From contig NZ_CP024866.1 of assembly GCF_004136015.1 (NCBI RefSeq), positions 1,088,944-1,152,943 on the forward strand: 64,000 nucleotides of DNA, written 5' to 3'. Shown here piece after piece: positions 1-64,000 of this stretch. The position numbers and the translations under genes were made by a program. Origin of the DNA: Pseudomonas sp. ACM7. Its GTDB lineage: Bacteria > Pseudomonadota > Gammaproteobacteria > Pseudomonadales > Pseudomonadaceae. A model generated the notes under the pieces. The model was not told the origin of the DNA. It saw only the letters and a program-made list of their open reading frames with translations, and did no database searches. Within the stretch, counting starts at the first letter, position 1. The number at the start of each line of letters is the position of its first letter.

Positions 1-1065
1 CAGGCCGCCAGCGAACCAAGCCCCACCGCATTGGCAACCCGCACGGGCATCCCGCATCCGGCTGTGATCGCCCACCGTGGCGCGTCGTTCGATGCACCGG
101 AATCCACCGCCGCCGCCTACAAACTGGCCCGCGATCTGGGGGTCGATTACCTGGAAATGGACCTGCAACGCAGCAAGGATGGCGTGCTCTTTGCTCTGCA
201 CGACAACAACCTGCAACGCACCACCGACGTCGCCAGCAAATTCCCTGAACGCAAGGACCGCCCGGCCAACGAGTTCACCCTCGCCGAGCTGAAAACCCTC
301 GATGCCGGCAGCTGGTTCAACACCGCCTACCCGGATCGCGCACGTCCTGCGTACGTCGGTCTGAAAATTCTGACGCTGGACGAAATCATCGATATTGCCC
401 AGGGCAACCCGCTGCACAAGCCTGGTCTGTACATCGAAACCAAAGAACCGAAGCAGTTTCCCGGGATCGAGCGCGACCTCAAGGAAAAACTCCAGGACCG
501 CGGCTGGTTGAGCCCGGCGGGTTCGAAATTGGCGAAGAGCGATCTGGCGGTTGGCCAGGGCAAAGGTAAAGTCGTGCTGCAAACCTTCGAGAAGAGCAGC
601 CTCGAACTGCTCGAGAAGGAAATGCCGAAAGTGCCGAAAATCCTCTTGCTATGGGTCGGTGAAGGCAGCATCGAGCCGAAATCCAAGGTGACGTTTGCCG
701 AGTCCGGCGACAAGGACAAAGCCACTTACTACGCCAAACAGCAACCGAAGGACAAAGCCGAATTCCAGCAATGGGTCGAATACGCCAAAGCCCAGGGCGC
801 GATCGGCACCGGCCCTTCTGCCGCGCTGACCAAGGGTGGTGATCAGAGTTACTCGGACCTGGTGCAACCGTGGATGAACCAGTACACCCACGATCAGGGC
901 TTGTTGGTGCACGTCTACACCATCGACGATGCCGTGGATTACCAGAAAGTCATGGACGCCGGCGTCGACGGCATCTTCACCAACCGCGCCAGCGAACTGC
1001 TCAAGTTCTACAAACGCCCGGCGGCGGCCAGTGTTGCGCAGTTGCTGCAGAACAACGGTTACTGA
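1..1065 (+). CDS. Glycerophosphodiester phosphodiesterase (5' end missing)
   Basis: The frame is open to the left edge, so the start and any signal peptide lie outside the window. GDPD enzymes hydrolyse glycerophosphodiesters to glycerol-3-phosphate and an alcohol, using a metal-assisted TIM barrel. The catalytic HRG motif is near visible residues 25-27, followed by E52 and D54 (LEMDLQ), then an HD pair near 67-68; an acidic metal ligand occurs in the later YIETKEP stretch. The C-terminal DGIFTNRASEL is the usual end of the barrel. The length fits the longer periplasmic GlpQ type better than the short cytosolic UgpQ type. An in-frame TTG at 31 is an unlikely start because the frame continues upstream. 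Assignment to the family is secure; the substrate is inferred. Confidence 0.9.
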   Translation, partial: QAASEPSPTALATRTGIPHPAVIAHRGASFDAPESTAAAYKLARDLGVDYLEMDLQRSKDGVLFALHDNNLQRTTDVASKFPERKDRPANEFTLAELKTLDAGSWFNTAYPDRARPAYVGLKILTLDEIIDIAQGNPLHKPGLYIETKEPKQFPGIERDLKEKLQDRGWLSPAGSKLAKSDLAVGQGKGKVVLQTFEKSSLELLEKEMPKVPKILLLWVGEGSIEPKSKVTFAESGDKDKATYYAKQQPKDKAEFQQWVEYAKAQGAIGTGPSAALTKGGDQSYSDLVQPWMNQYTHDQGLLVHVYTIDDAVDYQKVMDAGVDGIFTNRASELLKFYKRPAAASVAQLLQNNGY

Positions 1066-1174
1066 TGACCGAGGGAACGATCTTCGCTCAGTCACGTTCG
1101 GTGAATTAAGGGTGGATTAAGTTGCGCCGGTTAGCCTGATCCCACTTAAACAGATCACCCAAGGATAGAACCTC

Positions 1175-1492
1175 ATGAAAACCCTGACTGCCCTGTTCAC
1201 TGCCGCTGCCCTGACTCTCACCGCTGGCCTGGCCCAGGCCGATGTCCGTCCTGACCTGATCCCGGGTCTGCTCAAGGCGGGCACCATCATGGACCTGGAA
1301 AAACTCAACCAGGCAGCCCTCGCCCAGCATCCAGGCACCACCGCAGCAAACATCACCGATACCGAACTGGAACAGACCGCCACTGGCGCTTATGTCTACC
1401 AAGTGGAGATCCGTGACGCCAAAAATGTTGAGTGGGATGTAGATCTGGATGCCAAAACCGGCAAAGTACTGAGCAACAAACAAGACACGTAA
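1175..1492 (+). CDS. Secreted PepSY-domain protein
   Basis: This 105-residue protein has a clear Sec signal peptide (MKTLTALF, hydrophobic core, cleavage after AQA near residue 22). The mature part looks like one PepSY domain: a helix with LEKLNQAALAQHPG, then strands with YVYQVEIRD and a closing WDVDLDAKTGKVL. That ending, in which an aspartate precedes the TGKVL turn, is typical of PepSY proteins. The family is thought to modulate periplasmic proteases or act in two-component signalling. A strong terminator follows and the gene appears monocistronic. A histidine kinase gene lies downstream, but beyond the terminator. Function beyond the domain cannot be said. Confidence 0.8.
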   Translation: MKTLTALFTAAALTLTAGLAQADVRPDLIPGLLKAGTIMDLEKLNQAALAQHPGTTAANITDTELEQTATGAYVYQVEIRDAKNVEWDVDLDAKTGKVLSNKQDT

Positions 1493-1504
1493 TCGCCTCA
1501 CGAT

Positions 1505-1538
1505 AAGCCGCACGATTTTCGGATCGTGCGGCTTTTTT
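1505..1538 (+). terminator. Rho-independent terminator after the PepSY gene
   Basis: A 12-bp perfect stem (AAGCCGCACGAT paired with ATCGTGCGGCTT) with a six-base loop is followed by a T run. It starts 12 bases after the PepSY stop codon. Confidence 0.9.
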
Positions 1539-1626
1539 GCATGTCCGATTCAGGCAATCAAGTCGCGCCAACGCGGCGCCAGCCCGCTAGAATCCCACCA
1601 CACTGTTCATGCAGGGGTAGATTGAA

Positions 1627-2799
1627 ATGGGGCAAGCAGCGGCAGCAGACATCGCCACGATCGGTCGGATCAGTGCAGTGCCGGCGATTCTTCAAGTGAT
1701 CCGTGAACTGACGGGGCTGCGCTTCGCCGCCGTGGCCCGGGTCACCGAAGACTCGTGGACGGCGTGTGCGGTGCTCGATCAGCTGAATTTCGGTTTGCAG
1801 GTCGGCGGTGAGCTGGATCTTGTCACGACCCTGTGCCACGAAATTCGTCAGACGCATCATTCGGTGGTCATCGACAAGGCCAGTGAAGACCCGCTCTACC
1901 GCGACCACCACACACCTCGCCGCTATCAGTTCGAAAGCTACATCTCCGTGCCGATTTTCCGCACCGACGGACGCTTTTTCGGCACCCTCTGCGCTCTTGA
2001 CCCCAATCCTGCGCCACTCAAATCCAGCACGATCCAGAGCACCATGGAATCCTTCGCCCGAATGCTGGCGCTGCAAATCGAGGCCGAAGAAAACCTGCAA
2101 AAGACCGAAGCAGCGCTGAGGCAGGAACGCGAAGCCGCCGAACTGCGCGAACAGTTCATCGCCGTGCTCGGGCATGACCTGCGCAACCCCTTGTTCGCCA
2201 TCAGCGCCGGTGCCGAAATGCTCCTGCGCAAACTGCCCGATCCGGCGAATCAGCAACGGGCCCGGCACATCCTCACCAGCGCCCGTCGTGCGACCAAACT
2301 GGTCGATGACGTTCTGGATTTCGCTCGCGGCTCACTGGTTCGTGGCATTCCCGTGAACATCGAGCCGTGCCCGGATCTCGAGGATGCATTGCGGCATGTG
2401 ATTTCAGAGGTTCAGAGCGTCCATCCCGACCGCACCATTCAATCGTCCATCGGCGACCTGCACAGCGTTCATTGCGATCGCGAGCGGGTCGCGCAGTTAC
2501 TCTCCAATCTGGTAGCGAACGCGGTTGCTCATGGCGATCCCGATGGCTCGATCGATATCAGCGCGCAGATCAATGAAGGACAGTTCGTGCTGAGCGTAAA
2601 CAATCAGGGGCTGATTACCGAGGATGCGCTGCCACATCTGTTCCGGCCCTACTCGCGACCGGTCAGCGGAACACCACGGACCGGCCTCGGGTTGGGGTTG
2701 TACATTGCCAGTCAGATTTCGCAGTCCCATGGCGGAAAACTGGACGTGGTCTCGACCGGGCAACAGGGCACGACGTTTACGTTCAGCTTGCCGGTGTGA
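1627..2799 (+). CDS. GAF-domain sensor histidine kinase
   Basis: This is a 390-residue soluble kinase with no membrane segment. Residues about 20-155 form a GAF domain (SYISVPIFRTDGRFFGTLCALD is characteristic). A short coiled linker rich in Glu, Gln and Arg follows. The HisKA dimerisation helix carries phospho-acceptor H183 in LGHDLRNP. The ATPase domain has an N box (LLSNLVANAVAHG, Asn near 298) and a G box (GLGLGLY, 353-359). It probably autophosphorylates in response to a small ligand or redox cue bound by the GAF domain. No response regulator gene is adjacent, so it is an orphan whose partner is unknown. A related use of GAF-HisKA proteins is as bacteriophytochrome-like sensors, but no PHY domain or chromophore cysteine context is seen. 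Confidence 0.85.
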   Translation: MGQAAAADIATIGRISAVPAILQVIRELTGLRFAAVARVTEDSWTACAVLDQLNFGLQVGGELDLVTTLCHEIRQTHHSVVIDKASEDPLYRDHHTPRRYQFESYISVPIFRTDGRFFGTLCALDPNPAPLKSSTIQSTMESFARMLALQIEAEENLQKTEAALRQEREAAELREQFIAVLGHDLRNPLFAISAGAEMLLRKLPDPANQQRARHILTSARRATKLVDDVLDFARGSLVRGIPVNIEPCPDLEDALRHVISEVQSVHPDRTIQSSIGDLHSVHCDRERVAQLLSNLVANAVAHGDPDGSIDISAQINEGQFVLSVNNQGLITEDALPHLFRPYSRPVSGTPRTGLGLGLYIASQISQSHGGKLDVVSTGQQGTTFTFSLPV

Positions 2800-2814
2800 T
2801 CTGCCAGGCTCGAA

Positions 2815-3162
2815 TCACTTGACCATAATGATCAACGGCTTGGAGCGCCAGATTCGGTCGTCTCTGACAACCTCATAAAAGGTAGTCACCAAACCCGGTG
2901 TGATGAAGGTTTCCTTCACATAGAAATGCACAGGGTTTACTTCTTCAATCTCGGTGATCTCATGCGTAAAAACTGTTTCAGTGCCTGCTTTGGTGACCCA
3001 TACCACCTCAAGATGATCCCCTTCGCTCAAACCCTGTTTGCCAGGGACAGACGCCCGCAGACCGGGAGCCGAGGGTAAAGACACCTCACCCTCATACTCC
3101 TGACCTTCGACCGGCGTCATGCTCGGGATCGTCAGTTTTTCCAACACTTCAAGCGTAGACAT
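2815..3162 (-). CDS. Small beta-rich protein of unknown function
   Basis: A 115-residue protein with a good ribosome binding site (AAGGAG about 7 bases before ATG). It has no signal peptide, cysteines or membrane segments. It is rich in Val, Glu and Thr in alternating patterns (EVVWVTKAGTETVFTHEITEI), suggesting a beta-sandwich. I do not recognise the family; it resembles short Pseudomonas proteins with an immunoglobulin-like fold that sit alone in accessory regions. It is convergent with the GAF kinase gene, 15 bases apart. The reading frame is convincing from its RBS and codon usage, but no function can be assigned. Confidence 0.65.
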   Translation of the reverse strand: MSTLEVLEKLTIPSMTPVEGQEYEGEVSLPSAPGLRASVPGKQGLSEGDHLEVVWVTKAGTETVFTHEITEIEEVNPVHFYVKETFITPGLVTTFYEVVRDDRIWRSKPLIIMVK

Positions 3163-3321
3163 GGGAACACTCCTTATCGGGATAATCGCGCCATTGCGCT
3201 GACCCGATCATCAAGCCGTCAGGAATGCGTCCCGTCTACTGTCAGAAATAACAGGTACCTTCTGAATCAATGGGTTTGAAGCGTCGAATCCGACCAGCGG
3301 TCATGCCTACTGAACGGAATA

Positions 3322-3759
3322 TCAGGCCGAAGTGCTGACCAGCGATCCCGACGTACTGGAACCGGAATCCTGCAACGCCTGCAACAACGCCGCCGTTGCC
3401 GTCTGCAATGACCCCGAAGTCGTCGCAATCTGCGACTGAGCCGCCGCGACGTCCGCCGCTTTGGCTTCGGCGCTTTCCTGTTTGGCCTGGGCCGCTTGCA
3501 GTTGCTGCTGTTGTTCCTGCAATTGCTTTTGCAATTCGGCGATCTGCTTGCGCAGCTCTTTCACCGTATCGGATTCTTCGCTGCTGCTGGAACTGCTGCC
3601 GCTCGCCGCAGGGGCGCCGCCGGCGGATACCTTGGTGGTGTCGCTGGACGCCTCAGCGGTTGCCGTGACTGACGTGTCATCGGTGCTGTCACTGACGGCA
3701 GTCTTGTTCGAAGCAGTCGAGGCCGTCGGGGTGATCGAAACGGAAGTGATGCTGACCAT
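3322..3759 (-). CDS. FlxA-like coiled-coil protein
   Basis: The 145-residue product has a low-complexity N-terminus rich in Ser, Thr and Ala (residues 1-65, including a run of serines). A heptad-patterned coiled coil follows (about 66-105: TVKELRKQIAELQKQLQEQ, then further Gln-rich turns), and then a Ser/Ala/Thr-rich tail. This layout matches the FlxA-like family, whose founding E. coli member is under flagellar sigma control; the molecular role is unknown. The chemoreceptor gene that follows on the same strand upstream fits a motility link, but that is inference. No signal peptide is visible. The Gln- and Ser-rich composition makes homology assignment less certain. Confidence 0.65.
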   Translation of the reverse strand: MVSITSVSITPTASTASNKTAVSDSTDDTSVTATAEASSDTTKVSAGGAPAASGSSSSSSEESDTVKELRKQIAELQKQLQEQQQQLQAAQAKQESAEAKAADVAAAQSQIATTSGSLQTATAALLQALQDSGSSTSGSLVSTSA

Positions 3760-3871
3760 GGCGGTTTTCCATTGGGTTTATGGGATTACCGTGGTCATCG
3801 ACATCGACACTGCGGACTTGAGATCGACTGTGTACCGACTCGGTAAGCAAACCGGTACACAGCCCTTCCCG

Positions 3872-5494
3872 TTACGCGCTTAAACGTGCCGTCACTTCAT
3901 TCAACTGCCCCGACAACCCGTGCAGGTTGTGGCTGGCCGCTTCGGTGCGCTGCACGTTATCCAGATTGGTGCTGGCGATGCTGGTGATCTCGGTGAGGTT
4001 GCGCGAGATGTCTTCGGCCACCGACGTCTGCTCTTCCGCGGCGGTGGCGATCTGGCGGTTCATGTCGCGGATGGCTTCCACGGCAAGGGTGATGCGCTCC
4101 AGCATGGCGCCGGCCTGGGTTACTTGCTCGACACTTTCCTCACTGCGCGACTGACCGCTTTCAATCGCCTGAGCGGCGTCCACCGCACCGGTTTGCACCG
4201 TTTGAATGATCTGGTTGATCTCGATGATCGACGCCGCCGTGCGCTGGGCCAGGCTGCGGACTTCATCGGCCACCACCGCAAAACCGCGCCCGGCTTCACC
4301 GGCACGGGCTGCTTCGATGGCGGCGTTGAGCGCCAGCAGGTTGGTCTGCTCGGCGATGCCGCGAATCACTTCCAGTACCTTGCCGATGCGCCCGCTGTCG
4401 GTTTCCAGACGACGGATGACCGTGGCGGTATTGGCAATTTCGCCGCGCATTTGGGTGATGGTGTGAATGGTGCCCTGCATGACCTTTTCGCCCTGCTGGG
4501 CGGACTGGTCGGCATCGTCGGCGGCACGTGCCGCATCGGCAGCGTGGCGTGCGACTTCTTGCGCGGTAGCGGACATTTCGTTCATCGCCGTGGCCACCTG
4601 ATCAGTACGGTTGAACTGCTCGTTGGTGCCGCTGGCCATGAGGCTGGCGATGGAGTTCAGCTCACCGCTGGCGCTGTCCAGATCCTTGGCGCTGCGCTGC
4701 AAACGACTGAAGGTTTCAGCGAGGAAATCGCGAAGTGTATTGGCCGCTGTCGCCAATTTGCCCAGCTCATCCTGACGGGTGCTGGCCACGCGTTCGGCGA
4801 AACGACCCTGGCTGAGTTGCGCCACGTACTCGATCAGTTTGCGAATCGGTTCCACCAGGTTGCGGTTGACCAGCCACAGGCTCAGCAACCCGATCAACAG
4901 ACCCGAGGCGAGCATCACAATGATCCCCAGCAACACGGTGCGGTCGGCGTCGGCGCTGATCAGCTTCGATTGCTCGGCACCCTGCTTGCGCAATTCGCTG
5001 ACCAACTCGGTCATCTGATCGCTGGTCGCGCGGTCAACACCTTTGACCGCCGTGTCGCCAGCCGTTGGGTCGGCGCCTGCCGCCACGTAGGCGTCACGGC
5101 CCTTCTGATAAGCCGCGCCCAACAGACGATGTTCGTCCCGCAGGCGTTCGATGCGGGTTTTCAGCTGCGGCTCGATACCCTTCTGCCCGGCCAGTTCGCC
5201 GAGGATGTCCTGCACATCGCGCTGACGGTCTTCGAATTGCTTCCAGTACTTATCCAGATCCGCGGGTTGTTTGCCACGCAGCAGGACGTTTTTCCACTCC
5301 TGAACCTGAACCTTGAATTGCAGGTTGGCTTCATCGATCAATTGCGAGGTGTGCAGCGGGCCTTCGATCAGATTCGCGTAGTTCTGAACACCGTTGGACA
5401 GAAAATGAAAACAGGCCAGGGCGATCAACAACATCGCGAACAAGCTGCCGCTCAACAACGCGAGGATTTGTGCTCTCAGGGATTTTTGCAGCAT
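3872..5494 (-). CDS. Methyl-accepting chemotaxis protein
   Basis: A classical transmembrane chemoreceptor of about 540 residues. TM1 is near residues 9-31. A periplasmic four-helix-type sensor of about 150 residues follows (heavily helical, with [16 protein letters not shown]), then TM2 ([17 protein letters not shown]), a HAMP domain and the cytoplasmic signalling hairpin. The hairpin tip is the conserved [19 protein letters not shown] segment, which binds CheA and CheW. The ligand is unknown. I chose the ATG at 5494 over an in-frame GTG at 5524: the shorter form puts MLQKSLRAQ directly before TM1 and has a GAG-type RBS. The C-terminus lacks a CheR-binding pentapeptide and ends TARLSA. Confidence 0.92.
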
Positions 5495-5917
5495 CGAGTG
5501 ATACTCATGACAAGGAGGAGACACGCCGCGATCAGGCGTGAAAGGTGTTCGGACATCCCTGTCAGCGACCTTGGCCAGTGGCCAAAGCCATGCAAGTTCA
5601 CGTAAGCAAGATCGGCGTGACAGAGCGGTTCTTTAATCATTTCCGACCGTCGGCAGTGCCACTATTTCGCCTCCACCGCTCTGTCACAAAACCGTCAAAA
5701 CTCCTTGTGATGATACGGCTCAAGTGAACCTGAAAAATCCGCCGTAACGCGACCTGTAGCAGCTGGCGAAGCCTGCGTTCGGCTGCGTAGCAGTCGTGAA
5801 ATCAGACAATGCGTTGCGTCAGGTAGACCGCGCGCTCAGGTTTTACGACTGCTCCGCAGCCGAACGCAGGCTTCGCCAGCTGCTACATAGAGCAATAGCG
5901 CCCCTTTGCGAGACCTC
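5495..5917. other. Intergenic region without a gene
   Basis: These 423 bases lie between the divergent chemoreceptor and zntB-like genes. The left part should hold the promoter of the chemoreceptor gene. The right part is taken up by a large REP-type palindrome (5756-5886). I see no convincing coding frame. Confidence 0.6.
5756..5886. repeat. REP-type palindrome, family C
   Basis: Two 42-base arms (5756-5797 and 5845-5886) are near-perfect inverted copies starting GTAGCAGCTGGCGAAGCC. They are separated by 47 bases. The same family recurs at 26053-26183 and 48635-48779. Confidence 0.9.
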
Positions 5918-6940
5918 ATGAACCACAGCATCGACCAAAGTCATCGCGACACGGACCTGTTCGGTCTGCTGTACGGTTTCAGTTTCCGCCCCGGTGAGCG
6001 CGGCCGGGAGCTCGATTCCGCCAAGGCGTTGCAGTGCCTGCAACAACCTGGCAACAACGACGAATTTCTCTGGCTGCACCTGAATCTGGCCCACGCCGCA
6101 TGCGAACGCTGGATGAAAAGCCATCTGGAATTGCCCGACGAATTTTTCGAAGCGCTGCACGAGGGCTCCCGTTCGACGCGCATCGAGCATGTGGATTCGG
6201 CGTTGCTGGCGGTGGTCAACGACGTGGTGTTCAACCTCAGCAGCATGGTCTCCTCGGATGTCTCGACGCTGTGGGTCTGCGCCCGCAGTCGGCTGATCAT
6301 CAGCGCACGGCTGCAACCGCTGCACTCGGTGGACAAGCTGCGCTCGTCGGTGAAGGCCGGAGAATGCTTTCGCTCGCCGCTGGAATTGCTGGTGCATCTG
6401 CTGCGCGATCAGGGCGAAGTGCTGACCCAGATCGTGCGCAAGACCAGCCTCAGTGTCGATCAGATCGAAGATGAGTTGCTGTCCTCGCGACTGTCGACCA
6501 ATCGGGCAGAGCTGGGTGCCAACCGACGGGTGCTGGTGCGCCTGCAACGCTTGTTGGCGCTGGAACCGGGCTCGTTGCTGCGCCTGCTCAATCGCCCGCC
6601 GCAGTGGTTGCAGAAGGAAGACGTCAAGGAGCTGCGCAAGTCCACCGAGGAGTTCGCGCTGATCATTAACGACCTCACGGCGCTCGGCGAACGGATCAAG
6701 CTGTTGCAGGAAGAAATCGCCGCCAACCTCAACGAACAGAGCAACCGCACATTGTTCACCCTGACCGTGGTGACGGTGCTGGCGTTGCCGATCAACATCA
6801 TCGCCGGGTTCTTTGGCATGAACGTCGGTGGGGTGCCGCTTTCCGGCGACCCGGAAGGGTTCTGGATTCTGGTGGCCTTGGTCGCGACGTTTACCGTGAT
6901 CGCCGGGCGTTGGGCGTTTCGTAAGCGCCAGGATTATTAA
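5918..6940 (+). CDS. zntB: ZntB-like CorA-family metal ion transporter
   Basis: A 340-residue CorA-superfamily protein with a long N-terminal cytoplasmic domain, then two C-terminal transmembrane helices (about 275-296 and 315-333). The signature GMN motif is at 300-302 (GFFGMNVGG). CorA family members are pentameric channels or transporters for Mg2+ or Co2+; ZntB members move Zn2+. The N-terminus (LFGLLYGF...) and the GGVPL loop after GMN resemble ZntB rather than CorA. I chose ATG 5918 over the TTG at 5906. The gene stands alone between two different palindromic repeats. Family is certain; zinc as the ion is an inference from the subfamily pattern. Confidence 0.85.
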   Translation: MNHSIDQSHRDTDLFGLLYGFSFRPGERGRELDSAKALQCLQQPGNNDEFLWLHLNLAHAACERWMKSHLELPDEFFEALHEGSRSTRIEHVDSALLAVVNDVVFNLSSMVSSDVSTLWVCARSRLIISARLQPLHSVDKLRSSVKAGECFRSPLELLVHLLRDQGEVLTQIVRKTSLSVDQIEDELLSSRLSTNRAELGANRRVLVRLQRLLALEPGSLLRLLNRPPQWLQKEDVKELRKSTEEFALIINDLTALGERIKLLQEEIAANLNEQSNRTLFTLTVVTVLALPINIIAGFFGMNVGGVPLSGDPEGFWILVALVATFTVIAGRWAFRKRQDY

Positions 6941-6941
6941 G

Positions 6942-7040
6942 ATCAAAAGATCGCAGCCTCGTTTCACTCGACAGCTCCTACAGGGTTGCGCATTCCAAAT
7001 GTAGGAGCTGTCGAGTGAAACGAGGCTGCGATCTTTTGAT
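6942..7040. repeat. REP-type palindrome, family A
   Basis: Two 39-base arms (6942-6980 and 7002-7040) are perfect inverted copies (ATCAAAAGATCGCAGCCTCG and onward) around a 21-base centre. It starts just after the zntB-like stop codon. Confidence 0.92.
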
Positions 7041-7140
7041 TCTGCCTTTAAAAAACCCAAACCCTGACCCAGCGCAGCCTCCCTGTAACATTCAGCAACG
7101 ATCATGGGCGACACTCCCTCTCCCCTTAGGATTGTCCGTC

Positions 7141-8754
7141 ATGGCTACTCCTTCCTTCTCCGCCGCACAGGCGTCCGCCAGTAGCGCCAAACCGCAACTC
7201 GATAAAAAGCCCGGCCTGCTGACCATCGTGATTTTCTTCGCTGTGCTGGGCAGCGGGCTGTTGTTCACCGCCTACAGTCTGATGCACGACATGAACGAAC
7301 TCGGCACTGTGGTGACCACCTGGACGCCGTTTCTGCTGTTGGGCGTGGCGCTGCTGATTGCCCTCGGCTTTGAGTTCGTCAACGGTTTCCACGACACCGC
7401 CAACGCCGTGGCCACGGTGATTTACACCAACTCCTTGCCGCCGAATTTCGCAGTGGCCTGGTCCGGGTTCTTCAACTTCCTCGGGGTGCTGCTGTCCAGC
7501 GGCGCGGTGGCGTTTGGCATCATCGCCCTGCTGCCGGTGGAGCTGATTCTGCAAGTCGGTTCCTCCGCTGGTTTCGCGATGATCTTCGCCCTGTTGATCG
7601 CCGCGATCCTGTGGAACCTCGTCACCTGGTGGCTGGGTTTGCCGGCGTCTTCGTCGCACACCCTGATCGGTTCGATCATCGGCGTCGGCGTGGCCAATGC
7701 CCTGATGCACGGTCGTGACGGCACCAGCGGCGTGGACTGGGCGCAGGCAACCAAAGTCGGCTATGCGCTGTTGCTGTCGCCGCTGATCGGCTTCGCGTTT
7801 GCCGCGCTGTTGCTGCTGGCCTTGCGTGCTTTCGTGAAGAATCGTGCGCTGTACAAAGCACCGAAAGGGGACACTCCGCCACCGTGGTGGATTCGCGGCA
7901 TGTTGATCCTGACTTGCACCGGCGTGTCCTTCGCCCACGGTTCCAACGATGGCCAGAAAGGCATGGGCCTGATCATGCTGATCCTGGTCGGCACGCTGCC
8001 GATGGCTTACGCGCTGAACCGGACGATGCCGGCAGACCAGGCGCTGCAGTTTGCCGCCGTGGCCGAAGTCACCCAGCAAGCGCTGGTCAAAAGTGCGCCG
8101 CTGCCAGCGCCGGCCGACCCGCGTCCGGTGCTGTCCGAATACGTGCGCAGCAAGGAAGCCACGCCGCAACTGGTCCCGGCCCTCGCCGCGTTGACCGGCA
8201 ATATCGGGAATGAAGTGAAGGGCTACGGCTCGCTCTCGAAAGTCCCGGCCGAGGCCATGGGCAACGTGCGTAACGACATGTACCTGACCAGCGAAACCAT
8301 TCGCCTGATGGACAAAAACAAAGTCGGCAACTTCGACGCCGACACCAACGGCAAGCTGCAACTGTTCAAGCAGCAGATCGACAACGCCACGCGGTTCATT
8401 CCGCTGTGGGTGAAAATCGCGGTGGCCATCGCCCTGGGACTGGGCACCATGGTCGGCTGGAAACGCATCGTGGTGACGGTTGGCGAGAAGATCGGCAAGA
8501 CTCACCTGACGTATGCGCAAGGCGCCTCGGCGGAAACCGTTGCGATGCTGACCATCGGCGCGGCGGACATGTTCGGCCTGCCGGTCTCAACCACGCACGT
8601 GCTGTCTTCGGGCGTGGCCGGGACCATGGTCGCCAACGGCGGCGGCTTGCAGATGAGGACCATCCGCAACCTGCTGATGGCCTGGGTGCTGACCTTGCCG
8701 GCGGCGATTCTGTTGTCGGGCAGTTTGTATTGGCTCTTCACCAAATTGTTCTGA
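7141..8754 (+). CDS. Inorganic phosphate transporter, PiT family
   Basis: A 537-residue low-affinity phosphate:cation symporter of the inner membrane. It shows both PiT signature halves: GFHDTANAVATVIYT near the N-terminus, and GSNDGQKGMGL plus GAADMFGLPVSTTHVLSSG in the second half. About ten to twelve hydrophobic segments are visible. They are interrupted by a hydrophilic loop (about residues 310-430, rich in Lys, Glu and Pro) that is larger than in E. coli PitA. The frame stays open upstream to 7015 across the REP repeat, but the ATG at 7141 is the sensible start because it leads straight into a Pit-like N-terminus. PiT proteins often move metal-phosphate complexes. No phoU-like gene is adjacent. 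Confidence 0.92.
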   Translation: MATPSFSAAQASASSAKPQLDKKPGLLTIVIFFAVLGSGLLFTAYSLMHDMNELGTVVTTWTPFLLLGVALLIALGFEFVNGFHDTANAVATVIYTNSLPPNFAVAWSGFFNFLGVLLSSGAVAFGIIALLPVELILQVGSSAGFAMIFALLIAAILWNLVTWWLGLPASSSHTLIGSIIGVGVANALMHGRDGTSGVDWAQATKVGYALLLSPLIGFAFAALLLLALRAFVKNRALYKAPKGDTPPPWWIRGMLILTCTGVSFAHGSNDGQKGMGLIMLILVGTLPMAYALNRTMPADQALQFAAVAEVTQQALVKSAPLPAPADPRPVLSEYVRSKEATPQLVPALAALTGNIGNEVKGYGSLSKVPAEAMGNVRNDMYLTSETIRLMDKNKVGNFDADTNGKLQLFKQQIDNATRFIPLWVKIAVAIALGLGTMVGWKRIVVTVGEKIGKTHLTYAQGASAETVAMLTIGAADMFGLPVSTTHVLSSGVAGTMVANGGGLQMRTIRNLLMAWVLTLPAAILLSGSLYWLFTKLF

Positions 8755-8768
8755 AGCCGCGCAATACC

Positions 8769-8875
8769 CTGTGGGAGCGAGCTTGCTCCGGGCGGCGTTC
8801 CGACGATAGCGGACAGACAGTCGACATCTGCGTTGAATGTTAAACCCCCATCGCGAGCAAGCTCGCTCCCACAGG
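8769..8875. repeat. REP-type inverted pair, family B
   Basis: CTGTGGGAGCGAGCTTGCTC at the left is mirrored by GCGAGCAAGCTCGCTCCCAC at the right. It lies between the convergent phosphate transporter and LysR genes, so it could end transcription from both sides. Confidence 0.85.
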
Positions 8876-8886
8876 TTATGTGTTGT

Positions 8887-9783
8887 TCAAGTGGTGGATT
8901 GGATGACGTGCCCCAGCCAATCCATGAACGCCCTGACCCGCAACGGCAAATGCCGTTGCCGGGCATACAACAGCGAAACCTCCATGGACGGCGCGTTGAG
9001 CTGCGGCAGCACCGCCACCAGTTCGCCGCTGAGCAGGTGGGGCTGCATGCCCATCAACGGCGCCTGAATCAAACCAAAACCGCCCAGACACGCCGACTCG
9101 TAACAATCGGTGCTGTTGACCGTGACGCTGCCCGCCATCGGCACTCGACGCAACGTGCCTACTTGCTCGTACACAAAACCCTCTGACCGTGAACCCAATA
9201 CGCCGACGTAATGGACCAGTCGATGCTGCGTCAGGTCTTCGAGCCGTTCAGGCACGCCATAACGTTGCAGATAGGCCGGGCTGGCGCAGTTGACCATCGC
9301 AAAATCGCAGAGGTGACGCGCGACCACCGATTGATCCGGCTGCGCGCCGACTCGCACCACGCAATCAAACCCTTCGCTGAGCAAATCGACCCGGCGGTCG
9401 GTGCTGCTGATTTCCAGCTCGAGATTGGGGTGCTGAGCCATGAACTCGGGCAGACGCGGCATCACCACCCGACGGGCCAGAATGTTCGGCATGTCGATGC
9501 GAATCCGCCCAACGAGCGATGCCTCGTCCTGGCGAAACAGCCCTTCGATTTCATCCATGTGCGACAGCAAATCCTTGCTGCGCTCGTACAACACCAGGCC
9601 GTCCTGAGTCGCCTGAACCTTGCGCGTGGTGCGTTGCAGTAACCGCGTGCCGACCAGCATTTCTAGGGCCTTGACATGCTCGGACACGGTGGACCTGGGC
9701 AAACCCAGGCTTTCACCGGCAAGGGTAAAACTCGACATCTCGGTGACGCGAACGAAGGTACGCAGCAGTTCCAGCTTGTTCAT
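8887..9783 (-). CDS. LysR-family transcriptional regulator
   Basis: A 298-residue LysR-type regulator. The N-terminal winged helix-turn-helix spans about residues 1-60 (SSFTLAGESLGLPRSTVSEH). A linker helix and the periplasmic-binding-like effector domain follow (SLVGRIRIDMPNILARRVV onward). It is divergent from an SDR oxidoreductase gene with 121 bases between the starts, the usual arrangement in which a LysR protein controls its neighbour and itself. The pattern resembles regulators of the AaeR/DmlR-like branch that sit beside short-chain dehydrogenases. The effector is unknown. Confidence 0.9.
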   Translation of the reverse strand: MNKLELLRTFVRVTEMSSFTLAGESLGLPRSTVSEHVKALEMLVGTRLLQRTTRKVQATQDGLVLYERSKDLLSHMDEIEGLFRQDEASLVGRIRIDMPNILARRVVMPRLPEFMAQHPNLELEISSTDRRVDLLSEGFDCVVRVGAQPDQSVVARHLCDFAMVNCASPAYLQRYGVPERLEDLTQHRLVHYVGVLGSRSEGFVYEQVGTLRRVPMAGSVTVNSTDCYESACLGGFGLIQAPLMGMQPHLLSGELVAVLPQLNAPSMEVSLLYARQRHLPLRVRAFMDWLGHVIQSTT

Positions 9784-9904
9784 GGGCCCACCTTTATTGT
9801 TCGGATTAACCGACCAGTGATTCCGATTTACGCCTGTTTATCACTTCAAGGCGGATAAATAAACTTCATCCACGTCATCACCCACTGCTCCTTGAGGAAG
9901 TCCC

Positions 9905-10663
9905 ATGAACCATAAAATTGTACTGATCACCGGCGCCAGCCGCGGCCTTGGCAAAAACGCAGCCCTGCATCTGGCAGCCCAAGGCATCGACGTCATCGGC
10001 ACCTACAACAGCCGCGCCGAAGAGGCCCAAGCACTGGTCACAGAAATCGAAAGCCTTGGCGGTCGCGCCGTCATGCTGCAACTGGACGTTGGTCAGAGTG
10101 AAGGCTTCGCAAATTTCGCCACGCAGGTCGCCGACGTGTTGCGTAGCCATTTTGATCGCGAACACTTCGACTTTTTACTCAACAACGCCGGCATCGGCCT
10201 GAATGCAAACTTCGTTGACACCACCGTCGCCCAGTTCGATTTGCTGATGAACATCCATCTGAAGGGGCCGTTCTTTCTCACCCAGAACCTGCTGCCGCTG
10301 ATGGCTGACGGTGGCCGCATCCTCAACGTTTCCAGCGGTCTGACCCGCTTCAGCTTGCCGGGTTACGGCGCTTACGCGGCGATGAAAGGCGCGATGGAAG
10401 TACTGACGCGTTATCAGGCGAAAGAACTCGGTGCCCGCGGTATATCCGTGAACACCCTGGCGCCTGGCGCGATCGAAACCGATTTCGGCGGCGGCACGGT
10501 GCGTGATAACAGCGACGTGAACAGCTATGTCGCCGGCAATACCGCGTTGGGGCGCGTTGGTCAGCCGGACGACATCGGTGCTGCGATTGCATTGCTGCTG
10601 GCGCCGGGCAGTCAGTGGATCAACGGCCAGCGCGTAGAGGCGTCGGGCGGGATGTTTTTGTAA
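9905..10663 (+). CDS. SDR-family NAD(P)-dependent oxidoreductase
   Basis: A 252-residue classical short-chain dehydrogenase. The cofactor-binding TGASRGLG is at 9-16 and NNAG at 93-96. The catalytic Ser is near 143-144, with Tyr157 and Lys161 (YAAMK). The PG-type loop after the active site (LAPGAIETDF) is normal. A basic residue in the glycine motif (ASRGLG) fits NADPH use, though this is not decisive. It ends with INGQRVEASGGMFL, the standard tetramer tail. The divergent LysR regulator probably controls it. The substrate is not predictable. Confidence 0.9.
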   Translation: MNHKIVLITGASRGLGKNAALHLAAQGIDVIGTYNSRAEEAQALVTEIESLGGRAVMLQLDVGQSEGFANFATQVADVLRSHFDREHFDFLLNNAGIGLNANFVDTTVAQFDLLMNIHLKGPFFLTQNLLPLMADGGRILNVSSGLTRFSLPGYGAYAAMKGAMEVLTRYQAKELGARGISVNTLAPGAIETDFGGGTVRDNSDVNSYVAGNTALGRVGQPDDIGAAIALLLAPGSQWINGQRVEASGGMFL

Positions 10664-10677
10664 ACGCCATCAATATC

Positions 10678-10769
10678 AAAAGATCGCAGCCTCGTTTCAC
10701 TCGACAGCTCCTACAGGGATCGCATTCCAATGTAGGAGCTGTCGAGTGAAACGAGGCTGCGATCTTTTG
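10678..10769. repeat. REP-type palindrome, family A
   Basis: Inverted arms beginning AAAAGATCGCAGCCTCG surround a short centre (CAGGGATCGCATTCCAATG). It lies between the convergent SDR and PACE genes. Confidence 0.92.
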
Positions 10770-10772
10770 CTT

Positions 10773-11210
10773 TTATCCCGAGACAGCCTGGCGCATCACC
10801 ACCCGCTCACGCACGACGTCATAGACCCAGTGGTAGACGTAGGTGTACGGCAGGAAAAACAGCAACACGCCGATATCCAGCAGGAACGCTTGCCACAGGC
10901 TGACCTTCAGCCACCAGGCGATCAGTGGCACACCGACCGCTACCAGACCACCTTCAAACAGCAGCGCATGGACAACGCGTACCCAAGCGTTGTGCACGAT
11001 GGCGAAGCGTTTGAGCACGCGGTCGAACAGGCCGTTGAAGACCACGTTCCAGGCCAGAGCAAGGGCGGCGACAACAAGAGTGACAACGCCCATCTCGAGC
11101 ATCGGTTTGTCCAGGATCCACGCCAGCAGCGGCGTACAGATCAAAATGGCCAGCAATTCGAAACCGATGGCCTGGAAAATACGTTCAGTGATGGATTTGT
11201 TGGCGCTCAT
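10773..11210 (-). CDS. PACE-family efflux transporter
   Basis: This 145-residue inner-membrane protein has four transmembrane helices arranged as two similar halves, the hallmark of the proteobacterial antimicrobial compound efflux (PACE) family. The first half opens with ERIFQAIGFELLAI (with the membrane Glu conserved in AceI). The second half contains GLVAVGVPLIAWWL and ends VYHWVYD. AceI from Acinetobacter exports chlorhexidine and short diamines. The ATG at 11210 was preferred to the upstream ATG at 11243 because AGAGGAG lies at normal distance. It is divergent from a LysR gene (90 bases), as is common for PACE genes. A second PACE gene is at 24092. The substrate is unknown. Confidence 0.9.
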   Translation of the reverse strand: MSANKSITERIFQAIGFELLAILICTPLLAWILDKPMLEMGVVTLVVAALALAWNVVFNGLFDRVLKRFAIVHNAWVRVVHALLFEGGLVAVGVPLIAWWLKVSLWQAFLLDIGVLLFFLPYTYVYHWVYDVVRERVVMRQAVSG

Positions 11211-11300
11211 GGCCAGACTCCTCTGAGTGACTGTGGTTGCCATGATCCTTCTTCACACCGATACTTCATAACCAATAACCATCGATCAAGGCGATAGTTC

Positions 11301-12155
11301 ATGGCCTCTCAAGAAGTGTTGCAGGCCTTCGTCCAGGCAGCGACTCAAGGTTCGTTTTCCGCCGCGGCGCGCAAACTGGGCCGCAGTCAGTCGACCATCA
11401 GCGCCGCCGTGGCCAGCCTTGAAATCGACTTGAACCTGACTCTGTTCGACCGCAGCAGCCGTAAACCGAGCCTGACCCCGGCCGGGCACGTGATGCTGCA
11501 ACGGGCCGAGGAAATCCTGGCCGCCACCAGCCGACTGGAAATGACCGCCAGCCAATTGTCCCAAGGGGTCGAACCGAAGCTGACCGTGGCGATTTCCGAC
11601 ACGTATCAGTCCGACCGATTCGAAGCGGCGCTAAGTGCTTTCGAGCAGCGCTATCCGGACCTGGAACTTGAATGCTTGATCGCCGAGTGCGATGACCTGG
11701 TGGCCTTGATGCAACGGGGTCGGGCGCATGTGGCCTTCGCCGAAAAACAGGACAGTTACCCGCCGGACCTGGTCAGTTCGACCATGGAAGAACGTGCCGA
11801 AATTGCCCTGTTCGTGTCCCGCGAGCATCCATTGGCGGCGCTGAGCCACATCGATCAAGACGTGTTGCAACAACACCGGGAGTTGCGTCTGGCGACGATC
11901 GTCAATCCGTATGAAAGCCGTGCGAAGGGGCGCGTCTGGTCGGCGCCGAGTTATCTGATGCTGCTGGAAATGGCCCAGGGCGGATTCGGCTGGGCGCCGT
12001 TGCCCCGGTGGCTGGTGGAGCGATTTGGGCCAGGGACGTTGCAGGAACTGGACGTACGCGGCTGGCCAAAACCGGTGTTCGTCGATGCGCTGTGGTCGCG
12101 GCTGCATCCGCCAGGGCCGGCGGGGAGTTGGTTGCTTGGCAAGATGCTGGAATAG
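11301..12155 (+). CDS. LysR-family transcriptional regulator, divergent from PACE gene
   Basis: A 284-residue LysR-type regulator. The helix-turn-helix is at about residues 1-60 (GSFSAAARKLGRSQSTISAA), followed by an effector-binding domain beginning EPKLTVAISDTYQSDRF. It starts 90 bases from the divergent PACE efflux gene and is therefore its likely regulator, sensing the exported compound or a metabolite. Another LysR/PACE pair occurs 12 kb downstream, but the two LysR proteins are not close copies of one another. Confidence 0.9.
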   Translation: MASQEVLQAFVQAATQGSFSAAARKLGRSQSTISAAVASLEIDLNLTLFDRSSRKPSLTPAGHVMLQRAEEILAATSRLEMTASQLSQGVEPKLTVAISDTYQSDRFEAALSAFEQRYPDLELECLIAECDDLVALMQRGRAHVAFAEKQDSYPPDLVSSTMEERAEIALFVSREHPLAALSHIDQDVLQQHRELRLATIVNPYESRAKGRVWSAPSYLMLLEMAQGGFGWAPLPRWLVERFGPGTLQELDVRGWPKPVFVDALWSRLHPPGPAGSWLLGKMLE

Positions 12156-12165
12156 CGGTGCTGCC

Positions 12166-12246
12166 ATTCGCGAGCAAGCCCGCTCCCACAGGATTTGCGC
12201 TAAACCTGTGGGAGCGAGCTTGCTCCGGGCGGCGTTCCGACGATGG
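12166..12246. repeat. REP-type inverted pair, family B
   Basis: TTCGCGAGCAAGCCCGCTCC is followed by its inverted partner GTGGGAGCGAGCTTGCTCC, which continues into GGGCGGCGTTCCGACGATGG. It lies between the convergent LysR and sigma factor genes. Confidence 0.88.
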
Positions 12247-12262
12247 GGCCAGCAAATTCACC

Positions 12263-13498
12263 TTATTTTAATGCCTTGATCCGGGCCTCGATAAACCGCC
12301 GTTCCGGCACTTGCTGCGTCAACTCCAACGCCCGCTCATAAGCCGCCCGCGCCTCCTCAACCCGTCCCAACTGCCGACAAAACTCCGCCCGGGCCGCGTG
12401 CGCCAAGTGGTAATCCAGCAAATCACCCCGCGCCAGAATCCCTTCAACCAACGTCAGCCCCGCCAACGGCCCATCCCGTTTGGAGATCGCCGCCGCACGG
12501 TTCAATTCGATCACAGGCGAAGGCGCCGCCCGCAACAGCACGTCATACAGACCCACAATCTCCAGCCAGTCCGTTTCCGCCGCCGTGGGCGCTTCGGCAT
12601 GCGACGCCGCAATCGCCGCTTGCAGGCAATAAGGACCGAATTGCCGAGTCGTCAGCGCCCGCTCTACCAACGCGCAACCCTCTTCGATCATCTCGACGTC
12701 CCACAACGAACGGTCCTGCTCATCCAGCACGATCAACTCCCCGCTCGCCGAAGTCCGGGCCGGGCGTCGGGACTCGTGCAGCAGCATCAGCGCCAGCAGC
12801 CCCATCACCTCGGGTTCGGGCAGCAGTTCCATCAACAGACGACCGAGCCGAATCGCCTCGCGGGTCAAATCCTCACGGGTCAGTTCCGCGCCCATGGACG
12901 CGGAATAGCCTTCGTTGAACACCAGGTAAATCACCCGCAGCACGCTGTCCAGGCGCTCGGGCAATTCCGCCAGGGTCGGCACTTGATAAGGAATTTTTGC
13001 GTCACGGATTTTGGCCTTGGCCCGCACGATGCGCTGGGCGATGGTCGCTGGCGCCGACAGAAAGGCCCGGGCGATTTCTTCCGTGGTCAGGTCGCAGACT
13101 TCGCGCAGCGTCAACGGCACCTGCGCGTCCGCCGCGAGTGCCGGGTGACAACAGGTGAAGATCAGGCGCAGGCGATCGTCTTCCACGTCTTCGTCACTCC
13201 AGTCGGCCTGCTCCAGCGCCTCCAGTTGAGCGATCAACATCGGTTGCGACGCGATGAAGCGTGCGCGCCGACGCAATACATCAATGGCCTTGAAGCGCCC
13301 CGTGGACACAAGCCAAGTACGCGGATTGTCCGGCACACCGTCACGCTGCCAGCGTTCGACCGCGACGAAAAACGCCTCGTGCAAGGCCTCTTCGGCGAGG
13401 TCGAAATCTCCGAGCAAACGGATCAGGGTCGCCAGAATCCGCCGCGAGTCTTCGCGGTAAACCTGCTCGACCTGCGCCCGTACCGACTCGGCCGACAT
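12263..13498 (-). CDS. ECF RNA polymerase sigma factor, ECF42-like, with C-terminal extension
   Basis: A 411-residue sigma factor, about twice the usual ECF length. Region 2 (EDSRRILATLIRLLGDFDLAEEALHEAFF) and region 4 (LTLREVCDLTTEEIARAFL, then IAQRIVRAKAKIRD) lie in the first 190 residues. A long helical, TPR-like C-terminal half follows (GNEG-type NEGYSAS motif, then ALTTRQFGPYCLQAAIAA). This matches group ECF42, which is regulated through its own C-terminal extension rather than a membrane anti-sigma factor. It is coupled by a TGATG overlap to the upstream YCII/DGPF gene, the standard ECF42 partner. The signal and target promoters are unknown. Confidence 0.88.
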   Translation of the reverse strand: MSAESVRAQVEQVYREDSRRILATLIRLLGDFDLAEEALHEAFFVAVERWQRDGVPDNPRTWLVSTGRFKAIDVLRRRARFIASQPMLIAQLEALEQADWSDEDVEDDRLRLIFTCCHPALAADAQVPLTLREVCDLTTEEIARAFLSAPATIAQRIVRAKAKIRDAKIPYQVPTLAELPERLDSVLRVIYLVFNEGYSASMGAELTREDLTREAIRLGRLLMELLPEPEVMGLLALMLLHESRRPARTSASGELIVLDEQDRSLWDVEMIEEGCALVERALTTRQFGPYCLQAAIAASHAEAPTAAETDWLEIVGLYDVLLRAAPSPVIELNRAAAISKRDGPLAGLTLVEGILARGDLLDYHLAHAARAEFCRQLGRVEEARAAYERALELTQQVPERRFIEARIKALK

Positions 13499-13848
13499 CA
13501 GGCGCCGGGATTCAACTGACGAACGGGACGCACCTCGACACAGCCGACCCGGGCCGCCGGGATGTTGCCGGCGACCTGGATGGCTTCATTGAGGTCTTTG
13601 GCATCGATCAGGTAAAAGCCGGCCAATTGCTCCTTGGTTTCGGCGAACGGGCCGTCGGTGATCGACATTTTCCCGTTGCGCATCCGCACCGTGGTCGCGG
13701 TCTGCACCGATTCCAGCGCCTCGGCGGCGACCATTCGGCCGCTGCCCTGGATCGCCTCGGCGTAAGCCATGCATTCAGCGTCATTCGGGCTTTCGGGCAG
13801 CGAGTGCAACTCGTGCTCGTTGCTGTAGACCAGGCATAAATACTTCAT
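13498..13848 (-). CDS. YCII/DGPF-domain protein, partner of the ECF sigma factor
   Basis: A 116-residue ferredoxin-like-fold protein of the YCII family. The N-terminus MKYLCLVYSNE and the ITDGPFAETKEQLAGFYLI motif define it as a DGPF protein, and the acidic-aromatic motif is intact. The ATG at 13848 has AGGAGAG at ideal distance; the open frame further upstream has no RBS. Its stop overlaps the sigma factor start by one base (TGATG), so the two are translationally coupled. DGPF proteins are often co-transcribed with ECF42 sigma factors, either as targets or as signal partners; their chemistry is unproven. Confidence 0.88.
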   Translation of the reverse strand: MKYLCLVYSNEHELHSLPESPNDAECMAYAEAIQGSGRMVAAEALESVQTATTVRMRNGKMSITDGPFAETKEQLAGFYLIDAKDLNEAIQVAGNIPAARVGCVEVRPVRQLNPGA

Positions 13849-13928
13849 GGGGCTCTCCTGAATCGAACGGATCAACTATGGCTGCAGATTGACGCTTTCG
13901 CGACATTCCCGACGAATCGGCCTGACGC

Positions 13929-14354
13929 TCAGGGTTCCAGGTTGAACAGCACCGTGCCGCTCATCATGTCGAACGGGGCCGACCAGTGTTCGTGGACGAT
14001 GCGCCATTGCCCATCGTCGCGCCGATAGCAGGCGGTCACGCGCATCCAGCAGGCCTGGGTTTCGCCCTTCTCGTTAGTGCCGCCGCAATGGGCCAGCCAA
14101 TGGGCGAAGGCGATGTGCTCGTCCGCCACGATGTTCATATGGTCGAAATCAAACTTGTGCGCGCCCTGGCACATTTCCATGCATTCCTGCCAATGCGCGC
14201 GGTAGGCCGCCTTGCCGCGAAATTGCAGGGCCTTCACCGCATCGTAGGAGACGATGTCCTCGGCATACAGGGGCATGAGTTTCTCGACATCCTTGGCGAT
14301 GACCGCCTGACGATAGGTGTCGATCAGGGTCTGGATTTCGTGGGTAGCGTTCAT
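13929..14354 (-). CDS. SnoaL/NTF2-like protein
   Basis: A 141-residue cone-shaped NTF2-fold protein. It begins MNATHEIQTLIDTYRQAV, with the usual helix then DVEKLMPLYAEDIVSYD, and ends with the beta sheet typical of the fold (ACWMRVTACYRRDDGQWRI, then VHEHWSAPF). Such proteins are small hydrolases, isomerases or ligand binders; no specific catalytic dyad is certain here. The ATG at 14354 has a GGAGA-type RBS. It lies upstream of the YCII/sigma pair on the same strand, 80 bases from the YCII start, and may share their transcript. NTF2-like genes are frequent companions of ECF42 modules. Confidence 0.82.
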   Translation of the reverse strand: MNATHEIQTLIDTYRQAVIAKDVEKLMPLYAEDIVSYDAVKALQFRGKAAYRAHWQECMEMCQGAHKFDFDHMNIVADEHIAFAHWLAHCGGTNEKGETQACWMRVTACYRRDDGQWRIVHEHWSAPFDMMSGTVLFNLEP

Positions 14355-14495
14355 GGTGGTTCTCCGTGGTTTTTGTTGTGAAGACACCTTTAGTCGTCTG
14401 GCGAAAAGCCAAATCGACAGCGGAAATAAAAATAGTCCAGGAACGCAAACTCGTTAGAATTCGAAACACATTTATGTTGGAAAAAGGACACTCCA

Positions 14496-14981
14496 GTGAC
14501 AGCCCGACTCGTGCCTTACGACAGCCTGAACGCGCTCCAGCGCCAGCAGGTCGAGGCCATTGAAGTTCACAAAGAACAAATCAAGTTCTCCGGCGACATT
14601 CACGGTGCGTTGCACACCTTGCTGTCCAAACCCGGCCCCGGCGTCAAAGGATTTGCGCTACTGGTCGAGGATGTTCCCGTGGCCTTTCTGCTGCTCAAAC
14701 GCCCGCCCGTATTGCCGGCGTGGGCCGATGAACACAGCGCCACCCTTCACGCACTGCAAGTCGATCATCGGGCTCAGGGCAAAGGCTATGGCAAGGCCTG
14801 TCTGCAAGCCCTGCCCGACGTTGCGCGTCAGACGTTTCCGGAAATAAAGGGGCTGGAGTTGTCAGTGGATGCGGATAACGCATCGGCCATCGCGCTTTAC
14901 GCAAAATTCGGCTGGGTCGACAGCGGCGAAGCCTACAGGGGCCGGATCGGTTACGAACGGCGCATGGGTCTGGTTTTCTGA
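14496..14981 (+). CDS. GNAT-family N-acetyltransferase
   Basis: A 161-residue GNAT fold protein. The acetyl-CoA site is recognisable in QVDHRAQGKGYGKACLQAL (motif A, Q/RxxGxG/A), and a late motif NASAIALYAKFGWVDSGE is normal for the family. It starts with GTG, preceded by AAAGGA at the proper spacing. The acceptor substrate is unknown. The next gene starts only 7 bases after its stop, so the two are likely an operon. Confidence 0.88.
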   Translation: MTARLVPYDSLNALQRQQVEAIEVHKEQIKFSGDIHGALHTLLSKPGPGVKGFALLVEDVPVAFLLLKRPPVLPAWADEHSATLHALQVDHRAQGKGYGKACLQALPDVARQTFPEIKGLELSVDADNASAIALYAKFGWVDSGEAYRGRIGYERRMGLVF

Positions 14982-14988
14982 GGTGGTT

Positions 14989-15594
14989 ATGCTCAACAGC
15001 ATCGAAGAACTGGAAGCCCTCTACGGCCAACCTCACGACCGCGCCGTGCGCAAGCAGATCCCCTTTCTGAACGAGGATTATCAGGCGATGGTCCGCGCCT
15101 CGCCGCTGGTGATTGTCAGCTCGGTGGGGCCTGACGGGATGGACGGTTCGCCGCGGGGCGACACGCAGGGTTTCGTGCGGATCATTGATGAGTGCACCCT
15201 GGCGATCCCGGACCGGCCGGGCAACAACCGCATCGACACGCTGCGTAACGTCGTGCTCGATTCGCGGGTGTCGCTGTTGTTCATCATTCCCGGGATTGGC
15301 GAAACGTTGCGGGTTAACGGCACGGCACAGATCAGCGCCGAACCTGGGTTGCTGGAGAGCTTTGCGGTCAATGGCAAACCGGCGCGCACGGTGATGCTGG
15401 TGACGGTGGAAGCAGCTTTTTTTCACTGTTCAAAAGCGATTGTGCGCTCAGACTTGTGGAACCCTGAGAAACATCTGGAGCGCTCGGCGCTGCCGACGGC
15501 GGGCGCGTTTCACAAGCGGTTGAACGATGGGGAGTTCGATGCCGAGACGTATGACCGGGAAGCGCCGGCCAGAGTGCGGGATAGCCTTTACTGA
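14989..15594 (+). CDS. PPOX-type FMN-binding flavoprotein
   Basis: A 201-residue pyridoxamine-phosphate-oxidase-fold protein of the MSMEG_1061-like subfamily. A split barrel is evident: PLVIVSSVGPDGMDGSPRGD, then DRPGNNRIDTLRNVVLDSRVSLLFIIPG, then TLRVNGTAQI. These stretches bind the FMN phosphate and isoalloxazine. The tail HCSKAIVRSDLWNPEKH is also typical of the subfamily. The start ATG 14989 follows the acetyltransferase stop by 7 bases with a GAGG RBS. It is probably an oxidoreductase acting on an unknown small molecule. Confidence 0.88.
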   Translation: MLNSIEELEALYGQPHDRAVRKQIPFLNEDYQAMVRASPLVIVSSVGPDGMDGSPRGDTQGFVRIIDECTLAIPDRPGNNRIDTLRNVVLDSRVSLLFIIPGIGETLRVNGTAQISAEPGLLESFAVNGKPARTVMLVTVEAAFFHCSKAIVRSDLWNPEKHLERSALPTAGAFHKRLNDGEFDAETYDREAPARVRDSLY

Positions 15595-15603
15595 TCGAAC
15601 ACG

Positions 15604-15633
15604 AAAAAGGGTTGCCTTGAGGCAACCCTTTTG
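15604..15633. terminator. Bidirectional terminator
   Basis: A 12-bp perfect stem (AAAAGGGTTGCC paired with GGCAACCCTTTT, loop TTGA) has A and T runs. It separates the flavoprotein gene from the convergent toxin gene. Confidence 0.85.
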
Positions 15634-15648
15634 AGATTTGACTAGCTG

Positions 15649-15990
15649 TCAGAGGAGAAGGCAGTAATCGAGCAACTGCTTCTCGATACTTTGATGCTGA
15701 CCGATAACCAAAGCGACCACTACAAGGTTTTCACTCGGGAACACCTCATACAAAACTCGCTGCCCCATAGGAAGGTACTCATGAAAATGAGTCACCCCAA
15801 GCGACGCCGCTTCCTGGCAAATACCGTAAACATGGGCCTGACTGCTAAACGCCGTAACGATCTGCATCACCAGTTGATCGACCATCTCTGCCGCTTTTTT
15901 GCGACCGCATTGCTGCGTGAGATAGTGCTCCAGCGAAATAACCCCATGCTCCGCAGCGGTCGCAAACTCTACCCTGAAGACCTCAGGCAT
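15649..15990 (-). CDS. RelE/ParE-family toxin
   Basis: A 113-residue toxin of the RelE/ParE superfamily: an N-terminal helical hairpin ([21 protein letters not shown]) and a sheet ending [23 protein letters not shown]. The C-terminal catalytic residues of RelE mRNA nucleases (basic and Tyr) are not conserved with certainty, so a gyrase-poisoning ParE-like action is possible. It overlaps the upstream antitoxin gene by 8 bases, the standard order antitoxin-toxin. The module is flanked by unrelated genes. Confidence 0.85.
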
Positions 15991-16252
15991 CGTTATCGTC
16001 TTGCTGCAATTGGCGCCGCTGCGCCAGTCTGGCCAGCAAAGTGTCGCCAGAAATCAGTTTTCCCTGCTCTTTGTCGCGAGAGGAGAACGAAAGAAGTTTG
16101 ATCAGCGCGATGGCCTCATCTCGCCGCTTACGCTCCTCGTAGGACTCGATCACATAAGCCGGAACGCCATTCTGAGTGACGAGCATCGGCTCGGAAAGAT
16201 CCAGCGCTGCCGCATTCTTTTTAACAAAACTGATAGTTTCAACTCGCATCAT
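15983..16252 (-). CDS. Phd/YefM-family antitoxin
   Basis: An 89-residue antitoxin. The N-terminal fold [37 protein letters not shown] matches the Phd/YefM DNA-binding domain. The C-terminal part (residues about 45-89) is a charged helix that would wrap the toxin. It begins MMRVETI; the second ATG, at 16249, is also possible. It overlaps the RelE/ParE-like toxin gene by 8 bases. Such antitoxins repress their own promoter, which should lie within the 80 bases upstream. Confidence 0.87.
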
Positions 16253-16327
16253 TCATTCCTCTGCTCACCACCCAAACAGGATGGCCAATGCAACAAGGTC
16301 TGAATTTAGGCCATTAAAAAACTTATC

Positions 16328-16837
16328 TCAAGAACTCATTTGCTCTTTTCCCAACTCCAACACCATCTCATACCAAGCCATCCCGCCATGGTCAGACGCT
16401 GAAGGCTTGATGTAGGCAAAGCCGAACCCGGCATACAGCGGGATGTGCCGCTCCTTGCACATCAGATAGATGTGGGTCTTGCTCAACGCGCGCATCCGCT
16501 CGATGAATTCGCCCATCAACCGTTTCGCCAGGCCCTGCCCCTGATAATTCGGGTGCACCACCACCGACATGATGACCACGTGCGGGCCGGCCGGATCGTG
16601 GCCGATCAGTTCCTTGAACGCCTCGTCCGACATCTCGACCTGAAACGCCGCACCGGAATTGATGAAACCGGCTACAACGCCATCGACTTCGGCCACGATG
16701 AAACCTTCGGGCCAGGTGGCGATGCGGGTGGCGATTTTCTCGCGGGTCGCGGCTTCGTCGCCTTCGTAGGCAACGGTTTCAATGGCGTAGCAGCGGTCCA
16801 GATCAGCAGGTGTGACGTGGCGGATGACGGTGTTCAT
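16328..16837 (-). CDS. GNAT-family N-acetyltransferase
   Basis: A 169-residue GNAT protein: RHVTPADLDRCYAIETVAY at the N-terminus, then a beta sheet, then the acetyl-CoA motif VVHPNYQGQGLAKRLMGEF. The C-terminal HIPLYAGFGFAYIKPSASDHGG is reminiscent of acetyltransferases that act on amines or alkylamines, such as the arylalkylamine-like group. The substrate is not clear. It stands alone, with no close operon partner. Confidence 0.88.
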   Translation of the reverse strand: MNTVIRHVTPADLDRCYAIETVAYEGDEAATREKIATRIATWPEGFIVAEVDGVVAGFINSGAAFQVEMSDEAFKELIGHDPAGPHVVIMSVVVHPNYQGQGLAKRLMGEFIERMRALSKTHIYLMCKERHIPLYAGFGFAYIKPSASDHGGMAWYEMVLELGKEQMSS

Positions 16838-17001
16838 GGCAGCTCGAAATCAGCGAGAGGAAGGCTGGGGATCATAAATTAATAAGGTGTTCATATCGAT
16901 CACCGCAGGTGCCGTAAAGCCTGCGTATAAGCGCTGTCATTGCTCGTCGGTGCGGATTATTGATGTGTCCTGTCTCTGGCCATCAATAGGGGGAACACAC
17001 C

Positions 17002-17112
17002 ATGAGCAGCGTTCAGATCGGACTTCTTATGCTGTTGGGCATCAGCACATTTGGCTTCATCACGTTGTCGATTGACCTGTTGCGGGCGCGACGGATGAAG
17101 CAAGGCAAGTAA
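17002..17112 (+). CDS. Small single-pass membrane protein (36 aa)
   Basis: The reading frame begins ATG at 17002 with a GGGGGA-type RBS and ends TAA at 17110. The product MSSVQIGLLMLLGISTFGFI, continuing TLSIDLLRARRMKQGK, has one hydrophobic helix (residues about 6-25) followed by a positively charged cytoplasmic tail. This fits an inner-membrane small protein. A perfect 12-bp stem-loop follows directly. I do not recognise its family. Confidence 0.6.
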   Translation: MSSVQIGLLMLLGISTFGFITLSIDLLRARRMKQGK

Positions 17113-17116
17113 CGAG

Positions 17117-17145
17117 CAGGAGGCGGACGCCAAGTCCGCCTCCTG
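17117..17145. terminator. Stem-loop after the small membrane protein gene
   Basis: A 12-bp perfect stem (CAGGAGGCGGAC paired with GTCCGCCTCCTG, loop GCCAA) begins five bases after the stop codon and also lies at the 3' end of the convergent gene. It has no strong T run, so termination is likely but not certain. Confidence 0.65.
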
Positions 17146-17151
17146 ATGGAG

Positions 17152-17637
17152 TCAAGGCTTGAGCGGCAGCCAGATTTCCAGCACGCCGGTATTGAGCTTC
17201 GGGTTGAAGTCTTCGCTGTAGCGTTCGAATTCCGGGGCGTCCGCCGCCTGATAACCGGACTGCGGCAGCCAGGTTTTCCAGATGTACTGAAACGTCTGGG
17301 GCAACATATCCAGAGAGCCCTTGTGCTCGAACACGGCATAGTGCTGAGGCTGGACCTCGACCCAACGGTATTTATCCGGCAGGTCGTCGAGTTTGTCGAT
17401 TTCGACGCCGGCAATGTATTCAAATCCGCCCTTGCCATCCGGATTGCAACAGATGCCGTAGGTCACTTCGCTTTTTTGACCGGGAATTTTGCCAATCTCG
17501 GGAATGAATTTCTCCCAGAGATCGGGTATGCCACTGGTCGTATCCGTGGTAAATCGGCCGCCAAGCCCTGCAATGAGCAGGAAGTGCCCGTGCTCGAAGC
17601 GTGGCTTGGCCGTTTCGACGCCTGTTTGCTCATCCAT
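17152..17637 (-). CDS. GyrI-like / effector-binding-domain protein
   Basis: A 161-residue stand-alone AraC-type effector-binding (GyrI-like) domain, without a DNA-binding part. The fold has two related halves. FLLIAGLGGRFTTDTTSGIPDLWEKFIPEIG is a typical opening, and VEVQPQHYAVFEHKGSLDMLPQTFQYIWKTWLP is the second half, with the conserved Y/F-x-x-G and W residues. Such proteins bind drugs or other small ligands, or hydrolyse them. AGGAG sits at the right distance before the ATG. No partner gene is evident. Confidence 0.82.
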   Translation of the reverse strand: MDEQTGVETAKPRFEHGHFLLIAGLGGRFTTDTTSGIPDLWEKFIPEIGKIPGQKSEVTYGICCNPDGKGGFEYIAGVEIDKLDDLPDKYRWVEVQPQHYAVFEHKGSLDMLPQTFQYIWKTWLPQSGYQAADAPEFERYSEDFNPKLNTGVLEIWLPLKP

Positions 17638-17704
17638 GACTCAACTCCTGGAACAAAAAAGTGGGTTCGGCTGGGAGTATAGAACCCAAACCGAATTCGC
17701 CCAG

Positions 17705-18367
17705 TTACAGTGCGTGCAACTGCTCGACGGCACCTGCGCCGACGAACTCGTTATACCCCGATAGGATCACGTAGACCGCGAAATAGCAGAAGATCGCCGC
17801 CGATGCCATGTAGGAGTAACGCAGCAGTTTGTCGCCCAGCAACTTGCCGCCGTGACTCGCGGCGAAGCACAAAGCGACGCACCAGAGCACCCCGGCGCAG
17901 AGAAATCCGCCGAGAAACAGCGCCGAACTAAGGGCGCCACCGCCACCGGAACGAGCGATCAATGTGCCGCCCACCGCCGCGAACCAGAGAATGGCGCTGG
18001 GAGACGACATGGCGAGGAAGATCCCGCGGAAAAACTCGCGCCGATGGGAGTTCTGACCCACGTCTTCGGCCTGCGCCAGTACCGCCTCATGGTGAATCGC
18101 CGAATAGATCATCTTTGCCGCGAAGTACAACAACAGCGCCGAACCTCCGATCCAAAGCACCCAGCGCACGCTTTCGTATTGCAGCAAAACGGTCATCCCG
18201 GCCAAGGCCAGCACGGCGTAGATCAGGTCGCCGACACACGTCCCCAAACCCAGCGCAAAGCCTTGAAAATAGCCACGCTGCATCGCCAACGTGATCATCG
18301 CGATGTTGGCCACGCCGATGTCCAGGCACAGCGAAAGGCTCAGCAAGAAGCCACTGGTAAATTCCAT
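17705..18367 (-). CDS. LysE-family translocator
   Basis: A 220-residue membrane protein with about six hydrophobic segments. The N-terminus MEFTSGFLLSLSLCLDIGVANIA replaces the usual PGP motif region of LysE/RhtB with CLDIGVAN. The GLGTCVGDLIYAVLALAG stretch and the late SPSAILWFAAVGGTLI match LysE proteins, which export amino acids or derivatives by proton antiport. I preferred ATG 18367 to a TTG at 18388. It is divergent from alaC (139 bases between starts), which could link it to alanine or related amino acid export. That link is inference. Confidence 0.85.
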   Translation of the reverse strand: MEFTSGFLLSLSLCLDIGVANIAMITLAMQRGYFQGFALGLGTCVGDLIYAVLALAGMTVLLQYESVRWVLWIGGSALLLYFAAKMIYSAIHHEAVLAQAEDVGQNSHRREFFRGIFLAMSSPSAILWFAAVGGTLIARSGGGGALSSALFLGGFLCAGVLWCVALCFAASHGGKLLGDKLLRYSYMASAAIFCYFAVYVILSGYNEFVGAGAVEQLHAL

Positions 18368-18506
18368 CAACCGATTTCCTTCGGACAAATTTGTTTACAT
18401 AGTCTCTGGACAGTTTGCCACATCAGCCCTTACATTCCGCCACAGGTCACCGCAGTGACCAGCGTCGCTCGGACGGTTCCGGGCGCTCACGTTATCCGAG
18501 GCAACA

Positions 18507-19718
18507 ATGGCTAACCCAGGTTCGCCGCGCCGCTTTGCGCGCATAGATCGACTCCCCCCTTACGTATTCAACATCACTGCCGAGCTGAAGATGGCCGCCC
18601 GTCGTCGTGGCGAAGACATCATCGACTTCAGCATGGGCAACCCCGACGGCCCGACACCGCCGCACATCGTCGAAAAACTCGTCACCGTCGCCCAGCGCGA
18701 AGACACCCACGGTTACTCGACGTCCAAGGGCATTCCGCGTCTGCGCCGGGCGATTTCCAATTGGTACAAGGATCGCTACGAGGTCGACATCGACCCGGAA
18801 AGCGAAGCCATCGTCACCATCGGTTCCAAGGAAGGCCTGGCACATTTGATGCTGGCCACCCTCGACCAGGGCGACACCGTTCTGGTGCCGAACCCGAGCT
18901 ACCCGATTCACATCTACGGCGCGGTGATTGCCGGCGCCCAGGTGCGCTCGGTGCCGTTGATTCCGGGCGTGGACTTCTTCGCCGAACTGGAAAGCGCCAT
19001 TCGTGGCTCGATTCCGAAACCGAAAATGATGATTCTCGGCTTCCCGTCCAACCCCACCGCCCAATGCGTGGAGCTGGATTTCTTCGAGCGGGTGATCGCC
19101 CTCGCCAAGCAGTACGACGTTTTGGTGGTGCACGACCTGGCCTACGCCGACATCGTCTACGACGGCTGGAAAGCCCCGTCGATCATGCAAGTGCCGGGCG
19201 CCAAGGACATAGCGGTGGAGTTTTTCACCCTGTCCAAGAGCTACAACATGGCCGGCTGGCGCATCGGTTTCATGGTCGGCAATGCCGAACTGGTCAATGC
19301 CCTGGCGCGGATCAAGAGTTATCACGACTACGGCACGTTCACCCCGCTGCAGGTCGCGGCGATTGCGGCGCTGGAAGGCGATCAGCAGTGCGTCAAAGAC
19401 ATCGCCGAGCAGTACCGGCAGCGTCGCAACGTGCTGGTCAAAGGCCTGCATGAACTGGGCTGGATGGTCGAGAATCCGAAAGCGTCGATGTATGTCTGGG
19501 CGAAGATTCCCGAGGCTTATGCGCACTTGGGCTCGCTGGAGTTCGCCAAGAAACTGCTGGCCGAGGCCAAGGTTTGCGTCTCGCCGGGCGTAGGGTTTGG
19601 TGAGTATGGGGATGATCACGTGCGCTTCGCGCTGATCGAAAACCAGGACCGGATTCGTCAGGCCATACGCGGGATTCGCGGGATGTTCCGGGCGGATGGA
19701 CTAATTAGCAAATCTTGA
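18507..19718 (+). CDS. alaC: Alanine transaminase AlaC (class I/II aminotransferase)
   Basis: A 403-residue PLP-dependent aminotransferase, converting pyruvate and glutamate to alanine and 2-oxoglutarate. The fold type I landmarks are present: [16 protein letters not shown] at the N-terminus, GFPSNPTAQ for the substrate Asn, [12 protein letters not shown] for the Asp/Tyr of the cofactor pocket, and the PLP lysine K244 in [14 protein letters not shown]. An arginine for the carboxylate lies late ([10 protein letters not shown]). Its full-length similarity is to E. coli AlaC rather than AlaA. In other Pseudomonas the same gene lies near thrC and homoserine dehydrogenase; here the neighbours differ. 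Confidence 0.88.
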
Positions 19719-19734
19719 CGCCCTGCACATAACA

Positions 19735-19825
19735 CTGTGGGAGCGGGCTTGCTCGCGAATGCGGTGTGTCAGTCAACATTGATGTTGTCTGACACGGCCC
19801 CTTCGCGAGCAAGCCCGCTCCCACA
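19735..19825. repeat. REP-type inverted pair, family B
   Basis: CTGTGGGAGCGGGCTTGCTC and its inverse GAGCAAGCCCGCTCCCACA flank a 50-base centre. It lies between the convergent alaC and gntP genes. Confidence 0.9.
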
Positions 19826-19848
19826 TTTGGTTTTGCGGTGTCAGTGAC

Positions 19849-21201
19849 TTAGACGAACAGCGACAACAGCAGGATGAAGCCCAGGCCCACCACGGACAGG
19901 ATGGTTTCCATCGCGGTCCAGGTCTTGAAGGTTTCCGCCACGGTCATGTTGAAGTACTGCTTCACCAGCCAGAAACCCGCATCGTTCACGTGAGACAGGA
20001 TCAACGAACCGGCACCGGTCGCCAGTACCAGCAGCTCACGGTTCACACCTGGAATCATCCCCACCACCGGCACCACGATGCCCGCGCCGGTAATGGTGGC
20101 TACGGTTGCCGAACCGGTCGCGATACGGATCACCGCTGCTACCAGCCAGGCCAGCAGGATCGGCGAGATCTGTGCGTTCACCGCCATGTGGCCGATTACA
20201 TCACCCACGCCGCTGGTCACCAGCATCTGCTTGAAGCCACCACCGGCACCGATGATCAGAATGATCGCGGCGGTCGGCGCAAGGCTCGCGTCGAGCAACT
20301 TGAGAATTTTGCTGGAGCCCATGCCCTGACGGTGCCCGAAGGTGTACAGCGACAGCAGCAACGCCAGCAGCAGCGCCGAAATCGGGTGACCGATCAGATC
20401 CATGAACGAGCGGAAGAAATTGCCTTCCGGCAGCACCACGTCGGCAAAGGTCTTGAGCAACATCAGGAACACCGGCAGCAGCACGGTGATCAGGGTGATG
20501 CTGAAGCTCGGCAGCTCAGCTGCCTCTGGCTCGCGCGCCAGTTGGTCGACCAGTTCCTGGTTAGGATGACCCGGAATGTACTTGGCAATGAACGTGCCGT
20601 AGATCGGTCCGGCGATGATGGCCGTCGGCAGCGCAACGATCAGACCGTAGAGAATGGTTTTACCGATGTCGGCACCGAACACGCCGATGGCCAGCAACGG
20701 GCCCGGGTGCGGCGGAACCAGACCGTGCACGGCGGACAGACCGGCCAGCAGCGGGATACCGATCTTGATGATCGACACGCCGGTACGCCGGGCGACGATG
20801 AACACCAGCGGGATCAGCAGCACGAAGCCGATTTCGAAAAACAGCGGAATGCCGACCAGGAACGCGGCGAACATCATCGCCCACTGCACCTTGTCCTTGC
20901 CGAACGCGCGAATCAGGGTTTGGGCAATCTGATCCGCCCCGCCCGACTCGGCCATCATTTTGCCGAGCATCGTGCCCAGCGCGAGGATGATCCCGACGAA
21001 ACCGAGCACCCCACCGAAGCCGTCCTGGAACGCCTTGATGATGGTGCCGATCGGCATGCCGGAGGTCAGCCCGAGAAACGCGGCGGCAATAATCAGAGCA
21101 ATGAAGGGATGCAGCTTGAATTTGGTAATCAGGACAATAAGCCCGATCACCGTGACCACTGCATCGAGCAGCAGGAACGTCTCGTGGGACATGCCAAACA
21201 T
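19849..21201 (-). CDS. gntP: Gluconate:proton symporter GntP
   Basis: A 450-residue GntP-family permease with about 12 to 14 hydrophobic segments. It imports gluconate, which Pseudomonas makes from glucose in the periplasm by glucose dehydrogenase. Family features include GMPIGTIIKAFQDGFGGVLG, LVPPHPGPLLAIGVFGADIG and the late GATATVATITGAG-like segment (ATGSATVATITGAGIVV). I chose ATG 21201, which has AGGAGA upstream. An A-rich AACAACAACAA stretch lies at 21218-21231 and a GntR-type operator at 21261-21274. It is followed by gntK and gntR to the right; gntK reads toward gntP and may share a transcript. Confidence 0.9.
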   Translation of the reverse strand: MFGMSHETFLLLDAVVTVIGLIVLITKFKLHPFIALIIAAAFLGLTSGMPIGTIIKAFQDGFGGVLGFVGIILALGTMLGKMMAESGGADQIAQTLIRAFGKDKVQWAMMFAAFLVGIPLFFEIGFVLLIPLVFIVARRTGVSIIKIGIPLLAGLSAVHGLVPPHPGPLLAIGVFGADIGKTILYGLIVALPTAIIAGPIYGTFIAKYIPGHPNQELVDQLAREPEAAELPSFSITLITVLLPVFLMLLKTFADVVLPEGNFFRSFMDLIGHPISALLLALLLSLYTFGHRQGMGSSKILKLLDASLAPTAAIILIIGAGGGFKQMLVTSGVGDVIGHMAVNAQISPILLAWLVAAVIRIATGSATVATITGAGIVVPVVGMIPGVNRELLVLATGAGSLILSHVNDAGFWLVKQYFNMTVAETFKTWTAMETILSVVGLGFILLLSLFV

Positions 21202-21217
21202 TAGGGGTGTCTCCTGG

Positions 21218-21231
21218 TTGTTGTTGTTATT
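21218..21231 (-). promoter_or_regulatory. Candidate Crc/Hfq (catabolite activity) motif upstream of gntP
   Basis: On the coding strand the sequence is AATAACAACAACAA, ending 16 bases before the gntP ATG, which matches the repeated AAnAAnAA pattern used by Hfq/Crc in Pseudomonas. Confidence 0.6.
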
Positions 21232-21260
21232 AAAGCGGGTAATTCGCAAGCCATCAGGAC

Positions 21261-21274
21261 AGCGCTATCTCTTC
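21261..21274 (-). promoter_or_regulatory. Candidate GntR operator upstream of gntP
   Basis: Reverse complement GAAGAGATAGCGCT, a partial match to the P. aeruginosa GntR operator as I recall it (AC-N-AAG-N-TAGCGCT); the TAGCGCT half is intact. It lies 60 bases before the gntP start. Confidence 0.55.
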
Positions 21275-21283
21275 GGGCAAAAC

Positions 21284-21817
21284 TCATACGGCGTGTTTCA
21301 GGCCATGAGCCTGCCACCAGTCATGAGCTTGCTTCGCCAATTGGTCGACGCTGTGGTTAGACGCGTCCAGAGCCAGGGTCAGGGGCTCACCAACAGGCGA
21401 TTCAAGGGTGGCGAACTGGCTGTCGATCAACGTCGATGGCATGAAGTGGCCCGGCCGATGAGAGACACGATCAGCGGCAACTTCAGGGGTCAGTTCAAGG
21501 AACACGAAGCCCAGGCCCGGCAAGGCGCTGCGCAGACGTTCACGGTAAATGAGTTTGAGGGCCGAGCAGGTGAGCACCGGGCGTTCGCCCTTGGCGTCGA
21601 TGCGGCGCAATTCATCGCACAAGCTGTCGAGCCAGCCGGCGCGGTCGTCGTCGTTCAGGGGGATACCTGCGCTCATCTTTTCGATATTGGCGGCAGGGTG
21701 GAAAGTGTCGCCTTCAATGGCGGTCGCGCCGCTGAGTTGGCACAAGGCCTCGCTGACGCAAGTCTTGCCGCAACCGGCAACGCCCATGATGACCAGGGCG
21801 GTGATGGGATGATTCAT
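21284..21817 (-). CDS. gntK: Gluconokinase
   Basis: A 177-residue P-loop kinase of the GntK family that phosphorylates gluconate to 6-phosphogluconate, an Entner-Doudoroff intermediate. The Walker A motif is GVAGCGKT (residues 12-19). GDTFHPAANIEKMSAGIPLNDDDR is the gluconate-binding signature of the family. LTCSALKLIYRERLR and GHFMPSTLIDSQFATLE are also conserved. It lies immediately upstream of gntP on the same strand and divergent from gntR, with an operator 22 bases before its start. Confidence 0.92.
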   Translation of the reverse strand: MNHPITALVIMGVAGCGKTCVSEALCQLSGATAIEGDTFHPAANIEKMSAGIPLNDDDRAGWLDSLCDELRRIDAKGERPVLTCSALKLIYRERLRSALPGLGFVFLELTPEVAADRVSHRPGHFMPSTLIDSQFATLESPVGEPLTLALDASNHSVDQLAKQAHDWWQAHGLKHAV

Positions 21818-21838
21818 GTAACACCTCAGCGCGCAGAC

Positions 21839-21852
21839 AGCGCTACCTTTGA
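21839..21852 (-). promoter_or_regulatory. Candidate GntR operator upstream of gntK
   Basis: Reverse complement TCAAAGGTAGCGCT, matching AC-N-AAG-N-TAGCGCT at all fixed positions but the first two. It lies 22 bases before the gntK start. Confidence 0.6.
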
Positions 21853-21990
21853 CAGACAGGACACTCCAATCAAAAGCAGAAGTTGCCGACGCCTTCTTGT
21901 CATTTTTGTGGGTTGCAGCATGTTCGTTCTCAACGCCAAAAAACGGGGATCAGGCAAACCCCGCTCACGCATTTGCAGCTGCGTCGAGAC

Positions 21991-22004
21991 AGCGCTACCT
22001 TAGT
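21991..22004 (-). promoter_or_regulatory. Candidate GntR operator upstream of gntR
   Basis: Reverse complement ACTAAGGTAGCGCT, a full match to AC-N-AAG-N-TAGCGCT. It lies 30 bases before the gntR start and would allow autoregulation. Confidence 0.7.
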
Positions 22005-22033
22005 GCCTCGAATTTTGTTTGGCAAGCCGTCCG

Positions 22034-23065
22034 ATGATCTCCCCTAAAAACGATAAAAATACGCGCACCACTGGCCGCCCCACTTTGAACGAAGTCGCAC
22101 GCCTGGCCGGTGTCAGCCCGATCACCGCCTCTCGCGCCCTGCGCGGGGTCAGCACGGTGGCCACCGAACTGGTGGAAAAAGTCCAGAAAGCGGCGCTTGA
22201 ACTCAACTACGTGGTCAACCCTGCCGCCCGCGCGTTAGCCTCGGCCCAGAGCCATTCGGTGGTGGTATTGGTGCCGTCACTGTCCAACTTATTGTTCATC
22301 GACACGCTGGAAGCCATTCATCAGGTTTTACGCCCCAAAGGCTTCGAAGTGCTGATCGGGAACTTCCACTACTCACGTGACGAAGAAGAAAACCTGCTGC
22401 GCAATTACATGGCGTATCAGCCTCGCGGTCTGCTGCTGACCGGTTTCGACCGCACCGAAAGTTCGCGCCGGATGATCGAGGCCAGCAACATTCCGTGCGT
22501 GTACATGATGGAACTGGACAGCGCCGCCGGGCTCAATTGCGTGGGCTTCTCGCAACTGGCCGCCGGTGAAACAGCGGCCGAACATTTACTGTCACGCGGT
22601 CGCAAGCGCCTCGCCTATATCGGCGCGCAACTCGATCAACGCACGTTGCTGCGCGGCGAAGGTTTCCGCAAAGCCCTGCAAAAGGCCGGTTTGTATGACC
22701 CGGACCTGGAAGTGCTGACCCCGCGCGCCTCCTCCGTCGGCCTCGGTGGCGAACTGTTCCTGCAACTGCTCGCCACTCATCCCGATGTCGACGCGATCTT
22801 CTTCGGTAACGACGACCTGGCCCAGGGCGCACTGCTGGAAGCCATGCGCTGCGGGATCAAGATCCCCGAACAAGTGGCGATCCTCGGCTTCAACGACCTG
22901 CCGGCCTCGGCGCACATGGTCCCGCGTCTGAGCAGCATCAGCACCCCGCGAGAAGCCATCGGCCGGCGCGCAGCGGAGCAGATGTTGACGTTGATGGCCG
23001 GCAACACGGTGGCCAAACCAGTGCAGGACATGGGGTTTGAGTTGAAGGTGCGCGAGAGTACGTAG
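22034..23065 (+). CDS. gntR: LacI-family gluconate repressor GntR
   Basis: A 343-residue LacI/GalR-type repressor. The helix-turn-helix and hinge occupy about residues 15-70 (PTLNEVARLAGVSPITASRALRG, then NPAARALAS). A two-lobed periplasmic-binding-like effector domain follows (VVVLVPSLSNLLFIDTLEAI to the C-terminus, with AILGFNDLPASAHMVP). Its divergent neighbours gntK and gntP identify gluconate or 6-phosphogluconate as the effector by analogy with P. aeruginosa GntR. The ATG at 22034 was chosen over the TTG at 22019. Confidence 0.9.
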   Translation: MISPKNDKNTRTTGRPTLNEVARLAGVSPITASRALRGVSTVATELVEKVQKAALELNYVVNPAARALASAQSHSVVVLVPSLSNLLFIDTLEAIHQVLRPKGFEVLIGNFHYSRDEEENLLRNYMAYQPRGLLLTGFDRTESSRRMIEASNIPCVYMMELDSAAGLNCVGFSQLAAGETAAEHLLSRGRKRLAYIGAQLDQRTLLRGEGFRKALQKAGLYDPDLEVLTPRASSVGLGGELFLQLLATHPDVDAIFFGNDDLAQGALLEAMRCGIKIPEQVAILGFNDLPASAHMVPRLSSISTPREAIGRRAAEQMLTLMAGNTVAKPVQDMGFELKVREST

Positions 23066-23070
23066 CCACT

Positions 23071-23094
23071 GTGGGAGCGAGCTTGCTCCTACAC
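23071..23094. repeat. Single REP-type half, family B
   Basis: GTGGGAGCGAGCTTGCTCCTA just after the gntR stop, without an inverted partner nearby. Confidence 0.6.
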
Positions 23095-23098
23095 TGGA

Positions 23099-23971
23099 TC
23101 AACGCCCCATCAATTCCACAAACGCCAACGCCCCTTTCTGCAATGGCTGGCTCTTGAGCCACACCGCATGCACCGGCAGCACCAACCCGTTCTCAATGTT
23201 GCGGAAACTCAGACGCTTGAGCCTTCCGGCATCAAGCATCGGCTGGACCACCGACAGCGGAAAATTGCCCCAACCCAATCCGGTTTCGACCATTTCCAGC
23301 GCCATGGCCAAGGTGTCGGTGCGCCAGTAAGACTCGGCCACCAGTGGCCGGGTTTCGCTGATCGGCAGGTCGCGGCCGGCGACGATGATTTGCCGTACGT
23401 GGACCAAGTCTTCCAGGAACAAATCCTTGCCCTGAAACAGCGGATTGTCCGCCGCCAGCGTGGCGATCATCCGTTCGGTGCCAACGAACTGGAACCGCTC
23501 CAGCACGTTCATGATCAGCCCGGCGAACGCCAGGCAAACGCTGACCCGGCCGCTGTGGAGCATCGCCAGCACATCATCCTGCGGTGCGCTGAGCATTTCG
23601 ATGTCCAGTAGCGGATGACGCTCGGCGATGACCTTGATCGCCGCCATCACGCTGCCCTTGTCGATGTCCGCCACGACCCCGATCGACAACTTGCTTTCCA
23701 GCCCCAGCGACAACTCGATCGCATGCACTTGCAGCTGTTTGAGCTGCTCGGCGATCAGTCGCGCATGCGGCACCAATGCGCTGGCCATCGCCGTCGGCAC
23801 CGGTTCGCGATGGCTGCGATCGAACAGTGGATAACCGAGCTCGGCTTCCAGGTTGGCGATGCCCATGCTCACCGCCGACGGCACTTTACCCAGTGCCCGG
23901 GCGGCAGCGGAAAACGAGCCGCGCTCGATCACCGCGAGGAACAACTCGATGCTGTCGCTGTTGAAATTCAT
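23099..23971 (-). CDS. LysR-family transcriptional regulator, divergent from second PACE gene
   Basis: A 290-residue LysR-type protein. The helix-turn-helix is at residues 1-60 (SIELFLAVIERGSFSAAARALG). The effector domain begins ESKLSIGVVADIDKGSV. Start ATG 23971 follows an AGGAAGAGGA stretch. It is divergent from a PACE efflux gene (120 bases between starts), repeating the arrangement at 11-12 kb. It is probably the transporter's regulator, though the two regulators have different sequences. Confidence 0.9.
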   Translation of the reverse strand: MNFNSDSIELFLAVIERGSFSAAARALGKVPSAVSMGIANLEAELGYPLFDRSHREPVPTAMASALVPHARLIAEQLKQLQVHAIELSLGLESKLSIGVVADIDKGSVMAAIKVIAERHPLLDIEMLSAPQDDVLAMLHSGRVSVCLAFAGLIMNVLERFQFVGTERMIATLAADNPLFQGKDLFLEDLVHVRQIIVAGRDLPISETRPLVAESYWRTDTLAMALEMVETGLGWGNFPLSVVQPMLDAGRLKRLSFRNIENGLVLPVHAVWLKSQPLQKGALAFVELMGR

Positions 23972-24091
23972 TCCTCTTCCTATCAATAAAACTGAAAGCT
24001 ACTGACTTTTTCTGTCAGCTCTATTGAAGCTATCTTTCGCCGCCTTCGCCAGTGCTCCTGGCTTCAAGTTCGCAGAAAGAGGCAAATTCCC

Positions 24092-24523
24092 ATGCAAGGC
24101 GTTAAACGAAAACTGGTCTACGTGTCGCTTTACGAGGTCATCGGCATGACCTTCTCGGCCCTGGGCCTGGCTTTGTTGTCCGGCACCTCGCCCGGCAGCA
24201 CTGGCCCGTTGGCAGTGATCATTACCAGCATCGCGGTGACTTGGAATTTCATCTACACCACGCTGTTCGAGCGCTGGGAAGGCCGTCAGCCCTCGCGCGC
24301 CCGCACCGTTAAACGGCGCATCGCCCATGCCGTGGGTTTTCAACTAACCTTGATAGTGTTCCTCATCCCGTTGATCGCCTGGTGGATGAACATCAGCCTG
24401 GTGCAAGCCTTTCTGCTGGACGCGGCGCTGATCATTTTCATCCCGTGCTACACCTTCGCCTTCAACTGGTTGTTTGATCGCACGTTTGGTTTGCCAACTT
24501 CGGCGCTGCCGGATCCGGTTTGA
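24092..24523 (+). CDS. PACE-family efflux transporter (second copy)
   Basis: A 143-residue, four-helix membrane protein with the two repeated halves of PACE transporters. The first opens RKLVYVSLYEVIGMTFSA, with the membrane Glu conserved. The second contains ARTVKRRIAHAVGFQLTLIVF and ends YTFAFNWLFDRTFGL. It likely extrudes cationic biocides or diamines by proton exchange. It is not a recent duplicate of the first PACE gene, as only scattered residues agree. The divergent LysR is the probable regulator. Confidence 0.9.
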   Translation: MQGVKRKLVYVSLYEVIGMTFSALGLALLSGTSPGSTGPLAVIITSIAVTWNFIYTTLFERWEGRQPSRARTVKRRIAHAVGFQLTLIVFLIPLIAWWMNISLVQAFLLDAALIIFIPCYTFAFNWLFDRTFGLPTSALPDPV

Positions 24524-24579
24524 AAACGCTGAATGTCTGTTAGATTCCTGAAGCGTCGAATCGCTAACGGAGTAGCTCA

Positions 24580-25212
24580 ATGGAACATGCACTGAAGATT
24601 CTGGGTAAAGCCTCGTCCATCAACGTCAGAAAAGTCCTGTGGACCTGTGAGGAACTGGGTGTTGCCTACGAACGTGAAGACTGGGGCGGCGGTTATGCGT
24701 CGACCCACACGCCGGAGTTTCTCAGGCTCAATCCCAACGCACTGGTACCGGTGATCATCGATGAGGCCGGCGTGCTGTGGGAGTCCAACACCATCTGCCG
24801 CTATCTGGCCGGCAAACACCACAACACCGATCTGCTACCCCACGAATCGGCGGCCCGCGCTCGGGTGGAGCAGTGGATGGATTGGCAAGCGACTGAACTC
24901 AATGCCTCCTGGAGCTTTGCGTTCACGGCGTTGGTGCGCAAAGATCCGGAGTTCCAGGACCCGCATCACATTGCCGCCGGTGTACACAACTGGAATCAGA
25001 AAATGGGCATCCTCGAGCATCAGCTCGCGGCCACCAAAGCGTATGTCGCCGGGCCACACTTCACGCTGGCGGACATCGTCATCGGTCTGTCGGTCAACCG
25101 CTGGCTGATGACACCGATGGAGCGCCCCGACTACCCGGCCATCGACGAGTATTTCCAACGGTTGGCACAACGCCCGGGATTCCTGAAACACGGCTGCAAC
25201 GGCCTGCCTTGA
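24580..25212 (+). CDS. Glutathione S-transferase
   Basis: A 210-residue GST. The N-terminal thioredoxin fold spans about residues 5-80 (ILGKASSINVRKVLWTCEELG, with a Ser-rich turn supplying the catalytic serine, and the cis-Pro motif LVPVIIDEAGVLWESNTI). An all-helical C-terminal domain follows (LADIVIGLSVNRWL). A good RBS (CGGAG) sits before the ATG. Substrate is unknown; detoxification of electrophiles or a catabolic role are both possible. It is 56 bases downstream of the PACE gene and could share its transcript. Confidence 0.9.
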   Translation: MEHALKILGKASSINVRKVLWTCEELGVAYEREDWGGGYASTHTPEFLRLNPNALVPVIIDEAGVLWESNTICRYLAGKHHNTDLLPHESAARARVEQWMDWQATELNASWSFAFTALVRKDPEFQDPHHIAAGVHNWNQKMGILEHQLAATKAYVAGPHFTLADIVIGLSVNRWLMTPMERPDYPAIDEYFQRLAQRPGFLKHGCNGLP

Positions 25213-25428
25213 GCGGCTCCCGCGCTACAAATCGCTAAAAAATAAACATTCGTAGTGGCTGGTGCAGCAAGCGGTCGACCTCAGCCGCCCGGCGGCAAAG
25301 GTTGACCTCAACCCCTCGGTCACCCTTGAGCCGTAAAACAACAATCAATTGATTTTGTTAGTGTTTTTAATTAGGCACAGTATTTGCTGAAAGTACTGCA
25401 CCGCAAATACCTACAAGGTCTATTCATC

Positions 25429-25983
25429 ATGTTGGTCAGTGCAAAACAAAACCTGGTGACGCCCCTCCCCAAGCGACCCGGCGACGAACCGATCTCGGGC
25501 GCCGCCGCCGGACTTCAGGGCGGCCTACAAGCCGCCATGACACAAGCCCTGCAACACAATGTGCAAGCGCAAACCGCGCAGACCACTAAGCAGGTCCAGG
25601 ACTCAGCCACCCAAATCGCTACCCAACAAGTCAGCGAAGCAACCCGGATCAGCGATAACGTCGATGAAGCGTTCGCCAAAACCCGCGTGGGACTGCAAGC
25701 CTCGTCCGCCCACCTACCCGCCGATGTTGAAACAGCCACGGACGCCTTCAAGGAGTACATGAGCAAAACACCGGAGCAGCGGTTGCGCGACAGTATTTTG
25801 CAAGAGATGGGGTTGACGGAAGATGACTTGAAAACCATGCCACCGGAAAAACAACTGGCGATCGGTAAAGAGATTGCCGAGCGCATGCAAGACAAGATCA
25901 AACTGGCGCAGGCCGAGAAGGAAAACAGCAGCAGCGAAAAAGGCAGCAGCCAGGTGGTCGACAAGTTCCTCGCTTCGCTTTAA
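25429..25983 (+). CDS. Unknown coiled protein with C-terminal helical domain
   Basis: This 184-residue protein has no signal peptide or membrane segment. The first 35 residues are Pro/Gly/Ala rich (LPKRPGDEPISGAAAG). A long Gln/Thr/Ala-rich amphipathic stretch follows (TQALQHNVQAQTAQTTKQ). The C-terminal part (TPEQRLRDSILQEMGLTEDD, then LKTMPPEKQLAIGKEIAERM) is a compact helical domain that I have seen at the ends of several unrelated hypothetical proteins in Gammaproteobacteria, as a possible docking module. ATG 25429 is the likely start; an in-frame upstream codon at 25384 lacks an RBS. A terminator-like palindrome follows. Function is unknown. Confidence 0.6.
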   Translation: MLVSAKQNLVTPLPKRPGDEPISGAAAGLQGGLQAAMTQALQHNVQAQTAQTTKQVQDSATQIATQQVSEATRISDNVDEAFAKTRVGLQASSAHLPADVETATDAFKEYMSKTPEQRLRDSILQEMGLTEDDLKTMPPEKQLAIGKEIAERMQDKIKLAQAEKENSSSEKGSSQVVDKFLASL

Positions 25984-26000
25984 AAGTGCGGAAATCAATA

Positions 26001-26234
26001 AAAGAGGGTCCCTTCGAGGGCAATGCCAGTCAGTTAAGGAACGACACAATCCGTAGCAGCTGGCGAAGCCTGCGTTCGGCTGCGTAGCAGTCGTAAAACC
26101 TGAGTTTGCGGTCTTCCTGAAACACCGCATCGTCTGATTTCACGACTGCTGCGCAGCCGAACGCAGGCTTCGCCAGCTGCTACGGATCGCGTTTTGGCTT
26201 AACTGATCGACATTACCCTTCGAGGGACCCTTTT
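26001..26234. repeat. Nested palindrome: terminator-like stem around a REP element
   Basis: Arms AGGGTCCC (26005-26012) and GGGACCCT (26224-26231) begin an imperfect inverted repeat that keeps register through CAGTTAAG and into the family C REP palindrome (26053-26183). The whole is about 230 bases. The outer CCCTTCGAGGG sequence is itself a hairpin at both ends and may terminate transcription of the genes on both sides. Confidence 0.85.
26053..26183. repeat. REP-type palindrome, family C
   Basis: GTAGCAGCTGGCGAAGCCTG and its inverse, same family as 5756-5886, here embedded in the larger palindrome. Confidence 0.9.
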
Positions 26235-26247
26235 CAATGTGCCGCTA

Positions 26248-27567
26248 TCAACTTATCTGCAACGTCGAATTAAACTGACTGATCGCATCCACCACATGCC
26301 GCGATCCTTGCTGTATCTCCAGAATCACCTCCCCCGCCTCGTTCGCCAGTTCCACGCCTAATCCGGTTCGACTCAAACTAGACTGCATGCTCGACACCGC
26401 ACTCAATGACAAATCGTGGTTCTTGCGCACCACTTCAACGATCTCCAGCGTTGCCTGGCTCGTTCGTGCCGCAAGGCTGCGAACTTCATCGGCGACTACC
26501 GCGAACCCGCGCCCGTGTTCCCCGGCCCGGGCCGCTTCGATCGCGGCGTTGAGCGCCAGCAGGTTGGTCTGATCGGCAATACCGCGAATGGTCTGAACGA
26601 TGGTGCCGATGATGTCGGACTGTTTGCTCACCGCGTCGATGCTCAGCGCCGCTTCGTTGAGGTCGCGGGAAATGTCCTGGATGATCTGCACCGTTTGCTG
26701 AACCACCTGAGAACCTTTCTGCGCACAGGCGTCGTTTTGAACCGAGGTGCTGTGGGCCGACTCCGCGGCGGTTTGCAGGGTGGTGACTTGCTGGGTGATG
26801 TCGCTGGCGAACTTAACCACTTTGTACAATCGACCCTTGGTGTCGAACAGCGGGTTGTAGGAGGCCTCCAGGAAAACCGTATGACCGTGCTTATCTTTGC
26901 GCTCGAAACGGTGCGAGTGATATTCGCCGCGATTGAGCGAGGCCCAGAACGCTTTGTAGGCCTGAGATTCGGCTTCGGCGCGATGACAAAACAGGCTGTG
27001 GTGTTGGCCAACCACTTCGTTGAGCGAGTAATGCATCGTCTTCAAGAAGTTGTCGTTGGCCGTGATGACTTTGCCATCCGGGGTGAATTCGATCACGGCC
27101 ATGGAACGACCGATCGCCGCGAGCATGCTCTCGCTTTCGTGTTCCTTATAGGTCCTGGCTGAGATATCAGTGGCGACTTTGATCACACTCCGAACCTGAC
27201 GATCAGCGCCGAACACCGGCATATAGCTGGCTTCGAGCCAGATCTCCTTGCCGCTCTTGTTCAAGCGTAAAAAGTTCCCGCTCACCGGTTCGCCACGGGC
27301 CAGGTCACGCCACAACTTGGCGTAGGCTTCGCTTCGATAAAACGCTTCTTCGCAAAAGATCCGGTGATGCTTACCGCGCACTTCTTCGGCGCTGTAACCC
27401 ATGGCACTGCAAAAGTTGTCGTTGGCATCGAGCACGATGCCTTCGGGGGTGAACTCAATCATCGCCATCGAGCGGCTGACTGCGGCCAACTTCGCGTTAG
27501 CCTCGGTCAGCGCGCAACTGAATCGTTCGATTTCCAGCAGGTCGGTCTTGTGACGTCGGTTAAACAT
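26248..27567 (-). CDS. Soluble chemoreceptor with two PAS domains
   Basis: A 439-residue methyl-accepting chemotaxis protein with no transmembrane helix. Two tandem PAS domains (about residues 20-135 and 145-260) each contain the pattern MAxIEFTPxGxVxxANDNF. They are followed by a shortened signalling hairpin with the conserved tip ([19 protein letters not shown]). Repeated PAS with MSFxHxxF-type motifs suggests a heme or flavin ligand, so a redox or aerotaxis-type role is likely, as in Aer-2-like proteins. The ATG at 27567 was preferred to an upstream start in the same frame. The C-terminal hairpin is short compared with membrane receptors. Confidence 0.88.
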
Positions 27568-27984
27568 AGTCGTATCACCTTCAGCGCGGTCTTTTGTTTG
27601 ATGAAAGTTCTTTGGTCTTTCAACAGCTCCACCACTACGTTCCAAGGAACAGGCACACGCATCCCTCCACAGGAAGGACTTGGTCAGGTGATCAATGATG
27701 TTTAATCGGAGAGTCCATGCAGCAACGCTCTTATCAAGACATCCTTCTCTTGATAGCCCGAAACCGGGCCAGCCCTAACGTTCTGATAAGACATTCCATT
27801 GACCGGACAGCTCCGTGTTGTTCAGAGTCGGTGCCTTGGGTTGCGCACGCTTTTAACGTGTATGACGGCCTTCACATGGCGGTCGACATAGTTAGTTACG
27901 ATTCAGCATAGACTGGCGAGTCAGGTAAGCAAGGCCACTAGTCGGCCAGTATTGAGGACAAAATCGGTTCAGCTTCGGTATGCG
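27568..27984. other. Intergenic region with one doubtful small frame
   Basis: These 417 bases between the chemoreceptor start and the LysR gene end show no clear gene. A 64-codon frame from ATG 27717 to 27911 has a GGAGAG Shine-Dalgarno sequence at good spacing, but its product is compositionally unlike a Pseudomonas protein and I do not call it. Confidence 0.4.
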
Positions 27985-28866
27985 TCATTTCTCGGCAAGC
28001 AGACTCATCAACGCCTGCACTGCCGCCGAGGGTGGCTTGTTCGCAGCGGCCACCAAAGCAAACTCTCGATCGATACGCGGAGTCACCGGCACCACGCGCA
28101 GCCCCTGAAGTTGGCTCGGCAGCGTCATCTCCGGCACCAGCGTCACGCCGATGTTTTCCCGCACCAGGGTGAACGCACTGCTCCATTCACGGACCTCGAC
28201 CCGCACATCAAGCAGTTGCAGCCCGGCATCCTCCGCCAGGCTACGAGCGTTGGTCGAACAACCGCCCGTGGCCAGTACAAAAGGTTGTTCCGCCAACTCA
28301 GCCAGAGAGACGCCTTCTTCATTCGAACGGCGAGCCAAAGGATGGCCGCCAGGCACCACCGCCATCCAGGCATCACGTCCCAGGCGACCGGCATTGCGCT
28401 CGGGCGCCGGGTTCAACACCACGCCGACATCCACCAGCCCGGCACCGAGCAGTGTTTCCACTTCATCGTCGCTGACCTCCAGCGCGACCACCTGAATGCC
28501 GGAATAAAGCCGATTGAACTGACGCAGCAGCGGCGGCAGGAAAGTCGCCAGCACCATGGGGAAACTGGCCAGGCGAATCGTCCCGCGCTGAATGTCTTTG
28601 GTGGAATCGACAGTACTGCGAATGGTTTCCAGAGCACCGAGCATGGTTCTCGCGTGTTCGATCACAGACAGGCCGATTGCCGTCGGCAAGGCCTGGCGAT
28701 TCTCTCGACTGAACAGTTGAACGCCCAGGGTTTCCTCAATCAATGCCAAGGCCTGGCTGGCACCGGACTGGGTCATGCCGACCCGCTCGGCAGCCCGGGT
28801 AATGTTGCCCGTGTCAGCCACCGCCACCACCATTCGCCAGTGCATCAGATTCATCAGATTCATCAT
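27985..28866 (-). CDS. LysR-family transcriptional regulator, divergent from gstA
   Basis: A 293-residue LysR protein. The helix-turn-helix is near residues 5-60 (ADTGNITRAAERVGMTQSGASQALALIEE). The effector domain begins RGTIRLASFPMVLATFLPP. The N-terminus MMNLMNLMHW reflects a direct nine-base duplication, and translation could begin at either the first or second ATG. It is divergent from gstA (98 bases between starts), making gstA its likely target. Confidence 0.9.
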   Translation of the reverse strand: MMNLMNLMHWRMVVAVADTGNITRAAERVGMTQSGASQALALIEETLGVQLFSRENRQALPTAIGLSVIEHARTMLGALETIRSTVDSTKDIQRGTIRLASFPMVLATFLPPLLRQFNRLYSGIQVVALEVSDDEVETLLGAGLVDVGVVLNPAPERNAGRLGRDAWMAVVPGGHPLARRSNEEGVSLAELAEQPFVLATGGCSTNARSLAEDAGLQLLDVRVEVREWSSAFTLVRENIGVTLVPEMTLPSQLQGLRVVPVTPRIDREFALVAAANKPPSAAVQALMSLLAEK

Positions 28867-28964
28867 GGCAGTAGCTTTCCTTATGGCGGTTTTCTGAAAG
28901 ATTAATTTTACGAAGGTGCCGCGCACTATGACACTGGCGCAAATCCCCAGCCAGAGCCCTGCCG

Positions 28965-29567
28965 ATGAAGTTGTATTACGCCCCACACGCCTGCTCGCTG
29001 GCGCCGCATATCGTGCTGCGCGAACTCGATCTGCCGTTCGAATTGATCCGCGTCGACAACACCAGCAAGCGAACCGCCAACGGCGAGGACTTCCTCGCCA
29101 TCAATCCAAAGGGCTACGTCGCGGCACTGCAACTGGACAACGAACACGTGTTGACCGAAGGCCCGGCGATCCTGCAATACCTGGCAGACCTGCGACCCGA
29201 AGCGAACCTGGCACCGATGGGCGGGACGCTCGAGCGAGTGCGGTTGCAGGAATGGCTGAATTTCATTTCGACAGAGATTCATGGCGGGCTTGGCTGGCTG
29301 TTCAGTTCGCAGTTCCCGGATGAGGTGAAAGCGCTGATCAAGGAGAAACTGTTCAAGCGGTTTGCGGTGTTGTGTCAGACGCTGGAGCGCCAGGATTATT
29401 TGATGGCTGACGGGTTCAGCATTGCCGATGCGTATTTGTTTACGGTGTTGCGCTGGGCGCACCTGTTTGCCATCGATTTGAATGAGTGGCCGGCGTTGGC
29501 GCGGTTTCAGGCACGGGTTGATCATCGACCAGCCGTGAAGGCTGCGTTGGCCGCGGAGTTGGTGTAA
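28965..29567 (+). CDS. gstA: Glutathione S-transferase GstA (beta class)
   Basis: A 200-residue beta-class GST. The two residues that define the class are in place: Cys10 in MKLYYAPHACSL, which forms the mixed disulfide with glutathione, and His106 in STEIHGGLGWLF. The thioredoxin domain ends with the ALQLDNEHVLTEGPAIL motif. A typical all-helical C-terminal domain follows. It probably protects against electrophiles and oxidants. The divergent LysR gene is the probable regulator. A REP pair follows the stop codon. Confidence 0.93.
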   Translation: MKLYYAPHACSLAPHIVLRELDLPFELIRVDNTSKRTANGEDFLAINPKGYVAALQLDNEHVLTEGPAILQYLADLRPEANLAPMGGTLERVRLQEWLNFISTEIHGGLGWLFSSQFPDEVKALIKEKLFKRFAVLCQTLERQDYLMADGFSIADAYLFTVLRWAHLFAIDLNEWPALARFQARVDHRPAVKAALAAELV

Positions 29568-29577
29568 GTCTCAAGAC

Positions 29578-29684
29578 CATCGTCGGAACGCCGCCCGGAG
29601 CAAGCTCGCTCCCACATTGGATCTATGTCATGCCGAAGATCCAATGTGGGAGCGAGCTTGCTCCGGGCGGCGTTCCGACGATGG
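29578..29684. repeat. REP-type palindrome, family B
   Basis: Left arm CATCGTCGGAACGCCGCCCG, right arm its inverse; together with GGATC(T)/AGATCC at the centre it is a near-perfect palindrome over about 105 bases between convergent genes. Confidence 0.92.
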
Positions 29685-29706
29685 CTATTTTCCAGGCACT
29701 ACAAAT

Positions 29707-30720
29707 TTACAAACTCGCACTCACTTTAGTAGCCACTTCACCGGGCACCCAACCCTTCCAGATCTGCGGCTGATCACGCAAAAACGCTTCGGCCACCTGA
29801 CGCGGTTGCAGGCGCTTTTCGCTCATCTGACCAAGCGTGTGGTTCAGCAGATCGATCGGCAGATCGACCTTTTCGAAGAACGCCACCAGGTCCGGGTACT
29901 GCGCCTTGAACGGCGCGGACACGCCGATCGCCAGGTTCGCCGGCATCGAACGCGTGCCTTTTGGATTGGGGTTGTTGGCGTCGGCCAAGGTCTTCCAGGC
30001 GTCGGCGTCGAACGCCGGCTCGTCGAGTTTCACCAGTTTGAATCGCCCCAACAGCGGCGTCGGCGACCAGTAGTAGAACAGCACCGGTTTGCCTCGACGG
30101 ATCGACGAAGCCACCTCGGCATCCAGCGCGGCGCCAGACCCCGTGCGGAAGTTGACGAAGCTGTCGGTCAGGTCATAGGCCTTGAGTTTCTGACTGTTGA
30201 CGATCTCCGAGGTCCAGCCGGTCGGGCTGTTGAGGAAGCGTCCTCGGCTCGGGTCTTCCGGGTCGCGGAACACATCTTTGTAACGCGCCAGATCAGCGAC
30301 GGATTTCAGCTCCGGGGCCAGGGGTTTGATGCCGCGTTCGGGATCGCCCTTGATCACGTATTCCGGCACCCACCAGCCTTCGGTGGCGCCTTTGACCGTG
30401 TCGCCCAGCCCAAACACTTTGCCTTGCGAGGCGGCTTTGACCCACGCCGGAATGCGCCCGGCCCACTCTTCGCCGATCACTTGAATATCGTTCTTGGCCA
30501 ACGCCGCTTCGAGGCTGACGGTGCTGCCCGGCAAGGTATCTGTCGGGTAGCCGTAACCTTTCTCGACAATCAATCGCAGGATTTCTGTGATGAGGCTGCC
30601 GCTTTCCCAGGTGATGTCGCCGAAGTGGATCGGCGCGGTTTTCTCCGCTGCGGGAACGTGGGTAGCCACAAAACTCAGGGCCAGCAGTGAACTGCCGAGC
30701 AGGGTTTTGATTGATCTCAT
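29707..30720 (-). CDS. ProX/OpuAC-like ABC substrate-binding protein
   Basis: A 337-residue periplasmic binding protein with a Sec signal peptide (SIKTLLGSSLLALSFVATHV, cleaved near AA-EK). The OpuAC-type fold is recognised from IHFGDITWESGSLITEILRL, GEEWAGRIPAW and WVPEYVIKGD, which typically bind quaternary amines such as glycine betaine or choline. No permease or ATPase genes lie nearby. Unusually its start overlaps by four bases (ATGA) the stop of an ECF sigma factor gene, so the two are translationally coupled. A role in uptake, or in sensing for the sigma factor, is possible. Confidence 0.85.
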   Translation of the reverse strand: MRSIKTLLGSSLLALSFVATHVPAAEKTAPIHFGDITWESGSLITEILRLIVEKGYGYPTDTLPGSTVSLEAALAKNDIQVIGEEWAGRIPAWVKAASQGKVFGLGDTVKGATEGWWVPEYVIKGDPERGIKPLAPELKSVADLARYKDVFRDPEDPSRGRFLNSPTGWTSEIVNSQKLKAYDLTDSFVNFRTGSGAALDAEVASSIRRGKPVLFYYWSPTPLLGRFKLVKLDEPAFDADAWKTLADANNPNPKGTRSMPANLAIGVSAPFKAQYPDLVAFFEKVDLPIDLLNHTLGQMSEKRLQPRQVAEAFLRDQPQIWKGWVPGEVATKVSASL

Positions 30721-31259
30721 GCGGACCTCCGGGTCAGGGGATTCAAAGATTGGTTGGCGCTGTGCCGGGCGCACAGGGCTTGGGTACGAGTCATGTAAAC
30801 GCTGACCGAGCGTTGGGAAATGCCCAATTCGGCGGCGATTTGCGGGTAGGTCAGACCGTCGATTCGCGATAACAGGAAAGTTGCCCGAACCTTGCCCGGC
30901 AAGCGCTCAAGCGTGCGCTCGAGGCCATGCAAGGCCTGGGTCAGTTGCACCCGTTCTTCGGGCGAGAGCGCTTGAGGCTGATCAAGGTGTTGCAACTGAT
31001 CGAGGTGGTGGCGTTCCAGATCGCGGCGGCGCCAGAGCTGATAGATCAACCGCTGGGCAATGGTGGTGAGCAAGGCACGAGGCTCGCGGATCGGGGTCAG
31101 CCCCGGCGATTCGAGTAGCTGTAAAAAGGTTTCGGCAGCGATGTCTTCGACGCTGGAACTGGCGCCCAGGTGCCGACGCAACCGCGCGCACAGCCAGGGG
31201 TAATGCGCGCGGAACAATCCGCCGACGTCGTTGCGATGGGAAAGGTCGGTGCCGGACAT
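30717..31259 (-). CDS. ECF RNA polymerase sigma factor, FecI-like
   Basis: A 180-residue ECF sigma factor. Region 2 is in the first 90 residues (SSVEDIAAETFLQLLE, with the promoter -10 contacts) and region 4 at about 105-165 (LPGKVRATFLLSRIDGLTYPQIAAELGISQRSVSVYM). This resembles the iron-starvation FecI group, but no FecR or TonB-dependent receptor gene is adjacent. Instead the gene is coupled to a ProX-like binding protein downstream. Its regulator is unknown. Confidence 0.88.
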   Translation of the reverse strand: MSGTDLSHRNDVGGLFRAHYPWLCARLRRHLGASSSVEDIAAETFLQLLESPGLTPIREPRALLTTIAQRLIYQLWRRRDLERHHLDQLQHLDQPQALSPEERVQLTQALHGLERTLERLPGKVRATFLLSRIDGLTYPQIAAELGISQRSVSVYMTRTQALCARHSANQSLNPLTRRSA

Positions 31260-31380
31260 AGAGGCTCCAAGGGTTAGGGGTCGCTGAATGTCCGGTGATC
31301 CGGTGACGCGATCCTAGCAAGGAGCCTTATTCATTAATAATACTTAAAAAGCATTTTTATATTCTATTTTAGAATTAAAC

Positions 31381-31479
31381 ATCAAAAGATCGCAGCCTCG
31401 TTTCACTCGACAGCTGCTACAGGAAATCGGTGTACATCTGTAGGAGCTGTCGAGTGAAACGAGGCTGCGATCTTTTGAT
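31381..31479. repeat. REP-type palindrome, family A
   Basis: ATCAAAAGATCGCAGCCTCG and its inverse surround a 20-base centre. It lies between the sigma factor and PhnD-like genes on the same strand. Confidence 0.92.
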
Positions 31480-31484
31480 TCTGC

Positions 31485-32276
31485 CTAGCGTAATCGCCCA
31501 AACCCCAACGCCTCAGCCTCTTGCTGATAGTCGAGCACAATCTGATAGTCGCTTTCGCCGGCCAGCAATACCTCTTGCAGACCGAGGATTTCCCTGACTT
31601 CGGGCAATTCCTGCAACGTCGTATTCATCACCTGCCGCAGCTCTTCGGCCTGTTCATCGGTGACAGTCGCGGCGGTGATATACGGCAAGGTCGGACTGAA
31701 CGCGCTTCGCGCGATGACCCGCAGCCCGGCCACTTCTTCTTCGGCGTGCTGCGCCAGATAGGCGAAGGTCACGCTGTCGATGGCCGCTAGGTCTGCCTTC
31801 TCTTCTCGCAGCCAGCGCAGGCTTTCGCGGTGACTGCCGCTGATACCGACACTGGCGAAGAACTGCCCCTCTTGATGCAGCGGCGCCAGTCGGTGACGCA
31901 ACAGGTTCATGCCGCTGTTGGAGTCTTCGCCATTGATCACCCCACGACTGTCGCGAAAGGCCGGCAAACTGCGCCGTGGATCATCGGCGCGACTCAGCAA
32001 CAGGCTGCAATGGTTGCCGCCGTTAGCGTCCGGTAGTTCATAGCGAGGACGACCAATGACCCGGACCCGACCGCGCAACGCGGTCATCAGCGGGTAGCCG
32101 CAGGTTTGGGTCAGCAGCAAGTGCGGGGACAGCCAAAGGTCCATCAGCGAAACGCCCTCGGCGTGACGGCGGGTGGCACCCAGTCGCTCGATAATTCGCG
32201 TCAGCCAGCGCTCGTTCGCCTGGCGGACCGGCTCGGGGGCGACGTACATCAGTAATTCAGCGAGGTGTTGTGTCAT
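31485..32276 (-). CDS. PhnD-like substrate-binding protein without signal peptide
   Basis: A 263-residue protein of the PhnD/SsuA/transferrin superfamily: LLTQTCGYPLMTALRGRVRVIG, CSLLLSRADDPRR, GEDSNSGMNLLR and ISGSHRESLRWLREEKADLAAIDSV are the usual ligand-loop segments. There is no N-terminal signal peptide, so the product would be cytoplasmic unless the start is further upstream; the frame extends through a REP palindrome into what is not sensible coding sequence. A sensor or ligand-binding role is likely. It lies between a desaturase and a sigma factor gene. Confidence 0.78.
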   Translation of the reverse strand: MTQHLAELLMYVAPEPVRQANERWLTRIIERLGATRRHAEGVSLMDLWLSPHLLLTQTCGYPLMTALRGRVRVIGRPRYELPDANGGNHCSLLLSRADDPRRSLPAFRDSRGVINGEDSNSGMNLLRHRLAPLHQEGQFFASVGISGSHRESLRWLREEKADLAAIDSVTFAYLAQHAEEEVAGLRVIARSAFSPTLPYITAATVTDEQAEELRQVMNTTLQELPEVREILGLQEVLLAGESDYQIVLDYQQEAEALGFGRLR

Positions 32277-32304
32277 CACAATCTTCCCATACGACGAAAT
32301 TCCC

Positions 32305-32397
32305 CTGTGGGAGCGGGCTTGCTCGCGAAAGCGGTGGGACAGGCAGCATTGGTGTCGACTGACACTCCCTCTTCGCGAGCAAGTCCGCTCCCACAAG
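32305..32397. repeat. REP-type inverted pair, family B
   Basis: CTGTGGGAGCGGGCTTGCTC and inverse GAGCAAGTCCGCTCCCACA between the PhnD-like and desaturase genes. Confidence 0.9.
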
Positions 32398-32410
32398 GGA
32401 ACGCGTTCGC

Positions 32411-33352
32411 TCAGTAATACGGGTGCCTGGGGCTGTCGATGGCCTTCACTCCATGCTGGCGCCACAACTGGCCATAACCCTGCACCAGAAACCCGCCGCT
32501 GCGCGCCAGCCATTGCTCGCGACGCGCGCGGTAGGCGCGGGGCAAGTCGTACCAGGGCAGCCCTGGCAAGTCGTGATGCACCAAATGCAGATTGAGGTTC
32601 AGGAACAGCCAGCGCCACGGCCAGGCGGCTTCGTTGATGACCGTCCTTTGCTCGGCCTCGGCGTGGGGACGGTGTTCATAGTAGGAGCGAATCATGGCAA
32701 TCGATAGCGCCGGCACACTGATCAGCAACAGGTAATGCCACACCGGCAGCACGCTGTAGCGGGCGATAAACAGCAACATCAGCAGGGTCAACGCGCCGTG
32801 GCTCAACCACATCAACCAGGCCTGCCGCTCACCTGCTTTCAGACGCTGGCACTCTTCTCGGGCCAGCGCCAGCAAGGCCAGCGGTGCACCGAGGGCGAAG
32901 CGTCCGAGCACGGTTTTGTTCAGCCAGTGCAGGCCCTGTTCGAACAGTGAACTGCCCTGCCATTGCTCGGCGCTCAGGTAACGGCTTTCCGGATCGCGAC
33001 CCGGGAGGGTCAGGTCTTCGTCGCGGTGATGCAGCAGATGGCTGTCGCGATACAGGGTGTAGGGATACCAGACGGCGAACGGCGCGTAGCCGAGGATCTT
33101 GTTCAGCGATGTCCAGCGGGTGGGATGACCGTGAAGCAATTCGTGCTGCACCGATAACCAGAGCACCACCAATGGAATCAACAACAATGTGCTCCACCAC
33201 AGGCCCAACCAACCACTGGCGAGCACGATGCTGAACCAACCGACGTACACGCCGATCAGCAGCAACCAGGTCGGCCACTCGGTGCGAGCAGTCAGGCGTT
33301 GGCGCAGGGTGTCGATTTCTTCACGGTGGGCGGTATCGAAGTAATGGGGCAT
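32411..33352 (-). CDS. Membrane fatty acid desaturase
   Basis: A 313-residue integral membrane di-iron desaturase. The three histidine clusters are HELLHGH (70-76), HLLHH (105-109) and a late HLVHHD near 245, with two pairs of transmembrane helices between them. Such enzymes insert double bonds into acyl chains or hydroxylate them in the membrane, using electrons from a ferredoxin-like donor. The ATG at 33352 was chosen because the open frame upstream has no RBS. It is upstream of the PhnD-like gene on the same strand; the REP between them may set it apart. Confidence 0.88.
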   Translation of the reverse strand: MPHYFDTAHREEIDTLRQRLTARTEWPTWLLLIGVYVGWFSIVLASGWLGLWWSTLLLIPLVVLWLSVQHELLHGHPTRWTSLNKILGYAPFAVWYPYTLYRDSHLLHHRDEDLTLPGRDPESRYLSAEQWQGSSLFEQGLHWLNKTVLGRFALGAPLALLALAREECQRLKAGERQAWLMWLSHGALTLLMLLFIARYSVLPVWHYLLLISVPALSIAMIRSYYEHRPHAEAEQRTVINEAAWPWRWLFLNLNLHLVHHDLPGLPWYDLPRAYRARREQWLARSGGFLVQGYGQLWRQHGVKAIDSPRHPYY

Positions 33353-33440
33353 GGCGTTGCTCAGATCGGGGACCAATCCCCTTCTGTGCAATGACGCAGG
33401 GTTTTCTTGCAGATTATTTGGTTATTTCGTCAGAAGCAGC

Positions 33441-33462
33441 GGGAGCCCGAGGCCGGGCTCCC
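33441..33462. terminator. Stem-loop between desaturase and Lys-rich small gene
   Basis: GGGAGCCC and GGGCTCCC pair around a six-base loop, 12 bases after the small gene's stop. There is no strong T run, so a terminator role is tentative. Confidence 0.5.
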
Positions 33463-33473
33463 TTGTCACGGGA

Positions 33474-33584
33474 TCAATGCCCGAACACATCCACCTTCTT
33501 GGCCTTCTTGTCCGCGCGCTTTTCATCGGCGGTTTTCGCCGGTTTCTTCTTTGCCGCTTTTTTTGAATCCATGCCTTTGGCCAT
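33474..33584 (-). CDS. Small lysine-rich protein (36 aa)
   Basis: A short frame beginning MAKGMDSKKAAKKKPAKTAD, with GGAG upstream at good spacing. Thirteen of its 36 residues are lysine, giving it a strong positive charge; it has no membrane segment. Short basic proteins of this type are often nucleic-acid binding or ribosome associated; related ones recur in Pseudomonas but I do not know a function. The longer open frame upstream is not supported by an RBS. Confidence 0.6.
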   Translation of the reverse strand: MAKGMDSKKAAKKKPAKTADEKRADKKAKKVDVFGH

Positions 33585-33687
33585 GATACGTACTCCACTC
33601 ATACGGGATGTGAGATCAGGTATACACCTATCGCTGCGCGCGCGTTCTTTTATAATCGCCCGCTTTGCGCACCGACAGTCGAAGACC

Positions 33688-34110
33688 ATGCCCAACACCC
33701 AGTACACCTTGCTCGCCGAGCCTTTATGGCCCTTGATGAACAAGTTTTATCGCGCTCACCAATCGTCGATGAAAGCGGTCCGCGACGCTCAACTCTGGGT
33801 GGCCAGGCGCGAGGAGATCATTGGCGCGCTGTGTTTGCGACCGGTGGCGGACGGGCATTGGCTGACGGGTTTGTTTGTCGATCCGGCCTGCCGTGAACAG
33901 GGCATCGCGGCGGCGCTGATCGCCGAGGCGCTGAAGGATCTTGAAGGTCCGGTGTGGTTGTTTTGTCATCCGGACTTGCGCGGGTTTTATGAACGTCGTG
34001 GTTTTACCTTCGACCCGCCGCTGCCCTATTCCATGGCGGAACGCTTGAGCCGTTATGCGCGCAGCAAGCCGATGATCGCCATGGGGTTGGAAGGCCAGAT
34101 AACGCTCTAA
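33688..34110 (+). CDS. GNAT-family N-acetyltransferase
   Basis: A 140-residue GNAT protein. The acetyl-CoA motif GLFVDPACREQGIAAALIAEAL is intact and a late PVWLFCHPDLRGFYERRGFT follows. It is short for the family, lacking an N-terminal helix. The start ATG 33688 was chosen by fold. The acceptor substrate is unknown. It is divergent from the Lys-rich small gene, with 103 bases between them. Confidence 0.85.
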   Translation: MPNTQYTLLAEPLWPLMNKFYRAHQSSMKAVRDAQLWVARREEIIGALCLRPVADGHWLTGLFVDPACREQGIAAALIAEALKDLEGPVWLFCHPDLRGFYERRGFTFDPPLPYSMAERLSRYARSKPMIAMGLEGQITL

Positions 34111-34129
34111 AGCCATATGAAGATCTAAT

Positions 34130-34249
34130 GTGGGAGCGGCGGTGCAACGATTCGACTTGCTCGCGAAGGGGTCAGAACAGTCAACATTGATATCGACTGA
34201 CACACCGCCATCGTCGGAACGCCGCCCGGAGCAAGCTCGCTCCCACAGG
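34130..34249. repeat. REP-type element, family B, degenerate
   Basis: The left copy is a diverged GTGGGAGCGGCGGTGCAACG, while the right half, beginning CATCGTCGGAACGCCGCCCG, is intact. It lies between the acetyltransferase and def genes, which converge. Confidence 0.8.
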
Positions 34250-34268
34250 GGTTTGAGGTGTTTTCGAA

Positions 34269-34808
34269 TCAATCGTCTGCGTTCGGATCGAGATCCGGAA
34301 ACATCACTTCGGTAAACCCGAACTTGCTGAAGTCACTGATGCGCGACGGGTACAACCGGCCGACCAGGTGATCGCATTCATGCTGTACCACTCGCGCATG
34401 GAATCCCTCGGCGATGCGCACAATCGGCTGCCCTTTGGGATCGAAACCTTCGTACCGAATGTGCTGATAGCGATCCACCGCGCCACGCAGGCCGGGCACC
34501 GACAAGCAGCCTTCGAAACCCTCTTCCAGCGTCGGGCTCAACGGCGTAATCAACGGGTTGATCAGAATCGTCTGCGGCACAGCTTCAGCATCCGGATAGC
34601 GTTCGCTGTGCTCGAAACCGAAGATCACCAGTTGCAGGTCGACGCCGATCTGCGGCGCGGCCAGGCCAACGCCGCCGACGCTTTCCATGGTCTGGAACAT
34701 GTCGTCGATCAGTTGCCACAGCTCCGGGCTGTCGAACATTTCGGCGGGCACCGGCGGGGCGATGCGCAGCAGGCGCTCGTCGCCCATTTTCAGAATTTCA
34801 CGGATCAT
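34269..34808 (-). CDS. def: Peptide deformylase
   Basis: A 179-residue enzyme that removes the N-terminal formyl group from nascent proteins. All three family motifs are present: [10 protein letters not shown] (46-55), EGCLSVPG (99-106, with metal ligand Cys101) and HECDH (143-147, with the two His ligands and Glu). It ends with an acidic tail (PDLDPNADD). It overlaps the yihY-like gene by four bases (ATGA), so it is translationally coupled and probably part of the same operon. As the typical Pseudomonas def sits with fmt near the origin, this is likely a second paralogue. Confidence 0.93.
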
Positions 34809-35761
34809 TTGATGACTTCGTCAGTGGTCGGCTTGATCGAGTGGTCCCGACCCAGTCCCGACACGTGGTGTTTGGGTTCGTGGCTGTGCTCGCCAGGGAC
34901 CTTTTCGCCAGGGTCCTTGCCTTCGGTGGACATGTGTTCGATCACGGCATTCATCTCCGCGCCGAGCAACAGCACCGCGGCGGAAATGTAGAAGTACAGC
35001 AACAGCACGATGATCGCGCCGATACTGCCATACATGGCGTTGTAGTTGGCGAACGTCTTGACGTACAGACCGAAGCCCAGCGACGCAATGATCCACACCA
35101 CCACCGCCAGCACCGAGCCAGGGGTAATGAAGCGAAACTCCTGTTTGACGTCGGGCATGACGTAATAAATCAGCGCCACCGCCATCATCAACAGAATCAC
35201 GACCACCGGCCAGCGCACGATGGTCCAAAGGGTCACGATGAATTCTTCAAGGCCGACTTGCGAGGCGATCCATTCCATCACCTGCGGCCCGAGCACCATC
35301 AGCGCGGCGGCCACCAGTAGCATGGCGGCGATGCCGATGGTGTAGAAAATCGACAGCGGGAAACGCTTCCACGCCGGACGGCCTTCGACCACGTCGTAGG
35401 CGGCGTTCATCGCGCTCATCATCAGCCGTACACCGGCGGACGCGGTCCATAGGGCAATCACGATACCGATCGACAGCAAGCCCCCCTTGGATTGCTGGAG
35501 CTGGTCGATGACCGGGTTCACCTGCTCCAGCGCCTGGGGCGGCAGGACCAGTTCCGATTGCAGGCGCAGCCAGGAGAAGAAGTCCGGCAGGTGCAGGAAA
35601 CCGATCAGGGCGATCAGGAACAGAATAAAGGGGAACAGAGAGAACAGCATCTGATAGGCCAGCGCCGAGGCATAGGTCGACATCTCGTCGTCGACGAACT
35701 CGGTGATCGTGCGCACCATGACACGGTGCAGGCGCAGACCTTTCATGTGTGGGAAAAACAT
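34805..35761 (-). CDS. YihY/BrkB-family inner membrane protein
   Basis: A 318-residue protein with six predicted membrane segments. The family hallmark is present: an N-terminal [22 protein letters not shown], then [21 protein letters not shown], and the closing [25 protein letters not shown] followed by [12 protein letters not shown]. Members were once called RNase BN, wrongly; their function is not known, though they resemble membrane transporters or lipid exporters. It has an AAGGAG RBS and is coupled to def downstream. Confidence 0.9.
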
Positions 35762-35881
35762 TAGCGTCTCCTTTCGCCGCAAAAAGGTTGAAGTCGTGGC
35801 GACTCAGGGGCCGTTTTCTACATCAAAGTAGCCTACTTGGCGAGTTTGAAACAATTTCCTTGTACAAGTTCAGGCTGACAC

Positions 35882-35911
35882 AAAAACGGCCATCCGCGGA
35901 TGGCCGTTTTT
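35882..35911. terminator. Terminator after the CsbD gene
   Basis: AAAAACGGCCAT and ATGGCCGTTTTT form a 12-bp stem with a six-base loop and flanking A/T runs; effective in both directions. Confidence 0.88.
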
Positions 35912-35931
35912 TACGCTCATCAAAGACCGGA

Positions 35932-36123
35932 TCACGCCTTGTCGATGCCTTTCTTGATCGCGTCTTTGGCTTTGCCAACCGCTTGCTGGGCTTCGCCTTT
36001 CCTTTCCTGCACCACGCCTTCGGTGCGCATTTTGTCGTTGCCGGTTGCCTTGCCGACGCCTTGTTTGACGTTGCCGACTGCTTCGTTGGCCAAGCCTTTT
36101 GCTTTATCGCCAGTGCTGCTCAT
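35932..36123 (-). CDS. CsbD-family stress protein
   Basis: A 63-residue, highly charged protein made of repeated helical segments ([52 protein letters not shown]), matching CsbD. In Gram-positives it is under general stress sigma control; in Gammaproteobacteria it is frequently induced by osmotic or stationary stress. Function is unknown. ATG 36123 has a good AGGAG. A terminator follows. Confidence 0.88.
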
Positions 36124-36322
36124 GGTGTTTCTCCTGTGAACAATTGAACGAGAAAAGTCGTTACACAAGGTTGACCGGAGGCGTTTGCGCGGAGTTTCAT
36201 TTATTTTCATGGCGACATTTCATCGTTCAGTGCAGGTTGGGCTTTATGTTTGCCGACCAACCCCCGAGAATGCGCAACGAATTCAGGCCATGGCGCTGAA
36301 GATCCAATCCCGTAGGAATGTT

Positions 36323-36700
36323 ATGAAACTCGATAAAAAGCAGGCCATTGCCCGCAGAAACCAGGAACTTGGCGGTGCTGTGCTTGGCGTCAACAACTGC
36401 CACTTCACCGAATTGAACCGTAACCGCAACATCTGGTGGTTCGATATTCCGGTCGCGCGCCTGGCCATTGGTCAGTACGAGTGGGTTCACCTGCTGATGC
36501 ACACCCCGGATACCGACGAACTGCTGCACCTGAAAGTGCCGACGGTATTCCTGCGGGAGAAGCTCGAAGGACTGGTGGTGCGCAACGAAGGTAAACGCAA
36601 AGCAGCCTTGAGCCTGGAACTGAGCGCCGACAAGGACTCGTACCTCCAGGACATGCGTCCGGCGGGCACCAACGTCAATTTCGCGCAGTTCCGCCTGTAA
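36323..36700 (+). CDS. Conserved hypothetical protein (125 aa)
   Basis: The product has no signal peptide or membrane segment. Notable are LGVNNCHFTELNRNRNIWWFDIPVARL and a hydrophobic EWVHLLMHTP. I chose ATG 36323 from its TAGGAATG RBS; an upstream ATG in the same frame has none. I do not recognise the family, though similar proteins of this length occur in other Pseudomonas. Confidence 0.6.
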   Translation: MKLDKKQAIARRNQELGGAVLGVNNCHFTELNRNRNIWWFDIPVARLAIGQYEWVHLLMHTPDTDELLHLKVPTVFLREKLEGLVVRNEGKRKAALSLELSADKDSYLQDMRPAGTNVNFAQFRL

Positions 36701-36717
36701 CAGCAAAAGCTAAAAGC

Positions 36718-36815
36718 TTCGCGAGCAAGCCCGCTCCCACACTCGATCGCATTCCTTCTTGAAGAACCCGGTTAAATGTGGGAGCGGGCTTGCTCCGGGC
36801 GGCGTTCCGACGAAG
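36718..36815. repeat. REP-type inverted pair, family B
   Basis: TTCGCGAGCAAGCCCGCTCC and GGAGCGGGCTTGCTCCGGGC in opposite orientations between convergent genes. Confidence 0.88.
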
Positions 36816-36847
36816 GCGGCCTGACAGGCGCTGAAAATATCCTGACC

Positions 36848-36880
36848 AAAAACAAACGCCCCGCATCTGCGGGGCTTTTG
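36848..36880 (-). terminator. Terminator after fadD1
   Basis: GCCCCGCA pairs with TGCGGGGC around two bases; on the minus strand a GTTTGTTTTT run follows. Confidence 0.88.
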
Positions 36881-36884
36881 TTTG

Positions 36885-38585
36885 TTACGCGCTTACCTTC
36901 TTGACGCCGAGCTTCTTCAGCTCTTCGTCGCGTAACTCGCGGCGCAGGATCTTACCGACGTTGGTGGTCGGCAGCGCGTCGCGGAACTCCACGGAGCGCG
37001 GAACCTTGTAGCCGGTGACGTTGGCGCGCATGTGCTCCATCACTTGCTCTTTGGTCAGCGTCACGCCCGGTTTGGCGACGATGAAGATCTTGATCGCCTC
37101 GCCCGACTTCTCGTCCGGCACACCGATGGCTGCGCATTGCAGCACGCCCGGCAGGGTCGCGAGCACGTCTTCCAGTTCGTTCGGGTACACGTTGAAACCG
37201 GAGACCAGAATCATGTCTTTCTTGCGATCGACAATGCGCATGTAACCGTCAGGCTGGATCAGCGCGATGTCACCGGTCTTCAACCAGCCTTCGCTGTCGA
37301 GGATTTCATCGGTGGCGTCCTGACGCTGCCAGTAACCCTTCATCACTTGCGGACCTTTCACACACAGCTCGCCGATGTCGCCTAACGGCTGTTCAACGCC
37401 GGCATCGTCGATGACTTTGCACAGGGTCGACGGAACCGGAATACCGATGGTGCCGATCTGGATGTTCTGGATTGGATTGACGGTGGCCACCGGGCTGGTT
37501 TCGGTCATGCCGTAACCTTCGCAGATGGCGCAACCGGTGACCGCTTTCCAGCGCTCGGCCGCGGCCAGTTGCAGGGCCATGCCACCGGACAGGGTGACTT
37601 TCAGTGCAGAGAAATCCAGCTTGCGGAAGCCTTCGTTGTTGCACAAGGCGACAAACAGCGTATTGAGCCCGACGAAACCGCTGAACTTCCACTTCGACAG
37701 TTCCTTGACCATCGCCGTCAAATCGCGCGGGTTGCTGATCAGGATGTTGTGGTTGCCGATCAGCATCATCGCCATGCAATGAAAGGTGAAGGCATAGATG
37801 TGGTACAGCGGCAGCGGCGTGATCAGGACCTCGCAACCTTCATTGAGGTTGGAACCCATCAGCGCCTTGCACTGCAGCATGTTCGCCACCAGGTTGCGGT
37901 GGGTCAGCATCGCGCCCTTGGCCACGCCGGTGGTGCCGCCGGTGTATTGCAGCACGGCAACGTCGCTGCTGGCCGGGTTGGCTTCAGCCACTGGCTGACC
38001 ATGGCCCTTGCTCAATACGTCGTTGAACTTGATGGCCTTGGGCAAGTGATACGCCGGGACCATCTTCTTCACGTATTTGATGACGCTGTTGACCAGCAGA
38101 CGCTTGAGCGGCGACAGCAGGTCGGCCACTTCGGTGACGATCACGTGCTTGACGCCGGTTTTCGGCACGACGAGCTGGGCCAGGTGCGCCATGTTGGCCA
38201 GGCAGACCAGAGCTTTGGCACCGGAGTCGTTGAATTGGTGTTCCATTTCCCGCGCGGTGTACAGCGGGTTGGTGTTGACCACGATCAGCCCGGCGCGGAT
38301 GGCACCGAAGACGGCGACCGGGTACTGCAACACGTTGGGCAGCTGCACGGCGATTCGATCGCCCGGCTGCAAGTCGGTATGCTGTTGCAGGTACGCGGCA
38401 AAGGCACCGGACAATTCGTACAGTTCACCGTAGGTGATTGTCTTGCCCAGGTTGCTGAACGCCGGTTTGTCGGCAAAGCGTTGGCAGGACTGCTTCAACA
38501 CCGCCTGAATATTCGGATACTCGTCCGGATTGATGTCGGCAGCAATCCCGGCAGGGTACTTATCCTTCCAAAAGTCTTCGATCAT
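36885..38585 (-). CDS. fadD1: Long-chain fatty acid-CoA ligase FadD1
   Basis: A 566-residue acyl-CoA synthetase of the ANL superfamily, activating fatty acids through an acyl-AMP intermediate. The P-loop-like motif YTGGTTGVAKGA is at 214-225. The adenylate motif (CEGYGMTETSPVA) and the FACS signature region (SEGWLKTGDIALIQPDGYMR) with the hinge Asp and IVDRKKDMIL follow. The C-terminal catalytic Lys lies in NVGKILRR. It is one of a tandem pair; by analogy with P. aeruginosa PA3299/PA3300, this downstream copy is FadD1. FadD1 prefers long chains, FadD2 shorter ones. Confidence 0.92.
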   Translation of the reverse strand: MIEDFWKDKYPAGIAADINPDEYPNIQAVLKQSCQRFADKPAFSNLGKTITYGELYELSGAFAAYLQQHTDLQPGDRIAVQLPNVLQYPVAVFGAIRAGLIVVNTNPLYTAREMEHQFNDSGAKALVCLANMAHLAQLVVPKTGVKHVIVTEVADLLSPLKRLLVNSVIKYVKKMVPAYHLPKAIKFNDVLSKGHGQPVAEANPASSDVAVLQYTGGTTGVAKGAMLTHRNLVANMLQCKALMGSNLNEGCEVLITPLPLYHIYAFTFHCMAMMLIGNHNILISNPRDLTAMVKELSKWKFSGFVGLNTLFVALCNNEGFRKLDFSALKVTLSGGMALQLAAAERWKAVTGCAICEGYGMTETSPVATVNPIQNIQIGTIGIPVPSTLCKVIDDAGVEQPLGDIGELCVKGPQVMKGYWQRQDATDEILDSEGWLKTGDIALIQPDGYMRIVDRKKDMILVSGFNVYPNELEDVLATLPGVLQCAAIGVPDEKSGEAIKIFIVAKPGVTLTKEQVMEHMRANVTGYKVPRSVEFRDALPTTNVGKILRRELRDEELKKLGVKKVSA

Positions 38586-38944
38586 GGAAGCCCACTCCTC
38601 AGCAACGCGAATTCATCACCGCATTTGATGCGATTATTATTGGTGTGTGTTTGTTGGTGAGTCTGGCTATTTACATAGGCCGAGAAGTCACAAAGCGCGC
38701 CGAGAGTAGCAGCTTTGCCAAGGGCCGACCAGAGCCAAAAGCCGCCTCTACAGTCACTTTAATGACTCAAGAATAGCAAGCAGTCATTTTAGAGCAAAAA
38801 TTCTATACAACTTTCAAACCCCCATAAATACGGGGCTTAAAAGCAAAAGATCGCAGCCTTCGGCAGCTCCTACAAAGGAATGCGATCCCCTGTAGGAGCT
38901 GCCGAAGGCTGCGATCTTTTGGCAGCACCTCGGTCTACGACCGG
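38586..38944. other. Intergenic region between fadD1 and fadD2
   Basis: These 359 bases hold the fadD1 promoter (right side near the start) and a family A palindrome near the fadD2 stop. No coding frame is convincing, so fadD1 is probably transcribed from its own promoter rather than only from fadD2. Confidence 0.55.
38844..38921. repeat. REP-type palindrome, family A variant
   Basis: CAAAAGATCGCAGCCTTCGG and its inverse, with GGCAGCTCCTACA replacing the longer CGTTTCACTCGACAGCTCC of the main family A. Confidence 0.9.
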
Positions 38945-40633
38945 TTACGCGATATCACGCAACTCCCGCCGCAATATCTTGCCCACCGGCGTCATCGGCA
39001 ACGACTCACGCAAGACGATGTGCTTGGGCACTTTGTACGCCGTGAAGTTTTCCTTGCAGTAAGCCTTCAGCTCTTCAAGGCTGACACCCGTTTCACGGGC
39101 CACCACAAACAGCTTCACCGCCTCCCCCGAACGCTCGTCCGGCACACCGATCACTGCGCAGTTGGCGACTTTCGGGTGAGCCATGACCACGTCTTCGATT
39201 TCGTTCGGGTACACGTTGAAGCCCGAGACGATGATCATGTCTTTCTTGCGATCGACGATGCGCACAAATCCGTCCGGGTCGATCACCGCGATGTCGCCCG
39301 ACTTGAACCAGCCTTCGGCATCCAGCACTTCGGCGGTGGCTTCGGGTTTCTGCCAGTAGCCCTTCATGATCTGCGGGCCCTTGATGCACAGTTCGCCGCG
39401 CTCGCCCAGCGCCTGCTCGACGCCTTCATCGTTGATGACCTTCAGCGTGGTGCCCGGCACCGGCAGGCCGACTGTACCGAGGCGCGACTTGTCGCCGTAC
39501 GGGTTGGTGCAGGCCACCGGCGAGGTTTCGGTCAGGCCGTAACCTTCGGTGATGCGGCAACCGGTGAGCTGTTCCCAGCGCTCGGCGGTAGCCTTGACCA
39601 GCGCGGTGCCGCCGGAGTTGGTGAGTTTGAGGCTGGAGAAATCCAGGGTCTTGAAGTCCGGATGGTCCATCAGTGCGACGAACAGCGTGTTGAGCCCCAG
39701 CAGCGCCGAGAACCGCCAGTTCTTCAGCTCCTTGATGAAGCCGCCGATGTCCCGCGGATTGGTGATCAGCACGTTGTGGTTGCCTGAAACCATCATGCAC
39801 ATGCAATTCGCGGTGAACGCATAGATGTGGTACAGCGGCAGCGGCGCGACCATGACCTCTTGCCCTTCGCGCAACAGCGGCTGGCCGTCATTGCCGAACT
39901 GCTCCAGGCACGCCCGCACTTGCTGCATGTTGGCCACCAGGTTGCCGTGGGTCAGCATCGCGCCCTTGGCCAGGCCGGTGGTGCCGCCGGTGTATTGCAG
40001 CACGGCGATGTCGTCGAGCCCGACTTTCAGCGGCTTGATGCCCAGGCCCCGACCCAGGCGCAACGCGCTCTTGAAGGAAATGGCCTGGGGCAACGAATAC
40101 GCTGGCACCATCTTCTTGACCTTGCTCACCATTGTATTGACCAGCCAGCCCTTGGCGGCGGGCATCAGGTCGCCCATCTTCGCTTCGATCAGGTACTGGA
40201 TGTCGGTGTCGGGCAGCACTTCCTGGACTTTTTGCCCAAACATGTTCAGGTAAACCAGCGCCCGGGCACCGGAGTCCTTGAACTGATGACGCATCTCCCG
40301 CGCGGTGTACAGCGGGTTGGTGTTGACCACGATCAGCCCGGCGCGCAAGGCACCGAACACGGCAATCGGGTAATGCAGGACGTTGGGCATCTGCACCGCA
40401 ATGCGATCCCCTGGCACCAGGTCGGTGTGGGCTTGCAGGTAACCGGCGAACGCTGCGCTGTAGCGTTCCAGTTCGGCGTAGGTCAGGGTGACGCCCATGT
40501 TGCTGAATGCCGGGCGGTCAGCAAATTTCTTGCAGGAACGCTCGAACACCTCGATCACCGACTTATAGGCCCCTTGATCGATATCCAGGGGCACGCCGGC
40601 CGGGCGTTTGTCATTCCAGAAATCAGGTTGCAT
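38945..40633 (-). CDS. fadD2: Long-chain fatty acid-CoA ligase FadD2
   Basis: A 562-residue paralogue of FadD1 with the same motifs: YTGGTTGLAKGAMLTH near 213-228, TEGYGLTETSPVACT, and the IVDRKKDMIIVSGFNV hinge. It is followed by fadD1 and is divergent, through a 247-base region, from a lipase-like gene. On the coding strand an AAGAACAA pattern overlaps the start codon region and could bind Hfq/Crc. The gene is probably induced by fatty acids. Confidence 0.92.
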   Translation of the reverse strand: MQPDFWNDKRPAGVPLDIDQGAYKSVIEVFERSCKKFADRPAFSNMGVTLTYAELERYSAAFAGYLQAHTDLVPGDRIAVQMPNVLHYPIAVFGALRAGLIVVNTNPLYTAREMRHQFKDSGARALVYLNMFGQKVQEVLPDTDIQYLIEAKMGDLMPAAKGWLVNTMVSKVKKMVPAYSLPQAISFKSALRLGRGLGIKPLKVGLDDIAVLQYTGGTTGLAKGAMLTHGNLVANMQQVRACLEQFGNDGQPLLREGQEVMVAPLPLYHIYAFTANCMCMMVSGNHNVLITNPRDIGGFIKELKNWRFSALLGLNTLFVALMDHPDFKTLDFSSLKLTNSGGTALVKATAERWEQLTGCRITEGYGLTETSPVACTNPYGDKSRLGTVGLPVPGTTLKVINDEGVEQALGERGELCIKGPQIMKGYWQKPEATAEVLDAEGWFKSGDIAVIDPDGFVRIVDRKKDMIIVSGFNVYPNEIEDVVMAHPKVANCAVIGVPDERSGEAVKLFVVARETGVSLEELKAYCKENFTAYKVPKHIVLRESLPMTPVGKILRRELRDIA

Positions 40634-40880
40634 TGTTCTTGTCCTCTTTACCTGAACCTATCCGGGGCCGCTTTTCTGTCCTTCTTCAAAACTAAAGAGC
40701 GAAAAAGCGGGGCTCCACGGACACTAGCAGCTATGGCGAATCAGGCAAATATGCGCACGGTCGACATTGATCGTGTGAATCTTGCTGCCGTGGCGTGGCC
40801 TGATCAGACGGCACGCTTTGGATGCGCTATACAATGCAACGACGCCCATGCCACATGCAGCCCTATGCAAAGGAACCGCC

Positions 40881-41825
40881 ATGATCCACGACACTTTCTG
40901 GCTGACCGCGAGCGACCGCAGTCGCCTCTTCGTCAACCAGTGGCTGCCCGCCGCGCCTTTAAAAGCAGTGATCCTGCTGGCCCACGGCATGGCGGAACAC
41001 AGTGGCCGCTACGCCCGTCTGGCGGAAAAACTCTGTGCTCAGGGTTACGGCGTCTACGCGCCGGACCTGCGTGGACATGGCAAAACTGCCGAAAACGGGA
41101 CACTGGGTCATTTCGCCGACGATGACGGTTGGTGCAAGGTGGTCGGCGACCTGGCGAGCCTCAACCAGCACATCGGCCAACAACATCCGGGAATGCCGAT
41201 TGTGTTGCTCGGTCACAGCATGGGCAGCTACATCGCCCAGGCTTATCTGCTGCATCACAGCGCCAGCCTGCACGGGGCCGTTCTCAGCGGGTCGAACTTC
41301 CAACCGGTGGCGCTCTATCTCGCGGCGCGACAGATTGCGCGATTAGAACGTTTGCGCCAGGGCCCGAAGGGTCGCAGCGCGCTGATCGAATGGCTGTCGT
41401 TCGGTTCGTACAACAAGAAATTCAAACCGGTACGCACGCGGTTCGACTGGCTCAGTCGCGATCCGGCGGAGGTCGATCTGTACGCCAACGACCCGCTCTG
41501 CGGCTTTCGCTGCACCAATCAGCTGTGGATCGATTTGCTCGGTGGGTTGCAGCAAATCAGCAAAGCGTCCAATCTCGCTCAGATTGATCCGGGCCTGCCG
41601 TTGCTGGTCATCGGCGGTGAATGTGATCCGGTGAGCGAAGGCGAGCGTCTGAAAGATCTGGCCGATGCGCTGCGCGCGGCCGGCAGCCAGAGCCTGCAAC
41701 TGACGATTTACCCGCAGGCACGGCATGAACTGTTCAACGAGAGCAACCGCGATGAAGTGATCAATGACGTGTTGAGCTGGATCGCCCAGGCACTGAGCCA
41801 CCGTCGGCCACCCAGATCGGAATAG
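40881..41825 (+). CDS. Alpha/beta hydrolase, lysophospholipase/monoacylglycerol lipase type
   Basis: A 314-residue hydrolase. The nucleophile elbow GHSMG places Ser113, the acid is in VIGGECDPVSEG and the His in YPQARHELFNE. The N-terminal LLAHGMAEHSGRYARLAE supplies the oxyanion hole (HGMAEHSGRY is typical of lysophospholipases). It likely releases fatty acids for the divergent fadD genes or for the phaJ-type enzyme downstream. No signal peptide, so cytosolic. ATG 40881 has AAGGA. Confidence 0.9.
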   Translation: MIHDTFWLTASDRSRLFVNQWLPAAPLKAVILLAHGMAEHSGRYARLAEKLCAQGYGVYAPDLRGHGKTAENGTLGHFADDDGWCKVVGDLASLNQHIGQQHPGMPIVLLGHSMGSYIAQAYLLHHSASLHGAVLSGSNFQPVALYLAARQIARLERLRQGPKGRSALIEWLSFGSYNKKFKPVRTRFDWLSRDPAEVDLYANDPLCGFRCTNQLWIDLLGGLQQISKASNLAQIDPGLPLLVIGGECDPVSEGERLKDLADALRAAGSQSLQLTIYPQARHELFNESNRDEVINDVLSWIAQALSHRRPPRSE

Positions 41826-41865
41826 TTTTTTTGAATTTATTTATTCGTGACAGGAATTGAAACAG

Positions 41866-42336
41866 ATGACCCAGGTTACCAACACCCCTTACGAGGCCCT
41901 TGAAGTCGGCCAGACCGCCAGCTACAGCAAGACGGTCGAAGAGCGCGACATTCAGTTGTTCGCCGCGATGTCCGGCGATCACAACCCGGTGCACCTGGAC
42001 GCTGAATTCGCCGCCGGCACCATGTTCAAGGAGCGCATCGCTCACGGCATGTTCAGCGGTGCGCTGATCAGCGCTGCCGTTGCCTGCGAGTTGCCTGGGC
42101 CGGGGACTATTTATATCGGTCAGCAGATGAGCTTTCAGAAGCCGGTGAAAATTGGCGACACGCTGACCGTGCGTCTGGAGATTCTCGAGAAGCTGCCGAA
42201 GTTTCGTGTGCGGATTGCCACTCGCGTGTTTAACCAGCGTGATGAGTTGGTAGTGGATGGTGAGGCGGAGATTCTGGCGCCGCGTAAGCAACAGACGGTG
42301 ACGTTGCCTAAGCTGCCGGCAATCAGCATCGGCTGA
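41866..42336 (+). CDS. phaJ1: (R)-specific enoyl-CoA hydratase, MaoC family
   Basis: A 156-residue hotdog-fold hydratase 2. The catalytic motif SGDHNPVHLD (36-45) contains Asp38 and His43, followed by FKERIAHGMFSGAL. Such PhaJ proteins take enoyl-CoAs from beta-oxidation to (R)-3-hydroxyacyl-CoAs, precursors for polyhydroxyalkanoate. Position next to the fadD1/fadD2 and lipase genes matches P. aeruginosa phaJ1 (PA3302). The start is ATG 41866, nine bases after a possible TTG. Confidence 0.85.
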   Translation: MTQVTNTPYEALEVGQTASYSKTVEERDIQLFAAMSGDHNPVHLDAEFAAGTMFKERIAHGMFSGALISAAVACELPGPGTIYIGQQMSFQKPVKIGDTLTVRLEILEKLPKFRVRIATRVFNQRDELVVDGEAEILAPRKQQTVTLPKLPAISIG

Positions 42337-42343
42337 TTGCCTT

Positions 42344-42436
42344 AAAAGATCGCAGCCTCGTTTCACTCGACAGCTCCTACAGGGTTTTGCGATACCTGTA
42401 GGAGCTGTCGAGTGGAACGAGGCTGGGATCTTTTGA
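42344..42436. repeat. REP-type palindrome, family A
   Basis: AAAAGATCGCAGCCTCG and its inverse around CAGGGTTTTGCGATACCTG, between convergent genes. The right arm carries two base changes. Confidence 0.9.
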
Positions 42437-42438
42437 AC

Positions 42439-43305
42439 TTAATGCCCCTCCTGCACCTGCACACTCGCCGTCATCCCCGAACTCAAATTCATCCCCTCCG
42501 GCAACTTATCAATCTTGATCCGTACCGGAATCCGCTGCGCCAGCCTCACCCAGTTAAACGTCGGCTCGACCTCTGCCAGCAACTGCCCGTCCGGCGTGGT
42601 ATTGCGATCGGTAATCCCGCGGCTGATGCTTTCGACATGTCCCTGCAATGCCTCCCCCGCACTCATCAACCAGACCTTCACCGGATCGCCGACACGAATC
42701 CGTGGCAGCTTGGTTTCTTCGAAATACGCCTGCACATAGAAAGTCGAATCGTCGATCAACGCCATCACCGATTGCCCGGCATTCACGTAGTTGCCTTCGG
42801 CCAGACGCAAGTTGGTGATGTGACCGCTGCGTGGCGCATGGACCTGACTACGGGCGAGATTGAGTTCCGCAACCTTGGCTTCGGCCTGGGCTTCACGCAG
42901 TTCGCCACGGGCGATGCCGGCGTTGATTTGCGCGTTCTCGCGTAGCTCGGCACTGATGGCCTGCGGCCCGAGGGCTGCGCGGCGACTGGCTTCGCGTTCG
43001 CGCAGATTGAGTTGTTGTTGCCGGGTCTGCACCACCGCTTGAGCTTTCTCCAGCGCCGCTTCGAAACGGTCGCGATCAATGCTCAGCAATAAATCGCCAG
43101 CCTTGACCTGCTGGTTATCAAAAGCCTTGAGCTCACGCACCCAACCCGAGACGTCCGGGGCGATCACCACCACGTCGGCGCGGATCCGCGCATCCCGAGT
43201 CCAAGGCGTGAGCATGTAGTACTGCCACAAATGGAAGCCGGCAAAGATCGCCGCCGCCACCAGGCACAAGGTCACCGCGACACGTATCGGTGTACGCATT
43301 TTCAA
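42439..43305 (-). CDS. HlyD-family efflux adaptor (AaeA-like)
   Basis: A 288-residue periplasmic adaptor. The N-terminal membrane anchor is RVAVTLCLVAAAIFAGFHLWQYY. A biotinyl-lipoyl half (IAPDVSGWVRELKAFDNQQVKAGDLLLSID), a helical hairpin (FEAALEKAQAVVQTRQQQL) and the second lipoyl half follow. It probably bridges the FUSC-type pump to the outer membrane for export of aromatic acids such as p-hydroxybenzoate. It is the last gene of an operon with a DUF1656 protein and a FUSC protein. Confidence 0.88.
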   Translation of the reverse strand: MKMRTPIRVAVTLCLVAAAIFAGFHLWQYYMLTPWTRDARIRADVVVIAPDVSGWVRELKAFDNQQVKAGDLLLSIDRDRFEAALEKAQAVVQTRQQQLNLREREASRRAALGPQAISAELRENAQINAGIARGELREAQAEAKVAELNLARSQVHAPRSGHITNLRLAEGNYVNAGQSVMALIDDSTFYVQAYFEETKLPRIRVGDPVKVWLMSAGEALQGHVESISRGITDRNTTPDGQLLAEVEPTFNWVRLAQRIPVRIKIDKLPEGMNLSSGMTASVQVQEGH

Positions 43306-43309
43306 CTCC

Positions 43310-43516
43310 TTATAAAGGTCCGAGGACGACGGTGATCAAGGTCAATACACAGACGTACAAGGCGCAATCAAACAACGCTTCGTGCCAGATCCAGCGGCCC
43401 ACCGGCGTCAGGCGCAAAAGCATGCGCAAGGCTCCAGTGACGAGCAGCGCCAGCAGCACATAAATCAGAAACGGACTGAGCAGCACACCACCCACCGACC
43501 ACTCACGCAAGCCCAT
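43310..43516 (-). CDS. DUF1656 membrane protein (AaeX-like)
   Basis: A 68-residue protein with two membrane helices (LLSPFLIYVLLALLVTGAL and LFDCALYVCVLTLITVV). DUF1656 proteins always accompany AaeA/AaeB-type pumps. The gene overlaps the FUSC gene upstream by 14 bases and precedes the adaptor by four bases, so the three are one operon. Confidence 0.9.
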   Translation of the reverse strand: MGLREWSVGGVLLSPFLIYVLLALLVTGALRMLLRLTPVGRWIWHEALFDCALYVCVLTLITVVLGPL

Positions 43517-45491
43517 GGCTTTGCTCCTGTTGACGGCACCAGGCGCGCCAGCTGCTTTGCAATTGCAGCACCGCGCCTTGGGCCAGTTTCACCGCATCGC
43601 TGGGGGGCAATGCGTACAAGGTCTTCAAGAACTCTTCGCTCGGCTGCGCCAACGCCTCGGCGCGACTGCCGGCCGGGCCTTGCTCGAGGATTTTTTCCAG
43701 CTGTTCGAGATAACGCCGCTGAGGCGCACTGACCGGTGCCTGCGCCACCGCCAGACTCAAACGCAAATGCAGCAATTCGTCGCCGATGTCCAGGCCGAGC
43801 AGGCCATCGTCCCAGCGACTGCGCGCCGGTTCCGGCAACTCGGGGTAATGTCGCGCCAATTGCAGCAAGCGGTCGGCCATGCGCCCGCCAAACCAGCTTT
43901 CGGCACCGCGCAGATTACGCCGGGTCAGACGCACCAGATCGTCGAGGGTCGCCGCCAGCAAACGTCGGCCATGCCACGTCGGGTTGCGCAGGATCAACAA
44001 ATGGAACGCCAGCACTGCGGCGCCGACACCGACCACGATGGATTGAGCGCTGTTGAAGAACGTCGCGACATCAAATTTCATCGCATTGAGCGGCGAGACC
44101 AGCACGATGAAGTGCAGACAAAATGAGGTGGCCGTCGCACCGATCTGCGGTTTGGCCATGCCCAGCGCACCGAGGAACAACGGCACGCCCATGCCCATGC
44201 ACAGCAACGCAAAACCACTCCATTGCGGCAGCAGAATCTGCCCGACGATAAACGCGGCCGGAATGGCCAGGAAGATCCCGCGCATAAAACTCATGCCTAT
44301 CTGGGCGCCATTCTCGCGGCTGGCAAACAGACTACACACCACGCACGTCAACAGCAGCGCGCCGGAGGCGGCGGGCCAGGCGGTCGCCAACCAGAAGCAC
44401 GAGACCACCAGAAACGCCAGCGCACTGCGGGTACCGAACATCAGCGCCAATGACAGGTCGCGGTGTGGTGTCAGGGTTCTCGGTGGATCGACCGTTTCCT
44501 TGCCCTCCTCAACGGCGTTCAACGCGGCGCTGGCCGCCATGGCGGTATCGAGCAACAAGGTGAAGCGGGCCAGGCAGTAACTCTGTGCGCAGCTGATGTG
44601 CGGGTCGTGGGAAGCGTCGAGCAACCTCGGCCGCAGCGCTTGCAGGGTCGCGGTATCCGGGCTGTTGAGCGCCTCTTGAACCTCGGTCATCCAGGGCAAC
44701 AGTTGCTCGGCTTCCTGGGGTTCCAATTGCTTCCACTGACGACGCGCCGAACGGGCGATGCGCAGCAGCATCAACAGCTTTTGGCTCAAGCCGCTGATCG
44801 CGCGTGCTCGTTGCCGCCCCAGGCTTCCTTCAAACCAGGCATGCTCGCGCTGGGCATCGACGGCGACGATTCTCCCGAGGATTTCCAGCAAGCCTTTACG
44901 CGCCTGACCATCACCGGCCAGGGTCGCACGCGCGGCGTTCATCCCACTTTGCCAGGCTGCCCGCGCCTGATCCGCCAGTTGCCGTTCGACCCGCATCGGC
45001 CAGAGCAGCGCACTGGCAGCGGTGGCGCAAAGAATGCCCAGGCAGATTTCCGTGCAGCGAGCCACGGCTTGATCGAACACCGTCAGCGGATGAGTAATGG
45101 CCGGCAGCGCGATGATCGCCACCGTGTAACCGGCCAGCACGAACGAATAGGACCAGGCGCTGCGCAGCAAGGTCGAACTCGCCGTACACAGCCCCAGCCA
45201 TAACGCCAAGGCCAACAAAAACAGCCAAGGCGTCTGGGCAAACAACCCCATGAACACCACCGACATGATCGTCCCGACCAGCGTCCCCAGCAACCGCGCC
45301 AGGCCCTTCTGCACCACCATCCCGGACAAGGGCTGGGCGACGATGAACGCCGTCATCAACGCCCAGGCCGGTTGCTCCAGGCCCCAGCGTAATGCCAGCC
45401 ACAGCGCCAGGCCGCCGCCGATCAACGTTTTGATCGCGAACTGTAAGGCGCGGCGGTCAGGCGCAAACAAAGCCTGCAAGGTGATAGGCAC
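43503..45491 (-). CDS. FUSC-family inner membrane pump (AaeB-like)
   Basis: A 662-residue protein with two sets of about six membrane segments separated by cytoplasmic regions, the FUSC/AaeB layout. The N-terminal half includes LALRWGLEQPAWALMTAFIVAQP with a later LARLLGTLVGTIMS. The C-terminal half repeats the pattern (GTRSALAFLVVSCFWLATAWPAASGA). AaeB-type pumps export aromatic carboxylic acids; fusaric acid resistance is another named function. First gene of its operon. Confidence 0.9.
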   Translation of the reverse strand: MPITLQALFAPDRRALQFAIKTLIGGGLALWLALRWGLEQPAWALMTAFIVAQPLSGMVVQKGLARLLGTLVGTIMSVVFMGLFAQTPWLFLLALALWLGLCTASSTLLRSAWSYSFVLAGYTVAIIALPAITHPLTVFDQAVARCTEICLGILCATAASALLWPMRVERQLADQARAAWQSGMNAARATLAGDGQARKGLLEILGRIVAVDAQREHAWFEGSLGRQRARAISGLSQKLLMLLRIARSARRQWKQLEPQEAEQLLPWMTEVQEALNSPDTATLQALRPRLLDASHDPHISCAQSYCLARFTLLLDTAMAASAALNAVEEGKETVDPPRTLTPHRDLSLALMFGTRSALAFLVVSCFWLATAWPAASGALLLTCVVCSLFASRENGAQIGMSFMRGIFLAIPAAFIVGQILLPQWSGFALLCMGMGVPLFLGALGMAKPQIGATATSFCLHFIVLVSPLNAMKFDVATFFNSAQSIVVGVGAAVLAFHLLILRNPTWHGRRLLAATLDDLVRLTRRNLRGAESWFGGRMADRLLQLARHYPELPEPARSRWDDGLLGLDIGDELLHLRLSLAVAQAPVSAPQRRYLEQLEKILEQGPAGSRAEALAQPSEEFLKTLYALPPSDAVKLAQGAVLQLQSSWRAWCRQQEQSHGLA

Positions 45492-45521
45492 GTAAAGCTC
45501 TCTTGGAAAGACGATTTAACG

Positions 45522-45619
45522 GTAGGAGCTGCCGAAGGCTGCGATCTTTTGATCTTTTGATCTTGCTGTCCGGCGACCTCTATACCGTCAAAAGATCGCA
45601 GCCTTCGGCAGCTCCTACA
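45522..45619. repeat. REP-type palindrome, family A variant in reversed order
   Basis: Here the arms are reversed compared with other copies: TAGGAGCTGCCGAAGGCTGC comes first and its inverse last, and the arms face away from each other. TGATCTTT is partly repeated at the centre. Confidence 0.88.
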
Positions 45620-45650
45620 AGGCTAATTTCATCGTTGAACGCCAGACACA

Positions 45651-45678
45651 AAAAAACGCCAGACTGGCTGGCGTTTTT
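45651..45678. terminator. Terminator after the DUF2383 gene
   Basis: AAAACGCCAG and CTGGCGTTTT form a 10-bp stem flanked by A and T runs, 17 bases after the gene's stop codon. Confidence 0.9.
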
Positions 45679-45694
45679 GACAGACAACGAACGC

Positions 45695-46162
45695 TTACGA
45701 GCGTGCGCGAGCCTGGTTACGCAGGGCTTTTACCTGATCGTGATTGCGTTGCACGCCGTGGTACTGACGCTCAACCAGGTCACGAATGCCCACCAGGTTG
45801 TGTTTGTTGATTTTTTCGATGGCTTCTTTGTAAGCCTTCAGTGCATGGTCTTCACCCCGTTCGGCTTCGTTCAGCACGGCCTCTTCATCCTTGCCGGTGA
45901 ACATCGCTTTCACGTCGACCCAGCGACGGTGCAAGTCACCGCTGACACTGGTGGAGGTTTCCGGATCGCCGCCCAGCGAACGCACCTGCGCTTGCAGTTC
46001 GGAAGCCGCAGTGGCGCAGTCGGCGGAACGCTGCATGAACAGGGATTTCAGTTCTGGGTGTTTGATGTCTTCAGCGCAAGTCTTGAACCCTTCCTGACCG
46101 TCTTTACTGGTTTCAATCAGGTCGTTGAGTACAGAGATGGCTTCTTTATTCATGTCGGTCAT
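45695..46162 (-). CDS. DUF2383 / PA2169-family four-helix protein
   Basis: A 155-residue soluble protein. The predicted structure is a ferritin-like bundle of long helices (DLIETSKDGQEGFKTCAED, HPELKSLFMQRSADCATAA, GEDHALKAYKEAIEKIN). Acidic and His residues are spaced so that a metal could bind, but the canonical ferritin ligands are not clear. The GAGGA RBS at 46162 marks the start. Relatives are induced in stationary or anoxic conditions in Pseudomonas; function is not established. Confidence 0.85.
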   Translation of the reverse strand: MTDMNKEAISVLNDLIETSKDGQEGFKTCAEDIKHPELKSLFMQRSADCATAASELQAQVRSLGGDPETSTSVSGDLHRRWVDVKAMFTGKDEEAVLNEAERGEDHALKAYKEAIEKINKHNLVGIRDLVERQYHGVQRNHDQVKALRNQARARS

Positions 46163-46365
46163 TTTCAATTCCTCGCGGGTTGATGAAAGATGCAATAGGT
46201 GTTGCATCCCGCATGCCAGCTTTGAATTGGTAAGTTATTCCTTAAATTTCAATTGCTTATCGATTAACGCGAAAACTGTATCCGCTTTATTTGCATGATC
46301 TGTCATTTGGCCTGCATGCAGAATGCCTGTATTTTCCAGACTGTTTGAATCAAGACGACTGACTG

Positions 46366-46602
46366 ATGAACCCTGAAAAGCTCGAACTGCTGGTCACCCG
46401 TGAAATGCCCTTCGGCAAATACAAGGGCCGGATCATTGCCGACCTCCCCGGCCCATACCTGAACTGGTTCGCTCGGGAAGGTTTCCCCCATGGCGAACTC
46501 GGCGGCTTGCTGGCCTTGATGCAGGAAATCGATCACAACGGCCTGTCGGAGCTGCTCGAACCGCTACGCGCCAAACATGGCAAACCCGCCCCTCGCCATT
46601 GA
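46366..46602 (+). CDS. DUF3820-family protein (QSregVF_b type)
   Basis: A 78-residue protein typical of PF12843: REMPFGKYKGRIIADLPGPYL followed by NWFAREGFPHGELGGLLALM. Its fold resembles a small nucleic-acid-related domain, and P. aeruginosa relatives were named as quorum-sensing-regulated virulence factors without a proven mechanism. A short intergenic region separates it from the aminotransferase gene. Confidence 0.85.
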   Translation: MNPEKLELLVTREMPFGKYKGRIIADLPGPYLNWFAREGFPHGELGGLLALMQEIDHNGLSELLEPLRAKHGKPAPRH

Positions 46603-46638
46603 CCCGACACCCAGACCTGGCCCCTGATTGAGTAGCCC

Positions 46639-47820
46639 ATGCCCGATAACACCCGCCGCGCCCGTGACGAAGCTTTCTGGCGAACCTTTGCCGACCGATT
46701 TGCGGTTGAACCCGGCCCGGTCAACCTCGAAAACGGGTACTTCGGGCGCATGTCGCGCACGGTGGTCGAGGAGTATCAGCGCAACATCGAACTCATCAAC
46801 CGCAGCAACTCGGTGCATGTGCGCCAACGCTTCGAACAGGGCGAAAGCCTGGAGATTCGCAAACAGCTCGCCGATCTGGTGGGCGTTCCCGCCGACACTG
46901 TCGCCCTCACCCGCAACGCTTCGGACGGTCTGCAATCGCTGATCCGCAACTACAACCGTCTGACGCCGGGCGATCAGGTGCTGATGTGTGATCTGGAGTA
47001 CGACACGGTCAAAGGAGCCATGCGCTGGCTGGCACGTCATCGCGGTGTCGAAGTGATCGAGATCGAACACTCGCACCCCGCCAGTTTCGACAGTTTGCTG
47101 GCCACTTACCGCGAAGCTTTCGTGCGTTATCCGCGACTCAAACTGATGGCCCTGACTCACGTCACTCACCGTTCCGGGTTGGTGATGCCGGTGCAGGCCA
47201 TTGCCGCAGCCGCCAGGGAACATGGCATCGACGTGATCCTTGATGGTGCCCATGCGCTCGGCCAGCTCGAGTTCAATCTCGATAAACTGGGCATCGCCTT
47301 TGCTGGCTACAACCTGCACAAATGGATCGGTGCACCGCTGACTCTGGGCTTCATTTATATCGCCCCCGAGCGCCTGGCCGACATCGATCCGGACATGGGC
47401 GAGATGCATTTCCCGGTCACCGATATTCGCGCCCGCACGCCGTACAGCACGCCCAACATCCCGGCGCTGCTGACCTTGCCGCTGGTGTTCGAGGAACATC
47501 GGGCCATGGGCGGTTCCGCCGCCAAGGGCGCTCGGCTCAATTACCTGCGCAACCGCTGGGTGAGCGCGGTACGCGAGTTGCCGGGGATCGAAGTCATGAC
47601 CCCGGACGACCCGCGACTGTATTGCGGCATCACCTCGATGCGCTTTACCCGGCATGCAGATCAACAGGCGATGGTCGAGCGGCTGCTCAAGGACTACAAC
47701 CTGTTTACCGTGGCGCGCAGTGGTGCCGCGAGTGGTCCGTGCATTCGCATAACCCCGGGGCTCACTACCACCGCTGCAGACATGGATCTACTGGCCCGGG
47801 CGTTGACCGAACTGCGCTGA
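46639..47820 (+). CDS. Class V aminotransferase-like PLP enzyme
   Basis: A 393-residue fold type I PLP enzyme of the isopenicillin N epimerase/cysteine desulfurase branch. EPGPVNLENGYFGRMSR, SDGLQSLIRN, LILDGAHALGQ-like (VILDGAHALGQL) and the PLP lysine K228 in GYNLHKWIGAPL match class V. There is no cysteine loop of desulfurases. The tail ITPGLTTTAADMDLLARAL is normal. It may be an epimerase or a sulfur or amino acid lyase. The neighbour is a DUF3820 protein and an intradiol dioxygenase on the opposite strand. Confidence 0.85.
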   Translation: MPDNTRRARDEAFWRTFADRFAVEPGPVNLENGYFGRMSRTVVEEYQRNIELINRSNSVHVRQRFEQGESLEIRKQLADLVGVPADTVALTRNASDGLQSLIRNYNRLTPGDQVLMCDLEYDTVKGAMRWLARHRGVEVIEIEHSHPASFDSLLATYREAFVRYPRLKLMALTHVTHRSGLVMPVQAIAAAAREHGIDVILDGAHALGQLEFNLDKLGIAFAGYNLHKWIGAPLTLGFIYIAPERLADIDPDMGEMHFPVTDIRARTPYSTPNIPALLTLPLVFEEHRAMGGSAAKGARLNYLRNRWVSAVRELPGIEVMTPDDPRLYCGITSMRFTRHADQQAMVERLLKDYNLFTVARSGAASGPCIRITPGLTTTAADMDLLARALTELR

Positions 47821-47822
47821 CG

Positions 47823-48548
47823 TCACACGGTGTGTTTGTCGAAGTCCTCGGGCTTGATCTGCGTCGATACCGCGAAGGTGTCGATGCCGATGGTCGTGTG
47901 CCCGAAGTAGCCGTCTTTATTCGAGTCTCGACTCAGGGTGTGAACGTTCAAGGTCGAAGCTTCGCCGCCCATGTTTTCATAGAAAAAGTCTTGATCGTTG
48001 GTCAGCGGTGAAACGGCTCGACCGCGGTACTCCCTGGCGTTGAGTACCGAGCGCGAGGCCACCTCGGGAAAGTAGAGCTGACCGACCCAGGCGACATGCC
48101 GCTCTTCCAGGTAGTTGTTGCCTTCCATAATGCGTACCACGACATGAACGTGCAGGGCACGGCCGGCGTAGAACCCCGGATAGATCGTGGTAAACCGCAC
48201 GATGCCGTTCTTGTCCGTAAATTGCCCGCCACGCAAGTAAGTGTCGTCGTCGGTGCGCGGGATCGAACCTATGTCGCCAACGTCGACTTCCTTGTCTGGA
48301 TTGACCTTGCTCCAACCCGAATACGCCCCGCGTGCATTGCAATGCCAGATATCCACCAGAGCGTCCGTCACCGGTTGCCCCGTCATGGCATCGACGATCG
48401 TCAGCCTCAGCACCAAGGGGATGCCATCCATGCCTTCGCTGATGTTTCGTCTGATCAATTTCGGATTTCGGAAATAAGGACCCGCGATCTGTTCGGGTGA
48501 AAGCAGGTAAACCGCTGGCTGGGGTGAAACCGGAGTGTTGTCGTCCAT
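47823..48548 (-). CDS. Intradiol ring-cleavage dioxygenase
   Basis: A 241-residue non-heme iron(III) dioxygenase. The four metal ligands of the family are in place: Tyr76 (NARGAYSGW), Tyr123 (TTIYPGFYAGRALHVHV) and His133 and His135. It begins with the family's LSPEQIAGPYF. The protein is shorter than protocatechuate 3,4-dioxygenase subunits and lacks a signal peptide. It could cleave catechols or hydroxyquinol-like compounds. No other aromatic degradation genes are adjacent, so its pathway is unknown. Confidence 0.88.
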   Translation of the reverse strand: MDDNTPVSPQPAVYLLSPEQIAGPYFRNPKLIRRNISEGMDGIPLVLRLTIVDAMTGQPVTDALVDIWHCNARGAYSGWSKVNPDKEVDVGDIGSIPRTDDDTYLRGGQFTDKNGIVRFTTIYPGFYAGRALHVHVVVRIMEGNNYLEERHVAWVGQLYFPEVASRSVLNAREYRGRAVSPLTNDQDFFYENMGGEASTLNVHTLSRDSNKDGYFGHTTIGIDTFAVSTQIKPEDFDKHTV

Positions 48549-48634
48549 GACGTTCTCTCTTCCATAAGATGAACGCAGGTTAACGCTGGTCGAGCAGCGA
48601 GATGCGGTAACTATGTATCGCATGATGTCGATCT

Positions 48635-48779
48635 GTAGCAGCTGCCGAGCTTGCGAGGCTGCGTTCGGCTGCGTAGCAGTCGTGAATCCGGCTTACGCGG
48701 TCTGCCTGACGTACCGCAATCTCTGGTTTTACGACTGCTACGCAGCCGAACGCAGCCTCGCAGGCTCGGCAGCTGCTAC
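48635..48779. repeat. REP-type palindrome, family C variant
   Basis: GTAGCAGCTGCCGAGCTTGC at the left with its inverse at the right; each arm carries extra bases (GAGCTTGCGAGG) relative to the other two family C copies. Confidence 0.9.
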
Positions 48780-48817
48780 AAAGAGCGAGTCGACAGCCAA
48801 AAGGGGTTTCACCGGGC

Positions 48818-48851
48818 AAAAAAAAACGGTGCACCGACCAAGCGCACCGTA
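48818..48851 (-). terminator. Terminator after eda
   Basis: ACGGTGC and GCACCGT pair; on the minus strand a run of eight or nine T follows. It begins about 40 bases after the eda stop. Confidence 0.85.
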
Positions 48852-48890
48852 AAGCCGTAGAACACACAACGAAGTGTTTGGTAAAGCCGA

Positions 48891-49556
48891 TCAGTCCAGC
48901 AGCGCCAATGCCTCGGCGGTGCATTCCTGAATGCGGGCCCAGTCGCCGTTCTTGATCCACTCGGGATCAAGCATCCAACTACCGCCCACGCACATCACGT
49001 TTTTCAACGCCATGTAGCTCTTGATGTTGGCCGGGCTGACGCCGCCAGTCGGGCAGAATTTCACTTCGCCAAACGGGCCGCCGAGGGCTTTGATAGCCGC
49101 GACGCCGCCGCTGACTTCCGCCGGGAACAGCTTGAAGCGGCGATAACCCAGGCCGTAGCCTTCCATGATGCCGGAGGCGTTGCTGATGCCTGGCAACAGC
49201 GGAATCGGGCTGTTGACGCTGGCTTCCAGCAAATCACGGGTGATGCCCGGCGTGACAATGAACTGCGAACCGGCCGCTTCGGCAGCCGCCAGCATGTTGC
49301 GATCCAGCACAGTGCCAGCACCGGTCACCAGTTCCGGACGCTGCTCGCGCAGAATCTGGATAGCCTTGAGGCCGAACTGTGAACGAAGGGTCACTTCCAG
49401 GGCTGTCAGGCCACCGGCCGCGAGGGCGTCGGCCAGCGGCAGGATGTCCTGCTCGCGAGCGATGGTAATCACCGGCAGGATCCGCGCCTTGGCGCAGAGG
49501 CTGTCGATCAGGGCAACTTTGTCCGCCATGGAAACGGTCGGGGATGGGGTTGTCAT
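48891..49556 (-). CDS. eda: KDPG aldolase (Entner-Doudoroff)
   Basis: A 221-residue class I aldolase that cleaves 2-keto-3-deoxy-6-phosphogluconate to pyruvate and glyceraldehyde-3-phosphate. The Schiff-base lysine is K142 in RRFKLFPAE and the acid-base Glu54 in ALEVTLRS. The GGVSPANIKSYMAL motif binds phosphate. ATG 49556 follows AAGGAA. It is the last gene of zwf-pgl-eda; the terminator follows. Confidence 0.95.
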   Translation of the reverse strand: MTTPSPTVSMADKVALIDSLCAKARILPVITIAREQDILPLADALAAGGLTALEVTLRSQFGLKAIQILREQRPELVTGAGTVLDRNMLAAAEAAGSQFIVTPGITRDLLEASVNSPIPLLPGISNASGIMEGYGLGYRRFKLFPAEVSGGVAAIKALGGPFGEVKFCPTGGVSPANIKSYMALKNVMCVGGSWMLDPEWIKNGDWARIQECTAEALALLD

Positions 49557-49573
49557 AGCGGCTGTTCCTTGGC

Positions 49574-50287
49574 TCATGGGCACCAGTAAATCTCTAACGT
49601 AGGTTGCAGAAACGCGCGAATCGGCATGGCGGCGACATCGTCACCGGCCAATGCGGCACTCAAGGTGGTCAGCTTGGACTGACCGGAAATCGATAGAACG
49701 GTGGTCTTGGCCGAGGCCAGCAGCGCGCGACTCATGGTCAGGCGCTGATGCGGCACGGTCGGCGCCAGCATCGGCCAGCAGCGACGGCTGCCGTCGACTT
49801 TCAAGGCATCGGCCAGGTTCGGGCTGTTGGGGAACAGCGAGGCGGTGTGACCGTCGTCGCCCATGCCAAGTATCAGCACGTCGATCGGCGGCAACTCCGC
49901 GAGCAAGCGATCCGCCTGTTCGGCCGCCAGTTCAAGGTTGGCCGTGGCGCTGTACAGACTCAGAAACTGAGCCTTGGCCACCGGGCCTTGCAACAGGTAA
50001 CGCTTGAGCAGACCGGCATTGCTGTCGACATGCTCTACCGGCACCCAGCGCTCGTCGGCCAGGGTGACGACAACCTTGGACCAGTCCAGCGTCTGCTTGG
50101 CCAGGTGCTGGAAAAACGCCACCGGGCTGCGCCCACCGGAAACCACCAGGGTTGCGGTGCCGCGCGCGTCGATCGCGTCACTCAGTTGCTTGGCCACATT
50201 CAGCGCCAGGCCTTCGGCCAGCAGCACCGGGCTCTTGAACTCATGGGCGCTGACGCCCTGAGGCAGTTTCAATTCAGATATCGCCAT
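49574..50287 (-). CDS. pgl: 6-phosphogluconolactonase
   Basis: A 237-residue hydrolase that opens 6-phosphogluconolactone. [14 protein letters not shown] and [18 protein letters not shown] are the DevB-type motifs, and [16 protein letters not shown] carries the catalytic residues. It overlaps the zwf 3' end by 14 bases, which implies translational coupling. The eda start lies 17 bases downstream. Confidence 0.94.
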
Positions 50288-51743
50288 ACCACGACCTCCC
50301 ATCCCGCGTGATCAATGCAATGGAGCTCATCGGCCCCCAGGACCCGGCCGCGTACGGCTTGGGCGCATCACCGGATTTTTTCCACCCGGCGATCAGCTGG
50401 TCACACCACTTCCACGCGGCTTCGATTTCATCTTTACGGACAAACAGGTTCTGATTGCCGCGCATCACTTCCAGCAACAACCGCTCGTAGGCATCGGGAA
50501 TCCGTGCGCTGCGATAAGTGTCGGAAAAATTCAGCTGCAACGGACCGCTGCGCAGCTGCATGCCCTTGTCCAGGCCTTGTTCTTTGGTCATCACGCGCAA
50601 GGAAATGCCTTCGTCCGGTTGCAGGCGGATAATCAGCTTGTTGCTGATTTGCAGGCGCTGCTCGGGAGCAAAGATGTAGTGGGACGGTTCCTTGAAGTGG
50701 ATGACGATCTGCGACAGCTTCTGCGGCATGCGCTTGCCGGTACGCAGGTAAAACGGCACGCCGGCCCAACGCCAGTTGCGGATATCGGCACGCAGCGCAA
50801 CGAAGGTTTCGGTGTCGCTCTGGGTGTTGGAGTTAGGCTCTTCCAGGTAACCGGGGACCGGTTTTCCTTCGCTGTAGCCGGCGATGTACTGGCCGCGCAC
50901 GACCTGAGTGGTCAGCCCTTCCGGGCTGATCGGCGCCAGCGCCTTGAGCACTTTGACTTTCTCGTCACGGATGCTGTCGGCGGACAGGTCGGCCGGCGGG
51001 TCCATGGCGATCAGGCAGAGCAGTTGCAGCAGGTGATTCTGGATCATGTCCCGCAGCTGGCCGGCCTTGTCGAAGTAACCCCAGCGACCTTCGATCCCGA
51101 CCTTCTCGGCCACGGTGATTTCCACGTGGGAGATATAGTTCTGGTTCCACTGGGTTTCGAACAGGCTGTTGGCGAAACGCAGGGCGATCAGGTTCTGGAC
51201 GGTTTCTTTGCCCAGGTAGTGGTCGATGCGGTAGGTGCGGTTCTCCGGGAAGAACTGCGCCACGGCGTCGTTAACCTTGCGCGAGGATTCCAGGTCCGAA
51301 CCGATGGGTTTTTCCAGCACCACGCGGGTGTTTTCGGTCAGGCCGACCTTCGACAGGTTCTCGCAGATCGCGCCGTAAACGGCGGCCGGTGTCGCGAAGT
51401 AGGCAATCACCCGCTGGGCGCTGCCAGCCATTTCGGCCAGGGCGACGTAATCGTCAGCCTTGAGGAAGTCGACGTGCAGATAACTCAGGCGGGCCAGGAA
51501 GCGTTCCACCACAGCTTCGTCCAGCTCTTTGGCGCCGACGTAGCGGCGCAGCTCGGAGGCGATGAACGCCAAATGTTGCTGCTCGCTGCCAGGCTCACGG
51601 GCCAGCGCGATAATTCGCGTGTCCTCGTGCAACAGGCCTGCGCCATCGAGCTGATAAAGGGCAGGAAACAGCTTGCGCAGGGCCAGATCGCCGAGGGCGC
51701 CGAACAAGGCAAAGGTGCACGGTTCAACCGTAATCGAAGGCAT
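50274..51743 (-). CDS. zwf: Glucose-6-phosphate 1-dehydrogenase
   Basis: A 489-residue enzyme oxidising glucose-6-phosphate to 6-phosphogluconolactone with reduction of NADP. The active-site DHYLGK is at 174-179. The Rossmann motif reads [15 protein letters not shown], with a Leu in place of the usual Ser of GASGDLA. It is the first gene of zwf-pgl-eda and divergent from hexR, with a HexR-type site in between. Pseudomonas usually have several zwf paralogues; this is the one tied to HexR. Confidence 0.95.
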
Positions 51744-51748
51744 GATGT

Positions 51749-51756
51749 TTGTTCTT
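51749..51756 (-). promoter_or_regulatory. Candidate Crc/Hfq motif upstream of zwf
   Basis: On the coding strand AAGAACAA, six bases before the ATG, matching AAnAAnAA. Confidence 0.45.
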
Positions 51757-51808
51757 TTATCAAGTTAAGCTACAAATACCTTTTTTCAAGGCATCACTCA
51801 AGGGAAAA

Positions 51809-51824
51809 TGTAGTAATAACCACA
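51809..51824. promoter_or_regulatory. Candidate HexR operator between zwf and hexR
   Basis: TGTAGTAATAACCACA is an imperfect inverted repeat (TGTAGT against TGTGGT) 66 bases before the zwf start. HexR in Pseudomonas binds TTGT/ACAA-type palindromes upstream of zwf; the match here is approximate. Confidence 0.5.
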
Positions 51825-51973
51825 ACATTTTCGCAAAATACAGATTCCGAGTGGTGGACGGTCGGAGCCATCAGTAGGATAGGCCACCGTTACGGGCCCG
51901 ATCAAAGTCCCAATTTGCATAGCCGGGGCCCTTATTTGCATTGCTCTCATGTTTGCGGAGCTAAGGAACATAT

Positions 51974-52843
51974 ATGGACCGCGTGCGAAATTTACTGGAA
52001 CAGATCCAGAATCGCCTTGAAGACCTGAACAAGGCAGAACGCAAAGTCGCCGAAGTGATCCTGCTCAACCCGCAGCAGGCCACCCGGTTCAGCATCGCCG
52101 CGCTCGCCCAGGCCTCAAAGGTCAGCGAGCCGACGGTCAACCGTTTCTGCCGTTCGTTCGGCGTCAGCGGCTACCCGGAACTCAAGCTTCAATTGGCCCA
52201 GAGCCTGGCCAGTGGCGCGGCATATGTCAGCCGTGCGGTCGAGGCCGACGACAATCCGGAGGCGTACACCACGAAGATTTTCGGCAGCGCCATCGCCTCG
52301 CTGGACAGTGCCTTGCAGGCGCTTGACCCGAACCTGATCAGCCGCGCTGTCGACCTGTTGATCCAGGCCCGGCAGATCCACTTCTTCGGCCTCGGCGCCT
52401 CGGCCCCGGTGGCGCTGGATGCGCAGCACAAGTTCTTCCGCTTCAACCTGGCGGTCACCGCCCACGCGGACGTGCTGATGCAGCGCATGATTGCGTCGGT
52501 GGCGCACACCGGCGAGTTGTTCGTGATCATTTCCTACACCGGCCGTACCCGCGAACTGGTGGAAGTGGCGCGTATTGCCCGGGAAAACGGTGCTTCGGTA
52601 CTGGGCCTGACGGCCGAGGGCTCGCCACTGGCCAAGGCCAGCACGTTGAGCCTGAACATTCCGCTGCCGGAAGACACCGACATCTATATGCCGATGACGT
52701 CGCGGATCATTCAGTTGACCGTGCTGGATGTGCTGGCGACCGGCATGACTTTGCGCCGCGGTGTGGATTTCCAGCCGCATTTGCGCAAGATCAAGGAAAG
52801 TCTGAATGCCAGTCGGTATCCGATTGGGGATGAGTTTAATTAA
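51974..52843 (+). CDS. hexR: HexR, RpiR-family repressor
   Basis: A 289-residue regulator. The N-terminal helix-turn-helix ([22 protein letters not shown], then [21 protein letters not shown]) is followed by a C-terminal SIS domain (about residues 120-260) that binds the sugar phosphate, ALFVGASAP-like ([17 protein letters not shown]). HexR represses zwf-pgl-eda, edd-glk and gap-1 until KDPG is present. It is divergent from zwf. Confidence 0.94.
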
Positions 52844-52937
52844 AAAGATCGCAGCCTCGCTTCGCTCGACAGCGCCTACAGGTTTACACGATCCCTTGTA
52901 GGATCTGTCGAGTGAAACGAGGCTGCGATCTTTTGAT
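52844..52937. repeat. REP-type palindrome, family A
   Basis: AAAAGATCGCAGCCTCG and its inverse; the left arm carries CTTCGCTCG and CGCCTACA changes. It lies between convergent hexR and mutarotase genes. Confidence 0.9.
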
Positions 52938-52938
52938 C

Positions 52939-53793
52939 TTACGCCCCGACCCGCGCCTGCAAACTCAAATGCGCCCTCTCCCCCGGCGCCAGGCTCAGGC
53001 TATCGGTCCCGCCGCTCGCGGCTTCAACACACACAAACTCCGAAATCTCATTCCAGCTCACCCCCAGCAACGGCCGCGAGCCCGGATGCCAAACCACCGT
53101 GTCCGCATGGTCGCCGGTATCGATGCACAACTCGCGCTGCCAGGCGTGGTCCTTGAGCTGTAATTCGCCGTCATGCTGGAACACCCGCTGACAGCCACCC
53201 TCTACCCGCAACTCGCCTTCCTGATGACAAATCTGACGGTTCAACTGGTCGTAACCCTGTGCCCCGTCGAGGCCAGACAGCGCTACCTCACCGACATCGC
53301 CAATACGCCAATACGCATGCAACGCCTGACTCAATTGGCACGGCAGGCTGTCCTGATGCTCGGTACTCAGGCGCAACTCCATGCGTTCGCCCAAGTGCGC
53401 GTGCAGGTCCACTTGCCAGTCACACAACTGAAGTTGCCAGTGCAAGCGCACGCCATCGTCATCAGTGCTGCTGTCCAGCAGCTTCCAGTCGATCAACCGT
53501 GCCCAGCCATGGGACGGCCAGGCATTTTCGCTCGGATGACGGCCATACCACGGCCAGCACACCGGAACGCCACCACGAATCGCGCCGACCTGCGGCCACT
53601 TCGCCGCGCACCAAAGCCAGGGTTTCTGGCCCTTTGGCTGGAAGTGCAGCAACTGCGCACCCTGCCGACTGAACACCGCCTGACACAGTGGATGGTCGAT
53701 CACCAGCACGTCGCGCTTCTGATAGCGCTCCCACGCGAACACCGGACGTTCGCGCAAGGATTTGAAGAAGCGTTGTAGCGGATGCTCATGCAT
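52939..53793 (-). CDS. D-hexose-6-phosphate mutarotase (aldose 1-epimerase family)
   Basis: A 284-residue beta-sandwich enzyme. AQLLHFQPKGQKPWLWCAAK and GGVPVCWPWYGRHP are YeaD-type motifs, and a His and a Glu for catalysis are expected near HGWARLIDW and WNEISEFVCVE. It interconverts alpha and beta anomers of glucose-6-phosphate or related sugars for Zwf. Its place between oprB and hexR is as in P. putida. It starts at 53793; the RBS is weak. Confidence 0.85.
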   Translation of the reverse strand: MHEHPLQRFFKSLRERPVFAWERYQKRDVLVIDHPLCQAVFSRQGAQLLHFQPKGQKPWLWCAAKWPQVGAIRGGVPVCWPWYGRHPSENAWPSHGWARLIDWKLLDSSTDDDGVRLHWQLQLCDWQVDLHAHLGERMELRLSTEHQDSLPCQLSQALHAYWRIGDVGEVALSGLDGAQGYDQLNRQICHQEGELRVEGGCQRVFQHDGELQLKDHAWQRELCIDTGDHADTVVWHPGSRPLLGVSWNEISEFVCVEAASGGTDSLSLAPGERAHLSLQARVGA

Positions 53794-53833
53794 GTGCCAC
53801 GGTCCTGAAAATCACCCGGGGTGCGCAGCCCCC

Positions 53834-53868
53834 AAAAAAAAGCGGACAGCCTGGGCTGTCCGCAAAAA
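53834..53868 (-). terminator. Terminator after oprB
   Basis: GCGGACAGCC pairs with GGCTGTCCGC around two bases, with a run of T on the minus strand, about 33 bases after the oprB stop. Confidence 0.92.
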
Positions 53869-53901
53869 TGCGCACATAGAGAGGAGCTTATCGCAACAGC
53901 G

Positions 53902-55248
53902 TTAGAACACCGACTGAATTTTCAGGCCGGCGACCAGCGCGTTGTCGACTTCATCAACACCGCCCGGGTGAGTGATGTATTGCAGGTTAGGGCGCACGGT
54001 CAGCCAGTTGGTAACGTGGAAGCCGTAGTTGATCTCGTAGTTGTACTCGGTGGTACGCAGCGGCGAGAACAGTGGATCCTCGTACTCGGTAACACCATTG
54101 GAGGCGTTGACCAACTCAGCGTTTTTCTTCACGTCATCGTTGACATGGATACGGGCGAAACCGATTCCGACGTCATCTTTTGGACGTGCGTCGAACGGGC
54201 CTTTGTACACAAACATCAACGACTGGTAGTTGTCGACGAAGTTGGTGTCCTTGTCGTGAAAAGTGGCGTTGGCGGCAACGTTCAGACCGCGGGACGCGTC
54301 ACCGTTGTGGCTGGTGAGTTGTTGCTGCGCAACGAACCAGTAGCCGTGTTTGCTATCGTGGCTGCGATAGGCGTTACCGCTGGTTGCAGCATCATTGCCG
54401 TTTTCATCCTTTCGGACGTCATCGGCATTGGCCGTGCTTTTGTAGTAACCGACACGGTATTCGCCCGGCAGGTTGTTAGGGTTAGGCAGCCAGACCAACT
54501 CGACCGGCAACACAGTGCCCGCAGTACCACTGCCGCTGAGCTTGAAGCCGTTACCGTGTTCCAGTTGCGACGGGTTCTGGTTGTAAGCACCGATCTGCGC
54601 ATAGAACTCAGGCGAGATGTTGTACTTCACACGCACAGCAGCCTGCATGACCGGCCAGTTGTACCAGATGTTGGTGGCCCAGTTACCCGCCTGGGAACCG
54701 CAGAACGCCAGGTTCTGGAATTCGCACGGGAAGGTGTTGAAGTCTTCGCCTTCGCCGAAGTAACCGGCTTTGACGTCCAGTTTGCCGTCGAGGAACTGGT
54801 GCTTGACCCACAACTGGGTCAGACGGACCATATGGCCACGGCCGTAGACTTCCTGGGACGAACTCAAGGTGCCGGCACGCGGGTCGCCGACACGGTCATT
54901 GGAGATGTTCTGACCGTTACGGTTGGTGAACTGGATCTTGGCCTGGGTGTTATCCCAGCCCCACAGTTTTTGCAGGTCCAGCGCCACGCCCAGACCAAAC
55001 TGGTCGGCGTAACGCGCGGTCTTGTCATCATTAAACCCGCCGTGGAGGTTGCCGCCCACTTCACCGACGTAGTCCATCTTGATGTCGATACCCTGCTCGA
55101 TCAGCTTGGTCCGCTCGCCACCCCAATCACCGGTCATCCATTCGGAATCGGCGCTGAACGCGTCAGCCGCGTGCACGCTACCGGCCAACATCATTGCCGC
55201 AATGGCTGACAACTGGCAGATAAGCTGAGCGTTGTTGTTCTTCTTCAT
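53902..55248 (-). CDS. oprB: Carbohydrate-selective porin OprB
   Basis: A 448-residue outer membrane porin. A 27-residue signal peptide ends SVHA. The mature part is a barrel rich in aromatic girdle and Gly/Asn residues (GGNLHGGFNDDKTARYADQ), and the closing GLKIQSVF ends in Phe, as outer membrane proteins do. It takes up glucose and other sugars. A terminator follows and the A-rich motif AATAACAATAAAA precedes it. Confidence 0.94.
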   Translation of the reverse strand: MKKNNNAQLICQLSAIAAMMLAGSVHAADAFSADSEWMTGDWGGERTKLIEQGIDIKMDYVGEVGGNLHGGFNDDKTARYADQFGLGVALDLQKLWGWDNTQAKIQFTNRNGQNISNDRVGDPRAGTLSSSQEVYGRGHMVRLTQLWVKHQFLDGKLDVKAGYFGEGEDFNTFPCEFQNLAFCGSQAGNWATNIWYNWPVMQAAVRVKYNISPEFYAQIGAYNQNPSQLEHGNGFKLSGSGTAGTVLPVELVWLPNPNNLPGEYRVGYYKSTANADDVRKDENGNDAATSGNAYRSHDSKHGYWFVAQQQLTSHNGDASRGLNVAANATFHDKDTNFVDNYQSLMFVYKGPFDARPKDDVGIGFARIHVNDDVKKNAELVNASNGVTEYEDPLFSPLRTTEYNYEINYGFHVTNWLTVRPNLQYITHPGGVDEVDNALVAGLKIQSVF

Positions 55249-55260
55249 CCCTACATCCTC

Positions 55261-55274
55261 GTTTTATTGTTATT
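55261..55274 (-). promoter_or_regulatory. Candidate Crc/Hfq motif upstream of oprB
   Basis: Coding strand AATAACAATAAAAC, 13 bases before the oprB ATG; matches AAnAAnAA. Confidence 0.55.
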
Positions 55275-55339
55275 AACTGTTTTTATTTAACGCGGTTCAC
55301 ATCGGTGGCGGCGGAGGTCTCCATCCGTCGCGAATCCCC

Positions 55340-55430
55340 CTGTGGGAGCGGGCTTGCTCGCGAATGCGGTCTGACATTCAACAGGGATGTCGACTGATAC
55401 ACCGCCTTCGCGAGCAAGCCCGCTCCCACA
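55340..55430. repeat. REP-type inverted pair, family B
   Basis: CTGTGGGAGCGGGCTTGCTC and GAGCAAGCCCGCTCCCACA between oprB and gtsD, both on the minus strand. Confidence 0.9.
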
Positions 55431-55438
55431 TTTGATCT

Positions 55439-56599
55439 TTATCTGCCTTTGAATTGGGCGACGTTGGCGCTGTGGCTCTCGGCTTTTGGCTGACCAGCCA
55501 CCCCCAGGCGCTCACCGGTCTTGGCATCGAACAACAGCACTTTCGATGGATCGAATTGCAGGGTCAGGGTCTCGCCCACGGCCGGTGCAACGTCCGGCGC
55601 CAGACGGCAGCAGACTTTTGTTTCGTTGAGATTGACGAACACCAGGGTGTCGGGACCGGTCGGCTCGGTGACCTGGACTTCGGCGCGAATGATCGGCAAA
55701 CCATTCGGCTCGCTGCCCGCCAAAACGATCTGTTCAGGACGCATGCCGAGGATCACTTCGCGGTCTTCAAGACCGGCGTCCTGCATGCCCAACGGCAATT
55801 CGCAGCGCGCCTGACCGCTATCAAGCAACGCCACCAGACGACCCTCCTTGCGCTGCAAACGCAGGGGGATGAAGTTCATCGGCGGCGACCCGATGAAGCT
55901 CGCCACGAACAGGTTGGCCGGGTTGTTGTAGATGTCTTTCGGCGTGCCGAATTGCTGAATGATCCCGTCCTTCATCACCGCCACTTTGTCGCCCAGGGTC
56001 ATCGCTTCGATCTGGTCGTGGGTCACGTAGACCGTGGTGGTTTTCAGGCGCTGGTGCATCAGTTTCATTTCAGTGCGCATCTCGACGCGCAGCTTGGCGT
56101 CGAGGTTGGACAGCGGTTCGTCGAACAGGTAAATCTTCGGCCGCCGCGCCAAGGCACGGCCCATCGCCACGCGCTGTTGCTGACCACCGGAGAGCTGGCC
56201 GGGTTTGCGGTTGAGCAAATGTTCGATCTGCAGCAGCTTGGCTACCCGCGCCACTTCCGCTTCGATGTCGGCGGCGGGCATTTTGCGGATCTTCAAGCCA
56301 AAGGCGATGTTCTCGCGCACGCTCATGGTCGGGTACAGCGCGTAGGACTGGAACACCATGGCGATGTCCCGGTCTTTCGGGCTCATGCCGCTGACGTCCT
56401 GGTCACCGATCATGATCGCGCCGCCGGTGATGGTCTCCAGACCGGCGATGCAATTCATCAGGGTCGATTTGCCGCAACCCGAAGGTCCGACCAGGATCAG
56501 GAACTCACCGTCCTTGATCGACAGTTCGATGTTCTTGAGGGTGTCCGGCAGGCCGGGGCCATAGGTCTTGTTTACATTGCGAAGTTCGAGCGTAGCCAT
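55439..56599 (-). CDS. gtsD: Glucose ABC transporter ATP-binding protein GtsD
   Basis: A 386-residue MalK/UgpC-type ATPase. Walker A GPSGCGKST is at 38-46. The signature LSGGQQQRVAMGRAL, Walker B IYLFDEP and switch His (YVTHDQ) are present, and a C-terminal TOBE domain follows (about 240-370). It energises GtsBC for glucose and mannose uptake. It is followed by oprB and starts two bases after gtsC. Confidence 0.94.
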   Translation of the reverse strand: MATLELRNVNKTYGPGLPDTLKNIELSIKDGEFLILVGPSGCGKSTLMNCIAGLETITGGAIMIGDQDVSGMSPKDRDIAMVFQSYALYPTMSVRENIAFGLKIRKMPAADIEAEVARVAKLLQIEHLLNRKPGQLSGGQQQRVAMGRALARRPKIYLFDEPLSNLDAKLRVEMRTEMKLMHQRLKTTTVYVTHDQIEAMTLGDKVAVMKDGIIQQFGTPKDIYNNPANLFVASFIGSPPMNFIPLRLQRKEGRLVALLDSGQARCELPLGMQDAGLEDREVILGMRPEQIVLAGSEPNGLPIIRAEVQVTEPTGPDTLVFVNLNETKVCCRLAPDVAPAVGETLTLQFDPSKVLLFDAKTGERLGVAGQPKAESHSANVAQFKGR

Positions 56600-56601
56600 G
56601 A

Positions 56602-57447
56602 TTACCCCTTGACTGCGCCGGCCGTCAGCCCGCGCACGAAATACTTGCCTGCGACCACATAGACCAGCAGGGTCGGCAGCCCGGCGATCATCGCCGCCGC
56701 CATATCAACGTTGTATTCCTTGGCCCCGGTACTGGTGTTGACCAAGTTGTTCAACGCCACCGTAATGGGTTGCGAGTCACCGCTGGAGAACACCACGCCG
56801 AACAGGAAGTCGTTCCAGATCTGGGTGAACTGCCAGATCAGGCAGACCATGATGATCGGGGTGGACATCGGCAGGATGATCAAGCGGAAGATGGTGAAGA
56901 AACCCGCGCCATCCAGCCGCGCCGCCTTCACCAGCGCATCGGGAACGCTGACATAGTAGTTACGGAAGAACAGCGTGGTGAACGCCAGGCCGTAGACCAC
57001 GTGCACGAACACCAGGCCCGTGGTGGTGCTCGCCAGGCCCATCTTGCCGAGGGTGAACGAGGCCGGCAGCAGGACGGTCTGGAACGGCAGGAAGCAACCG
57101 AACAGCAGCAAACCGAAGAACAGTTGCGAGCCTCGGAAGCGCCACATCGACAGCACGTAGCCGTTCAGCGCACCGATGGCAGTGGAGATCATCACCGCCG
57201 GGACGGTGATCTTGATCGAGTTCCAGAAATACCCGTCGACAGTGCCCCAGGCCTTGACCCAGCCAATGCCGCTGACAACGGTCGGCCAGCTCAGCAGGTT
57301 GCCGGAGTTGATGTCTTCCGGCGTCTTGAAACTGGTCAACAGCATGACCACCAGCGGTATCAGGTAAAGGAATACGGCCAGGATCAGCACGCCGTAGATG
57401 GCGATGCGACTCAGGCTGATGGATGGTTTGGCAGCGAAACTAGTCAT
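56602..57447 (-). CDS. gtsC: Glucose ABC transporter permease GtsC
   Basis: A 281-residue permease with six membrane helices. The EAA loop (DALVKAARLDGAGFFTIFRLIILP) contacts GtsD. An N-terminal leader TSFAAKPSISLSRIAIYGVLIL is also typical of MalG-type permeases. It overlaps gtsB by eight bases and lies two bases before gtsD. Confidence 0.94.
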   Translation of the reverse strand: MTSFAAKPSISLSRIAIYGVLILAVFLYLIPLVVMLLTSFKTPEDINSGNLLSWPTVVSGIGWVKAWGTVDGYFWNSIKITVPAVMISTAIGALNGYVLSMWRFRGSQLFFGLLLFGCFLPFQTVLLPASFTLGKMGLASTTTGLVFVHVVYGLAFTTLFFRNYYVSVPDALVKAARLDGAGFFTIFRLIILPMSTPIIMVCLIWQFTQIWNDFLFGVVFSSGDSQPITVALNNLVNTSTGAKEYNVDMAAAMIAGLPTLLVYVVAGKYFVRGLTAGAVKG

Positions 57448-58348
57448 GACGCTTGGTCCTCAGCTCGGAGTACAGGTAAGGCACGATGATTGCGAGAATC
57501 GCACCGAGCATCAGAATCGCACTGGCCGAGCCCATGCCCATCTGGCCGCGACTGAAGGTGAAGGAATACATGAACATCGCAGGCAAGTCGGAGGAGTAAC
57601 CCGGGCCACCGGCGGTCATTGCCGCCACCAGGTCGAAACTCTTGATCGCGATGTGGGCCAGGATCATCACCGCACTGAAGAACACCGGACGCAGGCTGGG
57701 CAACACCACTTTCAGGTAAATCCGCGGCATGCTCGCGCCATCGATCTGGGCGGCACGGATGATCGATTGATCAACGCCACGCAGGCCGGCGAGGAACATC
57801 GCCATGATAAAGCCCGAGGCTTGCCATACCGCAGCGATCACCAGGCAATACACCACGCGGTCCGGGTCAATCAGCCAGTCCAGGCGAAAGCCTTCCCAGC
57901 CCCAGTCACGCAGCAATTTGTCCAGGCCCATGCCCGGGTTGAGCAACCACTTCCAGGCGGTGCCGGTGACGATCATCGAGAGCGCCATCGGGTACAGGTA
58001 AATGGTGCGAATGAAACCTTCGCGACGAATGCGCTGGTCTAGAAACACCGCCAGCAGCACACCGATCACCAGGGTGATGCCGATGAACATGCCACCGAAA
58101 ACCGCCAGGTTCTTGCTCGCTACCCACCAACGGTCGTTGTCGAACAGCCGCTCGTATTGCGCCAGGCCCGCCCATTTGTAAGTCGGCAGGAAGGTCGACG
58201 TGGTGAACGACAGGACAAACGTCCAAAGGATATAGCCATAGAAACCCACCAGGACGATGAACATGCTGGGCGCCAGCACCAGTTTGGGGAGCCAGCGCTG
58301 CAGTGCATCGAACGGCGAGGCCTTGCTGAACACAGCAACAGAACTCAT
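57440..58348 (-). CDS. gtsB: Glucose ABC transporter permease GtsB
   Basis: A 302-residue MalF-type permease with about six to eight membrane helices and an EAA loop (SIIRAAQIDGASMPRIYLKVVLP). With GtsC it forms the channel. ATG 58348 is preferred over an earlier in-frame ATG at 58387 that would add residues like RLYSFLFVRDLP, which do not look like a normal N-terminus. Confidence 0.92.
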   Translation of the reverse strand: MSSVAVFSKASPFDALQRWLPKLVLAPSMFIVLVGFYGYILWTFVLSFTTSTFLPTYKWAGLAQYERLFDNDRWWVASKNLAVFGGMFIGITLVIGVLLAVFLDQRIRREGFIRTIYLYPMALSMIVTGTAWKWLLNPGMGLDKLLRDWGWEGFRLDWLIDPDRVVYCLVIAAVWQASGFIMAMFLAGLRGVDQSIIRAAQIDGASMPRIYLKVVLPSLRPVFFSAVMILAHIAIKSFDLVAAMTAGGPGYSSDLPAMFMYSFTFSRGQMGMGSASAILMLGAILAIIVPYLYSELRTKRHD

Positions 58349-58393
58349 GGGAAGATCCCGTACGAAGAGAAAGGAATACAAGCGCATTTCCCT

Positions 58394-58482
58394 TGTGGGA
58401 GCGGGCTTGCTCGCGAAAGCGGAGTGTCAGACAACACTGCATGAACTGACACGACGCCTTCGCGAGCAAGCCCGCTCCCACA
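58394..58482. repeat. REP-type inverted pair, family B, within the gts operon
   Basis: CTTGTGGGAGCGGGCTTGCT and AGCAAGCCCGCTCCCACA between gtsA and gtsB. A hairpin here could reduce gtsB read-through or stabilise the gtsA message. Confidence 0.9.
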
Positions 58483-58503
58483 GGAGGGGATGCGCGCTAA
58501 CGG

Positions 58504-59805
58504 TTACTTGGCAGCTTTGACGGCCGTGCCGAGCTGCTTGGCGGCAACGGCAGGATCGGCTTTCGGATCGTTGATGAAGTTGGTCACGACATCAAAGAAC
58601 GCACCTTGTACCGCCAGCGTGGTCGCCATGTTGTGCGCCATGCTCGGCTGCAGGCCGCCGGACTTGGCGTCCGCCAGGAAGTCCTTGGCAGCGGTCTGGG
58701 CGCAAGAGTCGAAACCGTACTTGCCCATGTCGTTCAGCATGTCGATTCGAACCGGAATCGAGCCCTTGTTGATGCTGAAGACTTTCTGGAAGTTCTCACC
58801 GAGCACGACCTTGGCAATGTCCTGCTGAGCGGCAGCAGTGCCCTTGTCTTTCTGCTTGAACACGGCCAGGGAGTCGATGTTGTAGGTGAAGGCCTTGTCG
58901 GTGCCCGGGAAGGCTACGCACTCGTAGTCCTTGCCGGCGACTTTCTTGGCCGCTGTCCACTCGCTCTTGGCCCAGTCACCCATGATCTGCATGCCGGCCT
59001 TGCCGTTGATGACCTTGGCTGCTTCCAGGTTCCAGTCCTGGCCTTTGCCGTCGGCGTCCATGTAGGTCGCGACTTTCTTCAGCTCGGTCAACGCCTTGAC
59101 CATTTCAGGGCCGGTCAGTGCAGCGTTGTCCAGGTCGACCAGGGCTTTCTTGTAGCCGTCGACGCCCATGACCGAAAGGACCACCGCTTCGAACACGGTG
59201 CTGTCCTGCCAAGGCTGGCCGCCGTGGGCAAGCGCAATGAAGCCCGCAGCCTTGAGCTTGTCACCGGCCGCGTAGAATTCCTGAAGGGTGGTTGGCGCTT
59301 TTTCGATGCCGGCTTTCTTGAAGACTTCCGGGTTGATCCACAGCCAGTTGACACGGTGAATGTTCACCGGCACGGCCACGTAGTCACCCTCGTACTTCAC
59401 GGTATCGGAGACTTTCTTGTCGAGCAGGCTGTCCCACTTCTCTGTTTTGGCAGCGTCTTTCAAGACGTCGGTGTCGAGCAGACCGGTAGACGCCCATTCC
59501 TGGATGTCCGGGCCTTTGATCTGCGCTACGCCCGGCGGGTTACCGGCAACGGCGCGGCTTTTGAGTACGGTCATGGCCGTAGCACCGCCGCCACCGGCGA
59601 CTGCGCCGTCCTTCCAGGTAAAGCCGTCTTTTTCGACTTGGGCCTTCAGAACATCGACCGCGGCCTTTTCACCACCAGAGGTCCACCAGTGAACGACTTC
59701 CACCGAACCTTTGGAATCGGCGGCAAGCGCACTCAGCGGGAATGCAGACACCGGAAGCAGTGAGGCGAGAGAAATGACAGTAGCGAGGCGAGAAATCGCA
59801 TTCAT
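58504..59805 (-). CDS. gtsA: Glucose-binding periplasmic protein GtsA
   Basis: A 433-residue high-affinity glucose-binding protein. The signal peptide ([20 protein letters not shown], cleaved near LAA-DS) leads into [20 protein letters not shown], the start of family 1 binding proteins. [20 protein letters not shown] and the tryptophan-rich stretches match other glucose-binding proteins. An A-rich Crc/Hfq motif and the two-part element described below precede it. Confidence 0.94.
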
Positions 59806-59817
59806 CTAGTAGTACCT

Positions 59818-59830
59818 TTCTTGTTGTTAT
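59818..59830 (-). promoter_or_regulatory. Candidate Crc/Hfq motif upstream of gtsA
   Basis: Coding strand ATAACAACAAGAA, 12 bases before the ATG, matching repeated AAnAAnAA. Such motifs place gtsA among the catabolite repression targets. Confidence 0.6.
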
Positions 59831-59889
59831 GCATGCAAGTCTGGTGCTTGCGCTGCATAGGATTTTAAACAGGAGTGACCCCTTCGCAG

Positions 59890-59928
59890 GTAACGAAGGG
59901 ACGCTCGAATGTCACCACATGGTTACAC
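59890..59928. promoter_or_regulatory. Composite element S2 upstream of gtsA
   Basis: GTAACGAAGGG-N8-ATGTCACC-N5-GTTACAC, with the same order and spacing as element S1 near 61243-61281. It lies 85 bases before the gtsA start and overlaps the AGE stop codon. Candidate operator of a shared regulator, possibly GltR. Confidence 0.55.
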
Positions 59929-61182
59929 AGGAGCGCTCTGGGATAGCTGTGCCAAGGCAGTCGCCATACTCGGCGCCAGAGGCAATCGCGGGATCTGTAC
60001 GGCTTGCCAGGCGTGATAAAGGTCGGGTTTACCGGCCCAGATATCAGCGCTCGGGCGATTCTGCGGATCGAGTTCGTGGTGCCAGCTGCCGCTTTCGCGG
60101 TCGATGAAATGGCTGTCGCAGAATTCCCAAAATAGTCGGTACCAGCTTTCGTACTGCGCATCGCCTGTGCGTTTAAGCAGCGCACTGGCGGCGGCGCTGG
60201 CTTCGCAATGGGTCCAGTGCAGGCGATGGCGAACCACGGCGCGATTGTCCCAGTCGAGGGTGTAAACAATCCCCGGCGCCCCGTCGACATCCCACCCGTG
60301 ACGGCAGTTGTGGTCGAAGAGTTTTTGCGCGTCGGTGGCGAGCCAGCCCGGCGTCAGCATCCCGGCCTTAACCCGCGCCGCTTCAAGATGCAGCATCAAC
60401 CGGGACCATTCGAAACCGTGGCCCGGCGTGGTGCCGTAGGGGCGAAAACCATCGGCCGGGTTGTCGTGGTTGTATTCGCGCAAGGGTTGCCAGTCGCGGT
60501 CGAAATGCTCGACCACCAGATAATCGTTGGCAGCGGCGTGACCGTGGATGACGCGCTCGACAATGCGCTGGGCGCGGCACAGCCAACGGTTGTCGTCGGT
60601 GACATCAGCCAACGCGAGAAAGGCTTCGGTGGCGTGCATGTTGCTGTTGGCGCCGCGATAGCTTTCCTCTTCACTCCAGTCGCGGTTGAAGGATTCGCGC
60701 ATCGCGCCCTCCTCCTCGCTCCAGAAATGCGCGTCGATGATGTCGATGGCATCGTCGAGCAAGGCCTGCGCGCCGGGACGCTGAGCGACAACCGCAGAAC
60801 TGGCGGCCAGCGCGACGAAGGCGTGCAGGTAAGCCGCCTTGCCGGTGTTGCCGTCGCGATGTTCGGGGGCAGCGAACCAGCCACCGTGTTCGGCGTCACG
60901 CAATGGGCCGCTGAGGGCTTTGACGCCGTGATCCACCAGCCCCGCAAAACCCGGCAAGCCCTGAATGTGGGCCATGGCGAAGCTGTGGGTCATGCGCGCG
61001 GTGTTCATGGTTTCGGCGTGGGCGTTGGCCGGGAGGCAGCCCTTTTCATCGAGATTGCCGAAGCCTTCGGCAAGCTTCGAAGCTTTGGCAAACGCCAGCA
61101 GGCGCAGGCCTTCGGCGGCGAGCCATTGCTGATGGGCGGGTGCGTTCAGCCAACTGCTGAAAGCGGGTTGGAAGGTGTCCAT
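59923..61182 (-). CDS. AGE-family sugar epimerase/isomerase
   Basis: A 419-residue (alpha/alpha)6-barrel protein of the N-acylglucosamine 2-epimerase superfamily. Conserved segments include TARMTHSFAMAHIQG, HGGWFAAPEHRDG, KAAYLHAFVALAASS, NMHATEAFLALADVT and GHGFEWSRLMLHLE; these contain the active-site Arg and His residues that YihS, mannose isomerase and cellobiose epimerase share. Position in the gts operon suggests action on glucose, mannose or fructose, but the reaction is not known. Its 3' end and the gtsA upstream region overlap. Confidence 0.87.
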   Translation of the reverse strand: MDTFQPAFSSWLNAPAHQQWLAAEGLRLLAFAKASKLAEGFGNLDEKGCLPANAHAETMNTARMTHSFAMAHIQGLPGFAGLVDHGVKALSGPLRDAEHGGWFAAPEHRDGNTGKAAYLHAFVALAASSAVVAQRPGAQALLDDAIDIIDAHFWSEEEGAMRESFNRDWSEEESYRGANSNMHATEAFLALADVTDDNRWLCRAQRIVERVIHGHAAANDYLVVEHFDRDWQPLREYNHDNPADGFRPYGTTPGHGFEWSRLMLHLEAARVKAGMLTPGWLATDAQKLFDHNCRHGWDVDGAPGIVYTLDWDNRAVVRHRLHWTHCEASAAASALLKRTGDAQYESWYRLFWEFCDSHFIDRESGSWHHELDPQNRPSADIWAGKPDLYHAWQAVQIPRLPLAPSMATALAQLSQSAPV

Positions 61183-61190
61183 GGGGTGCC

Positions 61191-61204
61191 TTTTTTGTTG
61201 TTAT
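61191..61204 (-). promoter_or_regulatory. Candidate Crc/Hfq motif upstream of the AGE gene
   Basis: Coding strand ATAACAACAAAAAA, eight bases before the ATG, matching AAnAAnAA. Confidence 0.55.
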
Positions 61205-61242
61205 GACTGGGGGCAGTCTAAACAACGGGCGGTGGCGGGCTT

Positions 61243-61281
61243 GTAACGAAGGGGGCGAGTTATGTCACCGACTTGTGACAT
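61243..61281. promoter_or_regulatory. Composite element S1 upstream of the AGE gene
   Basis: GTAACGAAGGG-N8-ATGTCACC-N5-GTGACAT; the right part contains a perfect palindrome ATGTCAC-N6-GTGACAT (61262-61281). It lies 60 bases before the AGE start and repeats at 59890-59928. Confidence 0.55.
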
Positions 61282-61311
61282 TCAGCCTGAGGAATGTGTT
61301 GAAAAGTCTGA

Positions 61312-61392
61312 CGCCTTCGCGAGCAAGCCCGCTCCCACATTGGATTTGTGTACGACGCAAATCCAGTGTGGGAGCGGGCTTGCTCGCGAAGA
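61312..61392. repeat. REP-type inverted pair, family B
   Basis: CCTTCGCGAGCAAGCCCGCT and its inverse, separated by about 38 bases with a GGATTTG/CAAATCC centre, between gtrS and the AGE gene. Confidence 0.9.
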
Positions 61393-61409
61393 ACGATAAC
61401 GCGGTGCCG

Positions 61410-62879
61410 CTAATCAACACTGCGCGGCAATTGCAACGTCACCCGCAACCCACCCTCACGCAAATTCTGCAGGCTGACCTCCCCCCCATGGCTATGCGCA
61501 ATATTTCGCGCAATCCCCAACCCCAATCCATAACCCTGTTGCTGCCCGGCCAGGCGGAAGTGCGGCTCGAACACCTGCTCCATCCGCTGTTCCGGTACGC
61601 CTGGGCCTTCATCGTCTACATGCAGGATGAACGCACTCTGGTCGTCATCAATGTGCAGATGCGCTTTCTGCCCATACTTCAAGGCATTGTCGATCAGGTT
61701 GCCGATGCAACGCTTGAGCGCCAGCGGCTTCCCCGGATACGCCGCCAGCGCACGCCCTTGCTGGGTGACGCGACCATTGCCGTTGGGTGCCAGATACGGC
61801 TCCACCAGACAATCAAGTACATGGTTGAGGTCCACCGGCTCGATATTTTCGTGGATGTCGGTGTCTTTCACGCATTGCAGCGCGCCTTTGACCAGCAGCT
61901 CCAGCTCATCCAGATCCCGCCCGAACTTGGCTTGCAGCGTTTCGTCTTCGAGCAATTCAACCCGCAGCCGCAAGCGGGTAATCGGCGTGCGCAGGTCATG
62001 GGATATCGCGCTGAACAACTGGCTGCGCTCGGTCAGGTAACGGCTGATACGTTCGCGCATCGCATTGAAGGCGCGGCCGACTTCGACCACTTCACTGCCG
62101 CCGCCCTCGGCCACTGGCTCGACTTCCGCGCCGAGGGACATGTCCCGTGCTGCCCGCGCCAAACGCTTGAGCGGCCGGCTCTGCCAGTGCACCAGAAGAC
62201 CAATGAACAACAGCAAGAAGCCGCTGGTGAGCACGATGAACCAGACTTGCTGCGCCGGCAGGCCTTGTTCTTCAAGGCTGGTGTAGGGCTCGGGCAACAG
62301 CGAGGCGATGTACAGCCACTCGCCCGGTGCCATCTGGATTTGCGTGACCAATACCGGTGGGTTCACCGGCTCCAGGGTCAGCGCGTAATGCGCCCAGGAG
62401 CGCGGCAATTCATCGAGTTTCAGCCCGCTGTTGAAGATCCGCAGGTCTTCGGGGCTGACGAACGTCACCGAAATATCGGTGTCCTGGCCCAGGGACTGGC
62501 GCAACACTTCGTCCACCGCTTTGAGCACCGCTTCCTTGCGCGGGGTGATCGGCAGCACTTCCATGCCCAAGGGTTTGTCGTTGAGCGTCACCACAAAACG
62601 GGTGCCGCCCATGCTGCGCAACTGGTCGAGTACCAATGGCCGAAACGCTACCGGCAAAGAGCGGAAGTAACTGACGCTGGCCGTCATCGAATGAGCGAGG
62701 CTTCGGGCGCTGGTGACCAGGCCTTCAAGTTGGGTAGCGCGCAGTTGCGAGACCCAGATCACGCTCGACAACGTCTGGGCGAACAGCACCGCCAACAGCG
62801 TCAGCAGCAACATCCGCCCGAGCAGAGAACGCGGCACGGGAATCCGTGCGGCGAGCTTGCGGAAAAACTCAGTGGCCAT
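61410..62879 (-). CDS. gtrS: Sensor histidine kinase GtrS (partner of GltR)
   Basis: A 489-residue membrane sensor. An N-terminal helix (LLLLTLLAVLFAQTLSSVIWV-like), a periplasmic domain and a second helix precede a HAMP domain. The HisKA core has LFSAISHDLRTPITRLRLRV with its phospho-acceptor His. The ATPase domain has CIGNLIDNALKYG (N box) and YGLGLGIARNIAHSHGG. It overlaps gltR by 11 bases. In P. aeruginosa GtrS senses 2-ketogluconate or 6-phosphogluconate and acts through GltR on glucose transport. Confidence 0.92.
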   Translation of the reverse strand: MATEFFRKLAARIPVPRSLLGRMLLLTLLAVLFAQTLSSVIWVSQLRATQLEGLVTSARSLAHSMTASVSYFRSLPVAFRPLVLDQLRSMGGTRFVVTLNDKPLGMEVLPITPRKEAVLKAVDEVLRQSLGQDTDISVTFVSPEDLRIFNSGLKLDELPRSWAHYALTLEPVNPPVLVTQIQMAPGEWLYIASLLPEPYTSLEEQGLPAQQVWFIVLTSGFLLLFIGLLVHWQSRPLKRLARAARDMSLGAEVEPVAEGGGSEVVEVGRAFNAMRERISRYLTERSQLFSAISHDLRTPITRLRLRVELLEDETLQAKFGRDLDELELLVKGALQCVKDTDIHENIEPVDLNHVLDCLVEPYLAPNGNGRVTQQGRALAAYPGKPLALKRCIGNLIDNALKYGQKAHLHIDDDQSAFILHVDDEGPGVPEQRMEQVFEPHFRLAGQQQGYGLGLGIARNIAHSHGGEVSLQNLREGGLRVTLQLPRSVD

Positions 62880-63600
62880 TGCTGGCAACCACATTGGCGG
62901 CCAGTTGGTAGCCGCTGCCACGCACGGTACGGATCAGCCGCGGTGGTTTTTCGGTGTCGCGCAGACGCTGGCGCAAACGGCTGACGGCCATGTCGACGAT
63001 GCGATCCAGCGGCATCAAATCACGACCACGGGTGGCGTTGCCGATGGTGTCGCGGTCGAGGATTTCCTGGGGGTGATCGAGGAACAGTTTCAGCAGCGCG
63101 AAATCGGCACCGGAGAGAATCACTTCTTCGCCGTCGATGTGGAACAGTCGGTGGCTGACCATGTCCAGCCGCCAGTCATCGAAGGCCAGCACCTCACTGC
63201 CGGAACGTTCCTGACCGAACTGCGCGCGACGCAACAAGGCTTTGATGCGCGCCTGCAATTCACGCGGGCTGAAGGGTTTGCCGAGGTAATCGTCGGCGCC
63301 CAATTCCAGACCGATGACGCGGTCGGCCTCGTCGGAACTGGCGGTGAGCATGATGATCGGCACCTGCGCCTGACGTGGGTGCTGACGGATCCAGCGGCAG
63401 AGACTGAAACCGTCTTCGTCCGGGAGCATGACGTCGAGGATCACCAGATCGCTCGGTGCCTCGTTCATCGCCTGACGAAAGCCTGCGCCGTCGGGCGTGG
63501 TTCGCACCTGAAAACCCGCGCGAGTCAGGTAGGTGTCCAGCAACTCGCGTATCTCTTGATCGTCATCGACCAACAAAATCGACTTGTTGACTGAGCTCAC
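62869..63600 (-). CDS. gltR: OmpR-family response regulator GltR
   Basis: A 243-residue response regulator. The receiver domain has the acidic LLVDDDQE, phospho-acceptor Asp56 (VILDVMLPDEDG) and Lys108 (DYLGKPFSP). The winged helix C-terminal domain (VLAFDDWRLDMVSHRL, then RLRDTEKPPRLIRTVRGSGY) follows. I selected the GTG start at 63600 because it gives VSSVNKSILLVDDD, the typical N-terminus. A frame reading further upstream would run into a REP and IS sequence. It regulates oprB and gts glucose uptake. Normally glk would be upstream; here an IS5 element lies about 105 bases away. Confidence 0.92.
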   Translation of the reverse strand: MSSVNKSILLVDDDQEIRELLDTYLTRAGFQVRTTPDGAGFRQAMNEAPSDLVILDVMLPDEDGFSLCRWIRQHPRQAQVPIIMLTASSDEADRVIGLELGADDYLGKPFSPRELQARIKALLRRAQFGQERSGSEVLAFDDWRLDMVSHRLFHIDGEEVILSGADFALLKLFLDHPQEILDRDTIGNATRGRDLMPLDRIVDMAVSRLRQRLRDTEKPPRLIRTVRGSGYQLAANVVASNGH

Positions 63601-63613
63601 AGGGGCGGCATCC

Positions 63614-63622
63614 TTGTTGTTT
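63614..63622 (-). promoter_or_regulatory. Candidate Crc/Hfq motif upstream of gltR
   Basis: Coding strand AAACAACAA, about 13 bases before the GTG start, matching AAnAAnAA. Confidence 0.5.
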
Positions 63623-63679
63623 GAATTGGGCGGATTATGCCTGATGGACCTTGGATATTTGTTGCCTGTTCTGGCCTCA

Positions 63680-63700
63680 TCGCGAGCAAGCTCGCTCCCA
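63680..63700. repeat. REP-type half, family B, interrupted by the IS
   Basis: TCGCGAGCAAGCTCGCTCCCA stops where other copies would continue with C(A)GG; CTAG and the IS end follow, so the insertion lies inside or directly beside a REP. Confidence 0.7.
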
Positions 63701-63704
63701 CTAG

Positions 63705-64000
63705 GGAAGGTCTGAAGTACCCACCGATTTTTCATGCCCTCTCTGCTTGAGGTTCAAAAAATCATGAGTCGGTCGAAAAACAGGCCTTTCCTGTCCTTAA
63801 TTCATGGTTCTTTCCTCTAGTCGCGCTGCTTCAGGGCGATCAGCCTGCATTACAGACGCACCTCGCCCATACCCATCAACCGTTTTCGCACCATCCACAG
63901 ATTCGACAAAGCGAACAAGGTTGTCTGTTGAGCGATGTTTTTCGACAAGCCACGAAAGCGCACTTTCGTATAGCCAAACTGGCGCTTGATCACGCGAAAC
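63705..64000 (-). mobile_element. IS5-family insertion sequence, cut by the window edge
   Basis: The left end reads GGAAGGTCTGAAGTACCC, like the terminal inverted repeats of IS5-type elements (IS5 itself starts GGAAGGTGCG). It is preceded by CTAG (63701-63704), which fits the CTAR target duplicated by IS5. The transposase C-terminus lies within. The other end is outside. Confidence 0.75.
63850..63999 (-). CDS. IS5-family transposase, C-terminal fragment
   Basis: The minus strand encodes the last 49 residues, including FRVIKRQFGYTKVRFRGLSK and LFALSNLWMVRKRLM, then GMGEVRL and a TAA stop at 63850-63852. This is the usual end of IS5-type transposases, with Y-(2)-R-(3)-E-(6)-K signature region residues and the KVRFRGL stretch. 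The rest of the gene lies beyond the window, so it is partial rather than known to be broken. Confidence 0.82.
   Translation of the reverse strand, partial: FRVIKRQFGYTKVRFRGLSKNIAQQTTLFALSNLWMVRKRLMGMGEVRL

Follow-up and report, generated by a model that had tools for sequence, protein, structure and literature searches.

Two copies of a composite sequence element in the window (the whole 64-kb stretch of DNA analyzed here) are very probably operators of the response regulator GltR, from which the gtsABCD-oprB uptake genes and, separately, the D-mannose isomerase gene manI would be activated. Binding, footprints, and glucose induction have been shown by others in P. aeruginosa only; in the window's organism, GltR binding and activation, as well as the control of manI, are predicted from sequence comparisons. 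A scan of the window found exact matches of GTAACGAAGGG-N8-ATGTCACC-N5-GTNACAY at 59890-59928 and 61243-61281 only, with the identical order and spacing that the earlier note had described, and the pattern had no match in 100 dinucleotide shuffles of the window. No further composite was present in the window at up to 4 mismatches. In the whole genome (6,602,560 bases), a search that the earlier note had proposed returned these two copies alone at up to 3 mismatches, and none for the backwards control; the full composite is specific to the gtsA and manI promoters within this genome. The looser pattern GTNAC-N6-GTNAC-N13-TTCGTTAC matched 27 genome places at up to 3 mismatches, the window pair with none and the other 25 with 3, and its backwards control matched 64 places. 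Two extra genome places of another loose pair, TGTNAC-N5-GGTNACA, were set aside as chance, this pattern having 5 matches versus 6 for its backwards control; the first place has no ORF of at least 120 amino acids over it, and the second lies between two ORFs.

The two adjacent genes share a strand, as had been claimed; this is the minus strand, and the composite is therefore best read as its complement, TGTNAC-N6-GTGACA-N12-TTCGTTAC. In this gene-strand reading, three GTNAC boxes are followed, 21 to 22 bp further on, by a -10-like hexamer. The boxes of the gtsA copy (59890..59928, minus strand) are GTAAC (59922-59926), GTGAC (59911-59915), and GTTAC (59890-59894, within TTCGTTAC), and those of the manI copy (61243..61281, minus strand) are GTCAC (61275-61279), GTGAC (61264-61268), and GTTAC (61243-61247). 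The perfect palindrome ATGTCAC-N6-GTGACAT reported for one copy was located at 61262-61281, inside the manI copy. The distance to the start codon is 60 bases for manI (start at 61182), as previously given, and 84 bases, rather than 85, for gtsA (start at 59805). The gtsA copy overlaps the final codons of the upstream manI gene, which stops at 59923.

The product of gtsA (58504..59805, minus strand) is, on the basis of gene order and orthologues, the periplasmic glucose-binding protein of the GtsABCD ABC transporter (GltB in P. aeruginosa); its GlcS-like match is weak and below the cut-off, and it has no Pfam match. The remaining uptake cluster, gtsB, gtsC, gtsD, and oprB (53902..58387, minus strand), was assigned from the ORFs and from an OprB domain (PF04966), and an aldose 1-epimerase gene lies beside it, also on the minus strand. 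Both genes preceded by the composite had been taken for glucose uptake genes, which is wrong for the "AGE" gene: this gene (59923..61182, minus strand) encodes a predicted manI-type D-mannose isomerase of the AGE superfamily (PF07221), its product scoring 735 bits against NF051846, for which the curated cut-off is 600. REP-like palindromes (cgagcaagcccgctcccaca) were noticed by eye at 58400-58480, after gtsA, and at 61310-61395, between gtrS and manI. The gtrS/gltS gene (61410..62921, minus strand) encodes an EnvZ-like sensor histidine kinase according to its domains and its position beside gltR, the name being given by gene order. The gltR gene (62869..63735, minus strand) encodes, by its domains, an OmpR-type response regulator, the predicted binder of the composite; its true start is probably near 63600, because many orthologue matches begin around residue 45. 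Beyond the window, upstream of gltR, are glk, edd, and a divergent gap gene (locus L176).

The composite is conserved before both genes in relatives, a comparison that had likewise been proposed. For gtsA, 141 upstream regions of 150 bases were compared, comprising that of the window, the best 80 of 591 loci, and 60 regions hand-picked for diversity from a gtsA search that matched 193 of 298 genomes. GtsA identity within this set, the best 80 of 591 included, reaches down to 59%. The strict pattern of boxes and spacing fits 134 of the 141 regions, and five more are one feature off, L119 having ATGAC as box 2 and L146, L150, L171, and L172 a spacer shorter by 1 base, so that the composite precedes gtsA in 139/141 regions (best 80 of 591 loci included). 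It is absent in two, L144 and L173, each of which is a second gtsA-like gene in its genome (G244 and G274, respectively), with no match to gltR, gltS, or manI in the 6 kb retrieved upstream; lacking both the composite and gltR/gltS in these 6 kb, they probably belong to a sugar transporter under different regulation. All 134 strict gtsA sites (again with the best 80 of 591) have GTGAC as box 2 and GTTAC as box 3. Among 47 distant strict sites, the mean pairwise identity is 76% in the composite, where the strict pattern fixes some letters by construction, versus 36% in the seven preceding bases.

For manI, 79 loci were fetched, and 77 were retained after removal of L042 and L046, which have fewer than 150 bases upstream. 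The composite was found at most 420 bases before manI in 75 of the 77 loci, always with at most 1 mismatch, whereas the best match in a control with one letter-shuffle per locus always had at least 5 mismatches. The full composite is missing from L126, which has none of it, and from L128, which has boxes 1 and 2 alone. In eight manI loci, it lies 154 to 287 bases before the gene start instead of about 97. Box 1 differs by gene, being GTAAC in 102 of 134 gtsA sites (which include the best 80 of 591) versus GTCAC in 68 of 70 manI sites.

The distribution of the composite follows that of gtsA and gltR. A sequence model built from 37 composite sites, applied at an E value of at most 0.01 with stricter filters, matched 103 of 198 sampled Pseudomonadaceae genomes, some of which had themselves supplied sites to the model. 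When these 198 genomes, taken to be G000 to G197, were crossed with the gtsA search, in which an orthologue was defined by an E value below 1e-130, the model matched 103/104 genomes with a gtsA orthologue and none of the remaining 94 (6 with a distant homologue and 88 without a match). The exception, G026, has a decayed copy before gtsA, GTATC-N6-GTTAC-N13-TTTGTTAC; the best GltR relative of this genome shows 58% identity and is encoded on a different contig. GltR was searched for in 17 genomes, and all 16 that have no gtsA orthologue lacked a GltR relative of more than 51% identity; 13 had no GltR match at 1e-60, and 3 had matches at 48 to 51% identity. After exclusion of 25 rows that were opposite-strand echoes of the same inverted repeat, 125 model matches were kept, with 79 before gtsA, 20 at the isomerase position, 2 on other contigs, and 24 in genomes without listed gtsA coordinates; one of these 24 was opened (G059) and lies before gtsA. 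Of the 2 on other contigs, that of G030 is before the isomerase gene on a split contig. The other, in genome G091, is a full composite at 2013-2049 on the minus strand of contig 5 (L208). It precedes by 170 bases an ORF running from 1842 to beyond 1, whose product has a domain of family-3 glycoside hydrolases (PF00933, 142 bits) but reaches no NCBIfam cut-off. In this copy, TTTGTTAC stands 21 bp before TAGAAT, the same spacing as at gtsA and manI sites with 21 bp. Given that domain, the sole full copy found away from gtsA and manI would also serve a sugar gene, and the G091 glycoside hydrolase gene is a possible further GltR target. Four weak model matches outside the family (194 genomes of the order; best E value, 0.0013) and others elsewhere in the window's genome (E values of 0.3 to 0.7) were treated as background.

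The composite agrees with the GltR site described for P. aeruginosa. In the accessible portions of their paper, Xu et al. (2021; PMC7927077) report the consensus GTNACAAA from ChIP-seq and footprinting, a single 8-bp core in 16 peaks, and give the PAO1 gltB site as 5'-GTGACAAACCCGGA-3', with GltR footprints on the gltB promoter at -44 to -13 and -11 to +15, two adjacent protected stretches of approximately 32 and 26 bp. Among 25 genomes searched of one genus, the GTGACAAACCCGGA 14-mer occurred in one, G126, before gtsA (L174), where the sequence TGTAAC-CATCCC-GTGAC-AAACCCGGATCGC-TTCGTTAC is the same composite. When the footprint coordinates are transferred to this relative, boxes 1 and 2 fall within footprint I and TTCGTTAC within footprint II, whichever way the numbering is read. 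With the published site located inside the L174 composite, and with the published footprints mapping in this relative to boxes 1 and 2 and to box 3, GltR is well supported as the regulator; the earlier proposal of an operator for a common regulator, GltR, is borne out by this agreement, by the conservation, and by the co-occurrence with gtsA and gltR. The window's GltR shares 78% identity with its counterpart in the relative carrying the published site (L175). Its stretch RIVDMAVSRLRQRLRDT, intact in 122 of 125 sequences, holds the spacing I-x2-M-x7-R, which is that of the residues Ile200, Met203, and Arg211, proposed as DNA contacts of GltR in the available part of PMC5902321. Box 2 of both window copies, GTGACAT, fits the GTNACA of GTNACAAA and not its final AA. 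Exact GTGACAAA occurs in 28 of 70 manI sites, in 1 of 134 strict gtsA sites (best 80 of 591 included), and in L174; in the strict gtsA set, box 2 is followed by A in 108 sites, by C in 23, and by G in 3, the A of GTGACA being missing in 26. Other known P. aeruginosa GltR targets are opgG and ctpH, and the accessible text of PMC7232493 and PMC11544825 gives no GltR site at gtsA.

The boxes have a fixed placement relative to the promoter. Box 1 to box 2 is 11 bp and box 2 to box 3 is 21 bp, a phasing that would put all three on the same side of the double helix. The GTNAC sequence is self-complementary, and boxes 1 and 2, taken with the T and A that flank them, read as an inverted repeat. A TANNNT hexamer (TAGACT, TAGAAT, TAAACT, TAAAAT, and rarer forms) follows TTNGTTAC at a spacing of 22 bp in 118 of the 141 gtsA regions, the best 80 of 591 among them, and at 21 bp in another 21. 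Before manI, one of these two spacings is found in 69 of the 80 regions scanned, the other 11 comprising L033 (a cut contig) and regions with the composite displaced or incomplete within the scanned stretch. In the window, the -10-like hexamers are TAAAAT (59862..59867) for gtsA and TAGACT (61215..61220) for manI, both on the minus strand and 22 bp after TTCGTTAC, and transcription is predicted to start near 59855 and near 61208, respectively. A scan for consensus sigma-70 promoters over 59780-61420 found nothing. With the hexamer 21 to 22 bp away, box 3 would end where a -35 hexamer would begin, which is the position expected of an activator that replaces the -35 element.

The leaders of both genes also have features of their own. 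In the window, the leader of gtsA is the stretch 59806-59856 and that of manI is 61183-61222, both on the minus strand. An inverted repeat GCAAG..CTTG is present in the gtsA leader in 136 of the 141 regions (best 80 of 591 included). A AANAANAA run is found at most 32 bases from the start in 141/141 gtsA leaders, again including the best 80 of 591, and in 72/80 isomerase leaders; this run resembles the Hfq/Crc target motif. Predicted hairpins in the leaders are weak, hardly more stable than those of shuffled sequences (z = -1.0 and -1.7).

A different mode of action, in which GltR binds as a repressor and is released on phosphorylation, is very unlikely. It stems from Daddaoua et al. (2014; PMC4081096), who, in the accessible text, describe GltR as a repressor with the consensus tgGTTTTTc at edd, gap-1, glk, oprB, and toxA and operators at or near the reported start sites. 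According to the available part of PMC7927077, the 2014 gltB site overlaps the same DNA as the site of Xu et al., and the strain used in 2014 carries a base change and a deletion there; in the same source, glucose induction of gltB is lost in a gtrS-gltR mutant and also without the GTGACAAA bases, and phosphorylation of GltR raises its binding to gltB. The boxes lie upstream of the -10-like hexamer, at 21 to 22 bp in 139/141 gtsA regions (including the best 80 of 591). Neither window gene has GTTTTT in its 150 upstream bp on either strand, and in the 150 bp before gtsA in the 141 regions, the best 80 of 591 included, this sequence occurs in 2 on the gene strand and 20 on the other, with the full TGGTTTTTC in 0/141 on either strand. 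The 2014 consensus was therefore rejected as an account of the composite; the earlier remark that the element is unlike the GTTTTT core holds against this consensus but not against GTNACAAA of Xu et al. The published P. aeruginosa start contradicts the proposed geometry unless it is misplaced: the numbering start sits inside box 3, and the geometry would put the start approximately 37 bases downstream of it. If the geometry is right, a main structural argument for GltR as a repressor is removed.

Still less probable is binding of the composite by another regulator of sugar metabolism. HexR, RccR, PtxS, and GntR all control neighboring pathways, and a domain search placed a HexR-type (RpiR family) gene at 51974-52843 on the plus strand. 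However, the published HexR motif TTGT-N7/8-ACAA was not found by a scan of window positions 51501-64000, and the motifs of PtxS (TGAAACCGGTTTCA), GntR (AC-N-AAG-N-TAGCGCT), and RccR (TGTAGT/ACTACA) differ from the composite when compared by eye; on these published motifs, HexR was rejected by the scan and the other three by eye. The composite also tracks gtsA and gltR across genomes. At L176, three HexR-type sites were found, two of them between edd and gap around 6312 and 6374, in an intergenic stretch with no copy of the GltR composite, an arrangement suggesting that uptake and catabolism are controlled separately. That the two promoters are alike only as recent duplicates is scarcely credible, for all their shared order and spacing, adjacent genes, and similar leaders with AANAANAA motifs, as the spacers have diverged while the boxes and their spacing are retained over many genera, the two genes have different box 1 sequences, and the copy before gtsA persists also where no manI was found nearby; common descent may account for the origin of the pair, which is compatible with an operator and not an alternative to it.

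Under activation by GltR, periplasmic glucose would activate the sensor GtrS, a step demonstrated in P. aeruginosa, where it proceeds via GltB, the counterpart of GtsA. GltR would then be phosphorylated and bind the three same-face GTNAC boxes. With the last box abutting the start of the -35 position, 21 to 22 bp before the -10-like hexamer, bound GltR may recruit RNA polymerase from box 3, and gtsABCD-oprB and, separately, the D-mannose isomerase gene would be switched on.

The regulator GltR and the published core motif are already known, whereas the three-box form with its fixed spacing, its family-wide extent, and manI as a GltR target were not found in the open-access literature, supplementary tables aside. 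The two papers conflict both on the GltR site and on activation versus repression, and the conservation pattern provides independent evidence favoring the GTNACA motif and activation, expands the 8-bp core into an operator of three boxes whose promoter geometry is fixed, and allows a regulator to be proposed for the D-mannose isomerase gene. We lean toward a broader picture in which GltR of the Pseudomonadaceae is mainly a dedicated switch acting at one or two promoters per genome, that is, at gtsABCD-oprB throughout, at the adjacent manI in some lineages, and occasionally at another sugar gene, for example one for a glycoside hydrolase, through a fixed three-box operator in an activator position; mannose-to-fructose conversion would then be pre-induced by glucose, and the start used for P. 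aeruginosa, on which the repressor model rests, would be off by approximately 37 bases. For P. protegens Pf-5, the accessible part of a 2018 report describes the appearance of fructose in the medium of cultures growing on glucose together with mannose, with no mannose isomerase gene annotated (PMC6293094). If Pf-5 carries manI, its placement under a glucose-sensing switch could explain this fructose.

Promoters of PhoB/OmpR-type activators have repeated boxes one helical turn apart, the last of which lies beside a poor -35 element, and a retained -10 element. The composite resembles them in its repeated boxes, with the last next to a poor -35 and the -10 kept, and is unlike them in that GTNAC is self-complementary, the first two boxes and their flanks make up an inverted repeat, and box 3 is two turns away. 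With the P. aeruginosa gltB operator, as described in the available text of PMC7927077, it shares the core GTNACA and the position before the same gene, but here there are three boxes with fixed spacing and a second copy at a mannose isomerase gene. Compared with the operator of 2014, as given in the accessible portions of PMC4081096, the regulator is the same, whereas the published GTTTTT motif and repressor model differ from the composite.
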